Origin: a virus | Virus record (IMG/VR): IMGVR_UViG_3300020125_000029 | Span: 1 to 37,224 of that record | Strand: one strand, 5' to 3' | DNA length: 37,224 bases | In this document: in pieces, positions 1 to 37,224 of the stretch | How positions within the stretch are numbered: position 1 is the first letter of the stretch | How the letters are laid out: each line of letters opens with the position of its first letter | The notes under the pieces: model-generated | Told to the model about the DNA's origin: nothing | The model's input: the letters and a program-made list of their open reading frames with translations, nothing else | Database searches by the model: none | Position numbers and translations under genes: made by a program

Positions 1-162
1 ATCAACGCCGTCAACATTCGCACCGTACATGCGCGCATGAACATTACGCGCAATTTCCGCCGCCATTTCCTTTAAGCGTGTTTTATTTAAACCCGGAAAG
101 TCCCTTTTCATAACGTTGAATACAATTCTGGCGATGATTACTCGATATTCTCTCGATATCAT
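1..162 (-). CDS. Hypothetical protein, 3' end cut by window edge
   Basis: An open frame of 54 codons runs off the left edge, so only the N-terminal part is seen. The start at 162 is chosen because its ATG overlaps the stop of the preceding gene as ATGA, the usual junction in this operon; a second in-frame ATG lies at 111. The visible protein is basic, with a run KTRLKEMAAEIARNVHARM that looks helical. No family is recognised. It is the last gene visible in the minus-strand small-gene block. Confidence 0.6.
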   Translation of the reverse strand, partial: MISREYRVIIARIVFNVMKRDFPGLNKTRLKEMAAEIARNVHARMYGANVDGVD

Positions 163-353
163 TGCAAAGTGGCCCCATGTTTGATCAGGAATGCATCTAG
201 TTGCGCGCGTAGCTCCATTGCCGTTTCAATTGTAATTACTATTTGCACAAATTCAACATTAAACGGAACGCACATAGTTGGTTCGCTAATGCTAATTAGC
301 AAATGCTTTCGTTCTTCATTAACATACCCAACATCATGTACTTGCTCAGTCAC
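159..353 (-). CDS. Hypothetical protein, 64 aa
   Basis: Small acidic protein of unknown function. It starts with GTG, and this start codon overlaps the stop of the upstream gene as GTGA; its own stop overlaps the next start as ATGA. This tight coupling on both sides is the main support that it is real. The middle is hydrophobic (EFVQIVITIETAMELRAQL) but looks like a beta-alpha fold rather than a membrane segment. No domain is recognised. Confidence 0.6.
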   Translation of the reverse strand: MTEQVHDVGYVNEERKHLLISISEPTMCVPFNVEFVQIVITIETAMELRAQLDAFLIKHGATLQ

Positions 354-559
354 GGCGTATCATCTTTAGCATTAACGACTTCCACAACCTTGCCGTTCAA
401 CAATGCCCACAATACAAACGACAACAGCCAATCCTTTTGCCCATTGTCGGTTAAATTTACTTTACGTTCCCGCACTTGTTCTTCCGTCTTGGCGTCAAAT
501 GCGCGAACGACAATATTCAATGCCCTATGCTTGCGAGTTACTGGTGCAAATTGATCCAT
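350..559 (-). CDS. Hypothetical protein, 69 aa
   Basis: Function unknown. The ATG at 559 is preferred because a GGTAGG sequence lies about nine bases upstream. A TTG six codons earlier (577) has no ribosome binding site. It overlaps the end of the upstream membrane-protein gene by 22 bases and the next start by GTGA. The protein has a charged first half and a short hydrophobic stretch (WLLSFVLWALLNG) near residues 45-57. It is too short and mixed to call a membrane helix with confidence. Confidence 0.55.
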   Translation of the reverse strand: MDQFAPVTRKHRALNIVVRAFDAKTEEQVRERKVNLTDNGQKDWLLSFVLWALLNGKVVEVVNAKDDTP

Positions 560-708
560 ATGAAGATGCCTACCCAAAATGTGACGATAGCGATTGAAAG
601 TCCAAAGCAGACGATAGCAGTAATATCACGCTTAGGCATCGATTGCGGCCGATTGTCAAGCTTTTCTTTGTACGGCTCCGTTAAGTAGAATGATTTATCT
701 TCGATCAT
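538..708 (-). CDS. Small single-pass membrane protein, 56 aa
   Basis: A soluble, charged N-terminus of about 28 residues is followed by one strongly hydrophobic helix at residues 31-52 (ITAIVCFGLSIAIVTFWVG), then a short tail. The start ATG at 708 is chosen because it overlaps the upstream stop as ATGA; a GTG at 720 is a weaker alternative. The positive charges (PKR) just before the helix suggest the N-terminus stays in the cytoplasm. Function unknown; it may sit in the host inner membrane early in infection. Confidence 0.6.
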   Translation of the reverse strand: MIEDKSFYLTEPYKEKLDNRPQSMPKRDITAIVCFGLSIAIVTFWVGIFIWINLHQ

Positions 709-959
709 AGTGCTATACACATTAATATTTCCATTGCTCCGTACACTCGATTAGCGCCGCAATGCTCGCATTCATAATCTCTTGCATCAGGCTCGCAACC
801 GTCTTGCTCCTGCCCACATTCCAGACAGAAGCCAGGATTATCAAGCGAGTTATTGTAACGGATAACAGCTTCTTCAACTCGCTTATCGGTTATGCTATCG
901 TGAACCTTCAACGGCTTTTGACCGTAATTAGGTTCTGTGAGGTAACGAGGAAGGCTCAT
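705..959 (-). CDS. Zinc-ribbon protein, 84 aa
   Basis: Four clear metal-binding cysteines occur as CLEC near residues 45-48 and CEHC near 63-66, followed by GANRVYGA. This pattern is typical of small zinc-ribbon proteins found in phages and their hosts. The start ATG at 959 overlaps the upstream stop (ATGA) and the stop overlaps the next start the same way. The role is unknown; a zinc ribbon of this size could bind nucleic acid or a host protein. Confidence 0.75.
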   Translation of the reverse strand: MSLPRYLTEPNYGQKPLKVHDSITDKRVEEAVIRYNNSLDNPGFCLECGQEQDGCEPDARDYECEHCGANRVYGAMEILMCIAL

Positions 960-1180
960 ATTCCACCCGGTAAGCCAAGCAATTCAGCTTTAAAGCGATT
1001 GCTGCAAGGAATGCTTTGCGCAACAGTTGACCCCATTCGCAAGCTACCGGACTTGCCGATATAGTAATATCCAAGTCCCTGATCACGAATGAAAACGATA
1101 TATTTGTGAGTACGCTTAACTTCGTGCAAGCCTTTCGCCTGCAATGCGGCAACAAACCGCTCTTGAAGTGTCTTAGCCAT
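956..1180 (-). CDS. Hypothetical phage protein, 74 aa
   Basis: The start ATG at 1180 has a very strong ribosome binding site (GGGGGAGGG, about five bases upstream) and overlaps the upstream stop as TAATG. The protein has an N-terminal helix (MAKTLQERFVAALQAKG), then a beta-rich part with GYYYIGKSGSLRMG and a C-terminal segment SNRFKAELL. I believe similar small proteins occur in other tailed phages of alphaproteobacteria, but I know no function. The strong binding site suggests it is made in larger amounts than its neighbours. Confidence 0.7.
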   Translation of the reverse strand: MAKTLQERFVAALQAKGLHEVKRTHKYIVFIRDQGLGYYYIGKSGSLRMGSTVAQSIPCSNRFKAELLGLPGGI

Positions 1181-1374
1181 TACACCCTCCCCCTACCAAG
1201 CGTAATATGGCCGATTGACGAAAGCTCGCGTGCCATTTCTTCAGGATCATTCAACTCTGTTTCGTCGGCTTCGCCGTTAGCTACGGCATCTTCATACCAA
1301 ACCTTGATCATAGCGGCGGAAACGTAACGATGTTCCGGCCATACAATTTCAAATTTTCTGGTATCTTGTGCCAT
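1180..1374 (-). CDS. Hypothetical protein, 64 aa, first gene of its operon
   Basis: Acidic small protein of unknown function. The start ATG at 1374 follows a GGAG site inside a leader that recurs before other operon-first genes in this window (ATCGAAGCA upstream, TAATCAA just before the ATG). A sigma70-like promoter lies at 1405-1432, so this gene probably heads the run of coupled genes from 1374 down to the left edge. The stop overlaps the next start as TAATG. Confidence 0.65.
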   Translation of the reverse strand: MAQDTRKFEIVWPEHRYVSAAMIKVWYEDAVANGEADETELNDPEEMARELSSIGHITLGRGRV

Positions 1375-1404
1375 TTGATTAGCTCCGTTTGCTTCGATAA
1401 CTAG

Positions 1405-1432
1405 AGCTTACCATTTTTATACAGGAAGTCAA
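1405..1432 (-). promoter_or_regulatory. Sigma70-like promoter for genes 1374 to 1
   Basis: On the minus strand, a TTGACT -35 box (1427-1432) and a TAAGCT -10-like box (1405-1410) are 16 bases apart. The -35 lies on the edge of the inverted repeat at 1431-1484. The first gene begins about 30 bases downstream. The -10 match is weak, but the layout resembles the stronger promoters at 2804 and 7750. Confidence 0.5.
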
Positions 1433-1484
1433 CAGCCTTAATCAAATTATTTTTAATTAACTTTCTTAACTGATTAAGGCTGTT
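1431..1484. repeat. 14-bp perfect inverted repeat after the parB-like gene
   Basis: Arms at 1431-1444 and 1471-1484 (AACAGCCTTAATCA and its complement) enclose a 26-base AT-rich loop. It lies just after the stop of the ParB-like gene and overlaps the -35 box of the next operon. No clear U-tract follows on the minus strand, so a simple intrinsic terminator is doubtful. It could be a terminator with a weak tail, or an operator controlling the adjoining promoter. Confidence 0.5.
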
Positions 1485-1493
1485 GTATTTATG

Positions 1494-2303
1494 TCACAAT
1501 CCGAGCACCTTGCGAATAATCTCGAATTGCTCTTGTGGCATCTTGATTACGACAATCTCGCTATCGGTATCATCAATATCGGCGTACTCGAATGCTTCTT
1601 TCACGGCTACCGCTTTGTTGACCTTGGGAACGCCACCAGTAGCTTCCCCGACATGCCGTTGCATAACCTTGGTTTTGCCTTCCGCTTGCGCTACGGCTAT
1701 TCCCTGCTTCAATGCGGCTTCTGCGGCAGTACCTTCAGCCTTGACGACTGCCATAGCCGTGCTTGGCGCGACTTGGCCGTTATGCACCATCGTTTTGACG
1801 CCTTCCGGCAGCGTATTGTAATCGAGCACTTGGCTGATACGCGCAGCTGATACGCCAGCACGCTTCGCTATGTCGCCTTGGTTCCAGCCCATATCGAGCA
1901 AACGCTTATAGAGCTTGGCATTCTCCAAGATCGAAAATGGCTTGCCGGAATTGCGAAGATGCTGATTAAAGAGCCGATCCGGCTCATTGGCGTATCGTTC
2001 GCCAACCTTGCAAGGAATGGTCTTGATATCAGCCTTTAGGAACTCGATTGCGTAAAGCGTAGCTCGCAAACGGCATTCACCATCCTCTAGCCAAGCCTTA
2101 CCATCTTCCCAATTGACCGTAAGCGGCTCTTTCACGCCGACTTCGGCAATCGACTTAGCGAGCATTTCAACATGCTCGATATTGGAAGGGTCTTTAAAGT
2201 CGCGGCTGTTCCAGCCGGATTTGACGTGAATATTGTGCGGTGCAATACGATGGATATCGCTGCGACCTTCCGAGATAGATGCTAGTCCAGTTGTCTTTGA
2301 CAT
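1494..2303 (-). CDS. ParB/Spo0J-like nuclease-fold protein with HTH
   Basis: A 269-residue protein with the layout of the ParB/RepB/Spo0J family. The N-terminal ParB box is seen around residues 20-100, with GECRLRAT (75-82) in the place of the usual GERRxRA motif. A helix-turn-helix follows near 135-165 (GDIAKRAGVSAARISQVL), then an alanine-rich segment and an acidic C-terminus. ParB proteins bind specific DNA sites and act in partition or as regulators. No ParA partner is visible in the window, so a role as regulator or in DNA organisation is as likely as partition. It is translated from ATG 2303 after an AGGGG site. Confidence 0.85.
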   Translation of the reverse strand: MSKTTGLASISEGRSDIHRIAPHNIHVKSGWNSRDFKDPSNIEHVEMLAKSIAEVGVKEPLTVNWEDGKAWLEDGECRLRATLYAIEFLKADIKTIPCKVGERYANEPDRLFNQHLRNSGKPFSILENAKLYKRLLDMGWNQGDIAKRAGVSAARISQVLDYNTLPEGVKTMVHNGQVAPSTAMAVVKAEGTAAEAALKQGIAVAQAEGKTKVMQRHVGEATGGVPKVNKAVAVKEAFEYADIDDTDSEIVVIKMPQEQFEIIRKVLGL

Positions 2304-2331
2304 GATGATTAGGCCCCTAGTTAGAGAATGA

Positions 2332-2409
2332 TGGATAGGGTAGGAGTTGAACCTACCGTTCCGTTTAGGCTTGATTAGAGCTTAACGTGCGATCATCAAT
2401 CGCCAAACC
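2332..2409 (-). other. Degenerate tRNA-like hairpin string
   Basis: The 128-base gap between two genes holds hairpins that partly resemble a minus-strand tRNA. A perfect T-arm with a seven-base TTCAACT loop lies at 2340-2356. An anticodon-like arm with one mismatch and a U at position 33 lies at 2367-2383, at the right distance. Total length to a weak 5' acceptor match is 78 bases. The D-arm does not form and the acceptor has two mismatches; instead there is a GCGAT hairpin at 2389-2403. It may be a decayed tRNA, a tRNA 3' end used as an attachment site, or only RNA hairpins. Confidence 0.2.
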
Positions 2410-2431
2410 CAACCGGGCACTCCGTTGAAGA

Positions 2432-2644
2432 TTAACGCAATGTAACAGTTGTTAACTCAACATGCAAGCCGGAACGCTTTGAAAGTTCAAGAATGGCTGC
2501 ATTTTCATCCGTTACGTTAGCATCAACCAAATGAGCACATTCGCCAACAACGTTAGCAATATCACCAAGTTGCGGTGCATCCCAATTGCCACGATTACGA
2601 AGAACCGTTTGCGCAATTGAGGTAAGAGCTTCGATCTTCGTCAT
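2432..2644 (-). CDS. Hypothetical protein, 70 aa
   Basis: Small acidic protein of unknown function, predicted mostly helical with a beta-like C-terminus (HVELTTVTLR). It is the first gene after the promoter at 2804-2832 and the long-stem element at 2673-2799, so those two elements probably control it and the ParB-like gene behind it. The start ATG at 2644 follows AGGG in the shared leader (ATCGAAGCA ... TAATCAA). Confidence 0.65.
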   Translation of the reverse strand: MTKIEALTSIAQTVLRNRGNWDAPQLGDIANVVGECAHLVDANVTDENAAILELSKRSGLHVELTTVTLR

Positions 2645-2672
2645 TTGATTAGTCCCTTTGCTTCGATTTGAT

Positions 2673-2799
2673 AAGTTGACTAGGCGAGAGATTGATACCG
2701 TCTAAGCGCCCTTTGTATGGATTTTTAAGAGTGGTGCTCACTCCCCATTCGGCATTTCTTAGAACTCTCCGTCTTTTCAATCTCTCGCCTAGTCAACTT
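2673..2799 (-). ncRNA. Structured RNA or element with 23-bp perfect stem
   Basis: Two 23-base arms at 2673-2695 and 2777-2799 are perfect reverse complements (each contains TTGACTAGGCGAGAGATTGA or its complement). They enclose 81 bases. Inside, CTAAG/CTTAG and GAGTG/CACTC pairs form further helices when read on the minus strand. The promoter at 2804-2832 should start transcription within one or two bases of the first arm, so the RNA would begin with this stem. It lies 28 bases upstream of the gene at 2644. It could be a 5' leader, a stable small RNA, or a MITE-like insertion; no target duplication was seen. Confidence 0.5.
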
Positions 2800-2803
2800 C
2801 AGT

Positions 2804-2832
2804 ATCCTACTCCCCTAAATACGATAAGTCAA
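2804..2832 (-). promoter_or_regulatory. Sigma70-like promoter, TTGACT-N17-TAGGAT
   Basis: On the minus strand the -35 TTGACT (2827-2832) and the -10 TAGGAT (2804-2809) are exactly 17 bases apart. The expected start of transcription, near 2798, is at the foot of the 23-bp stem. It should drive the gene at 2644 and the ParB-like gene. Confidence 0.65.
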
Positions 2833-2851
2833 CTACGATTATTAAATATTT

Positions 2852-2871
2852 TTAATAACTTTGGTTATTAA
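2852..2871. repeat. 8-bp inverted repeat, AT-rich
   Basis: TTAATAAC and its complement flank a four-base loop. The element lies in the 107-base gap between the gene ending at 2940 and the promoter at 2804. A second, weaker hairpin of AGAACA/TGTTCT lies near 2890-2910. One or both may end the upstream transcript or serve as an operator; neither has a convincing U-tract. Confidence 0.35.
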
Positions 2872-2939
2872 CAAAGAGAACGTTAACAGAACATCTTGTT
2901 TTGTTCTTTCCGCACCATGCTACCGCTGCTACTTCTGCG

Positions 2940-3119
2940 CTACTTCTGCGCTGCACTAAGCTTATTCTTCAACTTAAAGTAGCGACAATGACCCTTGGGC
3001 GAGATATCACCGAAAACTAGAGTACAGCGATTAGGCGCACGGAACATCGTGCAATCTTGGCATTGGTCTTTCTTAGCCGGTTCAACGTACTCGGCTTCGG
3101 ACTTCGGTATTTTAGCCAT
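2940..3119 (-). CDS. HiPIP-like Cys-rich protein, 59 aa
   Basis: The protein carries four cysteines in the order CQDC, C, C, with the spacing QCQDCTMFRAP..RCTLVFGDI then GHCRYF. This resembles the short high-potential iron-sulfur-like proteins often encoded by phages, with the signature C-x2-C-x(8)-C-x(12)-C and a PxGxCxYF ending. Metal or cluster binding is inferred, not shown. The ATG at 3119 is chosen because it overlaps the upstream stop as TGATG. It ends the coupled operon running down from 4006. Confidence 0.65.
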   Translation of the reverse strand: MAKIPKSEAEYVEPAKKDQCQDCTMFRAPNRCTLVFGDISPKGHCRYFKLKNKLSAAQK

Positions 3120-3298
3120 CACTTCGCCTTCAGTCGATTTATGAGCTTATAGATACGATCAAGCGCATAATTGATATTAACCAACCGCCGCTTATGTTGC
3201 TTCAATAAAAATTCCAATTCATCGCGCAAGTTCTTAGCAAAATGCAACTGTTTACGATTACTGCGTTTGCTCTTGCTATGCCTAACAGGCTCGCTCAT
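3119..3298 (-). CDS. Small basic helical protein, 59 aa
   Basis: A short gene joined to both neighbours: its ATG overlaps the upstream stop as ATGA and its TGA overlaps the next ATG as TGATG. The protein begins MSEPVRHSKSKRSNRKQ and is strongly basic. The rest looks like one long amphipathic helix or coiled coil (LRDELEFLLKQHKRRL). Function unknown; the charge suggests nucleic-acid contact. Confidence 0.65.
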   Translation of the reverse strand: MSEPVRHSKSKRSNRKQLHFAKNLRDELEFLLKQHKRRLVNINYALDRIYKLINRLKAK

Positions 3299-3573
3299 TT
3301 CTTACGTTTCTTCTTTCTAGCTGCACGTTGCTCGCTATAGGCAATTGCAACAGCTTGCTTTACCGGCTTACCGGCTGCGACTTCGGCTCGAATATTGGAC
3401 TTGAATGCAGATTTTGACGTACTACGCTTTAGCGGCATCTTTTTCCTCCTGAATATTACTCTTTCAACATATAAAGAATGCGCAAGTCTTTTATCATCAA
3501 TCACAACAACAGAATATACTTTAGCATTTAATATTGCTTTAGGCCAACGCACAATAACAGCAGCTACAGGCAT
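3295..3573 (-). CDS. Two-part ORF: 92 aa with strong internal start at 3438
   Basis: The frame runs from an ATG at 3573 (TAATG overlap with the upstream stop) to 3295. Its last 47 codons, from ATG 3438, match the small basic phage protein class beginning MPLKxxxS, with a KSNIRAEVAAGKPVKQAVAIA core and an RKKKRKK tail. That internal ATG has a perfect AGGAGG six bases upstream, so the 47-residue protein is surely made. The first 45 residues (MPVAAVIVRWPKAILNAKVY ...) look like a separate small domain with no stop codon between. Both a full-length and a short product are likely. Functions unknown. Confidence 0.7.
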   Translation of the reverse strand: MPVAAVIVRWPKAILNAKVYSVVVIDDKRLAHSLYVERVIFRRKKMPLKRSTSKSAFKSNIRAEVAAGKPVKQAVAIAYSEQRAARKKKRKK

Positions 3574-3824
3574 TATCTTACAACCTTCAATCGCCTTTGC
3601 ACATGATCAATCGTTATCGACAAATCATCCAAATATCTTTGCGACGGACTAGCTAAAGCAAGCTCCGTTGCCTGCTTCAGCTTCAAATCGGCCAAGCGTT
3701 CTTCTAGCTCTTTTTGCAATGCTTTGCTCATTACACGACCTTTAAATGATATTCTGCCGTAATGATCAACTATTTGAGCTTCGGAAAGATTAGCTCTTTC
3801 TTCGTCACTAAGCCGATAAGTCAC
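3573..3824 (-). CDS. Hypothetical protein, 83 aa
   Basis: Function unknown. It starts with GTG overlapping the upstream stop (GTGA) and stops with TAATG into the next gene. The first 30 residues (DEERANLSEAQIVDHYGRIS) and the long helical middle (KALQKELEERLADLKLKQA) suggest a compact helical domain followed by a coiled coil. The C-terminus is basic. Confidence 0.6.
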   Translation of the reverse strand: MTYRLSDEERANLSEAQIVDHYGRISFKGRVMSKALQKELEERLADLKLKQATELALASPSQRYLDDLSITIDHVQRRLKVVR

Positions 3825-4006
3825 GCCGCTAATCCTTGCTCCTGATCATGCTCGCCGCCCCAAGCATCGCCCACAACCTCAACTTTCTTGAATTGCCCAT
3901 TCGAGCAATACACGAAAGGTTGACCGAATACCACGAAGGCGACGGTTTCAACATTGCCGGCAGTCGTGATCACCTTTTGGCCGGGATAGCAAACAATCTT
4001 GCGCAT
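3821..4006 (-). CDS. Hypothetical beta-rich protein, 61 aa
   Basis: Function unknown. Two ATGs lie close together (4012 and 4006). The second is preferred because the GGAG site is too close to the first and well placed for the second. The protein begins MRKIVCYPGQKVITTAG and is mostly short beta strands, with a C-terminal acidic stretch. A promoter candidate lies at 4029-4057, so it probably heads the operon down to 2940. Confidence 0.6.
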   Translation of the reverse strand: MRKIVCYPGQKVITTAGNVETVAFVVFGQPFVYCSNGQFKKVEVVGDAWGGEHDQEQGLAA

Positions 4007-4028
4007 AGCCATTCTCCAATTCGTTCCA

Positions 4029-4057
4029 TAGCTATGCTAATAATCGGCAAGTGTCAA
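4029..4057 (-). promoter_or_regulatory. Candidate promoter for the 4006-2940 operon
   Basis: A consensus TTGACA -35 box lies at 4052-4057 on the minus strand. Seventeen bases on is TAGCTA (4029-4034), which shares only the leading TA with the -10 consensus. It sits in a 72-base gap between genes and is 23 bases from the first start codon. Confidence 0.45.
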
Positions 4058-4078
4058 GTTAGTTCCGTTCAAATGCAT

Positions 4079-4717
4079 TTAGAATGTTGCTGGCACAATT
4101 CGATAGCCTTTAGCCGCCAACGCCTTTCTAATTGCTTCCATCGAAACATCATGCGAATGACTGCCCACATATATTGTGATCATTTCCGGCTGTTGCTGGC
4201 GATAGACCCTAGACCAGCCATATTGACCAGCTTGCTTATTTGGGTCAAATCCTTCGGTAAACCAGCAATGTGAACCATCCTTAACCCATTCGACTTGCTT
4301 CTTCGGTACTTTAGTCCAAACATAAGTTCCAGCCGTATTAGGATCATGTCCTTCAGGAAACAAACAATCGACATTATCACTACGTCGCCAACATACTTTT
4401 TTTGGCTCATCAAACTTCAACAAGCCTAAAGCTTCAAGAGCACGAACAATATTACCGCGACCATGAACACCATACCGGACTTCACCGCCGCTTTGTATGA
4501 TCTTGTTTTCGGCTTCTTCCCTTGTCATCTTCGATTGCTCCGTAAGATTAAATGGATCAGCATTGTAAGTTTTAGCCGCGAAGTCTTTTAACTTTTCTTC
4601 TTTCATTCTATCACAAACTGTAGAAGCATTATCCCAAAATTCTAACGCCTTCAATATTTCATGCGCTGTACGGCCAAATATTCGCAAGCACTGATCACCG
4701 TTGCCACACTTAATCAA
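4079..4717 (-). CDS. Hypothetical protein with repeated motif; N-terminus interrupted by TGA
   Basis: No family recognised. The C-terminal half holds two related segments, CLFPEGHDPNTAGTYVWTKV and HCWFTEGFDPNKQAGQYGWS, so a small domain is duplicated. The first usable start downstream of any stop is TTG 4717, without a ribosome binding site. Upstream in the same frame the sequence still reads like protein (NKTPQEYYDA). Beyond an in-frame TGA (4748-4750) lies ATG 4765 with an AAGGAA site, one base after the upstream stop. The original protein probably began MPCSH, then a Cys now turned to stop, giving a CxxC motif. The gene may be damaged or read through. Confidence 0.6.
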   Translation of the reverse strand: MIKCGNGDQCLRIFGRTAHEILKALEFWDNASTVCDRMKEEKLKDFAAKTYNADPFNLTEQSKMTREEAENKIIQSGGEVRYGVHGRGNIVRALEALGLLKFDEPKKVCWRRSDNVDCLFPEGHDPNTAGTYVWTKVPKKQVEWVKDGSHCWFTEGFDPNKQAGQYGWSRVYRQQQPEMITIYVGSHSHDVSMEAIRKALAAKGYRIVPATF

Positions 4718-4766
4718 AGCATCGTAATACTCTTGCGGCGTCTTATTTCAATGACTACAAGGCATG

Positions 4767-5183
4767 TTATTTCCTTACATAAACTTTCTGACACCAAACA
4801 TATCCCAAATACTCTAACAATGCATCCCGAGCTTCTTCCCATCCGAAGCATACACGAGTAACATATTCTTGTGTACTTAAAAAATCAAGCCATGTTTGTT
4901 GATCTGCGCTAACTATTCCGGTCTTTGGCTTCTTCAATTCAATAAATATACCCGACCTTGTTTTACGATAAATCGGCAAAAATATATCAGGTACACCGGA
5001 CTTGACGCCCATCGCCTTTAGCTTGCTCGCTTCGGCAATATGACGACTGCCGCCATTGGGAATATGGAACAGCCATTTCAATTCAGGAATGCCACTTGTA
5101 GCACTCCAACAGAAAAGAGCTTTTTGGTGCGCGTCCTCTGATCCGGGAGCGGCTAACTGTTCTGGCGTGATTGGTTTAGCCAT
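4767..5183 (-). CDS. VRR-NUC domain nuclease, 138 aa
   Basis: A single-domain PD-(D/E)XK nuclease of the VRR-NUC type. The core is seen as GVPDIFLPI (D66), then FIELKKPKTG (E82, K84), followed by a helix with DQQTW and a C-terminal FGWEEARDALLEYLG typical of the family. The upstream IPNGGSR segment is also usual for phage stand-alone VRR-NUC proteins. Such proteins are thought to act on structured DNA such as junctions, probably in replication or recombination. ATG 5183 is chosen with an AAGGCGAG site; it overlaps the upstream gene by eight bases. Confidence 0.9.
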   Translation of the reverse strand: MAKPITPEQLAAPGSEDAHQKALFCWSATSGIPELKWLFHIPNGGSRHIAEASKLKAMGVKSGVPDIFLPIYRKTRSGIFIELKKPKTGIVSADQQTWLDFLSTQEYVTRVCFGWEEARDALLEYLGYVWCQKVYVRK

Positions 5184-5376
5184 TTTCTCGCCTTGTGTTA
5201 GTAACAACAATACGCCAACCGAAACCTAGCGGCATCCTAAAAGTATAATAGCCGTATCGCTCGCTGTATAGTGATCTATTCCATTGGGCATTAAGCTTGC
5301 ACCAATAAGGCCCAAGGCGAATTGCAAACAATCCTTGCTCAATACAAAAGCAATATTTTAATTCGTTATTGTACAT
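5176..5376 (-). CDS. Hypothetical protein, 66 aa
   Basis: Function unknown. Rich in aromatic residues (KYCFCIEQGLFAIRLGPYW, RYGYYTFRMPLGFGWR), predicted to be a small beta sheet. Several in-frame ATGs lie near the start; ATG 5376 is preferred as the one nearest to the end of the upstream gene (11-base overlap), though the ribosome binding site is weak. A start at 5385 or 5394 is possible. Confidence 0.55.
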   Translation of the reverse strand: MYNNELKYCFCIEQGLFAIRLGPYWCKLNAQWNRSLYSERYGYYTFRMPLGFGWRIVVTNTRRENG

Positions 5377-5593
5377 CTTTGCCATCTTTATCATTGGTAT
5401 CCGTACTGCCATATCGACCACCCAAGTATCCGACAAAGCAGCCCACAATCATCTGAAACGCCGGCCCTATAATTTGAAAAATCTTTTCATTATCCACCTT
5501 ATCATCAAACAATCCTATCAACATAACCGAAACAACCGAAAGCATTACAACAGCTAAAGTAATAACAACAATATATTGCAAATGTTCCTTCAT
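5366..5593 (-). CDS. Two-helix membrane protein, 75 aa
   Basis: Two hydrophobic segments are clear: residues 8-28 (IVVITLAVVMLSVVSVMLIG) and about 41-60 (IIGPAFQMIVGCFVGYLGG). They are joined by a charged loop (DDKVDNEK). The C-terminal tail is very acidic. The size and hairpin shape are holin-like, but a better holin candidate lies beside the lysozyme at 23801. Here, among early genes, a role in superinfection exclusion or host membrane modification is possible. The ATG at 5593 directly follows the upstream TAA. Confidence 0.65.
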   Translation of the reverse strand: MKEHLQYIVVITLAVVMLSVVSVMLIGLFDDKVDNEKIFQIIGPAFQMIVGCFVGYLGGRYGSTDTNDKDGKDVQ

Positions 5594-5764
5594 TTAATTA
5601 TCTTTCAATTTCAAGCTCCTACCATTCGGATGAAGCTCTTTCCAAAGCAAGATAAAGGCTTCTCTTTCTTGATCCGTTTCAAAATACAATACAAGTGCTC
5701 TTTTATTATTTAAATTAGGCGTGCCGCAAGTCGGGCATTCTTGTATTTCTTTCGGCAATTTCAT
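5594..5764 (-). CDS. Small CxxC protein, 56 aa
   Basis: A short gene coupled on both sides: its ATG overlaps the upstream stop (ATGA) and its TAA is directly followed by the next ATG. The protein carries CPTCGTPN near residues 10-17, one half of a possible zinc site; no second pair of cysteines is seen, so two chains may share a metal. The remainder is a charged helix-strand region. Function unknown. Confidence 0.6.
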   Translation of the reverse strand: MKLPKEIQECPTCGTPNLNNKRALVLYFETDQEREAFILLWKELHPNGRSLKLKDN

Positions 5765-5925
5765 AGCTTAATCTTCACGTCAAATGTGCCATCATTGGTA
5801 ATGCAGCAATCAATCCCTTTACTTCGTAACTGTTTCTGGCATTCATTTACGATAGCTAAGGCTTCCCGAGCCTTGTTAATGATTAGCTCTAGTTCTTTTA
5901 TCTGATCGATTGTATATCTAATCAT
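5761..5925 (-). CDS. Small helical protein, 54 aa
   Basis: Function unknown. The protein is mainly one long helix (TIDQIKELELIINKAREAL) followed by a short region with a vicinal Cys pair (IDCCITNDG) and a beta-like end. The start ATG 5925 lies eight bases inside the upstream gene and the stop overlaps the next start as ATGA, which supports its being translated. Confidence 0.6.
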   Translation of the reverse strand: MIRYTIDQIKELELIINKAREALAIVNECQKQLRSKGIDCCITNDGTFDVKIKL

Positions 5926-6121
5926 CTTTCAATGCCGCTTCAATCATACGTCGCCATTGCTGTTCCAGCGTCATATCCAAATCATATGCGCCGGCATCTA
6001 GCATGGCTTCAGTTGGCTCTTTCATGGCTTCGATAGCGGCTTTGGCTATTCGTTCACAAATCATAGGTTCAAAAGGCATATGCGAAGCATCAGCAACAGC
6101 CTTCGCCACTCGTTCAATCAT
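5918..6121 (-). CDS. Small conserved-type phage protein, 67 aa
   Basis: Starts MIERVAKAVADAS and contains RIAKAAIEAMKEPTEAML, then a tryptophan-containing WRRMIEAALKDD ending. This is a familiar short protein type in phages of rhizobia and relatives, though I know no function for it. ATG 6121 is chosen over the upstream GTG 6133 and TTG 6139 because it matches the usual start of the type and has a GAG site seven bases away. Confidence 0.7.
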   Translation of the reverse strand: MIERVAKAVADASHMPFEPMICERIAKAAIEAMKEPTEAMLDAGAYDLDMTLEQQWRRMIEAALKDD

Positions 6122-6125
6122 TTCA

Positions 6126-6494
6126 TTACTCACTATCAACCTCCGTATTCTGACATAAATTCATAATTCGATCTTTAGCTTCACTCTTATCAGAATAATT
6201 ATCGTGCGTCAAGCTAGATAACGATTTCCAATCTTCCGACAACTGCTCTTGCACTTTCTTGCACCATTCAATTAAATCGCTTTGCTTATGCAGCCCATTC
6301 GGTACAGCATTGAAGCGTGTCATTGTGGGCACATGCGTAACTTGCCAATAGCCTTCTTTGCGCAAATTCCTATGCACCGCCAAATCACCGACTTGAACAG
6401 CTTCAACTTGTGTCGGGAAGTCACCATCATTGATGATTAAGGAAAGCATAATTGATCCGCTTACCGGATTACTCCACTCACTTGACCAACTCAT
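6126..6494 (-). CDS. Hypothetical protein, 122 aa
   Basis: No family recognised. The first third contains serines and tryptophans and a strand-rich core (VGDLAVHRNLRKEGYWQVTH). The C-terminal half is charged and helical. It overlaps the upstream stop as ATGA. Confidence 0.6.
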   Translation of the reverse strand: MSWSSEWSNPVSGSIMLSLIINDGDFPTQVEAVQVGDLAVHRNLRKEGYWQVTHVPTMTRFNAVPNGLHKQSDLIEWCKKVQEQLSEDWKSLSSLTHDNYSDKSEAKDRIMNLCQNTEVDSE

Positions 6495-6688
6495 TGCTTT
6501 ATATCCTTGCCAAACGCATCATCAGCCGCCTTACCGACTGCTATTTGAAAACAATCAAATTCGATCCTTGTATTAAATACAAACTCGCCTATTTCCTTAT
6601 CAAATTCATCTAACAATAATACATGAAGATGATCTTGAATACAAGCTACAAATTTAAGATTATATGCCAAAGGCGGTTTAGTTGTCAC
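6491..6688 (-). CDS. Hypothetical protein, 65 aa
   Basis: Function unknown. A beta-strand-rich start (NLKFVACIQDHLHVLLLDEF) is followed by a likely helix (CFQIAVGKAADDAFGKD). It starts at GTG 6688, which overlaps the upstream stop as GTGA, and its stop overlaps the next start as ATGA. Confidence 0.6.
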   Translation of the reverse strand: MTTKPPLAYNLKFVACIQDHLHVLLLDEFDKEIGEFVFNTRIEFDCFQIAVGKAADDAFGKDIKQ

Positions 6689-6885
6689 TTTGGATATCCC
6701 GGAAAGTTTCTAATTTCCTCTACCAGATTATCAGTCATAATATCGGCTACGACTTTAGGCATACCGGAAAGCAACAATGAAATTATTGCTACGGCAGTAG
6801 TATAACCTCTAATGCCTTCTTCAGAAAGCTCTTGTGCTATTTTCAATGCTCGATTAGCAACGGCTTCGGCTTCACCTTTTAACAT
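6685..6885 (-). CDS. Hypothetical helical protein, 66 aa
   Basis: Function unknown. Mostly helical, with a mildly hydrophobic centre (YTTAVAIISLLLSGMPKVVA) that may pack inside the protein or touch a membrane. ATG 6885 follows GAGG at about ten bases and lies 14 bases inside the upstream gene. Confidence 0.6.
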   Translation of the reverse strand: MLKGEAEAVANRALKIAQELSEEGIRGYTTAVAIISLLLSGMPKVVADIMTDNLVEEIRNFPGYPK

Positions 6886-7093
6886 CTTCTTCTATCCTCG
6901 CTTCTAAAATATAGCTTGCAGCCGCCGACAACGCACTCGACTTAGCTCGATATTCCTTAGCCAAATTCTTATGCCTACATATTCGAGCATCAGAGGAATA
7001 ATTGATAGACTGATTTTGCAACCATCCGACAATTTGATTGCGAGCCTCTATAGCTCCGTTCATGTCGGATTTAGATTTAATGTGAATGATCAT
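6872..7093 (-). CDS. Hypothetical basic helical protein, 73 aa
   Basis: Function unknown; helical and rich in Ala, Arg and Lys (KNLAKEYRAKSSALSAAASY). ATG 7093 is preferred, one base after the upstream TAA; an in-frame ATG at 7114 would overlap the upstream gene by 20 bases. No strong ribosome binding site is present, so translation probably depends on coupling. Confidence 0.55.
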   Translation of the reverse strand: MIIHIKSKSDMNGAIEARNQIVGWLQNQSINYSSDARICRHKNLAKEYRAKSSALSAAASYILEARIEEDVKR

Positions 7094-7094
7094 C

Positions 7095-7316
7095 TTAACT
7101 ACGCTTATGCTCATTCATCGATCCAGGTGCTTTAAAGGCAAGTGGATCAGATACGCTTTTGATCGTAGCCGAATGCGCCAATCGACGGGCAGCAAGCCTT
7201 GCACTGGCTTTACCGAGCTTACCCTTGCGGCTATTATTGCGCGGCTTGCAAGTGTTCTTCTTCTTTGTGTCCGGTTGATTGCTAGGCCAGTTACGGGGAT
7301 GGATAGAGCATTCCAT
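7095..7316 (-). CDS. Highly basic protein, 73 aa
   Basis: A strongly basic, probably disordered protein (NTCKPRNNSRKGKLGKAS, RLAARRLAHSATIK). It may bind DNA or RNA; no family is recognised. ATG 7316 has an AGGAG site in the shared leader (ATCGAAGCAGGAG ... TAATCGAA). No promoter was recognised just upstream, but the leader resembles those of operon-first genes. Confidence 0.65.
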   Translation of the reverse strand: MECSIHPRNWPSNQPDTKKKNTCKPRNNSRKGKLGKASARLAARRLAHSATIKSVSDPLAFKAPGSMNEHKRS

Positions 7317-7357
7317 TTCGATTACTCCTGCTTCGATTGATGAATTAATTATCCGAA

Positions 7358-7402
7358 ATAGCCGGTACTCTTATTGGCACAACGCGGTCTAGTACCGGCT
7401 AT
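7358..7402. terminator. 12-bp inverted repeat, possible terminator
   Basis: Arms 7358-7369 and 7391-7402 (ATAGCCGGTACT and its complement) pair perfectly around a 21-base loop. On the minus strand the second arm is followed by TTTCGGATAATT, a poor U-tract. It separates the genes at 7724-7431 from the basic-protein gene at 7316, so partial termination or RNA processing is plausible. Confidence 0.45.
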
Positions 7403-7411
7403 CGCTAACAA

Positions 7412-7420
7412 TCACTTCAT
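7412..7420 (-). other. Two-codon minigene AUG-AAG-UGA with strong SD
   Basis: A perfect AGGAGGG (7426-7432) lies five bases before an ATG that is followed by one Lys codon and TGA. Ten bases later comes the hairpin at 7358-7402. The layout recalls the lambda bar minigenes, whose two-codon peptides trap peptidyl-tRNA. It could equally be the left-over start of a lost gene. Confidence 0.3.
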
Positions 7421-7430
7421 TTATTCCCTC

Positions 7431-7499
7431 CTATCTGATTAACAACAACACAAACGCTACCATAGTTCCGACTTCGATGCAAGCAATTAATTCGATCAT
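7431..7499 (-). CDS. Tiny hydrophobic peptide, 22 aa
   Basis: The frame MIELIACIEVGTMVAFVLLL plus IR is a single hydrophobic helix ending in arginine. Its ATG forms a TAATG overlap with the stop of the +1 frame of the preceding gene, which suggests that this frame is indeed translated. GGAGGCG just upstream is a good ribosome binding site. Phage-encoded one-helix peptides often act on host membrane proteins; no specific role can be given. Confidence 0.45.
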   Translation of the reverse strand: MIELIACIEVGTMVAFVLLLIR

Positions 7500-7550
7500 T
7501 ACGCCTCCACCATTGGTTCTTCACAACCGGGACAAATTGGCGTACCAAGC

Positions 7551-7724
7551 TTATCGATCCACTACACCGATAATGCCGCGTCCTGCCCGTTCCATCTGAA
7601 GCTTGCAAAGCTGATCACTATTGCATCCGCTTCCGGTCCATTGGCAACGCTGCTTCTGTTCCGCCGACATTGCGTCAACCAATTCGCTACCAGCTACGAT
7701 AATCATCCAATCTTGACGGATCAT
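7551..7724 (-). CDS. Cys-rich protein, 57 aa, frame break before CPGC end
   Basis: First gene after the promoter at 7750-7778, with a perfect AGGGAGG site. Cysteines occur in the stretch RCQWTGSGCNSDQLCK. The frame stops at 7551-7553. The +1 frame then reads KLGTPICPGCEEPMVEA and stops at 7499 in a TAATG overlap with the next gene. A CPGC pair would complete a zinc site, so the original product was probably about 76 residues. A single extra base, for example in the GG near 7560, or a +1 frameshift would explain it. Function unknown. Confidence 0.55.
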   Translation of the reverse strand: MIRQDWMIIVAGSELVDAMSAEQKQRCQWTGSGCNSDQLCKLQMERAGRGIIGVVDR

Positions 7725-7749
7725 GGCAACCTCCCTACTTCGATGCTTT

Positions 7750-7778
7750 AACCTACCAGCTTTAAATCAGCTTGTCAA
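7750..7778 (-). promoter_or_regulatory. Promoter TTGACA-N17-TAGGTT, leftward
   Basis: Minus-strand -35 TTGACA (7773-7778) and -10 TAGGTT (7750-7755) with 17-base spacing, about 25 bases from the first start codon. One copy of the octamer TGTGGGCA lies at 7787-7794, just upstream of the -35 box. Confidence 0.65.
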
Positions 7779-7914
7779 CTCCTATTTGCCCACAATTACG
7801 TTAATTCGACGGCTCTAGGCGTTCTGATTTGGCTGACAAGGCGAGAAACCCCTATTTTTACTCACTTTCTATCTATATAATAAAATATAATATAATAAGA
7901 AAGAACATAGTAAG

Positions 7915-7962
7915 AACACGAATTAACGTAGTAGGTTATCGTACCACGGATTAACGTAGATA
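7915..7962 (+). repeat. Direct repeats with core CACGRATTAACGTAG
   Basis: Two copies of CACG(A/G)ATTAACGTAG lie about 31 bases apart, roughly three helical turns, so a protein bound to both would face the same side. An inverted partial copy (AATTACGTTAATTCG) lies about 120 bases to the left, beyond the AT tract. These are candidate binding sites for an initiator or repressor. Confidence 0.5.
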
Positions 7963-8064
7963 ACTACAGAGTGTATGATAGGAACGTTATACAAAGACGA
8001 CCTTCAAACCTTCCTTATCCTCTTGATTTCTTTAGCAAAAATTCATATTTTTTCTCGCCATTTG

Positions 8065-8115
8065 GCCTTAGAAACATCCACTGTTGCAAAAATGTCACCC
8101 TTAGATTTCTAAGGC
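8065..8115. promoter_or_regulatory. CCTTAG inverted repeats upstream of rightward promoter
   Basis: GCCTTAGAAA at 8065-8074 is exactly complementary to 8106-8115. A third CCTTAG at 8099-8104 pairs with CTAAGG at 8109-8114 in a tight hairpin. The group ends ten bases before the -35 box at 8125, so it is well placed to be an operator; it could also be a terminator for rightward transcription. Confidence 0.4.
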
Positions 8116-8124
8116 TTCTAACGC

Positions 8125-8153
8125 TTGACAACCGAGAATAAATGTGCTGGAAT
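8125..8153 (+). promoter_or_regulatory. Promoter TTGACA-N17-TGGAAT, rightward
   Basis: Consensus -35 TTGACA at 8125-8130 and a -10-like TGGAAT at 8148-8153, 17 bases apart, drive the gene at 8180. The -10 box lies over a GTG at 8144 in the same frame, which argues against that codon as a start. Confidence 0.5.
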
Positions 8154-8179
8154 TAAAGTTCCATCAACGGAGAAAGCAC

Positions 8180-8377
8180 ATGTTCATAACTCTTATCGCT
8201 AAAAACGAGCATATTGATGAAGAAAGATGCTCAAATATTAACGCTATCGAGAGCATTGAAAAGCGACCAGACGGCTTTACAGCAATAAGATTTATCAGCG
8301 GCGATTATTTCTATACCACGATGAACTATGATCAGCTTGTTGCAACGATCAGAACCAAGACGGAGATTAAACCCTAA
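8180..8377 (+). CDS. Hypothetical protein, 65 aa, lone rightward gene
   Basis: A single small gene with its own promoter, facing the primase gene and overlapping its end by four bases. ATG 8180 has a GGAG site seven bases upstream. The protein begins MFITLIAKNEHIDEERCSN and has mixed alpha-beta character. Its isolated place beside the operator-like region suggests a regulator or an early product, but no DNA-binding motif is seen. Confidence 0.6.
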   Translation: MFITLIAKNEHIDEERCSNINAIESIEKRPDGFTAIRFISGDYFYTTMNYDQLVATIRTKTEIKP

Positions 8378-10656
8378 TCAAAAATACTCATATCCGACAC
8401 AATAAAAGCTCGCTGCGAAGTTCCGTACTTTTCAGCAAGTTGTTTTTTATCCATTTCTCTAACTCTATCACTATCAAGTAAAACCTGAATACTCCGTTTC
8501 AATGCGACGGTCGCACCAGTACGATCATTCTTAAAGCAGGCAACACCCATTAAACGCTTGCTTAAATATGCATATGCAATAACCTTATTATTGAACAATA
8601 GGTTCATACCTTTACCTTGCATATACATTTTTACACCGTCGTAATCCTTTGTAAGATATTCTCTCATTACTCTGATCAACTCGGCTTGCTGTTTAATCTC
8701 AAATGTATTAGTGCCGATCAATCCTTCCTCGAATTTCTTTGACAATGCTCGAATATCATTCTGTACTATATCCATTGCCCATTTAACGTATTCAGGCAAG
8801 ATAATCGGATCACTCATATTGATGCCGACTGCAATCAAAGCCGAAAGCTTTAAAATCTTAATGTGGGCACGGTTCCACAATTGCCGAATGACTTCCTTAT
8901 GGGTCGAATTGATTTGTGCATCAGCATATTTATCGAAGCCGGCTGTTATGGTTAAAGCTTCCGGCGACTGTTGCACATTAATCACACGCTTGGAATGCAT
9001 GATTTGCTCGACATTGGCGACCAACGAAGCAAACCGTTCGATCAGCATCATTGAAGGCTGCACCTGTAAATGGTGCTCGCTTAAAGCCGGTCTAGAGCCA
9101 TTGTATTCGATTAAAAGAAATCGAGGTAGCAAACCCTCTGAAATCATATCTTCATTCAGTGCGCCGTAAAATCGTTCTGGTGTGCTTTCGCCAAGTATGC
9201 TAAAAGCTGGTGCTTCCGTTACATTGATATTCTTATCGGCATCAGCAAATATCGAAGGACGAAACACTTGACCGTGACCGGACTTATTATACAAATCTAA
9301 AAGCACACGCTTTAAAGTCTTTTCAGCCGCATTAGCTGTAGGGCTGGACATTGTTTCAAGCCGCAAGCCAAATTCACCTAAGATCGATACAAAGCATTGT
9401 GAAGTCCTATTCAAGTGCTTAACCAATGCTTGACCGCTGGCGATTTCTGAAGGACCAATAAAGCCGTTTGAAGTCGGTACAGACAAGCGTATGGCATTCA
9501 TCAATCGATCAATACCGCTTGCCGCTGCTTCTTTTCCTACTCCGGTCATTCCAAGCAAGAGCACATATTGATTTAATCCCGTACCGGATATATTGTATGC
9601 CCGTCCTGTAATGCCTGCCATCAAGCCTATGGAAGCCGCCAATGCGATTTCCGGTACTGGTCTAGGTGCAGCCGCATAAATGAAAGAGGCTATTTCGCCC
9701 AAAAGGCCAGGAGGCAAGACCACCATGCTAGGGATAGCGCCGTTCATTGGCTCTTGTACTACATGCGGTAGCGGCAACTTTAACTGATTTTGCTCCGCGA
9801 TCTTGGCGTCTAGTGCGATCTTAAATCCATCGAAGTCAATCGGCGGCAACATACGATCAAAAGAACGATTGATCATCCATGTGAGATAATCTCCGCGTCT
9901 AGCTTTATCCCTACTTCCAAGCTTACTAGACCGGAATATTCGTATAATCTGGTTTCGGTTTTGAGTATAGAATGCAATAATGTCGATAATTGCGAAATCT
10001 GCTTCGGATTGAGAAGGATATAACGACTGCCAATCACCGCTGAATAGACTTCTAAACTTGTCCCCATTTGACGCACTATTAGCCTGTTCGATGATTTCTT
10101 TGTCATTGAATTTTTCCTTGTCGTCGCCTTTGTAAATATTGGTGGCTACGCCGCCGCTACCCATTTGTTCCCACAATTGGGTTAGCTTGGATTGACATTC
10201 CTTGATTGGCTTGTCATTGTAAACATTTCCGGTAAATGTGGCGTAACGCTGCGATGAATAGATTTCAATGTAATTGCGCCTGCGGCCACTCGGAACCGTT
10301 CCCTTAACTATAATATGTAATCCGCGTCCTGAAGGCGATATCTCACTATAGCTATCAAATTCACGATAAATCTTTATTTGCCGATCATAGGCGCTTGTGT
10401 CCCCTTCAGTATCATCCAAATCGATGAAGCTATACATATCACCGTCACTGAATACAAAACCAATACCACTAAAATTAGGTGCCGCCCTAACCACTTCTTC
10501 AAACGTTGTCCAGGTCGTTGCATCTGTTACACTCGCCATTTGTCCATTGACTTGATATGGAACTTTCGTTGGCTTCTTCGCGCCGATATCTTCATAGCGC
10601 CAAACAACCCATTGTTTGAGCTTCTGAAGCTCGATAGGGATATTTTGGAATGACAT
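8374..10656 (-). CDS. Bifunctional primase-polymerase / DUF3987-like helicase
   Basis: A 760-residue replication protein. The N-terminus (1-165) resembles the PrimPol domain of NrS-1-type phage proteins: WVVWRYE, the acidic IDLDD (78-82) as catalytic metal ligands, SPSGRGLH (107-114) and RRNYIEIY. A helical segment follows at about 203-270 (LFSGDWQSLYPSQSEADF ...), as in that family. From about 305 a DUF3987-like ATPase part carries Walker A GMTGVGKE (369-376). It should prime and unwind DNA at the phage fork. ATG 10656 is chosen over TTG 10677, which overlaps the upstream gene. It is read leftward, opposite to the polymerase operon. Confidence 0.85.
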   Translation of the reverse strand: MSFQNIPIELQKLKQWVVWRYEDIGAKKPTKVPYQVNGQMASVTDATTWTTFEEVVRAAPNFSGIGFVFSDGDMYSFIDLDDTEGDTSAYDRQIKIYREFDSYSEISPSGRGLHIIVKGTVPSGRRRNYIEIYSSQRYATFTGNVYNDKPIKECQSKLTQLWEQMGSGGVATNIYKGDDKEKFNDKEIIEQANSASNGDKFRSLFSGDWQSLYPSQSEADFAIIDIIAFYTQNRNQIIRIFRSSKLGSRDKARRGDYLTWMINRSFDRMLPPIDFDGFKIALDAKIAEQNQLKLPLPHVVQEPMNGAIPSMVVLPPGLLGEIASFIYAAAPRPVPEIALAASIGLMAGITGRAYNISGTGLNQYVLLLGMTGVGKEAAASGIDRLMNAIRLSVPTSNGFIGPSEIASGQALVKHLNRTSQCFVSILGEFGLRLETMSSPTANAAEKTLKRVLLDLYNKSGHGQVFRPSIFADADKNINVTEAPAFSILGESTPERFYGALNEDMISEGLLPRFLLIEYNGSRPALSEHHLQVQPSMMLIERFASLVANVEQIMHSKRVINVQQSPEALTITAGFDKYADAQINSTHKEVIRQLWNRAHIKILKLSALIAVGINMSDPIILPEYVKWAMDIVQNDIRALSKKFEEGLIGTNTFEIKQQAELIRVMREYLTKDYDGVKMYMQGKGMNLLFNNKVIAYAYLSKRLMGVACFKNDRTGATVALKRSIQVLLDSDRVREMDKKQLAEKYGTSQRAFIVSDMSIFD

Positions 10657-10664
10657 TGAATTGC

Positions 10665-10865
10665 CTAAACGTGGCAACGTGTAACTAAATATTCGTACAA
10701 TGTTTGCAGATAATTGTATGATGGATTGTCAATCTTACCTCGATTGAACATCGATAACCAACCTTCGGGCAATCCAGTGTCTTGCGAAATTTTCCGAAGG
10801 GTAAGCTTGACTGATCGATTTTGAAGTAGCTCTAACGCCTTGTCGCGAGTATGATTTGTGGGCAT
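10665..10865 (-). CDS. Small HTH transcription regulator, 66 aa
   Basis: A short DNA-binding protein. The segment LRKISQDTGLPEGWLSMFNR is a clear helix-turn-helix, followed by GKIDNPSYNYLQTLYEYL, a common pattern in small phage and prophage regulators of the Cro or Xre kind. ATG 10865 has a GGAG site seven bases upstream. It lies eight bases before the primase gene and is divergent from the large rightward operon, so it is well placed to control both. Confidence 0.75.
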   Translation of the reverse strand: MPTNHTRDKALELLQNRSVKLTLRKISQDTGLPEGWLSMFNRGKIDNPSYNYLQTLYEYLVTRCHV

Positions 10866-10928
10866 ATTTTTACTCCATTGTTGCCACTCCTGCCATGCTC
10901 GAAACGCTTTGACAAGCAAAATTTAGCC

Positions 10929-10957
10929 TTGACTTCCGAATTTTTGGGGAATAGGTT
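10929..10957 (+). promoter_or_regulatory. Main rightward promoter, TTGACT-N17-TAGGTT
   Basis: The -35 TTGACT (10929-10934) and -10 TAGGTT (10952-10957) are 17 bases apart, 26 bases before the first start codon. A second TTGACA lies 20 bases upstream (10909-10914) without a good -10. It should transcribe the whole replication operon, with the HTH gene diverging on the other side. Confidence 0.65.
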
Positions 10958-10983
10958 GCCGGCATCCAATCGAGGAATATCAA

Positions 10984-11427
10984 ATGGATCAATTAGGCAA
11001 TACTCAACCCGGATGGTCTAGTAAAATGCTCAAAGACATTGACAAGGATATTCCACAAAAAAACACTACGGAAAGTATCGATAAGTTTGTTAAAACAATC
11101 AAGCAAGCATCCCAGGCATCATATGATCCTGCGCCTTCGGCTGAAGATGTTGCGCAAGAGCGATTATCATCATTGCTTGCTGATGTAACGACTACGACAC
11201 TTGATCAGCTACGCGAATTGCGCGATGAAATCGATAGCCTGATGCAAGCTATTCGCAATCGTGATAATCTGATCAATCAAGCTTTTAAAGAGCATGTTGC
11301 GTATGCTCGCAATGCCATCAAATGTAAGGAAATTGTTCAAGCCAGCGTTACCAAGATCAAGCACGATTTCAATAACGGTATGTCCCCAATTCCGCAAACT
11401 GTAACGGTAGCTGAAAATGTCGGATGA
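10984..11427 (+). CDS. Hypothetical coiled-coil protein, 147 aa
   Basis: First gene of the rightward operon, with an AGGA site eight bases before ATG. A polar, probably disordered first 50 residues are followed by a long helical region with heptad-like spacing (TLDQLRELRDEIDSLMQAI) and a second helix. No family recognised. The position suggests an early regulator or replication accessory protein. Confidence 0.65.
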   Translation: MDQLGNTQPGWSSKMLKDIDKDIPQKNTTESIDKFVKTIKQASQASYDPAPSAEDVAQERLSSLLADVTTTTLDQLRELRDEIDSLMQAIRNRDNLINQAFKEHVAYARNAIKCKEIVQASVTKIKHDFNNGMSPIPQTVTVAENVG

Positions 11428-11632
11428 TAATATAATTGCACTTGCGCCGGCTGGTACTGATGCCGATTATGTAGCTGAATTAAAGAAAGAGCTTATCGAA
11501 GCCTATAAGCCATTGCTTAAAATCTTAACCGAAGCTGATCATAAAGGCTTTCAAGTTCAAGTCGCTTGCGGTAAAGGACCACTTAACGATTACGTTATTC
11601 AGCAACTCGCTATTAGCAAGGTGTTCAAATGA
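11417..11632 (+). CDS. Hypothetical protein, 71 aa
   Basis: Function unknown. An amphipathic helical middle (LKKELIEAYKPLLKILTEAD) is followed by a strand (GFQVQVACG). It overlaps the upstream gene by 11 bases and the next start as ATGA. Confidence 0.6.
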   Translation: MSDDNIIALAPAGTDADYVAELKKELIEAYKPLLKILTEADHKGFQVQVACGKGPLNDYVIQQLAISKVFK

Positions 11633-12195
11633 ATTGGTCTAATAATTGGGATAAGACTAATCCTGATACTCACAATTGGTCAAGTCCGCCGCCAATTACG
11701 GATAAGCCACCAATCGTATATAATAAGCCTATCGACACTTCCAATCCTCTTGATGCTATGTCGCAAGATGAATTGCTTGTGCTATGGCAGGCAAAGAAAG
11801 ACGCTATTGCCAAAGCTAAAGAAGAAGAAATGGATTTGCGTAAATACATTGTCACACGCGCATTTCCAGAAAGACACGAAGGCACCAATACGGTTGAATT
11901 GGGTAACGGCTATTCGCTCAAAGCCTTTGTTAAATTCAATTACAATTTAGCAGATAATGATACGGTGGAACGTACCCTCGACAAAATTGCAAAGATTGGC
12001 AACGAAGGACAATTCATCGCGGAAAGACTTGTGGGATGGACACCAAATTTTCACTTGACTGAATATCGTAATTTAGTTGAAAGTGCGCCGCATAGTCCAG
12101 TTGCACAAGAGATATTAGCAGCCGTTGGCGAAATGCTTACGATCAATGATGCTGCGCCGGCATTGGATATCAAAGCTCCGAAGGTAAAGAAATGA
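11629..12195 (+). CDS. Conserved phage protein, 188 aa, unknown function
   Basis: A proline-rich start is followed by a helical region (SQDELLVLWQAKKDAIAKAK) and a core with RAFPERHEGTNTVELGNGYS. This core is of a type seen in phage replication operons (possibly DUF7173); the assignment is from memory and not certain. The position before the Sak4-like ATPase suggests a part in replication or recombination. Confidence 0.6.
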   Translation: MNWSNNWDKTNPDTHNWSSPPPITDKPPIVYNKPIDTSNPLDAMSQDELLVLWQAKKDAIAKAKEEEMDLRKYIVTRAFPERHEGTNTVELGNGYSLKAFVKFNYNLADNDTVERTLDKIAKIGNEGQFIAERLVGWTPNFHLTEYRNLVESAPHSPVAQEILAAVGEMLTINDAAPALDIKAPKVKK

Positions 12196-12323
12196 ATTGT
12201 GAAGAACATAATTGGATTAAGCCACCGCCTAAATTTAGTTATATGAAAAAGCTTAAATATATTTGTAGTATATGCGGTAGTGGATTTTTTATTTGTGATG
12301 AAAAAAAAGAAGATAAAAAGTGA
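12192..12323 (+). CDS. Small zinc-binding protein, 43 aa
   Basis: A short gene coupled as ATGA to the upstream gene and as GTGA to the next. It has cysteines in CSICGSG and a further FFICDE, plus an N-terminal C-x3-H (NCEEHNW). A small zinc ribbon is the likely fold. The C-terminus is lysine-rich. Function unknown. Confidence 0.6.
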   Translation: MNCEEHNWIKPPPKFSYMKKLKYICSICGSGFFICDEKKEDKK

Positions 12324-12994
12324 ACCTTGCATCCCTAAGACCAGCCCGAGACTTCGCACAAAATTTTGGAGTGAAAGCCGTTATCTATGGTCCTCCCGGA
12401 TCAGGTAAGACACCAATTATCAATACAGCACCTAGACCATTGTTGTTAGCATGTGAACCGGGACTATTGTCAATGCGCAATTCAACGGTGCCCACATGGC
12501 AAGGATTTACGCCAGCGGCAATCGATGAATTTTTTAAATGGTTTTTTAATTCGACGGAAACAAAGAATTTTGATACACTCGCTATCGATAGTACGACTGA
12601 TATGGCGCTAATATATTTAGCCGCTGCTTTGAAATCAAATAAACATGGATTAGCGGCTTATGGTGAAATGGCTCGAAATACATTAGAGCATATAGAAACG
12701 CTTTACTATACTCGTTATAAACATACTTACCTTATTGCCAAGCAAGAAATCATTAACGAAAATGGAATAACTTTTAAGCGTCCTTACTATCCAGGTAAAC
12801 AATTGCCAATAGAGCTACCGCATAAGTTTGATCAAATTTTACATCTTGACATACAGAATGTTCCAGGTGTAGGACAAGTGAAAGCATTCCGTTGTCAAGG
12901 ATCAATCGATGTATCAGCACGCGATAGAACCGGAATGTTAAGTGAGTTTGAACCACCAGACTTTAGCAAGCTTGTCGCAAAAGCAATGTCATAG
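12320..12994 (+). CDS. Sak4-like RecA-fold ATPase (AAA_24)
   Basis: A 224-residue P-loop ATPase of the phage Sak4 / AAA_24 type. Walker A is GPPGSGKT (24-31) and Walker B FDTLAID (84-90). The region LIAKQEIINENG and a basic strand-rich end fit the family. Sak4 proteins are short RecA/Rad51 relatives that help single-strand annealing together with an SSB. The SSB-like gene at 14184 and the nuclease at 14898 lie in the same operon and would complete such a recombination set. It starts at GTG 12320, overlapping the previous stop. Confidence 0.8.
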   Translation: MNLASLRPARDFAQNFGVKAVIYGPPGSGKTPIINTAPRPLLLACEPGLLSMRNSTVPTWQGFTPAAIDEFFKWFFNSTETKNFDTLAIDSTTDMALIYLAAALKSNKHGLAAYGEMARNTLEHIETLYYTRYKHTYLIAKQEIINENGITFKRPYYPGKQLPIELPHKFDQILHLDIQNVPGVGQVKAFRCQGSIDVSARDRTGMLSEFEPPDFSKLVAKAMS

Positions 12995-13004
12995 GAGCAC
13001 TGTT

Positions 13005-13193
13005 ATGGCTGATTGGCCGCAAGAAGTAACTAAGAATGAAACGCCTGCTACAAGCGATGAAGAAAAGCGAAGTTCAAAAGAAAATCGACAACAGCTAAAG
13101 CTAAGTTGCCTTAGCATGGCTAATAATCTCCAAAAGACGGCAGAACAAATTGTATCAGATGCCAAAGCATTCTATGCATTTGTGAGAACGTAA
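13005..13193 (+). CDS. Hypothetical acidic/helical protein, 62 aa
   Basis: Function unknown. The first 30 residues are polar and charged; the rest is helical (SMANNLQKTAEQIVSDAKAF). ATG 13005 has an AGGAG site eight bases away, which excludes the longer in-frame start at 12942 inside the ATPase gene. Confidence 0.6.
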   Translation: MADWPQEVTKNETPATSDEEKRSSKENRQQLKLSCLSMANNLQKTAEQIVSDAKAFYAFVRT

Positions 13194-13194
13194 G

Positions 13195-13395
13195 TTGCAA
13201 TTTCGGGACTTTATCTTCATGCCCAAATCCGAATTGTTCGATATGGCTTGTGAAATTAAAGGCGAAACGCCTAACGCCTATCGGCTTTATGATGGCAAGA
13301 AAACAGAATGGGTGCCAAAGTCACAAGTCGAGAATAATAAGGATGGTACTGTTACAATGCCGCTATGGCTTGCGAAAGAAAAAGGCTTTGTATGA
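13195..13395 (+). CDS. Small conserved-type phage protein, 66 aa
   Basis: The C-terminal half (TEWVPKSQVENNKDGTVTMP then LWLAKEKGF) is a familiar short phage protein type, but without known function. The start is uncertain: TTG 13195 lies just after the upstream stop, and ATG 13219 gives a shorter 58-residue form. Its stop overlaps the next start as ATGA. Confidence 0.65.
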   Translation: MQFRDFIFMPKSELFDMACEIKGETPNAYRLYDGKKTEWVPKSQVENNKDGTVTMPLWLAKEKGFV

Positions 13396-13697
13396 AAGAA
13401 CCAACTGTAACGCTTTCCATCAGTGCCGCAAGCTACAACGAAATAGCAGCGGCATTGGAAAAGAAAGGAATGAAGCTAGGCGAGAATGTCGGCGTGCTTC
13501 AACTTGAACGCGGAACCAAGCTAGAGCAACCAATCGATTATCGTCTGGCTACCATACGCAAGGATGCCGCATTGATTGCAGCAAGAATATGCCAAGGCAA
13601 TCCAAACATTTTAATTATAGACATGATCGATGAAATCTATCAATACATCATCAACGGAAAGCAACTGTTAGAGCCTTTCAAAACGGAGTGGAAGTGA
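13392..13697 (+). CDS. Hypothetical protein, 101 aa
   Basis: Function unknown. ATG 13392 overlaps the upstream stop (ATGA). A strand-helix start (TVTLSISAASYNEIAAALEK) and a long helical second half suggest a compact alpha-beta protein. Confidence 0.6.
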   Translation: MKEPTVTLSISAASYNEIAAALEKKGMKLGENVGVLQLERGTKLEQPIDYRLATIRKDAALIAARICQGNPNILIIDMIDEIYQYIINGKQLLEPFKTEWK

Positions 13698-13963
13698 TGG
13701 CAAAACAGACAAAAAGAGCTAAAGCAGCAAGAGCTAAAGCAGCTAGAGCAATGTGGAAGCGAAGAAAGGCTAAAGCTTTGCAATCGATTTTTCCCGGCTT
13801 AACCGGCGATAAGCCAATCGGCGCACAACTTCGCGTTAGGTTGCCGGAAGATTATCAAGTGCAAAATACTCCGCTTCATATCAAAATGAACGGTCTTATT
13901 GATCGAATGACGCAAGCGATTGATAAGATACAAGCGCAAATCGAACGATTGGAAACGCTCTAA
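13697..13963 (+). CDS. Basic protein with coiled-coil end, 88 aa
   Basis: The N-terminus is extremely basic and repetitive (RAKAARAKAARAMWKRRKAK), as in DNA-binding tails. The C-terminus is a helix with heptads (MTQAIDKIQAQIERLETL), likely a dimer or trimer coil. ATG 13697 shares its A with the upstream TGA, with GGAG eight bases before it. Function unknown. Confidence 0.6.
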   Translation: MAKQTKRAKAARAKAARAMWKRRKAKALQSIFPGLTGDKPIGAQLRVRLPEDYQVQNTPLHIKMNGLIDRMTQAIDKIQAQIERLETL

Positions 13964-14178
13964 TGCATCCGTCAACATACGAATATCTCAAACCAACTGA
14001 TAAGCAATTAGCAGCCATGACAAAAGTGCGTCTAGCTGCTAAAGCTTACAGCGAAATTCTTGAAGCTATATTGCCTGATGGACCGGATAAGACGTACATT
14101 ATTCGCGCCCATAGGTCTAACGCAATGTGGGCAAATGTCGCAATAACGCGGTTGCCTGATGGCACTCCAAGGGAGTAA
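13963..14178 (+). CDS. Acb2/Tad1-hairpin-like protein (likely anti-CBASS sponge)
   Basis: A 71-residue two-helix protein with the pattern of the Acb2 family (T4 Vs.4-like, DUF7681): a first helix LAAMTKVRLAAKAYSEILEA, a PDGPDKTY turn, and a second helix ending MWANVAITR. Members form hexamers that bind cyclic di- and trinucleotides and so block CBASS (and in some cases Thoeris) defence signalling. The family call is from the motif pattern, not a search. It is coupled as TAATG in an early operon, which fits an early counter-defence role. Confidence 0.7.
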   Translation: MHPSTYEYLKPTDKQLAAMTKVRLAAKAYSEILEAILPDGPDKTYIIRAHRSNAMWANVAITRLPDGTPRE

Positions 14179-14183
14179 TACCA

Positions 14184-14789
14184 ATGCAAATTACTGGTTC
14201 ATTCGATGCAAACCAACATGCGCCTAAACAGCTAGGCGCAGTTGTTCCACCCGGCAAGTGGCCGTTTCAAATCTCCAATACAAGCATTGTACCGACAAAG
14301 GCTAATGACGGCGGTATGTTTGTTGTCGAGTTTGATACGCCGCAAGGTCGCATTTCCATGCGCTATAATCTTTGGAACCAATCCCCAAAGGCTGTTGAGA
14401 TTGCGCATGGTCAATTGTCGGCGCTATGCCATGCTACCGGCGTCTTTAAAGTCGATTATGCTAATGAAGGTGCTGCATTGCGCGGCGCTATGGGAATGAT
14501 CGAAGTCGGCTTGCAAGATGCCGATAAGCCAGATGGCTATACCGAAGTTAAGAGGGTGTTTGATAAGAATGGCAATGAACCGGGCAAGCCACCGGCTGCG
14601 GCACCATCTGCCGGCAATGGTGCTTGGAACACTACCCAAACGCCGCCGCAAGGTCAGCCAACACAACAGCCGGCTTGGGGCGCTACGCAACCAGCGACAC
14701 CGGCTAACCCGGCTCCTAGTGCTCCGCAAGGCTGGTCACAAGGGCCGGCAGCGCAAGCGGCACCTAACCCGCCTTGGGCAACTAAGTAA
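14184..14789 (+). CDS. DUF669-like single-stranded DNA-binding protein
   Basis: A 201-residue protein. The N-terminal 130 residues have the look of DUF669 phage proteins (PPGKWPFQISNTSIVPTKAN, then ISMRYNLWNQ, ALCHATGV), which are taken as SSB-like and pair with recombination proteins. The C-terminal 65 residues are a low-complexity tail of Pro, Ala, Gln and Gly ending NPPWATK, similar in style to SSB interaction tails but without acidic residues. A GGGAG site precedes the ATG. With the Sak4-like ATPase it suggests a phage recombination and replication set. Confidence 0.75.
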   Translation: MQITGSFDANQHAPKQLGAVVPPGKWPFQISNTSIVPTKANDGGMFVVEFDTPQGRISMRYNLWNQSPKAVEIAHGQLSALCHATGVFKVDYANEGAALRGAMGMIEVGLQDADKPDGYTEVKRVFDKNGNEPGKPPAAAPSAGNGAWNTTQTPPQGQPTQQPAWGATQPATPANPAPSAPQGWSQGPAAQAAPNPPWATK

Positions 14790-14851
14790 AAAAGCGAGCC
14801 AATCGGGTCAACTGTATTCGATATCATAAGTTGCACGAATATAGTCAACTT

Positions 14852-14888
14852 AGCCGTAGTTTGTTCCACCAGCAAGCTACGGCTTTTT
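14852..14888 (+). terminator. Intrinsic terminator ahead of the nuclease gene
   Basis: GCCGTAG (14853-14859) pairs with CTACGGC (14877-14883), with an extra A-T pair, around a 17-base loop and is followed by TTTTT. It lies in a 108-base gap inside the rightward operon, ten bases before the next start, so it probably lowers rather than stops expression of the downstream genes. Confidence 0.7.
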
Positions 14889-14897
14889 CGGTTTATC

Positions 14898-15773
14898 ATG
14901 CCCACATTCAAACCTGATGCCGATGGTATTCTATCGCCCGAAACTCGCAAGGCGATAGCAGCGCAATTGTTGAACGATATCGACGCATTTTGCACAAAAG
15001 AATATACAGATGAACATCGCAGCCATTTAGGAGCGTCTATTATTGGTAAGGAATGTGCAAGGGAAATCTGGTATGATTTTCGTTGGGTAAAGTATTCAGT
15101 ATTCGAGCCGCGAATGCTAAGGCTATTTAATCGTGGTAAGATGGAAGAAGAACTATTTATTAAATGGTTGCGCGGTATTGGTTGCCAAGTATGGGAAATC
15201 GATCCTGCAACTGGAAAGCAATTTCGCATTTGGGGTGTAAACGGGCATTATGGCGGTTCTGCCGATAGTGTGGGTATCCTGCCCTATCTGCCGGATTTTC
15301 CGATCTTAATGGAGTTCAAGACGCATAATACTAAATCATTTGTCAACCTAACTAACAAGGGTTTGATCCTAAGCAAGCCGCAGCATTACTCGCAAATGTG
15401 CTCTTACGGGAAGCACTATAATTTTCGCTATGGTTTATACGTCGCAGTCAATAAGAATGATGACGATTTGTATCCCGAGCTAGTCCAATTGGATTGGCGA
15501 CGGGCACATGATCTAAGCAATAAGGCACAAGATATTATTACATCACAAATACCGCCGCAACGTATCTCGGATAATCCGTTATATTTTACTTGCAAATTTT
15601 GTAACAAATCGGATATATGTCACGCTGGCGCACCAGTTGAAATCAACTGCCGTAGCTGCAAATGTTGTGTTCCGGTCCAAAATGGGGAATGGAAGTGTAC
15701 GCGATTTGATGCTATTGTGCCAAGTGAATTTATTAAAGTTGGTTGCCAATATCATATATCTATAAACATATGA
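14898..15773 (+). CDS. Cas4/RecB-like PD-(D/E)XK nuclease, 291 aa
   Basis: The protein shows the core of the PD-(D/E)XK superfamily: GASIIGKECAREIWYDFRW near 45-63, then D123 in GGSADS, and E139 with K141 in LMEFKTHN. The C-terminal 70 residues hold many cysteines (CKFCNKSDIC, CRSCKCCV), as in Cas4-like nucleases with an iron-sulfur cluster; here the exact ligands are not certain. Phage members are thought to be exonucleases for recombination or replication. ATG 14898 is a start without a strong binding site, right after the terminator. Confidence 0.8.
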   Translation: MPTFKPDADGILSPETRKAIAAQLLNDIDAFCTKEYTDEHRSHLGASIIGKECAREIWYDFRWVKYSVFEPRMLRLFNRGKMEEELFIKWLRGIGCQVWEIDPATGKQFRIWGVNGHYGGSADSVGILPYLPDFPILMEFKTHNTKSFVNLTNKGLILSKPQHYSQMCSYGKHYNFRYGLYVAVNKNDDDLYPELVQLDWRRAHDLSNKAQDIITSQIPPQRISDNPLYFTCKFCNKSDICHAGAPVEINCRSCKCCVPVQNGEWKCTRFDAIVPSEFIKVGCQYHISINI

Positions 15774-16447
15774 TTACTCCCCGCTCATATCAAGAAGATA
15801 GCCTTATTGCGATGACATACAATATTATCAAAGAAATATCTTTACCCACAATTAAACAGGACAAAAGGCGCAAGCCTGATAGTCCTAAACAGCGTGCTAT
15901 TCGAGAAGGACTTGTTTATTTTCAAGGTCGTCCATGCAAACGTAATCACGATGGCTTACGTTATACAAAAGGCGGTCAATGCGTTGATTGTATAGCTCTA
16001 GCTAGAAATAATCCTATTAGACCTAAACAACGTTCAAATCAAAATCACGAATTATCATTAGCTGCTGCGGCTAATGGTCAAACAACATATATACCAAATA
16101 AACCATGCAAGCACGGTCATTTATTACGATTTGTAAATTCAAATAACTGTGTCGAATGTGATAAATTTCAAATAGTTAAACATCAAGTAAATGGTAAATT
16201 TGCTAGAATAAAGAAGCTTTACGGACTTACAAAAGATGAATATATGAAGCTTGTCGATGCTCAATTAAGTGCATGTGCTATATGCGAAACGTATGAAGCC
16301 AATCATTTTAAATTACATATAGATCATTGTCATAAAACAAATAAAGTAAGAGGTTTACTTTGTGGAACATGCAATCAAGGAATAGGCTTATTAAAACATA
16401 ATGTAGAAATTCTTCGCAAGGCTACTTTATATTGCGAGGAAACATGA
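15770..16447 (+). CDS. Endonuclease VII-type homing endonuclease with helicase remnant
   Basis: The C-terminus is a recombination endonuclease VII (HNH) domain: CAICE (169-173), HIDHCHKT (183-190) and LLCGTCNQGIG (197-206). Upstream are two Cys/His units of the form PCKxxH...CxxC (near 55-74 and 112-130). The first 13 residues, MITPRSYQEDSLI, mimic the start of the next gene, MIALRSYQEDALT. So the endonuclease appears to have entered the helicase gene near its start, kept the old start codon and supplied a new helicase start. Stand-alone enzymes of this kind spread by homing. Confidence 0.8.
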   Translation: MITPRSYQEDSLIAMTYNIIKEISLPTIKQDKRRKPDSPKQRAIREGLVYFQGRPCKRNHDGLRYTKGGQCVDCIALARNNPIRPKQRSNQNHELSLAAAANGQTTYIPNKPCKHGHLLRFVNSNNCVECDKFQIVKHQVNGKFARIKKLYGLTKDEYMKLVDAQLSACAICETYEANHFKLHIDHCHKTNKVRGLLCGTCNQGIGLLKHNVEILRKATLYCEET

Positions 16448-18024
16448 TTGCACTTAGGTCTTATCAAGAAGATGCTTTAACTTCTATATGGAGCTATTTT
16501 GCTAACGGAGGTAAAGGTAATCCACTTATAGCATGGCCCACAGGCACTGGAAAAAGTATAATACCAGCAGTTTTCATTGAACGAATAATGAAACTTTGGC
16601 CGAACCAAAAATTTCTTCTTTTGACCCACGTTTCAACTTTGATTTCCCAAAACGCAGATGCTTTAAGAGAAGCTTGGCCGAATGCTCCACTTGGAATATA
16701 TAGCGCCGGCTTGAAGCAAAAGCAACCATTCATGCCGATTGTATATGCCGGCATTCAATCTGCAATTCGCGATCCAAGCCGTTTTGGTCATCGTGATATT
16801 ATATTCATCGATGAAGCTCATTTGATCAGCGATGAAGAAGGCTCGCAATATTTAACTTTCCTTGCGACCATGAAGCTAATCAATCCGCAAGTAAAGGTCA
16901 TAGGTATGACGGCAACTCCATTCCGCATGGGAATGGGATTGTTAACCGAAGGAAATTTGTTTACTGATATAATACATGATCTAACATCAGTTGACGAATT
17001 TAACCGGCTAATTGCTGAAGGCTATTTGTGTCCGCTCATTCCCAAACGCACCAAAGTCGAGCTTGATGTTAGCAATGTAGGCATGGCGAAAGGCGATTTT
17101 ATCGGCAGTCAATTGCAAAGCGCAGTTGATAAGCAAGAGATAACATATGCCGGATTACGCGAAGCAGTACAGCTAGGACAAGATCGCAAATCATGGTTAA
17201 TCTTTTCATCAGGTATTGAACATGCTGAACATATTGCTGCTATGCTTACAAGTTTTGGTATTGATTGCGCTGCTGTTCATAGTAAGCAAAATGCCGAGTA
17301 TAATGAACAGGCTATCAAGCATTTTAAGTCGAACACACTTCGGAGTATTGTTAATTACAGCAAGCTTACAACAGGTTTCAATCATCCTGATATTGATCTT
17401 ATTTGTGACTTTCGCCCAACTATGTCTATCCCTCTACATATACAAAAATTAGGTCGCGGCACTAGACCAGCTAACGGAAAGGAAAATTGCCTTGTACTCG
17501 ACTTCGGCCGCAATATCCCACGGCTAGGCCCGATCAATGATCCGGTTATCCCTCGCAAGAAAGGCGTCGGTAATGGCGAGGTTCCGGTAAAAATCTGTGA
17601 GGCTTGCGGCACCTACAATCACGCCAAAGTTAGATTTTGTACCGGCTGCGGCAATGAATTTGAATTTAAAGTCAAGATTGTTGCCAAAGCTGGTACTGAT
17701 GAAATATTACGTTCCGATTTGCCAGTTGTTGAATATTTCGATGTTGATTATGCAATCTATGCCAAGAAGCAAAAAGATGGAAAGCGAGCCTATATCGTCG
17801 CCAGCTATTTTTGCGGAATGCGCAAGTTTAATGAATTTGTCTTTCCCGAAAGTGCAAAATATGGTAAGCATCTGTTTCATCAATGGTGGATGCAACGCCA
17901 TACATCAGAACCACCAGACACGACAGATGAAGCTTTAAAGCATGTTTCAGAATTAAGGTGTCCGAAGCGGATACGAGTTTGGGTTAATAAGAAATGGCCG
18001 GAGGTATTAAGTGCCGAATATTGA
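16444..18024 (+). CDS. DEAH/SF2 helicase with zinc finger, 526 aa
   Basis: A superfamily 2 helicase: PTGTGKS (32-38), DEAH (123-126), MTATP (155-159) and QKLGRGTRP (334-342). A four-cysteine zinc finger follows (C385, C388, C399, C402), then a C-terminal domain with a tryptophan-rich end. Phage relatives are taken as replication or branch-processing helicases. ATG 16444 overlaps the endonuclease stop as ATGA with GAGGAA just before; the region before it has probably been replaced by the inserted endonuclease. Confidence 0.9.
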   Translation: MIALRSYQEDALTSIWSYFANGGKGNPLIAWPTGTGKSIIPAVFIERIMKLWPNQKFLLLTHVSTLISQNADALREAWPNAPLGIYSAGLKQKQPFMPIVYAGIQSAIRDPSRFGHRDIIFIDEAHLISDEEGSQYLTFLATMKLINPQVKVIGMTATPFRMGMGLLTEGNLFTDIIHDLTSVDEFNRLIAEGYLCPLIPKRTKVELDVSNVGMAKGDFIGSQLQSAVDKQEITYAGLREAVQLGQDRKSWLIFSSGIEHAEHIAAMLTSFGIDCAAVHSKQNAEYNEQAIKHFKSNTLRSIVNYSKLTTGFNHPDIDLICDFRPTMSIPLHIQKLGRGTRPANGKENCLVLDFGRNIPRLGPINDPVIPRKKGVGNGEVPVKICEACGTYNHAKVRFCTGCGNEFEFKVKIVAKAGTDEILRSDLPVVEYFDVDYAIYAKKQKDGKRAYIVASYFCGMRKFNEFVFPESAKYGKHLFHQWWMQRHTSEPPDTTDEALKHVSELRCPKRIRVWVNKKWPEVLSAEY

Positions 18025-18205
18025 CAAAGTATATAAAGCATTTCAACGCTTCATTGATGCTTGTCATGCTGAAGGATGGTTTCGCAATTGTACCGGCTGT
18101 TGTAATTGGGATGATAAGAAAGAAATATGTTTAAAATTTAATGTAAGACCGCCTGTAAGCGTAATCGTCAAAGGTTGTGAAGAATACGAAGAAATACCGT
18201 TTTAG
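18011..18205 (+). CDS. Small Cys-rich phage protein, 64 aa
   Basis: Cysteines in NCTGCCNW, then EICLKF and KGCEEYEEIPF follow a pattern known to me from small phage proteins in replication operons, without a function. The PPVSVIVKGC motif is part of it. It starts at GTG 18011 with GGAGG seven bases upstream and overlaps the helicase end by 14 bases. Confidence 0.65.
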   Translation: MPNIDKVYKAFQRFIDACHAEGWFRNCTGCCNWDDKKEICLKFNVRPPVSVIVKGCEEYEEIPF

Positions 18206-18213
18206 GAGCTATT

Positions 18214-18372
18214 ATGCCGTGCGGAAATCCTAAAATTGAACGCAACAAAGAAATCATATATTTTCTTGATGACGCATATACTTTTGATGAAATAGCAGAA
18301 ATACTTAATATAACTCGTAATCAAGTAGCTGGTGTAGCATACAGACGAAATAGATACGAAAAAAAATATTAA
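18214..18372 (+). CDS. Small HTH protein, GcrA-like, 52 aa
   Basis: A short gene with an AGGAGC site. The segment TFDEIAEILNITRNQVAGVA is a helix-turn-helix, and TRNQVAG followed by a basic end resembles the DNA-binding part of GcrA-type regulators of alphaproteobacteria. The match is partial. It may regulate phage or host genes; as one HTH of 52 residues it probably acts as a dimer. Confidence 0.6.
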   Translation: MPCGNPKIERNKEIIYFLDDAYTFDEIAEILNITRNQVAGVAYRRNRYEKKY

Positions 18373-18383
18373 TTCGAGCTATT

Positions 18384-19382
18384 ATGTCCCCAAGACCTAA
18401 AAAACGCACCGCCGAAGCTATTAGCGAACCAAGCACGCTATTAACAGCGTTGAAGTTCTGCGGTCTAGTTGCTCGCGATATCGGACCAATTAACGAAACT
18501 CATATTTGTCTCGGAGCAAATTGGGCATGTGCCTACAATGGTACGGTTGCTTGCGGTCATCCGATTGTCGAAGATATCTATGCTTGTCCGAATGCTAAGC
18601 TGATCATCGAAGCTCTAAGCAAATGTAATGAGCATATCAGCTTTACGCAAATGGATCGGGATAGATTATCGATCAAGTCCGGTAAGTTCAAAGCTATCGT
18701 GCCATGCATCGAACCGCACTTAATAGTAATCATGGCACCTGATCCGCCCGTTGCTGTTATCGATGATCGTTTCAAACAAGGTCTTAGCATTGTGGGCATT
18801 CTCGCTAATGAAAATGCTCAATTCGTCTATCTAGCGTCAATCTTGATGAATGGTTATAGTCTTGTTTCGACTACGGGCAAAGCAATTATTGAATATTGGC
18901 ATGGAATTAATCTTCCATCCGGCATAGCTTTACCTAAAGCTTTGGTTGAACCGTTAACCAAGACTAATAAGAAGTTGACCAAATTCGGCTTTAGTCAATC
19001 AAGCGTTACGTTCTATTTTGAAGATGAAAGTTGGATCAGAAGCCAATTGTATGCCGAAGAATGGCCGGATATAAATGCGATCTTGGATCGCCCATCGAAT
19101 GCATGGCCGGTTTCGGGCGACTTTTGGCGTGGCCTAGACGCCATAGCCGGCTTCAGCGATACGGGTTTCGTCTATTTTGATGCCGGCATACTGCGCAGCC
19201 ACGATAACGCGATCAGCGGGGCTTGCTATGAGGTTGCGGGCCTTCCCAAAGGTCTAGCTTTCCCGGCAAAGCAGCTTGCCATGATCCGACCCTATGCGAA
19301 TAGGATAGATTTTCTTTTAGATAACGGTTTGATGTTTTTCAGTAATAATATAAGAGGTTGTATAGCAGGTATAAAAAGATGA
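18384..19382 (+). CDS. Sliding-clamp-like protein, 332 aa
   Basis: The length and alternating strand-helix layout, and segments such as SIKSGKFKAIVPC and a C-terminal FAAKQL-type strand set (GLAFPAKQLAMIRPYANRID), resemble the phage proteins I associate with DnaN-like clamps. YAEEWPDINAIL recalls the entry loop of beta clamps. The evidence is fold-like, not motif-based. The position directly before the DNA polymerase supports a processivity factor. ATG 18384 is preceded by GAGC. Confidence 0.5.
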   Translation: MSPRPKKRTAEAISEPSTLLTALKFCGLVARDIGPINETHICLGANWACAYNGTVACGHPIVEDIYACPNAKLIIEALSKCNEHISFTQMDRDRLSIKSGKFKAIVPCIEPHLIVIMAPDPPVAVIDDRFKQGLSIVGILANENAQFVYLASILMNGYSLVSTTGKAIIEYWHGINLPSGIALPKALVEPLTKTNKKLTKFGFSQSSVTFYFEDESWIRSQLYAEEWPDINAILDRPSNAWPVSGDFWRGLDAIAGFSDTGFVYFDAGILRSHDNAISGACYEVAGLPKGLAFPAKQLAMIRPYANRIDFLLDNGLMFFSNNIRGCIAGIKR

Positions 19383-20239
19383 TATCTGGTATATATGCAT
19401 TATTGAATTTATTTGATGGAAAGTTTTACATTGGAAAGACGGTTAATTTTAAAGCTAGATGGAGTAAACATAGAAACGAGCTAAATAAAAATATTCATAA
19501 AAATATTCATCTTCAGCGAGCATGGAATAAGTATGGCGAACAAGGTTTTATTTTTGTAATTTTAGAAAGTGTATGGCTTCATTCTAATCTTATTGATCGC
19601 GAACAGCATTGGTTAGATGTAACAAATTGTTATAATCGAGAAGTTGGATATAATTTGAGATTGAAGGCTGAAAATAATTTAGGACTAAAGCATAGTCAAA
19701 AATCAAAAGATGCTATATCAATAGCTCATAAAGGTCTTAAACATACCGAACAAACAAAAATTAAAATGAAAGGACGACCTAAATCAGACGAACATAAAAG
19801 AAAATTAGCAATATCTAAAATCGGAAGCCTTAATGCTAGAAAAATAGATAAATGGCCTTGTGCTGATGGTTGCTATTGCAAATGTGAAAAATGTATGCAA
19901 AAAAAAGAGATTACGATAGAAAAAGGATTAGAGGCGCATTGGCAGGAGTACGCAGAAATGAAGCTTAAATGTATTGGCGGTCCAAATGACGGTGAATGGC
20001 ACGATACCGGAATATTTAATAGAGTTGGTGACTGTATTCGAGTTCAACAAAGAAAGGATTTTAAAGAAGCTTTAGCTTGCAATCCTTTTGATTTAGACGA
20101 AATGCAAAAAACTGTAGTAATACAATTTAAATTATATATGATTGATTGTTTTCATTTTGCAAAAGATGATCGTTATTTATTTCTTAGACCGCAAGAATGG
20201 TCAAGTAAGCAAGCAATAATGCATCAGTTTGACAAATGA
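19379..20239 (+). CDS. GIY-YIG homing endonuclease fused to a small phage protein
   Basis: Residues 1-95 are a GIY-YIG domain: SGIYALL, KFYIGKT, the conserved Arg in KARWSKH (R27) and a Glu in REQHW (E75). Residues about 103-155 hold NUMOD3-like DNA-binding repeats (KGLKHTEQTKIKMKGRPKSD). A Cys-rich link (CADGCYCKCEKC) follows. From M194 a different protein begins (MKLKCIGGPNDGEWH), about 93 residues long, with its own AGGAG site at ATG 19958. That part is a common small phage protein type and was probably the original gene here. Its ending (QEWSSKQAIMHQFDK) fits that. Confidence 0.8.
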   Translation: MISGIYALLNLFDGKFYIGKTVNFKARWSKHRNELNKNIHKNIHLQRAWNKYGEQGFIFVILESVWLHSNLIDREQHWLDVTNCYNREVGYNLRLKAENNLGLKHSQKSKDAISIAHKGLKHTEQTKIKMKGRPKSDEHKRKLAISKIGSLNARKIDKWPCADGCYCKCEKCMQKKEITIEKGLEAHWQEYAEMKLKCIGGPNDGEWHDTGIFNRVGDCIRVQQRKDFKEALACNPFDLDEMQKTVVIQFKLYMIDCFHFAKDDRYLFLRPQEWSSKQAIMHQFDK

Positions 20240-22176
20240 ATGAATATGTTCAACTATCCAAGCAAGTTGCTTTAAAGCCGTACAAGGCACGCGAACCTAT
20301 TTCGGTTGAGTATGCTACCGATCAAGAAATATATGATAATCGCGGCGGTACGCTAATCATCGATACCGAGACATATCTAAATTTGTTTCTGTTGCAAATG
20401 CTCGATATCAAGACACGCAAGATTATTAAACTACAGGTTCCGTTCAATGCTCAAAAGCTTTCTTGGATATTACATTCTTATCGCACTATTGGTTTTAACA
20501 GCATCAAATATGATATGCCGCTTATCTGGTATGCATACTTGCGTCAAGATACAGATGAAATCAAGCGTTTATCCGATGAAATAATATTTCAAAACGTTTA
20601 TCCAAAACAATTGGAAAAGGATCACGACTTTAAAATTTGGCCCACTTCGCATATTGACTTGATCGAAGTATGCCCATTGCGCGGAAGCCTGAAGTTATAC
20701 GGTGCTCGCCTTCATGCGCAGCGTATTCAAGATTTGCCTTTCGACGTTAACGCGGCGTTAGAGCCTTGGCAATTTCCAGTTGTTGAAGATTACAACATAT
20801 CCGATTTACTGGCAACTGAAACACTATTCAATAACCTAACCGAGCAATTGCAATTGCGTACTGATTTAAGCCGTGAATATAAGCAAGACTTAATGAGCAA
20901 ATCAGATGCTCAAATCGCGGAAGCCGTCATATCGAGCGAGCTAAAACGACTTACCGGCAAGTGGCCTAGCAAGCCGAAGATTGATGGTCAACTATTCTTC
21001 AACTACAAACCTCCCACCTTCATTCAATTCTTGACACCTGTATTGCAGAAAGTGTTGCAAAAGGTATGTGCAATTCAATATAGCTTAATGGATAGCGGAA
21101 GGCTCGACAAAAGTGCTGTTGATGATCTTAAAATCCAAATTGGTGCTTCAGTGTATCGAATGGGAAGCGGCGGTTTACATTCATCAGAAAAGAATGTAGC
21201 CATAAGGGCAGATAATGAACATAAATTATTGGATCGCGATGTTGCTAGTTATTATCCTGCTATCGTCCTTAATTGCAAACTTTTTCCTAATCATTTGGGT
21301 CAATCATTCTTACAGGTATATCAAACAATTGTCGATAGACGTATCGCAGCAAAAAAAGCTAAAAACATTGCAATATCAGAATGTCTTAAAATTTGCATTA
21401 ACGGGACATTTGGCAAAACTGGATCACCCTATTCTGTTCTGTACGCACCGGAAATGATGATCCAAATTACCGTTACCGGACAACTCGCATTACTTATGTT
21501 GATCGAAAAGCTGGAACTATGTTCCATTCCCGTTGTCAGTGCCAATACAGACGGCATCTTGGTTCATTGCCCACAATCCAAGGAAGCTGAATATCGAGCA
21601 ATCATTGCAATGTGGGAACAGCTAACCGGCTTCATAACAGAGGAAACCGAATATGCTGCGATCTATAGTCGCGACGTTAATGCGTATATTGCGGTTAAAA
21701 AGCCGAAAGACGGCAAGCCATCAGAAATCAAGGGTAAGAACCTTTATTATGATCCGTGGAGAGGTTCAAGTGCTAGGGATGGATACTGGCGATTTCAAAA
21801 AAATCCATCAACCCAAATCTGTATCGAAGCAATCGAAAAGTTAATTGTTGAAGGCATACCAATTGAAAAGACCATTCGAGAATGCAAGGATATTACAAAG
21901 TTTGTTGCTGTCAAGAATGTAACGGGCGGAGCACATAAAAATGGCGAGTATTTGGGAAAGGTTGTTCGATGGTATTATGCTGATAACGTTATCGGTAATA
22001 TTAATTATATTAATTCTGGAAACAAAGTCCCAGATACTGAAGGTGCTTGCCCTTGTCTTGACTTACCTAACATTTTTCCTAGCGATATTAATTATGGTTG
22101 GTATATTAGCAAATGTATAGAAATGCTGTATGATATTGGATATCATCAACGGCAGGAGCAAATAAAGTTTTTCTAA
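20236..22176 (+). CDS. Family B DNA polymerase, 646 aa
   Basis: Replicative polymerase. The exonuclease site is seen as IDTETY (42-47) and a later YNISDLLATE. Polymerase motif A is DVASYYPA (335-342), motif B NGTFGK (389-394) and motif C NTDG (437-440). At 646 residues it is short for a family B enzyme with proofreading. It is coupled as ATGA to the upstream gene and ends the rightward operon, meeting the late genes tail to tail with a four-base overlap. With the primase/helicase, clamp-like protein and SSB it would form a near-complete replisome. Confidence 0.92.
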   Translation: MNEYVQLSKQVALKPYKAREPISVEYATDQEIYDNRGGTLIIDTETYLNLFLLQMLDIKTRKIIKLQVPFNAQKLSWILHSYRTIGFNSIKYDMPLIWYAYLRQDTDEIKRLSDEIIFQNVYPKQLEKDHDFKIWPTSHIDLIEVCPLRGSLKLYGARLHAQRIQDLPFDVNAALEPWQFPVVEDYNISDLLATETLFNNLTEQLQLRTDLSREYKQDLMSKSDAQIAEAVISSELKRLTGKWPSKPKIDGQLFFNYKPPTFIQFLTPVLQKVLQKVCAIQYSLMDSGRLDKSAVDDLKIQIGASVYRMGSGGLHSSEKNVAIRADNEHKLLDRDVASYYPAIVLNCKLFPNHLGQSFLQVYQTIVDRRIAAKKAKNIAISECLKICINGTFGKTGSPYSVLYAPEMMIQITVTGQLALLMLIEKLELCSIPVVSANTDGILVHCPQSKEAEYRAIIAMWEQLTGFITEETEYAAIYSRDVNAYIAVKKPKDGKPSEIKGKNLYYDPWRGSSARDGYWRFQKNPSTQICIEAIEKLIVEGIPIEKTIRECKDITKFVAVKNVTGGAHKNGEYLGKVVRWYYADNVIGNINYINSGNKVPDTEGACPCLDLPNIFPSDINYGWYISKCIEMLYDIGYHQRQEQIKFF

Positions 22177-22631
22177 ATACCAGTTGGCGCGACAAAGCAA
22201 TAAAGAATGCGGCCGAAACCATTTTCAACTATGACATAAGTATATCCGGGTTTAGGTATAGTTGCATCTACAATAACGCTTAAAAAAATAAAACCGTGCC
22301 CGGTAGGGTTTCCCTGATCCCATTTTATTTTACTATTTGGTACTGAAATACGTGTTCCATTCGGAATAGCACCGTGCCCATCAGTAATAATTGCAATGTA
22401 ATGATCACCCTCGATTTCAAATACATCAACTTCATAAGCATCAGCTTCGCCGCAACATGAATGCCCAGGATTATCGGGCTGCATAAGTGATTGAAACCAA
22501 TGCTGGACGGTTTGTGAATTAGCAGCCCATTGACCATTGTCACGAGCATTAGCACGAAAAGCAAAAAGAATAATCAACCCGATTGCGAATAGAAGCAATA
22601 TAGCATCACTTGCATTCAATCGCTTAATCAT
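22173..22631 (-). CDS. Secreted or membrane-anchored protein, 152 aa
   Basis: The N-terminus is a signal or anchor helix (DAILLLFAIGLIILFAFRAN, residues 9-28). The rest contains HSCCGEADAY, a strand-rich core and an ending RILYCFVAP. Proteins with a Cys pair and a YCFV-type end are frequent exported proteins of rhizobia, so it was probably acquired from the host. It could act in the periplasm during lysis or lysogeny. ATGA overlap with the upstream gene. Confidence 0.6.
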   Translation of the reverse strand: MIKRLNASDAILLLFAIGLIILFAFRANARDNGQWAANSQTVQHWFQSLMQPDNPGHSCCGEADAYEVDVFEIEGDHYIAIITDGHGAIPNGTRISVPNSKIKWDQGNPTGHGFIFLSVIVDATIPKPGYTYVIVENGFGRILYCFVAPTGI

Positions 22632-22924
22632 GGATTAATATTCTTTTTATCATTTTTCGCATTGCGAAGCTCAATAGTCCAAATCCGATCACTGGTAGCT
22701 TGATGCCGCTTTTCATTCAATTCAAATCGTTGATCGTCATGTTGTTCATGGTATTCTAATTTACCAACAATCTTATCGACGGCCGTATTTAAAGCAAGCC
22801 AAAACTGCTTATTAGTTTCTTCAAACTTATTTGTAATTACAAACGATAGTTTCAACACCAAGGTTACTAATGTTAATAAGATAGTAATTGAAGATAATAT
22901 AACTGTAATTTCGGTGCTAGACAC
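22628..22924 (-). CDS. Single-helix membrane protein, possible spanin-like
   Basis: A membrane helix at residues 5-32 (ITVILSSITILLTLVTLVLK) is followed by a charged, coiled-coil-like tail. The layout, near the lysis genes, would fit an inner-membrane spanin or a tape-like accessory protein, but no outer-membrane partner is obvious. It starts at GTG 22924 with a weak GGAA site, after the terminator of the outer-membrane protein gene. Confidence 0.55.
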   Translation of the reverse strand: MSSTEITVILSSITILLTLVTLVLKLSFVITNKFEETNKQFWLALNTAVDKIVGKLEYHEQHDDQRFELNEKRHQATSDRIWTIELRNAKNDKKNINP

Positions 22925-22945
22925 ATAAGTATTCCAAGAAAGATA

Positions 22946-22966
22946 GGGGAGGGAAAATCCCTCCCC
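22946..22966 (-). terminator. Intrinsic terminator after the outer-membrane protein gene
   Basis: GGGGAGGGA (22946-22954) pairs with 22958-22966 around a three-base loop, followed on the minus strand by TATCTTTCTT. It lies 14 bases after the stop of the gene at 22980. Confidence 0.7.
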
Positions 22967-22979
22967 TTCATTGCAAAAC

Positions 22980-23708
22980 TTACCACTTTAAAGCTAGACC
23001 AGCTAAATAAGTAGTTCCAACACTACCGCAAGCGTCACCTTGTGGAAGTCCCCGCCCGATGCATACACCTTTCTGCGGAAATTTGGTCATAGCAAATACG
23101 TCAATAACGCTACCGCTGGTAAGTTGACCAAGCATTCCGATGCCAACACCCGGAGCAAGACGCCAATCCTTATTAGAGCCAGCACCAGGACCACCGATAT
23201 CGAGCGTAATATCATCTTCAGTCAAAGAACCGAAGATATATGGCTTAATGTTGCTTGCCGCTTGTCCACCCGGAAGTGTGGGAAACGGCGGAACTTGCAA
23301 ATTAAGCGTAGGAAACAATGCAGCAATATCAGATAACGGAGCACCTACCATAACACGCTGCGTAAACGTAGCAGGACCAGTTATGCTAAAGCCTTGCGCG
23401 GAACCGTTGAAGTTAGTCCATCCGAACCAACCCTCGACACCGGCAAAGTATTGGCTGTTGGGCATATTCCAAACATAACCAAGAATGCCGGCAACGCCAA
23501 TCTCGTTAGAGATTAAGCTATTTGCGTTGACACCTGGAACCGAAGCTGAAACGGTTCCACCACCGCCCATAGTTCCGATACCAAAGTAAAAGCCATTCGT
23601 TGCCGGATAAATAAGCGAAAGCTTAGGAGGCGCTTTAACGGTCAAGTCGGCCGCGAAAGCAGTTGATGCTAACAAAGAAAGTACAGTTGTAATCAGTAAT
23701 TTGCGCAT
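22980..23708 (-). CDS. Omp25/31-like outer membrane beta-barrel protein
   Basis: A 242-residue protein with a classical Sec signal peptide (MRKLLITTVLSLLASTAFA, cleaved before ADL). The mature start ADLTVKAPPKLS is typical of the Omp25/Omp31 porin-like family of Hyphomicrobiales. Alternating glycine- and aromatic-rich strands (GFYFGIGTMGGGG, YFAGVEGWFGW) continue to a terminal ALKW. The unit has its own GGGGA site, a candidate promoter and a terminator, while its neighbours are tightly coupled. It may alter the host surface, for instance to block further adsorption. Confidence 0.8.
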   Translation of the reverse strand: MRKLLITTVLSLLASTAFAADLTVKAPPKLSLIYPATNGFYFGIGTMGGGGTVSASVPGVNANSLISNEIGVAGILGYVWNMPNSQYFAGVEGWFGWTNFNGSAQGFSITGPATFTQRVMVGAPLSDIAALFPTLNLQVPPFPTLPGGQAASNIKPYIFGSLTEDDITLDIGGPGAGSNKDWRLAPGVGIGMLGQLTSGSVIDVFAMTKFPQKGVCIGRGLPQGDACGSVGTTYLAGLALKW

Positions 23709-23728
23709 TTCAAATCCCCGCAGTTTGA

Positions 23729-23757
23729 TGCTTCTGATTTGAAGCGCACAAAGTCAA
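23729..23757 (-). promoter_or_regulatory. Weak promoter candidate for the outer-membrane protein gene
   Basis: A -35-like TTGACT (23752-23757, within CTTGACTT) lies 43 bases before the start codon, but the -10 at 17 bases (GAAGCA) is poor. A GCTTC/GAAGC hairpin overlaps it. The -35 alone supports it. Confidence 0.25.
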
Positions 23758-23800
23758 GCACAAAAATGTGTGTCTTGCCGGTAACACTCCTAATTTATTT

Positions 23801-24196
23801 TTAAAGATTGCCTGTTGGCGAAATACCTTTAGATATCGAATTGGCATTAATAGAATTTGCAGGAGCAATTTCGGCAGTTGGAATAGATTTAGCTAATGCT
23901 CTACCTTCAACGGTATCTGTTGTAATAACTCCTGCTACTGGCGAAGCTGGATCAGCGGCAATCTTGCTGACAACAGCAACAGCATTTGTTTGAGTATGAT
24001 TAAGCAATCCAAATATTCCACTGATAATGGCTACCGCTATTGTCATAAAAGTAGGACTATTGAAAATATCCATTACTTGCGCTTGGGTAATATAGCCGCT
24101 ATGAGCGAACCACCCTGCGGCTCCTGCGCCGAATGCAGTAATTAACCAGCGTATAACAGATTTAATTTGCTCTTGATTAGGATTTAAATTCATCAT
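23801..24196 (-). CDS. Holin-like protein (Pam3-gp28 type), 131 aa
   Basis: Two membrane segments are seen: about 16-36 (WLITAFGAGAAGWFAHSG) and 48-65 (FMTIAVAIISGIFGLLNH). The start NQEQIKSVIRW and the HTQTNAVAVV region resemble the Pam3-gp28-type putative holins of alphaproteobacterial phages. The tail is Ala- and Ser-rich. A holin makes holes that let the lysozyme reach the wall. ATG 24196 overlaps the lysozyme stop (ATGA), which supports a lysis cassette. Confidence 0.75.
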   Translation of the reverse strand: MMNLNPNQEQIKSVIRWLITAFGAGAAGWFAHSGYITQAQVMDIFNSPTFMTIAVAIISGIFGLLNHTQTNAVAVVSKIAADPASPVAGVITTDTVEGRALAKSIPTAEIAPANSINANSISKGISPTGNL

Positions 24197-24699
24197 GCAC
24201 CTACTGTTATCGGCCTGTGAAACAATTCCTTTTCGGCCCTTCGCCTGCGATCCAAGCCGGCTAATACCTTGCCTTGCGCGCGATCATACAACATGAAATC
24301 TTCATCAGCTAATTCATAATTACCGGCATTCAATGCATTCAAAAGCGAGCAATGCTGATGCCCGAGCCACCCGGTATTGAATTGAAAATCCACCAAGGCA
24401 TCATATTGATTTTGATTAAGTACGACTTTAACTAGATGCTTAACTTCCAATTCGACCGACATTAAATCAACGGATAAGATTTGGTCCGCTTGTTCCTTGG
24501 TAATGACTTGCCCAATATAGACCTTCGGCGGTCCAGCGGCATCAGTATGCCCATAGCCAATAGTTAACGTGCCATGCACATATTGACCGGGTTTAACAAT
24601 ATGATCGCTCGCATCATCATAAGCACCAAGGATCAAACCTTCAAACGGTTCCGTTACAGTCTTGCGAGCATTTTCACTGAAATGAAGATTATCATTCAT
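24193..24699 (-). CDS. Lysozyme (endolysin), glycoside hydrolase family 24
   Basis: A 168-residue GH24 lysozyme. The catalytic Glu is E20 in PFEG, with D29 in AYDDA eight residues later and T46 in LTIGYGHTD forming the usual triad. The QNQYDALVDFQFNTG segment and a C-terminal GLDRRRRAEKELF are also typical. It cuts the glycan of peptidoglycan. No signal or SAR helix is present, so release depends on a holin, the gene that follows directly. The binding site before ATG 24699 is weak. Confidence 0.92.
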   Translation of the reverse strand: MNDNLHFSENARKTVTEPFEGLILGAYDDASDHIVKPGQYVHGTLTIGYGHTDAAGPPKVYIGQVITKEQADQILSVDLMSVELEVKHLVKVVLNQNQYDALVDFQFNTGWLGHQHCSLLNALNAGNYELADEDFMLYDRAQGKVLAGLDRRRRAEKELFHRPITVGA

Positions 24700-24711
24700 A
24701 AAATCACCATG

Positions 24712-25623
24712 TTAATATTTCCAAAAAGCTTTTTGATTAGCATTCAAAGCAGTTAAATCTCCACCAGTAAATGAATAAACACCCCATAATCCAAATTCTG
24801 CAATATCACCATCACTAAACGATGTATAGAAATCTGTTCCAAAAAACATGCGTTGCGCCGGAAGTGCATTGGTATTTGCATTCAAAGAACCTGTAAATGT
24901 AGTATCAATTTGTATTGCAGAATTTACTCCACTAAACACGCTTTGCCAAGCGTGCCAAGTATTATCGGCGGCAGTAACAGTTGCATTAGTTCCGGCAAAA
25001 ATACTTGCTTGATTAGGACCATTGTAAATCTGTAATGGCGCAACATTTGAATTACCACCCCAAATTGTTGTATTAGTACCTGTATTTTTTGCAACAACCG
25101 AAGTAGAAATTTGTTGTGCAACAACTGGTGAAGTTCCAGCAGTTTCTAAAAATTGACTACTAGCACTTACGAAGCGAGCACAAGGATTACCATTAATACA
25201 ATTAGGAATTAATTTTGGCCTTGCTGAAATAGTTGCTTGTGTCATATCGCAACTACCAGTACAAAATCCTCTAGCAGCTTGATCGTATATTGTTTTAATA
25301 GTACAGGTTCCACCTGAACAATCTGTACCACCGACCGATGTAATAATAAGCTTTCCAGTAACGGTACTCGTTTTCATATCAACACAAGTAGCATCAGCAG
25401 CATTGCAAACATTTATAGCATTATTACCAGCTTTTGCTATACTTAATGCTCGCAAGCCATAATAATATCTTGTACCACCGCCGCCTGTTACAACATCACC
25501 AATACCGCCAGCAAACGGAACCGATGAACCCGAGCCAAAAAACGGCGGAACACCATTATTACCCATTCCAAGAGCAATAACACCGCTCATTAATAAAAAC
25601 CAAAGTGCTAGACGTATTTTCAT
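24712..25623 (-). CDS. Arabinofuranosidase B-like / lectin tail protein with signal peptide
   Basis: A 303-residue protein. It starts with a Sec-like signal (MKIRLALWFLLMSGVIALG), followed by a Gly-rich link. The region YGLRALSIAKAGNNAINVCN to TIYDQAARG resembles the catalytic domain of AbfB (alpha-L-arabinofuranosidase B), and the remainder a concanavalin-like lectin fold. Similar phage proteins sit by tail fibres and may bind or cut surface sugars. ATG 25623 overlaps the fibre stop (ATGA). A signal peptide is odd for a virion protein. Confidence 0.75.
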   Translation of the reverse strand: MKIRLALWFLLMSGVIALGMGNNGVPPFFGSGSSVPFAGGIGDVVTGGGGTRYYYGLRALSIAKAGNNAINVCNAADATCVDMKTSTVTGKLIITSVGGTDCSGGTCTIKTIYDQAARGFCTGSCDMTQATISARPKLIPNCINGNPCARFVSASSQFLETAGTSPVVAQQISTSVVAKNTGTNTTIWGGNSNVAPLQIYNGPNQASIFAGTNATVTAADNTWHAWQSVFSGVNSAIQIDTTFTGSLNANTNALPAQRMFFGTDFYTSFSDGDIAEFGLWGVYSFTGGDLTALNANQKAFWKY

Positions 25624-27530
25624 TGAAATGCCTGTTGTATAGCGCCAATCATGCAAAAATTAGAAGCATTACAGAAAAATGGTAAAACATCTACAGCATT
25701 TGCAGCCGTCGATAATACCGGAGCGACGCCACCTGCAAATTTCCAAGTACCGCCATATGTATTAATTAAATCACTTCCGGTTGAAGATTGAATAACCTCA
25801 ATAAATCCAGACAAACCATTGTAGGCATTCGACGGACTAGCAAGAGTACATGGGCAAGACGCATGAATAAGTGTAACAGAAAAATTAATAAAATTATCAA
25901 AATTTGGTGTAAAAGTTGCTGTTGAAATTGCGAGTGGTGTAACAGCAAGCGAAGTATGATTACCGGCAGCATCAATCAATTTATTCGCCGTACCAGCCCA
26001 AATATTTGAATTAGTCGCAATATCGGCTGCAATTACACCAGAAGATGTAATAATACCACCAGTTAAGCCAGTACCGGCAGTAACGGAACTAACTGTTCCG
26101 ACACTAGAAGTATTACAACCGAAAGCATGAATAGATGTACTATAAGTTAAAGCAATCGCACAATTGCCAACAGGTTGTCCGGTAGCTGGTCCTGTACTTC
26201 CTGTTGCATTTAGCAATACATTATCTGCATTAACATTAGCGAACGCACTCGCCGTTATAATATTTCCAGTACAAGTAACGCCAGTACCGCAAGCAATATC
26301 TCCGGTCATGCCACCAAGCGAAGTAACGCCGCTTGCCGTAGCTGAATTGGTATCCGGTACAATCTTAATAATATAATTCAGCGTCATCGTTGGCTGTACG
26401 ATCGAATGCGCTGTATTGGAACCAAATGCACTAATCGTTCCGGTTGGCGTAAATGACGGTATATTGACTGTAACACCAGTTAAAGTAATACCGCCGCAAA
26501 GTGGATCACCAACAGAACATAAAATGCCGGTATTTGCTCCACCAGCGGGCGGAATTAATTCGCGATTTATATTATTAGTATTAACTGCCACACTACCAGG
26601 AGCATAAGTATTAGTTGAAGTCCAAGTCGGGCTAATTGCTGGCAACTCGGCAGCTAGAAGCGTATGACTTTGCGAACCACCAACAGCACCTTGCGCATTC
26701 GGTTCTACACCGAAATAAGTTGCCGTTAAATTCGACGCTGCAATGCCGCCCATATTAGGACGACCAGCAATAACGACACCGCGCAAATCAGGCAAAGTAA
26801 AAGTAGTTGTTCCATTGCCGTTTCCAAATGGAAAAAATAAAGCCGTTGTATTGGTTGTAATTGTTGCTGGATTACTCATAACAACAGTATTAGCAGTCTT
26901 AGAACTAACAACCGTGCCAGATGCAACACAAGTTGTTTCAAGCGGCGAACCTACATTAATCGAGCTTGTATCAGCAATTGCAGTTAAGGTATTGCTACCA
27001 TTCGAGCATGTTACATTCAAAATTTGAGTAATAGCGGTAAACAAAACCGAAAACGTCGAACGCGAAATTTGTTGACCATTAGCAAAGACGTATTGATTAG
27101 GTGCAATAATGCCGGCCCAAGGTTTAATTGTGCCCACAAGATTGCCGTCGCCGGTTTGCGTTCCGCCGCCGCCTGATCCGGCCGCACTGGTAACAGCATC
27201 CCAAATCAAATTCCCTTGACTGTCTTTGACAATCTGGCGATAAACTCCCGCTCCGTAAATGCCCGCTGAAGCACCGGGAGGCTTGCCGCCAGCATCTAAC
27301 GTTAACGGATTAGACCAAACAACGCTTTCGTTAGCGTCCTGCCAAATCGTTTTCAATGAAAGCGTATTTGGAATATAGAAACCGACCGTACCACCAGATA
27401 AAGGATTACCGTTATTATCAAAATATTGCTGCAAAGCATTCGGTATCAATGCTGCACTTTGCGCAAAGACTAAAGAACAGCTTAACCCATAAACGAAAGC
27501 TGAATAAATGAATGTACTAATCTTCTTCAT
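25620..27530 (-). CDS. Tail fibre with collar domain and N-terminal signal-like peptide
   Basis: A 636-residue fibre. A signal-like start (MKKISTFIYSAFVYGLSCSL, then VFA|QSAAL) comes first. The next part, QYFDNNGNPLSGGTVGFYIP to GVYRQIVKDSQGNLIWD, resembles the head-binding domain of P22-like tailspikes. A tail collar domain follows (PWAGIIAPNQYVFANGQQ, LPDLRGVVIAG). The rest is Gly/Thr/Asn-rich repeat, typical of fibre shafts, ending in a Cys-containing receptor tip. ATG 27530 is chosen; TTG 27560 and ATG 27545 are alternatives. Confidence 0.85.
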   Translation of the reverse strand: MKKISTFIYSAFVYGLSCSLVFAQSAALIPNALQQYFDNNGNPLSGGTVGFYIPNTLSLKTIWQDANESVVWSNPLTLDAGGKPPGASAGIYGAGVYRQIVKDSQGNLIWDAVTSAAGSGGGGTQTGDGNLVGTIKPWAGIIAPNQYVFANGQQISRSTFSVLFTAITQILNVTCSNGSNTLTAIADTSSINVGSPLETTCVASGTVVSSKTANTVVMSNPATITTNTTALFFPFGNGNGTTTFTLPDLRGVVIAGRPNMGGIAASNLTATYFGVEPNAQGAVGGSQSHTLLAAELPAISPTWTSTNTYAPGSVAVNTNNINRELIPPAGGANTGILCSVGDPLCGGITLTGVTVNIPSFTPTGTISAFGSNTAHSIVQPTMTLNYIIKIVPDTNSATASGVTSLGGMTGDIACGTGVTCTGNIITASAFANVNADNVLLNATGSTGPATGQPVGNCAIALTYSTSIHAFGCNTSSVGTVSSVTAGTGLTGGIITSSGVIAADIATNSNIWAGTANKLIDAAGNHTSLAVTPLAISTATFTPNFDNFINFSVTLIHASCPCTLASPSNAYNGLSGFIEVIQSSTGSDLINTYGGTWKFAGGVAPVLSTAANAVDVLPFFCNASNFCMIGAIQQAFQ

Positions 27531-27619
27531 AATATGGTTGTCCATCGTAATATACTTCAATATGTGGGCAACGGTATGGTATTCAATCCTGGCAACAATA
27601 GTATTGTTCTTAATATCAT
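27517..27619 (-). pseudogene. Frame-broken small protein between fibre and ejection genes
   Basis: ATG 27619 overlaps the upstream stop as ATGA and reads MILRTILLLPGLNTI before stopping at 27557 after 20 codons. In the +1 frame the text continues as a plausible end, RCPHIEVYYDGQPYYEED, stopping at 27517 just inside the fibre gene. Joined, they give about 33 residues with a hydrophobic start and an acidic, tyrosine-rich tail. A single extra base near 27575 (for example CC) would explain the break; the sequence or the gene could be at fault. Confidence 0.4.
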
Positions 27620-29955
27620 TCGGATGCCAAACCCTTAATTTTTTGGTAAGCCTTATTTACAATTGGTGTACCAACAATCGAAGCCGCAACCGGCCCTACA
27701 GGTAACTTAGATTGCAGTTGGCCTTTCAAAGTTTGAATAGGAGCAACAATATTCCTAGCACCTTGAATTTTTCTCAACTGATCGAACGTAGTATCTAAAT
27801 GCTTTCCACTTCGCGAAATCAAATCGGCCAAGCCTTCCGCAAATGCATCATGCCGACTTTCGCGAAAACGAGTTAAAATGTTTCCACCTACATGCTTTGC
27901 GCCCATAATGGCTGTTCCGGTTCCTAATGATCCGGTTGTTGCATCCAAAGCAAAACCTTTAACAGCATCACCTAATATACCAGTAGGCTTATTAGCCATA
28001 TCGAGCGAAGCATTAATGCGTGTATTTAAAGCAGTACGCGAACCTGTTGAAACTAATCCTTCAGTCGCTCTTAAATTAGCCTGCGTCGATAATGTATCTA
28101 AAACCCTATCGCCGGCAGGACCAAATGCAAGCTTTAATTTGGCGCGCGTAACAGATTTCTTGCCAAATGTTTGTTGTGCGCCGGCTAACTCGCCTTGCGC
28201 TGCTTTCTCCATTTTATCGCCAATCGCCGCCCGCATTCCTTTTCGGATTGCAGCTTGCTTATCAACGCTCGCATTTTTCCATACTTTCGTAAAATCTTGA
28301 ATATTACCCTTATCTAAAGCCTGATGACCATAATCAATATCTTTGGTCAAATTGATTGCTTTTTCAAATTTCTGATCGGCCGCTTTCATTTGCGGATTAG
28401 TTTTTAATAAATCATCAACCTTACTACGCATATCAGTAAGCATAGCTTTTGTTTGATTACCTACACTTGTTTGAGGCGGCTTTGATTTGCTTAATATGTT
28501 GTCGATAGCCATTCTTGTTTCATGCAAATCAGCAATTGAAGTTCTAGGAACAGTAATAGTATTGCCTTGTGCATCCTTACCTTGACGATATAAGAAGCTC
28601 TTGACAGTCGAAAGATATTTCTTCTTTTCACCTAACGCTGTTTCAAGCTTCGTATCTATATCCTTAATAATAGGCTTTACATCTAAATTATTGCCGCTTG
28701 CATATGCAGCATTATAATCAGGTGCAACGTCCTTATGCGCTTGATTAATAATAGCTTGCTTTTCAGCTTCGATATCTGGCTTAGGACCGATTGCCCGATC
28801 TATCTCACTGTGGGCAACGTCATTCTTCAAATCGTTGCGTGCTTTAAAGCGATTTTCAATAATCGAGCTTGCACGACCACCACGCGTACCTAAAGCACCA
28901 GCATATTTTTGCAATGCAGGAGTTAAATCGGCAATGGTAGCATCAGGCCCCATTTTATGTACTTCGGCTTGTGCTTCGTCAATGCTCATTCCTTCATTTT
29001 CAAGCTCTTTAAGAACTTGATTAGCTGATCTTGGATTAACTCCCGCTGCATGTGAAGCAACATTGCCGGCTATTTTTCCTGGCAACTGCTTAGCTACATT
29101 AATTCCTTTTGAAATCAATGCGCCGGCCCGATCCATAACAGGACCGCCAACAGCACCACCTAAAGTATTGGCTGCAATGCTTTCTGCAACCGGAAGTACA
29201 CCCGGTTCCGGTATGGTCGAAGCCGTTGCCGCCCCATAGGCCCCGCCGCCAACAGCACCAGCACCAGCCGCCCCTAGAAGCCTATTGGCGAGCGGTGCCG
29301 CAACTCGCTCGCCAGTGCTTAGGACCGTTGGCAACGCTCCTACAGCCGCTCTAATGCCTTGGATCGCACGCACTGGCGTCAATGGCGCAGTAGCGGCAAT
29401 TTGACCGCCAATCCGGCCAATTTGCGCTAAATCATCATTTCCATATTCTTGCTGAAAAGCTTCATTTTCTTGATTGACACGCTTATTGAAAGCTTCTGAT
29501 CTTGCTTCGCCTTCACCGCCGATTAACTTCGCTATGGTTTTATCGAGCCAACCAATAGCTTGACCGCCTGTATTGACAACATCGCTTACACCTTGCAATG
29601 CACCTTTGCCCACACTTTTGAGATTGTCGCTAATACTCTTTTCAGTTTGATCAGGGTGTGTTATATCTTCTTTCGACGTTAAATAAGCATCAGTCAAAGG
29701 CGTAGTTTCAGGCTGCGGTTGAATAACAGGAGGGGAACTAGCACCTTTACCCAAATACAAATCAGTTAGCGACGGCTGCGCTGCAACTGGTCTTACAACA
29801 ATACCGAGATTGCCTTGGCTATTTGTAAAATCTTGACCGATATCGCTACTTTCGGCTTGATAAACTGGATTGCCGTTTTCATCATAGGTTAACTGTGGAT
29901 TGATCATCCCTTGTTCTTTATAGATATCGGAAAGATTTTTAACAGGTAACGGCAT
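27616..29955 (-). CDS. Ejection protein, P22 gp16-like position, 779 aa
   Basis: A large virion protein, by position the counterpart of P22 gp16, which enters the host with DNA. A polar start is followed by a stretch of hydrophobic Ala/Gly-rich segments (LGAAGAGAVGGGAYGAATAS, residues about 225-245; further to 275) able to enter membranes. Then come helical regions. The family match rests on layout and neighbours, not on a clear motif. It is directly after the stop of the previous gene (TAAATG). Confidence 0.7.
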   Translation of the reverse strand: MPLPVKNLSDIYKEQGMINPQLTYDENGNPVYQAESSDIGQDFTNSQGNLGIVVRPVAAQPSLTDLYLGKGASSPPVIQPQPETTPLTDAYLTSKEDITHPDQTEKSISDNLKSVGKGALQGVSDVVNTGGQAIGWLDKTIAKLIGGEGEARSEAFNKRVNQENEAFQQEYGNDDLAQIGRIGGQIAATAPLTPVRAIQGIRAAVGALPTVLSTGERVAAPLANRLLGAAGAGAVGGGAYGAATASTIPEPGVLPVAESIAANTLGGAVGGPVMDRAGALISKGINVAKQLPGKIAGNVASHAAGVNPRSANQVLKELENEGMSIDEAQAEVHKMGPDATIADLTPALQKYAGALGTRGGRASSIIENRFKARNDLKNDVAHSEIDRAIGPKPDIEAEKQAIINQAHKDVAPDYNAAYASGNNLDVKPIIKDIDTKLETALGEKKKYLSTVKSFLYRQGKDAQGNTITVPRTSIADLHETRMAIDNILSKSKPPQTSVGNQTKAMLTDMRSKVDDLLKTNPQMKAADQKFEKAINLTKDIDYGHQALDKGNIQDFTKVWKNASVDKQAAIRKGMRAAIGDKMEKAAQGELAGAQQTFGKKSVTRAKLKLAFGPAGDRVLDTLSTQANLRATEGLVSTGSRTALNTRINASLDMANKPTGILGDAVKGFALDATTGSLGTGTAIMGAKHVGGNILTRFRESRHDAFAEGLADLISRSGKHLDTTFDQLRKIQGARNIVAPIQTLKGQLQSKLPVGPVAASIVGTPIVNKAYQKIKGLASE

Positions 29956-31419
29956 TTACTGCGTTCCGCTAGGAGGCGTAATGAAATTATGTCTTTGCGC
30001 AACTTGCAATGACTTTTCAAAATTAGCGCGTTCGCTTGCTGGTGCTTTTTGCAATGTCTTTAACAATGCCGCTCTAGCTGGTGGCGACATTAAATCGACA
30101 CCAAAAGCGCGCGGGTCAAGTTGATTTGTCGTTTGTGCATTCCAACGCGCGTACTCGCTTTCCGGCAATCCAGATTGCTCGAACGTTAACAATTGCGCTT
30201 GCTTCATTCGGCGTAATGCCAATGCAGATTTAGCAACATCTATTGCCGCCGCATTAGAAATATGCGTACTCGGATTACCAGCAAACGCGGCAGCGAGCTT
30301 ATCATTTGTGCCACTATTACCAGTTTGATTAACAAAGTCTGTAAGATATTTCTTTGCTTCATCGTAATCCTTAACGGTGCCACCACTCCATTTTGGAATG
30401 TTGCTTTCAGTAGCACCGGGAACATTAGATAAGATAAACGATCTAAGCTGATTAAGTGTATCTGTTCCCGGTCCTGTTCCTTTAGTACCCAATGTTTCAA
30501 GAGCCGGAATAGCTTTAACCAATGGAAAAATATCACGTTGAAAACTAGACGCTGCTATTCTATCACTCGCTAATTGTGCGCCCGAAGCCGTCATAGCTTC
30601 GCTGGCACCGGGCGGCAATCCAGTTGTAATAGGTTGAGTAAATCTTTGTGTCGGAACTTTAGTTGGCAATCCAGCACTCGGAACACCACCCATATTTGGT
30701 TGATCCGGTCCAACATCAATTCCGGTAACTGTACTATTGCCAATTCGCATTCCTTGCGGAACCGGCGCAGGACCAACCGGCAAAGCACCGGGAGTTGACG
30801 GTAATCCCGTTGGCCCTGAAGATGGTCCTAATATTCCAGGTGTCCCGCGCGGTGCTTGACCGGGCGCACCTTGCGAAACAATTGGTTGTGTCGGCGGCGG
30901 TTGAACCGGAATACCGCGTTGCGGTCCAACAACACCACCAGCATTAGGATTACCGGCAAATCCCGGTTTCGGACTTGATAACGTTGGTGTAATTTGTTGT
31001 CCTGTATCAATCGTACCTTGACCGCCTAAATGATAATGCAAAGCGTCCATAGTAGTCATGGCTTGCTGAAGCTCATTTCCCATATGATTTTTCAGCGTCA
31101 ATGCCGCTCTATCTGCCGGCATTCCTTGTGTTGGCGGTAATTGACTAATCTTCGTTGCCGCTTGTTCTGGCGTAATATAACCATTGGCAACATTGTTGCG
31201 ATAAAATTGTTTAATATCATCTTCATTAAGATCAGGCTTCGATAACAATCCGGGGATTTGTCCTGCGACTTGCTGAAATCGATCCTTAATCAAATTCAAT
31301 TGCTGTTGCTGAATAGTTAATTGCTGTTGCTGCAAGGTTCCAAGCTTGCCGGCAGTATCAAGAAAACTCGGCGGATTAGCCGGCAACTTCGGATAACTAG
31401 AGGTATCGACTTCGGCCAT
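29956..31419 (-). CDS. Ejection protein, P22 gp20-like position, 487 aa
   Basis: A virion protein with a glutamine-rich helical start (LQQQQLTIQQQQLNLIKDRF), a helical domain and a long low-complexity middle of Pro, Gly, Gln and Thr (residues about 140-260). A helical C-terminal domain follows, with LRRMKQAQLLTFEQSGLPES. By position, between gp7- and gp16-like genes, it fits the P22 gp20 slot. AGGA nine bases before the ATG gives a good start. Confidence 0.65.
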   Translation of the reverse strand: MAEVDTSSYPKLPANPPSFLDTAGKLGTLQQQQLTIQQQQLNLIKDRFQQVAGQIPGLLSKPDLNEDDIKQFYRNNVANGYITPEQAATKISQLPPTQGMPADRAALTLKNHMGNELQQAMTTMDALHYHLGGQGTIDTGQQITPTLSSPKPGFAGNPNAGGVVGPQRGIPVQPPPTQPIVSQGAPGQAPRGTPGILGPSSGPTGLPSTPGALPVGPAPVPQGMRIGNSTVTGIDVGPDQPNMGGVPSAGLPTKVPTQRFTQPITTGLPPGASEAMTASGAQLASDRIAASSFQRDIFPLVKAIPALETLGTKGTGPGTDTLNQLRSFILSNVPGATESNIPKWSGGTVKDYDEAKKYLTDFVNQTGNSGTNDKLAAAFAGNPSTHISNAAAIDVAKSALALRRMKQAQLLTFEQSGLPESEYARWNAQTTNQLDPRAFGVDLMSPPARAALLKTLQKAPASERANFEKSLQVAQRHNFITPPSGTQ

Positions 31420-31429
31420 TTAATTAATC

Positions 31430-32200
31430 CTAGCCAGTAAAAACGTTTTGACCACCATCGGTAACTTGAATATTAGGACCGGGATTAACCATGCTTCCGC
31501 CCATAGTCCCGCCACCATACAGACCTTTATACGCAGCATATCCGCCGATATTACTCGCTAGATTATTGACCGCCGCACCTGTTGCATTATATCCGGCAGC
31601 TTGCGCATTACCGGCTCCAATCATATTGCTTCCAATTTGTTGTCCGGTTTGAGCACCAATAACACCTTGGCCCGCTGCGGCACTTTCACCAGTATCGATC
31701 AAGCCTTTTAAACGATTATAAGCATTCGTTTGATTGGTTACAGCATTAGCAAATTGTTGTTGATAGGTACTATCAGCTAATCCAGTTGCAAAAGTCGCAG
31801 CGCCCTTTAAAGCCGCACCGGATGATCCTAAACCCCTTGCCGCTGCGGAATTTTGCGTAGCTTTAAGACCTTGCGTCAAATTGAATTGATATCCAGGTGT
31901 TTTCTCCAACGCCGCTTGATCCATAACAATCGGAGCAGTCAATTCCGGCAAACGTGCCATTAATTGATTAGTAGCTTCACCACCAGCACCAATAAAAGGC
32001 GCAAGGTTCTTTTGCGTAGTACCGAACATTTGCAACTGCGCATTCGTTGCATTGTTCGCAGCATCAGTTTGTGCTTGCGCAGCCTTATTTGCTGAATAAG
32101 CTGTTGCAGCCGCACCAATAACGCCCGAGCCTATGATTGCTGTAGCAACCCAGGCATTGCAAAATGCTCTATCATAATCTTCAAAATCGATATAGAACAT
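31430..32200 (-). CDS. DNA transfer / ejection protein, P22 gp7-like
   Basis: A 256-residue protein. A hydrophobic segment (WVATAIIGSGVIGAAATAYS, about 17-36) is followed by a glutamine- and alanine-rich helical part. The motif LEKTPGYQFNLTQGLKATQN with NSAAARGLGSSGAALKGA and YNRLKGLIDTGESAA is typical of phage DNA transfer proteins of the gp7 kind. It should be ejected with DNA at infection. The C-terminus is Gly-rich. The ATG directly follows the upstream TAG. Confidence 0.8.
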   Translation of the reverse strand: MFYIDFEDYDRAFCNAWVATAIIGSGVIGAAATAYSANKAAQAQTDAANNATNAQLQMFGTTQKNLAPFIGAGGEATNQLMARLPELTAPIVMDQAALEKTPGYQFNLTQGLKATQNSAAARGLGSSGAALKGAATFATGLADSTYQQQFANAVTNQTNAYNRLKGLIDTGESAAAGQGVIGAQTGQQIGSNMIGAGNAQAAGYNATGAAVNNLASNIGGYAAYKGLYGGGTMGGSMVNPGPNIQVTDGGQNVFTG

Positions 32201-32725
32201 CTAATCTAATCCTAAAACTTTAGTTTGCTCAAATGCAAACTGCAATTGCTTCTCAAATTGTAAATATTCTTCTTCACTGTGGGCAATGAACATTTCTTCG
32301 ATTAAGGAAATGTCTTTTTCTTCGGTTCCGTGAATGGTTGTCCATACGGTATCTTCAAGAGCAATCGCAATTCGTTTAGTACCAGGAGGGGAAACAATCG
32401 TAGCCGGCGCTTCAATCGTCTTGATTACACCATCAATAGAAACGTCAATCTTGCCCTTGCTAATGATATTCAAATTTGTATATTTATGAATAAAGCCAGT
32501 AAGTATGCAACCTTTCGGAATGAATATCTCGCGAGCATAAACACCTTTAGCAAAATAATGATTAGTTTCTAACTTTACTTCGGTATCTGTACCGTTAGCA
32601 ATTGATTGCTTCATCAAATTTTCGACAGCATTGACTTTTTCGCGCGAAGTCAATTCGCGATCATAGGTAATCGTCCCGCCGTCGCGAAGTTGATATTTTT
32701 GCTGAATACGGTCTAAATTATCCAC
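32201..32725 (-). CDS. Cupin-fold phage protein, 174 aa
   Basis: The centre has a cupin-like beta-barrel pattern: REIFIPKGCILTGFIHKYTN, NIISKGKIDVSIDG, SPPGTKRIAIALED and VWTTIHGTEE. Metal ligands could be the two histidines. Such proteins recur beside structural genes of small phages, perhaps as virion or fold-assisting parts; function is not known. GTG 32725 is chosen with GGAG ten bases away and an eight-base overlap with the upstream stop; a longer frame to 32767 would overlap too far. Confidence 0.65.
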   Translation of the reverse strand: MDNLDRIQQKYQLRDGGTITYDRELTSREKVNAVENLMKQSIANGTDTEVKLETNHYFAKGVYAREIFIPKGCILTGFIHKYTNLNIISKGKIDVSIDGVIKTIEAPATIVSPPGTKRIAIALEDTVWTTIHGTEEKDISLIEEMFIAHSEEEYLQFEKQLQFAFEQTKVLGLD

Positions 32726-33029
32726 CTGTAGCCGCTCCGTAAATTGGTATAAACTGCAATGTACCACTTGGAGAAGTTACAACATCATTAATCGAAACTG
32801 GTATAATACGTTGTCCTGTAAGCGTAATACTAATAGTACCGCGAGTTAATGTAATCGCCGCACCGCCAGTAATAACAATAAATCCAGGTTCAACAGCCGT
32901 ATAAGGACTAACTACGTTCTTAAAATTAGGTGGTGCTTGTACGAATTGTTGTAAGAATTGGTTCCAAGGTTTAGCTATTATTCCACCAGCACGAATTAAC
33001 GGAGCAAGTAAGTTAGGAAGTGGCTGCAT
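32718..33029 (-). CDS. Small structural-type protein, 103 aa
   Basis: Begins MQPLPNLLAPLIRAGGIIAK, with WNQFLQQF. The remainder is a beta-rich segment (FIVITGGAAITLTRGTISIT). The combination resembles small structural proteins seen beside P22-like tail genes in rhizobial phages. Function not known. Confidence 0.6.
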   Translation of the reverse strand: MQPLPNLLAPLIRAGGIIAKPWNQFLQQFVQAPPNFKNVVSPYTAVEPGFIVITGGAAITLTRGTISITLTGQRIIPVSINDVVTSPSGTLQFIPIYGAATGG

Positions 33030-33041
33030 AAATTAACCCGG

Positions 33042-33076
33042 ATGGTTTTAGCAAATGGAGAAAGGAAGAAAACCAT
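33042..33076. repeat. 8-bp inverted repeat in late-gene gap
   Basis: ATGGTTTT and its complement at 33042-33049 and 33069-33076 surround a 19-base loop in the 83-base gap between genes. No U-tract; perhaps an mRNA-processing or attenuating hairpin. Confidence 0.3.
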
Positions 33077-33112
33077 TCACAAACCTTTAAATCAGGATGC
33101 CGGTACACCCTG

Positions 33113-34816
33113 TTAACTTCTTGCCGGCTGCACTTCAGCAAATCCGCCATTTAAAGCCGTTTGTATCGGCGCAGACCATTCCAGCTTAAATATTCTATCG
33201 CGTGCCATGCCAAGCCTTTGCCATTGGATCGCAGTCAAGAAATCACCACCGCGACCCATGCCTTGCTCAACTGCCGCTCCGTATGTTACACCACGATTAT
33301 CCGACCAGCTTAGACTAACTTGCGGTTCTGTCAAGATTGTAGGGTCTTGCGTCCCCACTTGCATATCAGCATCAAAACCTTTGTAAGCAACGCGATCCAT
33401 ATTATTGAGCATGTGAAGAAACGTTTTGCGTCTTACAATCGGTACTCCATCATCAGTATATTTTTCTAAATCCAACGAATAGATTTTGCCAGTTTCCCAA
33501 TCGCCAATAATGTTTTGCTCATTAAAATACATGCCCACATTAGCACGACTGCGATTGAGCGAACCATCATCGATATTCAGCCATGCCCATTTAGTCCACA
33601 TTTTCGTTTTTAAAGCATACAACCAACTTTCATTGGCAGTCGGAAAGATTAATACATAAAAGGCATGTGTTCCGATTTGAAAGAAAAATCCTATGGCATC
33701 TTCGGTTGTCGGATAGTTGTTAAATCGATCAACCAAATACGGAGTTGAAATTTCAGTAATAGCATAACCAGTACCCATAACGACAATATTTTTACCCTGC
33801 TTATCTTGCATCAACCAAATACCGATAACATCAGTATTAGCGCATGTATATTGCGCTATGCATCCATGTTCAATGTAGGCACCTTGCACACGTTGAAAGA
33901 AGAAATCCGCTGCGCCAGTACCTATCCAAACTTCGGTAGTAAGTTGACCAATTAACCATAATTCATCATGGATGCTTAAAATTGCAACAATCGGATCAGC
34001 CGAACCGCTCTTAGCCGCGATATCGAGCGGATCAAACGATAATGCGACTGCGGTAATAGTATAGGTGAAGCCTGCACCGGCCCCACCAAGATCAGCATTG
34101 GAAGCTGAAAGTACGTCGCCAATAATGTAATTTTTACCGCTATTGCCAATATCGACCGTGCTAACAGCACCGCCGCCGCTTACTGTAATTGTTGCGGTAG
34201 CTTCTGTACCAGAACCACCTGTTAACGGCACATTTTGATAAGTACCAGGAACATAAGCAGCGCCGCCAACAACCGTTCCGCTTCCGATTGCCGTACCCGA
34301 AAGCATTCCATAAGTCGGATTAGACAACGATATATAAAATTGATTGGTCTTTGGTCGATTAAAAATGAAAAATGTATCTTGAAAGACAACGAAATCAGCA
34401 CCTAAGAAACTCGGATCAGTAATTTGCGCAAACGCATTTGTTTTAAGATCAATCGCCCATCCGTCAACACCATCAACCAAAACTGCGGCTGTTCCATTAT
34501 CCGCCATATAAACTTGTGACACTTTCGATGGAATAGTGCCTACAAGAATGAGCGCATAATTTGTAGCAAGAAAATAGACTTGGGTATCGATAACGACATA
34601 AGCCGTACCGATTGAAGTGCGATAAGTACATCTTGCCTTTGCGGCTGGTACTGGCGTTGCTCGCAACGTTAATCCAGGTGTCGGATAATAGGTTATCGGT
34701 GCTGGTGCTTGCGGATCAGCGGAATTATCTTCAGCGTAAAGATTAATAGTTTCTTGATTGCTGGCTATACCGCTGCGCTCGACATATGCCCTACCAGTTA
34801 AGGGAATGCGAGCCAT
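33113..34816 (-). CDS. P22 gp10-like tail/packaged-DNA-stabilisation protein
   Basis: A 567-residue beta-rich protein. The start (RAYVERSGIASNQETINLYA, then YYPTPGLTL) and the regularly spaced strands suit the P22 gp10 tail hub family, which closes the portal and holds packaged DNA. An extra module at about 177-258 (GSGTVVGGAAYVPGTYQNVP, TATITVSGGG) looks like a small Ig-like or bacterial surface domain inserted in the barrel. ATG 34816 overlaps the endonuclease stop as TAATG. Confidence 0.85.
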   Translation of the reverse strand: MARIPLTGRAYVERSGIASNQETINLYAEDNSADPQAPAPITYYPTPGLTLRATPVPAAKARCTYRTSIGTAYVVIDTQVYFLATNYALILVGTIPSKVSQVYMADNGTAAVLVDGVDGWAIDLKTNAFAQITDPSFLGADFVVFQDTFFIFNRPKTNQFYISLSNPTYGMLSGTAIGSGTVVGGAAYVPGTYQNVPLTGGSGTEATATITVSGGGAVSTVDIGNSGKNYIIGDVLSASNADLGGAGAGFTYTITAVALSFDPLDIAAKSGSADPIVAILSIHDELWLIGQLTTEVWIGTGAADFFFQRVQGAYIEHGCIAQYTCANTDVIGIWLMQDKQGKNIVVMGTGYAITEISTPYLVDRFNNYPTTEDAIGFFFQIGTHAFYVLIFPTANESWLYALKTKMWTKWAWLNIDDGSLNRSRANVGMYFNEQNIIGDWETGKIYSLDLEKYTDDGVPIVRRKTFLHMLNNMDRVAYKGFDADMQVGTQDPTILTEPQVSLSWSDNRGVTYGAAVEQGMGRGGDFLTAIQWQRLGMARDRIFKLEWSAPIQTALNGGFAEVQPARS

Positions 34817-35442
34817 TATTTACGGCCTTTAGAAGTAGCTGGAATAAGTAAACGTTCTTTCGGCCATTTCATCTTAATTCTCACATACATCGCAGGCCAA
34901 CTAATACCGGCTCTTTTAGCCGCATGTGCAATACTCATTTTACCTTCAAGAGTATCAACCCAAATTGTAGAACGTCTATTGTTAGCTTGTTCTGATTTTG
35001 GTATCCAAATACAATTATCTTTACAATAATTACCGTTTACTTCTTTACGTTCTATTGTTAATCCAGGTTTATAAGTCGGATACATATCATCAAAGAATTG
35101 TTGAAAATTATTTAACCATTCATCACACATTCGTATCCCTCTAGCGCCGTAATCTTTATAGGGATATGAATTTTTATTATAGCACCTAGTTTTAATTCCT
35201 TGCCAAACTCTATAAAAATTAATCTTATCTTTTCGGCTCATTCCGTGAGTAGTTACAAAATGTGGATCGCAGTTACCGCAAGATTTTATTGCACCAGCTT
35301 TTAAATGTGCTCCGCGAAATTCTTTTTCAATTCCACAATCGCATTTACATAACCAATAAAGATAACGATGTTTTACTAAAGTTGATCTAATACCAACTAA
35401 TTTGCCAAATCTCAATCCTGTTAAATCTGATCGCTTTTTCAT
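34816..35442 (-). CDS. HNH homing endonuclease, 208 aa
   Basis: The N-terminus is a zinc-ribbon-like domain (DLTGLRFGKLVGI, LCKCDCG, SCGNCD). The HNH-like core follows: THGMSRKDKINFYRVWQGIK, RCYNKNSYPYKDYGARGI, DEWLNNFQQF, IERKEVNGNYCKDNCIW and EQANNRRST. This is a widespread family of phage homing endonucleases. It has its own AGGAG site and lies between gp4- and gp10-like genes. The gene before it appears cut short by a frame break. Confidence 0.85.
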   Translation of the reverse strand: MKKRSDLTGLRFGKLVGIRSTLVKHRYLYWLCKCDCGIEKEFRGAHLKAGAIKSCGNCDPHFVTTHGMSRKDKINFYRVWQGIKTRCYNKNSYPYKDYGARGIRMCDEWLNNFQQFFDDMYPTYKPGLTIERKEVNGNYCKDNCIWIPKSEQANNRRSTIWVDTLEGKMSIAHAAKRAGISWPAMYVRIKMKWPKERLLIPATSKGRK

Positions 35443-35497
35443 GGCATTCTCCTGTTGTCGGCAGGAAATTGCCAGTAACCATAAGCATTGTCAACAC

Positions 35498-36238
35498 CTA
35501 ATATGAGTCCGCATTGAAAATATTAAACGCCTTACCTCTGCGCAGTCCAGCCGGCATTTGCAGCTTCGGCACTTGGGTATTGCCAGTACGAATAGTATTA
35601 AGCGATGCTTTGGCTAATGCTTTTGTATCACCGGAACTTTCCAGTTGATACATTGCTGAAACACGCATAGAATGATTATAGAAAATTGCCTCTTGATATT
35701 CTTCCGGCAATGTAAACGGAGTATCTAATCCGGTTCCAGCACCACCGCCAATAGCAAGCGGCCAACCTAATTGCTGTTGCACCAAGATATGACATTCATA
35801 AGTATTATTTGGAACCGGCCAAAAATAGATATTACCAAGCGGCCATTGTCCATCATAAAAACAATGATCAGGAAGTGAGTTTAAGCCTTTGACTGCGATA
35901 CGAATGTATTCTTCATAAGAAAAGATTAGCTTACATTGTAAGCTAATTGGAGTTTGTCCGGTATTCAATTGAACGATGTAGGCACCTTTAATTTGCCCAG
36001 GACGCGCAATATTCCAAAATTGCCCAGCACCAATTTTATTTGATATTTGATCATTACCAATTGTATGAATATCAATCAATGCCGGAACAAGCCAACGCTG
36101 CTTATTCCATTGCGCAACCATTTGTTGTAAGAGAATGAAGCAATCGTTTATATCTTCAGCAAGAGCGGTTTGACCGACACCGAGAATACCAGCTTGCTTT
36201 AAAGACAATGTGATTAGGTCACGTGCTGTAATCGCCAT
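35498..36238 (-). CDS. P22 gp4-like tail adaptor, 246 aa, frame break at end
   Basis: The start ITARDLITLSLKQAGILG with LQQMVAQWNKQRW and the region CHILVQQQLGWPLA are typical of P22 gp4-like head-tail adaptor proteins. The frame stops at 35498 (TAG). In the -1 frame, from about 35501, the text continues LGVDNAYGYWQFPADNRRMP and stops at 35439 with an ATGA overlap with the next gene, the usual junction here. So the original C-terminus was probably 20 residues longer. One missing base or a -1 frameshift would explain it. AGGAAT precedes ATG 36238. Confidence 0.8.
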   Translation of the reverse strand: MAITARDLITLSLKQAGILGVGQTALAEDINDCFILLQQMVAQWNKQRWLVPALIDIHTIGNDQISNKIGAGQFWNIARPGQIKGAYIVQLNTGQTPISLQCKLIFSYEEYIRIAVKGLNSLPDHCFYDGQWPLGNIYFWPVPNNTYECHILVQQQLGWPLAIGGGAGTGLDTPFTLPEEYQEAIFYNHSMRVSAMYQLESSGDTKALAKASLNTIRTGNTQVPKLQMPAGLRRGKAFNIFNADSY

Positions 36239-36337
36239 ACAAAAAATTCCTGTTGATAGCGGTTACAACTCGCAAATTTCTACAGACAATCGATGGTTTA
36301 ATATTGGACATTAGCGGCGCATAGTGCGCTCTACGGT

Positions 36338-36395
36338 TGGCCCCTAAAGGGCCATTATGCCAGGAGCGGCGATAGGTATTGCACCGCCGCTCCTG
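36338..36395. terminator. Tandem hairpins after the 36404 gene
   Basis: CAGGAGCGGCG (36361-36371) pairs perfectly with 36385-36395 around 13 bases, and TGGCCC (36338-36343) with 36349-36354 around five. They lie in the 165-base gap before the gp4-like gene. On the minus strand no U-tract follows; they may be attenuating or RNA-processing signals between capsid and tail genes. Confidence 0.5.
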
Positions 36396-36403
36396 TTTCG
36401 TCT

Positions 36404-36667
36404 TTACTTATTGCCGCTCCAACCTTCATCACCCTTTTTCGGCTTGGCTTTCACCGCACCGCTAATTTCCGCATGATGATCTTCATCATTCACGACAACG
36501 CGAACCGGAAAGCCGGCTGCATTCTTTTCAGTTGGATGGTCAATATACATTGGGTATTTGGTATGACCAAGCTCATTCAGAATATTCGGGTCTTTACCGA
36601 ATAAAGGATGCGGATTAGAAGCCGAATATTCCGGCTTTTCACCGTGCCTTGCATGTTCATCAAACAT
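36404..36667 (-). CDS. Small protein downstream of coat gene, 87 aa
   Basis: Starts MFDEHARHGEKPEYSASNPH and continues PLFGKDPNILNELGHTKYP, then a strand (FPVRVVVNDED) and a Lys/Gly-rich end. Similar small proteins occur near coat genes in phages; role not known. GGAG is nine bases before ATG 36667. Confidence 0.65.
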   Translation of the reverse strand: MFDEHARHGEKPEYSASNPHPLFGKDPNILNELGHTKYPMYIDHPTEKNAAGFPVRVVVNDEDHHAEISGAVKAKPKKGDEGWSGNK

Positions 36668-36697
36668 AGCTCTTGCTCCAATCGTGTTAAATGCGCT

Positions 36698-37224
36698 TTA
36701 GACCTTATCCGCAACTACGCAAAGCCATTGCGGCCGGATATACAACTGCCCAAAGAGAACATCGGTTCGCGTAGCCAACTGATCGCTTCCAGGCAAGTAA
36801 TCCGTAAGAATACGAATGCTGATACCATCGTATTCCGCGCGTGCCGCTTCCTCGACTGCTTTCCTTGGCATGACAAGATCAGCGGTCGCAAGCGTAACAG
36901 CCTTTTGCACATAGGCAATCGACTTGCGGAACACTTCGCCAGATTGGCAAAGCAAGCGCATTTGAGCACCGTTAATAGGCGAAGCATCAACCGTCTGGTA
37001 CTGTTGATCAGGACCACCAGCAACGCCCGTAGCCGAAGGCACCAGCCCCGGAAAGATAGGAATGCTGGTAGCGCCGGTAATAACATCAGCCGTTACGACA
37101 AATTGTCGCAGCGTGCCCAATGTCTGCTTAGTTACCATGTTAACAGCATTCACGCCGTCGAAGGTAACAAAGTCACCTTTCTTTAAAGTTCCGGTAATAG
37201 CATTTACCGTAATCGAGCCACCGC
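36698..37224 (-). CDS. P22-like major coat protein, C-terminal part
   Basis: The frame runs off the right edge; 175 codons are visible. It reads ITVNAITGTLKKGDFVTFDG then VNAVNMVTKQTLGTLRQF, a pattern of the P22 coat (gp5) family, and ends with DVLFGQLYIRPQWLCVVAD. The coat protein builds the head with a scaffold. The scaffold, portal and terminase should lie further right, outside the window. A GTG at 37153 is internal. Confidence 0.85.
   Translation of the reverse strand, partial: GGSITVNAITGTLKKGDFVTFDGVNAVNMVTKQTLGTLRQFVVTADVITGATSIPIFPGLVPSATGVAGGPDQQYQTVDASPINGAQMRLLCQSGEVFRKSIAYVQKAVTLATADLVMPRKAVEEAARAEYDGISIRILTDYLPGSDQLATRTDVLFGQLYIRPQWLCVVADKV

What the first reader, a model, noticed from the sequence alone, without database searches (positions are those of the whole stretch)
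2673..2799. 127-base element with a perfect 23-bp stem starting at a promoter's +1
The TTGACT-N17-TAGGAT promoter at 2804-2832 would start RNA at the first base of a perfect 23-bp stem enclosing smaller paired segments. It then leads into a gene and the ParB-like gene. Stems this long are rare in phage leaders. It may be a stable small RNA, a regulatory leader, a double-stranded RNA decoy, or a MITE-like insertion.
Basis: partly seen in the sequence, partly recalled or inferred. Interest (0 to 1): 0.65.

Follow-up and report, generated by a model that had tools for sequence, protein, structure and literature searches.

The report
Single-copy 127-base hairpin after phage promoter
One phage genome carries a real, perfect 23-base-pair hairpin exactly where an RNA made from a conserved phage promoter would begin; its relatives have the promoter but not the hairpin, so it looks like a recent insertion that most likely changes how that messenger RNA is cut or protected.

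Summary
On the minus strand, 2799-2673 is a 127-nt inverted repeat with two perfect 23-nt arms and an 81-nt spacer (fold z = -7). No shuffled version of the window has a perfect inverted repeat longer than 16 bp. The smaller paired segments inside it are not better than chance (loop z = -0.85). The promoter TTGACT-N17-TAGGAT is credible because the nearest relative (ParB-like protein 79% identical) has the same promoter and leader at the same place. That relative lacks the 127 bases, and so do the more distant relatives read upstream of their parB-like genes. Removing the element joins promoter to leader almost as in the relative, so it is a lineage-specific insertion (or a local inverted duplication). 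No second copy, sequence relative or compensatory change was found, so a conserved RNA is unsupported. There is no target-site duplication, no TA terminus and no recombinase found, so it cannot be filed as a MITE or an invertible switch. Best reading: a fold-back insertion transcribed as the 5' end of the orf70-parB mRNA, acting, if at all, as an RNase III site or 5'-end protector, as transcribed NEMIS/Correia elements are reported to do. It does not hide the ribosome-binding site.

The parts
2804..2832 (-). promoter TTGACT-N17-TAGGAT
   Evidence: exact match; same promoter at the same place before parB in the nearest relative L004/L006
2777..2799 (-). 5' arm of the 23-bp stem (AAGTTGACTAGGCGAGAGATTGA); predicted +1 at about 2797
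2696..2776 (-). 81-nt spacer/loop, weakly structured; holds a possible 5-codon ORF (MPNGE)
   Evidence: fold of the loop alone z = -0.85; short ORF read from the sequence
2673..2695 (-). 3' arm of the stem (TCAATCTCTCGCCTAGTCAACTT)
2645..2672 (-). leader with ribosome-binding site, ATCAAATCGAAGCAAAGGGACTAATCAA, shared with the parB leader of the relative
2432..2644 (-). 70-aa orphan ORF, first gene behind the hairpin
   Evidence: ORF; no relatives; low-confidence helical model, pLDDT 61
1494..2303 (-). ParB-like gene (phrog_1033; Pfam HTH_ParB)

Best explanation
A lineage-specific fold-back insertion of 127 bp lies between a conserved phage promoter (TTGACT-N17-TAGGAT) and the conserved leader/ribosome-binding site. 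Shown: the perfect inverted repeat, the conserved promoter and leader around it, and the absence of the element from relatives. Inferred: transcription from that promoter puts a blunt 21-23 bp double-stranded stem at the very 5' end of the orf70-parB mRNA. The stem leaves the ribosome-binding site as it was, so any effect is on the RNA itself: cleavage by host RNase III, which would release the leader and the downstream message, or protection of the 5' end. This is how transcribed NEMIS/Correia hairpins are reported to act in Neisseria. The effect may be small or neutral.
For: Perfect 23-bp arms, far beyond chance. Promoter and leader conserved in the nearest relative; excising the element restores near-colinearity (alignment score 90.6 against a best of 79.3 in 1000 shuffles of the downstream flank). 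No such hairpin upstream of parB in the relatives read. Predicted +1 falls within 2 nt of the base of the stem (position read from the sequence). Ribosome-binding-site and start-codon accessibility are nearly the same with and without the element. No terminator-like site on the minus strand there. RNase III cleavage of transcripts at MITE terminal repeats is documented (PMC10969869, PMC2229807).
Against: No transcript data. No relatives of the element, hence no covariation and no sign of selection on it. The one alphaproteobacterial RNase III read about needs longer dsRNA than the E. coli enzyme for best activity (PMC6121014), and 23 bp is short. The host is unknown.
Confidence: 0.42

Rival explanations
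1. Neutral debris: the inverted repeat arose by insertion of an unknown element or by local inverted duplication/template switching between promoter and leader, and has no function.
For: Single copy, present in one genome only; loop unstructured; arms perfect, so young. The arm resembles a shortened copy of the relative's promoter (all aligned bases match, with three gaps; shuffle P = 0.01 before correction for six tests).
Against: Its placement at +1, leaving promoter and leader intact, is neat, but one case proves nothing.
Confidence: 0.33
2. MITE-like mobile element with 23-bp terminal inverted repeats.
For: Size and repeat length are in the range of bacterial MITEs (24 bp for Correia/NEMIS; <200 bp in all; PMC2229807); filled site against empty site in the relative.
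Against: No target-site duplication for any trimming from -3 to +6 bases and any length from 2 to 12; ends AA/TT, not TA; no second copy in the window, 2.9 million viral contigs, about 85,000 species genomes, phage, plasmid or E. coli records at the sensitivities used.
Confidence: 0.12
3. Discrete small RNA or double-stranded decoy, processed from the 5' end and acting in trans.
For: Promoter at the base of the stem; very stable.
Against: No Rfam family, no homologue, no terminator after the stem, loop not structured beyond chance.
Confidence: 0.08
4. DNA-level device: paired protein-binding sites or an invertible segment between the arms.
For: Identical inverted sites with centres 104 bp apart (about ten helical turns); each arm holds TTGACT.
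Against: No tyrosine (PF00589) or serine (PF00239) recombinase family found in this record or four relatives (this record is 37 kb against about 58 kb in three of the relatives, so a gene could be missing); no further copy of the arm elsewhere in the window.
Confidence: 0.05

Closest known systems
Correia/NEMIS elements of Neisseria
   Same: About 107-155 bp, inverted repeats of about 24 bp, co-transcribed, filled/empty sites; RNA hairpin cut by RNase III (PMC2229807, PMC10969869)
   Different: No TA termini or target-site duplication here, single copy, no sequence relationship found; cleavage not shown
ERIC elements of enterobacteria
   Same: 127 bp, palindromic, intergenic, transcribed
   Different: ERIC terminal repeats are short (7 bp contiguous, PMC2229807); no match of this element to 5,426 E. 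coli genomes
T7 early-mRNA RNase III sites (R1.1 and others)
   Same: Phage mRNA hairpin outside coding sequence, as substrate for host RNase III (R1.1 described in PMC6121014)
   Different: R1.1 is intercistronic, 60 nt, with an internal loop; this one is at the 5' end, with a perfect 23-bp stem and a large loop
Integron attC sites
   Same: Hairpin of similar size; arm ends GTTGACT/AGTCAAC near the GTTRRRY/RYYYAAC boxes (from memory)
   Different: Box consensus fails (C in a purine position), box order reversed, stem perfect; rejected

Membership tests
MITE (bacterial miniature inverted-repeat element) | short (<200 bp), non-coding, terminal inverted repeats | tested here: met
   127 bp, 23-bp perfect repeats
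MITE (bacterial miniature inverted-repeat element) | several copies in a genome or across genomes | tested here: not met
   one copy in the window; none elsewhere at the sensitivities used
MITE (bacterial miniature inverted-repeat element) | target-site duplication and/or TA termini | tested here: not met
   no duplication of 2-12 bp for any trimming of the ends from -3 to +6; ends AA...TT
RNase III-processed hairpin leader | long double-stranded stem in a transcribed leader | tested here: inconclusive
   23-bp stem behind a promoter conserved in the nearest relative; transcription itself not shown
RNase III-processed hairpin leader | cleavage by RNase III | not testable with these tools
   needs RNA-end mapping
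Conserved structured RNA | homologues with compensatory base changes | tested here: not met
   no homologue in 80 primase-bearing loci or in the parB-upstream regions read
Invertible (phase-variable) segment | cognate recombinase encoded nearby | tested here: not met
   PF00589 and PF00239: no match in G000, G001, G002, G003, G011; the window record may be incomplete

The most novel reading that the evidence does not exclude
A phage-borne fold-back element that inserts exactly at a promoter's +1, so that the target message gains a double-stranded 5' cap-like stem without disturbing promoter or translation signals: a new, so far single-copy mobile regulator of phage mRNA stability.
Probability: 0.06. 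Interest if true: 0.55.

Novelty: new member of a known kind. Interest (0 to 1): 0.22.

Why it matters
It is a clean natural filled-site/empty-site pair: the same promoter and leader with and without a perfect 5'-terminal stem. If transcribed, it would allow a direct test of what a double-stranded 5' end does to phage mRNA maturation and lifetime. Otherwise it is a small lineage-specific oddity.

Tried and rejected
Rfam at gathering and relaxed thresholds: only chance hits, such as MIR868 at 17 bits against a cut-off of 200. Exact 21-mer, 16-mer and gapped-arm searches in viral contigs and an 18-mer in species genomes: nothing real; the five 16-mer hits lack an inverted mate of more than 6 bases nearby. 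Blastn against phages, plasmids and E. coli: nothing above chance. ERIC, attC and invertible-segment readings rejected as given above. I asked whether the hairpin is this phage's version of the inverted iteron arrays that many primase relatives carry downstream of primase. It is not placed like them, and a different inverted repeat (7340-7420), shared with the nearest relative, lies in the interval between primase and the VRR-NUC gene; so I do not equate them. Sequestration of the ribosome-binding site: not supported. Structure of the 70-aa protein: low confidence, not pursued.

Full report
What is there. On the minus strand 2799-2673, two 23-nt arms are perfectly complementary, with 81 nt between them. 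The fold energy (2799-2645) is -56.7 kcal/mol, z = -7.0, and the stem explains it: the 81-nt loop alone folds no better than shuffles (z = -0.85). In 200 Markov-shuffled versions of the window the longest perfect inverted repeat was 16 bp. So the stem is real, while the 'smaller paired segments' carry no signal.

Surroundings. The window is a 37-kb virus record. It encodes a primase/helicase (phrog_3022), a Sak4-like annealing protein, single-strand-binding protein, Cas4-like exonuclease, helicase, DNA polymerase and processivity factor. The hairpin sits in the leftward transcription unit between a 60-aa ORF (2940-3122) and a 70-aa orphan ORF followed by a ParB-like gene. The promoter TTGACT-N17-TAGGAT ends 4 nt before the stem.

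Comparison. The nearest relative (G001, loci L004/L006; ParB-like protein 79% and primase 77-78% identical) has AGTTGACTTAATGTATGAAGGCGAGTAGGAT-TGCTTTTG-TCGAAGCGAGAAAGGACTAATCAAATG before parB. The window has AGTTGACTTATCGTATTTAGGGGAGTAGGAT-ACTG-[127 nt]-ATCAAA-TCGAAGCAAAGGGACTAATCAAATG before the 70-aa ORF. Excising the 127 nt brings promoter and leader into register with the relative, with only small gaps. The relative also lacks the 70-aa ORF and the following ~130 bp. The regions upstream of parB were also read in seven more distant relatives (L007, L008, L016, L062, L063, L065, L099), and none has the hairpin; small unrelated ORFs often occupy this spot, so it is a variable site. Among 80 primase-bearing loci no copy of the element or of the 70-aa ORF was found, though not all of these loci reach the equivalent place.

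Is it a family? Searches of viral contigs, species genomes, phages, plasmids and E. coli genomes (83) gave only chance matches. The collection scans need exact matches of 16-21 bases, so a diverged copy could be missed. Without a second sequence there is no covariation test. MITE criteria: size and terminal repeats are met; copy number, target-site duplication and TA ends are not. Recombinases for an invertible segment were not found in this or four related records; this record is 37 kb against about 58 kb for three of the relatives, so absence here is not conclusive.

Likely action. With usual sigma-70 geometry the RNA would start near G2797, within 2 nt of the base of the stem (inference). 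The stem does not alter predicted accessibility of the ribosome-binding site and is not followed by a U-run terminator on that strand. The likeliest consequence is therefore on RNA processing or stability, by host RNase III or by 5'-end protection, as reported for transcribed Correia/NEMIS elements (PMC2229807, PMC10969869). A caution: an alphaproteobacterial RNase III needs longer duplexes than the E. coli enzyme for best activity (PMC6121014), and the host here is unknown.

Origin. The arm can be aligned as a gapped copy of the relative's promoter (AGTTGACT..AGGCGAG.A.GATTG; shuffle P = 0.01, one of six comparisons). This is a weak hint that it arose by local duplication and inversion of promoter DNA. 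Insertion of an unknown element is equally possible.

Verdict. It is a single-genome fold-back insertion with plausible but unproven effects on one mRNA, and of modest interest.

Noticed in passing
L071:7550-7748, L079:13183-13455, L081:2463-2665, L101:9943-10089, L110:13150-13263, L113:15551-15765, L117:10415-10635, L122:6072-6223, L124:9598-9724 and others: Many phages with this primase family carry an inverted pair of iteron-like arrays (such as ATATAATAAATATAATAAATATAA) about 80-165 bp apart, often just downstream of the primase gene and in several next to a shared motif GCTAAGTCATTGATTT: a candidate replication origin.
   Followed up: partly
window 7340-7420 (-) and L006:4911-4990: Intergenic long hairpin shared by the window and its nearest relative, with the apical stem changed on both sides (GGTACT/AGTACC against ACCTA/TAGGT): a conserved structure better supported than the one in the finding.
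   Followed up: partly
window 2304-2432 (-): Between the 70-aa ORF and parB lies a sequence like the 3' half of a tRNA (T-arm GTAGG-TTCAACT-CCTAC, then CCTATCC-A) with poorly matching D-arm; not called by ARAGORN or Rfam. Decayed tRNA or attachment-site-like remnant.
   Followed up: partly
window 10929-10957 (+), 2804-2832 (-), 7750-7778 (-); L006 promoter before parB: Promoters with a shared TTGAC-N(17)-TAGG(A/T)T form, several followed by a common leader TCGAAG..RBS..TAATC(A/G)AAATG; a phage-wide promoter/leader style.
   Followed up: partly
window 1430-1485: 15-bp perfect inverted repeat with 26-nt spacer right after parB, its second arm running into the -35 box of the next promoter.
   Followed up: no

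Follow-up and report, generated by a model that had tools for sequence, protein, structure and literature searches.

The helicase gene of the virus studied here is probably occupied by a homing element that sits inside this essential gene and carries a recoded replacement for its 5' end, a natural 'home-and-rescue' design. The virus is IMG/VR record IMGVR_UViG_3300020125_000029, whose full length of 37,224 bases is called the window in what follows (locus L085 in the comparisons). The part that we studied, positions 14898-18024, contains these features:

14898..15773, + strand: Cas4-like exonuclease gene (phrog_1990, E=1e-97), which adjoins the helicase directly in empty relatives and has an ATGA overlap with the nuclease ORF
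15770..15811, + strand: stub, the old helicase start, first 14 codons (MITPRSYQEDSLIA), fused in frame to the nuclease
15812..16447, + strand: putative EndoVII/HNH homing nuclease proper (PF02945); ATGACATAC at 15812 is the position of the start codon of the L008 homologue
16205..16438, + strand: catalytic Endonuclease_7 domain, residues 146-223 (PF02945 match)
16444..16485, + strand: replacement helicase start, codons 1-14 (MIALRSYQEDALTS), with GC3 of 0.14, nuclease-like (0.18)
16444..16623, + strand: helicase residues 1-60, nearest to L090/L091 (78/77%), the rest of the gene being nearest to L002/L003
16444..18024, + strand: complete SF2 helicase (phrog_16; ResIII/Helicase_C domains)

The EndoVII-type ORF, stub included, spans 15770-16447, and an earlier note on this DNA was right in describing both of its junctions as ATGA overlaps (15770-15773 and 16444-16447): upstream, the TGA of the Cas4-like gene (15771-15773) overlaps the ATG at 15770, and downstream the ORF's own TGA (16445-16447) overlaps the helicase ATG at 16444. 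The duplicated start which the same note had seen, MITPRSYQED in the nuclease ORF and MIALRSYQED in the helicase, is equally borne out. The two N-termini, MITPRSYQEDSLIA-MTYN... and MIALRSYQEDALTS-IWSY..., are identical at 9 of 14 residues, and a search with a helicase-start profile picks out the upstream copy, at 15776 (per-position p=1.6e-6; E=0.001 over the gap).

Identity of the Nuclease

The window protein is an EndoVII-type HNH nuclease as judged by its PF02945 Endonuclease_7 profile match (E=4.9e-21, 74.9 bits vs a curated cut-off of 23.6) and by its conserved core. This core, aligned to that of T4 endonuclease VII (1e7d, matched with E=1.1e-6), is invariant in six aligned relatives at C169, C172, D185, H186, H188, C198, C201, and N202 (DHCH...RGLLC..CN), and it contains the arrangement CxxC...DH.H...C..CN that we take to be the core motif of PF02945 EndoVII-type HNH nucleases. 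The catalytic domain is thus shared with T4 endonuclease VII and other PF02945 proteins, whereas the window nuclease differs in carrying this domain after zinc-binding-like repeats (CxxC pairs) and in its mobile context. T4 gp49 resolves DNA junctions during packaging. An intron-encoded homing endonuclease was considered and rejected: Rfam gave zero family matches in seven loci, the window region included, and the ORFs are unbroken and need no splicing.

Empty Sites and Stubs at Helicase Loci

A helicase query against viral contigs yielded 114 distinct parsed loci, loci with identical sequence stretches having been dropped here as in the other sets (79 distinct loci kept for the terminase, 164 for the nuclease survey, and 70 for the tail gene). 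We call a helicase locus empty when the Cas4-like gene lies at most 60 nt from the helicase, as it does in 41 of the 114; 39 of these 41 have the R.YQ motif within the first 25 helicase residues. The comparison with endonuclease-free relatives that the earlier note had proposed therefore comes out in its favor, with the Cas4-like gene joined directly to a helicase that begins as expected, and among genomes that otherwise resemble each other the nuclease gene is carried by some and missing from others at a single site, as is also so in L311 vs L277/L334 (97% identical flanks). The nearest relative, L002, has a helicase 84% identical to that of the window, an ATGA join and the start MIQPRPYQEASIHLIW (MIQPRPYQEA). 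By its Cas4-like gene the nearest relative is L071 (90%), which stops short of the junction, so that the closest possible empty site is unreadable there. The Cas4-like/helicase junction is also a hot spot for inserts, since 45 more loci have a gap with neither a recognized nuclease nor a stub.

The boundary between stub and nuclease can be read from L008, which has at the same place a nuclease 58% identical to that of the window. There the old helicase start forms a separate stub of 15 codons, MINLRYYQQEALNAL, whose stop codon shares an ATGA with the start codon of the nuclease (ATGACATAC, MTYEI). Because ATGACATAC recurs at 15812 in the window, with no break in the reading frame there, we consider that the nuclease proper begins at residue 15 (M15) and that codons 1-14 are helicase stub. 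In two further loci the stub, about 16 codons long in L136 and about 30 in L160, precedes an unrelated HNH nuclease (phrog_374), so that two nuclease families, EndoVII and the phrog_374 HNH, occur next to helicase stubs. Altogether, 4 of 16 nuclease-bearing loci have a stub (the window, L008, L136, and L160) vs 1 of 98 others. In L136 the stub differs from L265 at 4 of 45 nt with zero amino acid change; the new start is at least 11 nt away.

The sole stub without a nuclease is an exact tandem repeat of the helicase start in phage PSV3. It lends some color to the idea that the helicase start was locally duplicated in tandem, in the manner of a target-site duplication, with subsequent insertion between the copies and neutral drift; for reasons given below we regard this origin as very unlikely. 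Among EndoVII-bearing helicase gaps the stub is absent in 11 of 13, and either the stub was lost in these or homing also proceeds without one. A clear stub was found in none of 23 regions of cultured phages and four bacterial genome contigs: the best helicase-like candidate, L366 (MKLRDFREQG vs MQLRSYQQQA), scores 22, and L363 and L482 score 27 and 26, all inside the null range of the survey that follows.

Survey of Copied Gene Starts

In this survey, we looked upstream of each nuclease for a copy of the start of the gene that follows it, in 135 distinct testable loci, the null being 424 mispaired comparisons with a maximum score of 34. Nine loci score 42-73, the window being one of them at 43; their targets are the helicase in four, the large terminase in four, and a tail gene in one. 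That the likeness in the window arose by chance, or that the N-terminal domain of the nuclease merely resembles a helicase start, is extremely improbable. The copy is only 14 residues long and R.YQ starts are common in this helicase family; against this, the window score exceeds every one of the mispaired comparisons and the gap has the E value given above, while the nuclease-domain reading is refuted by L008, whose copy is read in a different frame from the nuclease, and by L136 and L160, where the copies are separate from it. L184 also scores 34, from a resemblance between nuclease-type sequences.

One further stub case, L410, was found later in the tail-gene set. The layout of stub, nuclease, and complete gene hence occurs at three unrelated targets (helicase, large terminase, and tail gene) with two nuclease families, the large-terminase elements being L026/L028, L036, L304, and L311 and the tail-gene elements L031/L032/L034 and L410; stubs range from 13 to 30 codons. 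A mirror version at the 3' end is rare, with two convincing cases (L055 and L228) among 127 testable loci; in L228 a Cas4-like C-terminus, GCDQWLPI, stands after the nuclease, and the gene itself ends in ACDKWFPI. L359 (score 41) was rejected as a 3'-end case because it consists of nuclease genes in tandem. Both sets of tested loci (135 and 127) are biased, the helicase and terminase sets having been fetched after stubs had already been noticed there, and the frequencies are accordingly not unbiased.

Terminase and Tail-Gene Elements: Direction and Boundaries

For the terminase, 80 relatives of 85-91% identity were fetched, and 59 of 79 distinct loci are empty. The cleanest case is L311, whose upstream 450 nt share 97% identity with L277 and L334 and 88-89% with L303 and L319. 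Its stub matches these four relatives at 47 of 47 nt, after which the match is abruptly lost; its new start (nt 4-51) matches intact terminase genes at only 28-29 of 48 nt, the changes being mostly synonymous, and from about nt 52-54 to its end the terminase is native again (95-96% identical). L304, in which another gene precedes the stub, repeats the pattern with 44 of 47 nt in the stub, 33-36 of 48 in the new start and 94-95% in the rest. In these two elements the end of the stub (nt 47 or about 51) nearly coincides with the return of native sequence (about nt 52-54). When the 79 loci are ranked by how far the synonymous divergence of codons 2-16 exceeds that of codons 21-120, L311 comes first and L304 second; L026 and L036 do not stand out, their nearest empty relatives being themselves highly diverged.

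The tail gene gives a comparable picture. Its site is empty in 75 of 82 parsed loci, and the three distinct nuclease-bearing loci, L410, L031, and L032, are ranks 1-3 of 70 for this excess. The stub of L032 matches L393 at 52 of 57 nt, and its downstream start diverges and then becomes native. Because, in terminase and tail gene alike, intact relatives agree with the stub and not with the downstream start, the upstream copy is the resident start and the downstream copy the newcomer. A divergent gene end brought by the element, with the native end displaced and preserved, is found in L311, L304, L031/L032, and L410.

The terminase elements share further features. All four have between stub and nuclease a spacer with an extended -10-like box, a candidate promoter motif, and in all four the likely ribosome-binding site is covered by a hairpin immediately upstream of the nuclease start (-8.0 to -13.5 kcal/mol in 51-base folds). 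The last codons of the nuclease recreate an exact 8-nt stop/start overlap, ATGTCTGA or ATGGCTGA, which is the overlap between the small terminase gene and terL in empty relatives.

Recoding and Travel of the Replacement Starts

Between L311 and L304 the new starts differ at 9% of sites, as against 21% for the gene bodies and 22% for the stubs. On this pattern, the replacement start travels with the nuclease and is shared between elements in different hosts. Over ten elements, 66 of 113 codons that differ between stub and new start are changed synonymously, where 14.5 would be expected at random and the maximum in 20,000 simulations was 29; this count includes the L136 pair one codon out of register, which lowers the synonymous excess (in register, L136 has 8 synonymous and 3 nonsynonymous changes). 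Differences that are mainly synonymous imply that both copies stood in working proteins for most of their divergence.

This result contradicts a decayed local duplication, in which the copies would not both have evolved as working starts. The same origin has to contend with L311, in which relatives agree fully with one copy and the other is 40% changed, mostly synonymously, with the presence of a common new start in elements of different hosts, and with the codons of the new start, which are so far the opposite of native in the nearest empty relative. Synonymous differences are the trace to be expected of selection that favors resistance to cutting and disfavors recombination with the stub, and long residence in an AT-rich element would contribute as an additional source. 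In terms of GC3, the stub is nearer to the gene body in six of the ten elements, and it exceeds the new start in seven and equals it in three.

Comparison between loci thus shows the architecture of these elements, the order of its parts, the site, the direction (stub old, downstream start new), the mostly synonymous recoding, and the recurrence, together with the boundaries in the terminase and tail-gene cases.

Origin of the Window's Own Helicase Start

In the window, GC3 is 0.40 for the Cas4-like gene, 0.36 for the stub, 0.18 for the nuclease, 0.14 for helicase codons 1-14, and 0.37 for helicase residues 61 to the end. The downstream 5' end thus looks borne by the element, its GC3 being nuclease-like, while the stub resembles the Cas4-like gene and the helicase body. 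Among 80 loci, those without a near relative having been dropped as well, the window is second in excess divergence of helicase codons 2-14 over the body; L160, L008, and L136 have ranks 21, 33, and 54. Helicase residues 1-60 are nearest to L090/L091 (78/77%), the body to L002/L003 (86/85%), and the Cas4-like gene to L002. In an AU test on residues 1-60, the clade of the body is not rejected (p=0.157), p=0.043 being reached only with L004 added, and in its distance from known intact starts the stub has no advantage over the new start (13 vs 11 differing nt). A mosaic of donor and recipient sequence in the window helicase is, at this AU value, not upheld as more than suggestive.

The earlier note had proposed that the element entered just after the first helicase codons, captured the old start, and carried a new one. 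This entry is supported by the comparisons, and the direction by the terminase and tail-gene elements, in which the stubs match intact relatives and the downstream starts do not; for the window's own new start, an origin in a foreign donor is suggested, with moderate strength.

A Probable Homing Element with a Rewritten Gene Start

How, then, would such an element spread? In the explanation that we favor, the element was inserted about 14 codons into the helicase gene and would comprise, from left to right, the resident stub, which has ceased to begin a functional helicase, the nuclease, and a replacement 5' end in frame with the rest. The nuclease would cut intact helicase genes near codons 14-18, as we infer from the layout. 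The broken left end, with the Cas4-like gene and the first codons, would then pair with the stub and the broken right end with the helicase body, stub and body serving as homology arms, and repair would copy the nuclease and the replacement start into the cut gene. Encoding nearly the same protein with different codons, the replacement would keep the gene working, should escape cutting and would recombine poorly with the stub. Cleavage at the insertion point, the cut site itself, and the immunity of the replacement start are thus predictions from sequence.

Ordinary intronless homing is the most serious competitor, even if we judge it unlikely. It would have a nuclease situated between genes cut elsewhere, with the stub an accidental product of illegitimate joining at the left end and the new start acquired by coconversion from a divergent donor. 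Many nucleases do occupy the same junctions without a stub, as in most of the EndoVII helicase gaps (11/13) and at terL in L283, L289, L297, and L293; moreover, stub lengths vary (13-30 codons), and free-standing T4 endonucleases are described in passages of one account as cutting hundreds to thousands of bp away (PMC2988022). Such accidents would, however, have had to repeat themselves over three target genes and two nuclease families, and in L311 and L304 the near coincidence of stub end and native resumption is as for insertion at the cut site.

With somewhat less confidence than for the home-and-rescue reading of the element itself, we lean toward the broader view that phages carry a natural class of this kind: HNH or EndoVII nucleases that insert into essential genes (for helicase, terminase, and tail protein) at a constant position among the first 13-30 codons, each bringing a version of the target's 5' end recoded by synonymous changes. 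Such a hybrid gene would work, resist the nuclease, and not recombine the nuclease away, while a virus whose cut target was repaired imprecisely would lose an essential gene.

Relation to Known Systems

Among known systems the nearest is the mobile ORF (mORF) of fungal mitochondria, by which the 3' end of a gene is replaced. According to the relevant passages of PMC3630166, mORFs form hybrid genes in Allomyces (atp6) and Glomus (atp6, atp9, cox2, and nad3): an endonuclease ORF within the coding sequence brings a divergent gene end, fused in frame to the host gene, and the displaced native end stays behind the endonuclease, nearly identical to relatives. Phage elements likewise bring a replacement gene end and leave the native end displaced, which for the window itself is only suggestive. 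On the same passages, they differ in that mORFs replace the 3' end by means of LAGLIDADG or GIY-YIG nucleases in mitochondria, whereas the phage elements replace the 5' end by means of EndoVII/HNH, keep start/stop overlaps and sometimes have the stub fused to the nuclease.

The free-standing seg/mob endonucleases of T4 (HNH/GIY-YIG) are intron-free and placed beside essential genes, often overlapping their neighbors, in the parts drawn on here of PMC2988022, a review of mobile DNA in T4, and a survey of phage nuclease neighborhoods likewise describes, in the portion cited, free-standing nucleases beside essential genes (PMC10448857). These portions of the two papers make no mention of copied gene ends, and the string 'duplicat' does not occur in the text of PMC2988022. 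The likeness to our element is that of a nuclease ORF without an intron beside an essential phage gene; as far as those descriptions go, seg/mob nucleases sit between genes and cut far off, whereas the element described here is inside a gene and carries a piece of it. A free-standing nuclease lies between genes, its target undivided and unduplicated; here a 5' stub of the target lies upstream of the nuclease, and because the position between genes fails, the element is not a plain free-standing homing endonuclease. HomeR, as outlined in PMC7968924, is an engineered home-and-rescue drive that homes into an essential gene, with a rescue that keeps the drive allele working. It shares with the phage element homing into an essential gene and rescue, and differs in being synthetic, CRISPR-based, and built in insects, the phage element being natural and its rescue a partial, 5' one.

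The layout of stub, nuclease, and complete gene was not found reported for phages among open-licence PubMed Central papers. We file as new the phage 5'-end version, homing elements with a replacement gene end being already known.

One practical consequence is that annotation pipelines will take stubs for nuclease N-termini or for spurious small genes. From the layout one can predict, with sequence as the only input and to a precision of a few codons, where each nuclease would cut, by which many unassigned phage nucleases become directly testable. In evolutionary terms, these elements, found with two nuclease families and at three targets, would be the natural equivalent of home-and-rescue gene drives built synthetically, and they suggest how an unspliced selfish gene can occupy essential coding sequence: it brings along a rewritten piece of its target gene.

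Helicase and Terminase Starts

The helicase start of Pseudomonas phage PSV3 (OP712460; L165:2850-2987) is itself repeated exactly in tandem, with no nuclease present; the repeat could be an assembly artefact. Elsewhere, two comparison loci, L244 and L008, have helicase N-termini that are 98% identical in protein sequence while the EndoVII genes ahead of them differ, which suggests that nucleases have been swapped in front of one helicase start; L244 has no stub. In a MAG of Ottowia sp. (L366:2854), the EndoVII ORF starts near MKLRDFREQG and the helicase with MQLRSYQQQA; the former is perhaps a decayed helicase stub, with a score inside the null range of mispaired loci.

At three terminase loci (L283, L289 and L297) a different HNH nuclease separates the small terminase gene from terL, the large one, and no stub is present. 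Their terL codons 2-16 are nonetheless rather AT-rich and diverged, and this terL start may perhaps have been replaced, its stub since lost. In four terminase elements that do have a stub and nuclease (L304, L311, L028 and L036), the interval between the two contains a conserved extended -10-like box and, near the ribosome-binding site, a hairpin recalling those that restrain T4 homing endonucleases.

Mirror-Image Elements

At L228:2366-2917 the arrangement is mirror-image, with EndoVII downstream of a Cas4-like gene. The latter has a new C-terminus, ACDKWFPI, while the old one, GCDQWLPI, is fused onto the nuclease end, where it preserves the overlap with the start of the gene that follows. 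A further 3'-end case is L055:3878-4297, where ADVFAHMIPADEEV precedes and ADIFAHMIPADDDP follows the EndoVII gene.

Other Nucleases in the Window

Two further nuclease genes are present:

19367-20239, GIY-YIG nuclease, with an ATGA overlap with the DNA polymerase start (20236)
34816-35442, minus strand, phrog_374-type HNH nuclease, adjoining the next gene via TAATG

Upstream of the HNH nuclease, a copied start of the adjoining gene was looked for and none was seen. The C-terminal part of the GIY-YIG nuclease (MKLKCIGGPNDGEWH...) is similar to a separate small ORF of the comparison locus L004 (MKCIGGEADDQYHEV...), as if the nuclease had been fused to a resident small gene. Counting the EndoVII-type enzyme, this brings the homing-type nucleases of the window to three, all different.
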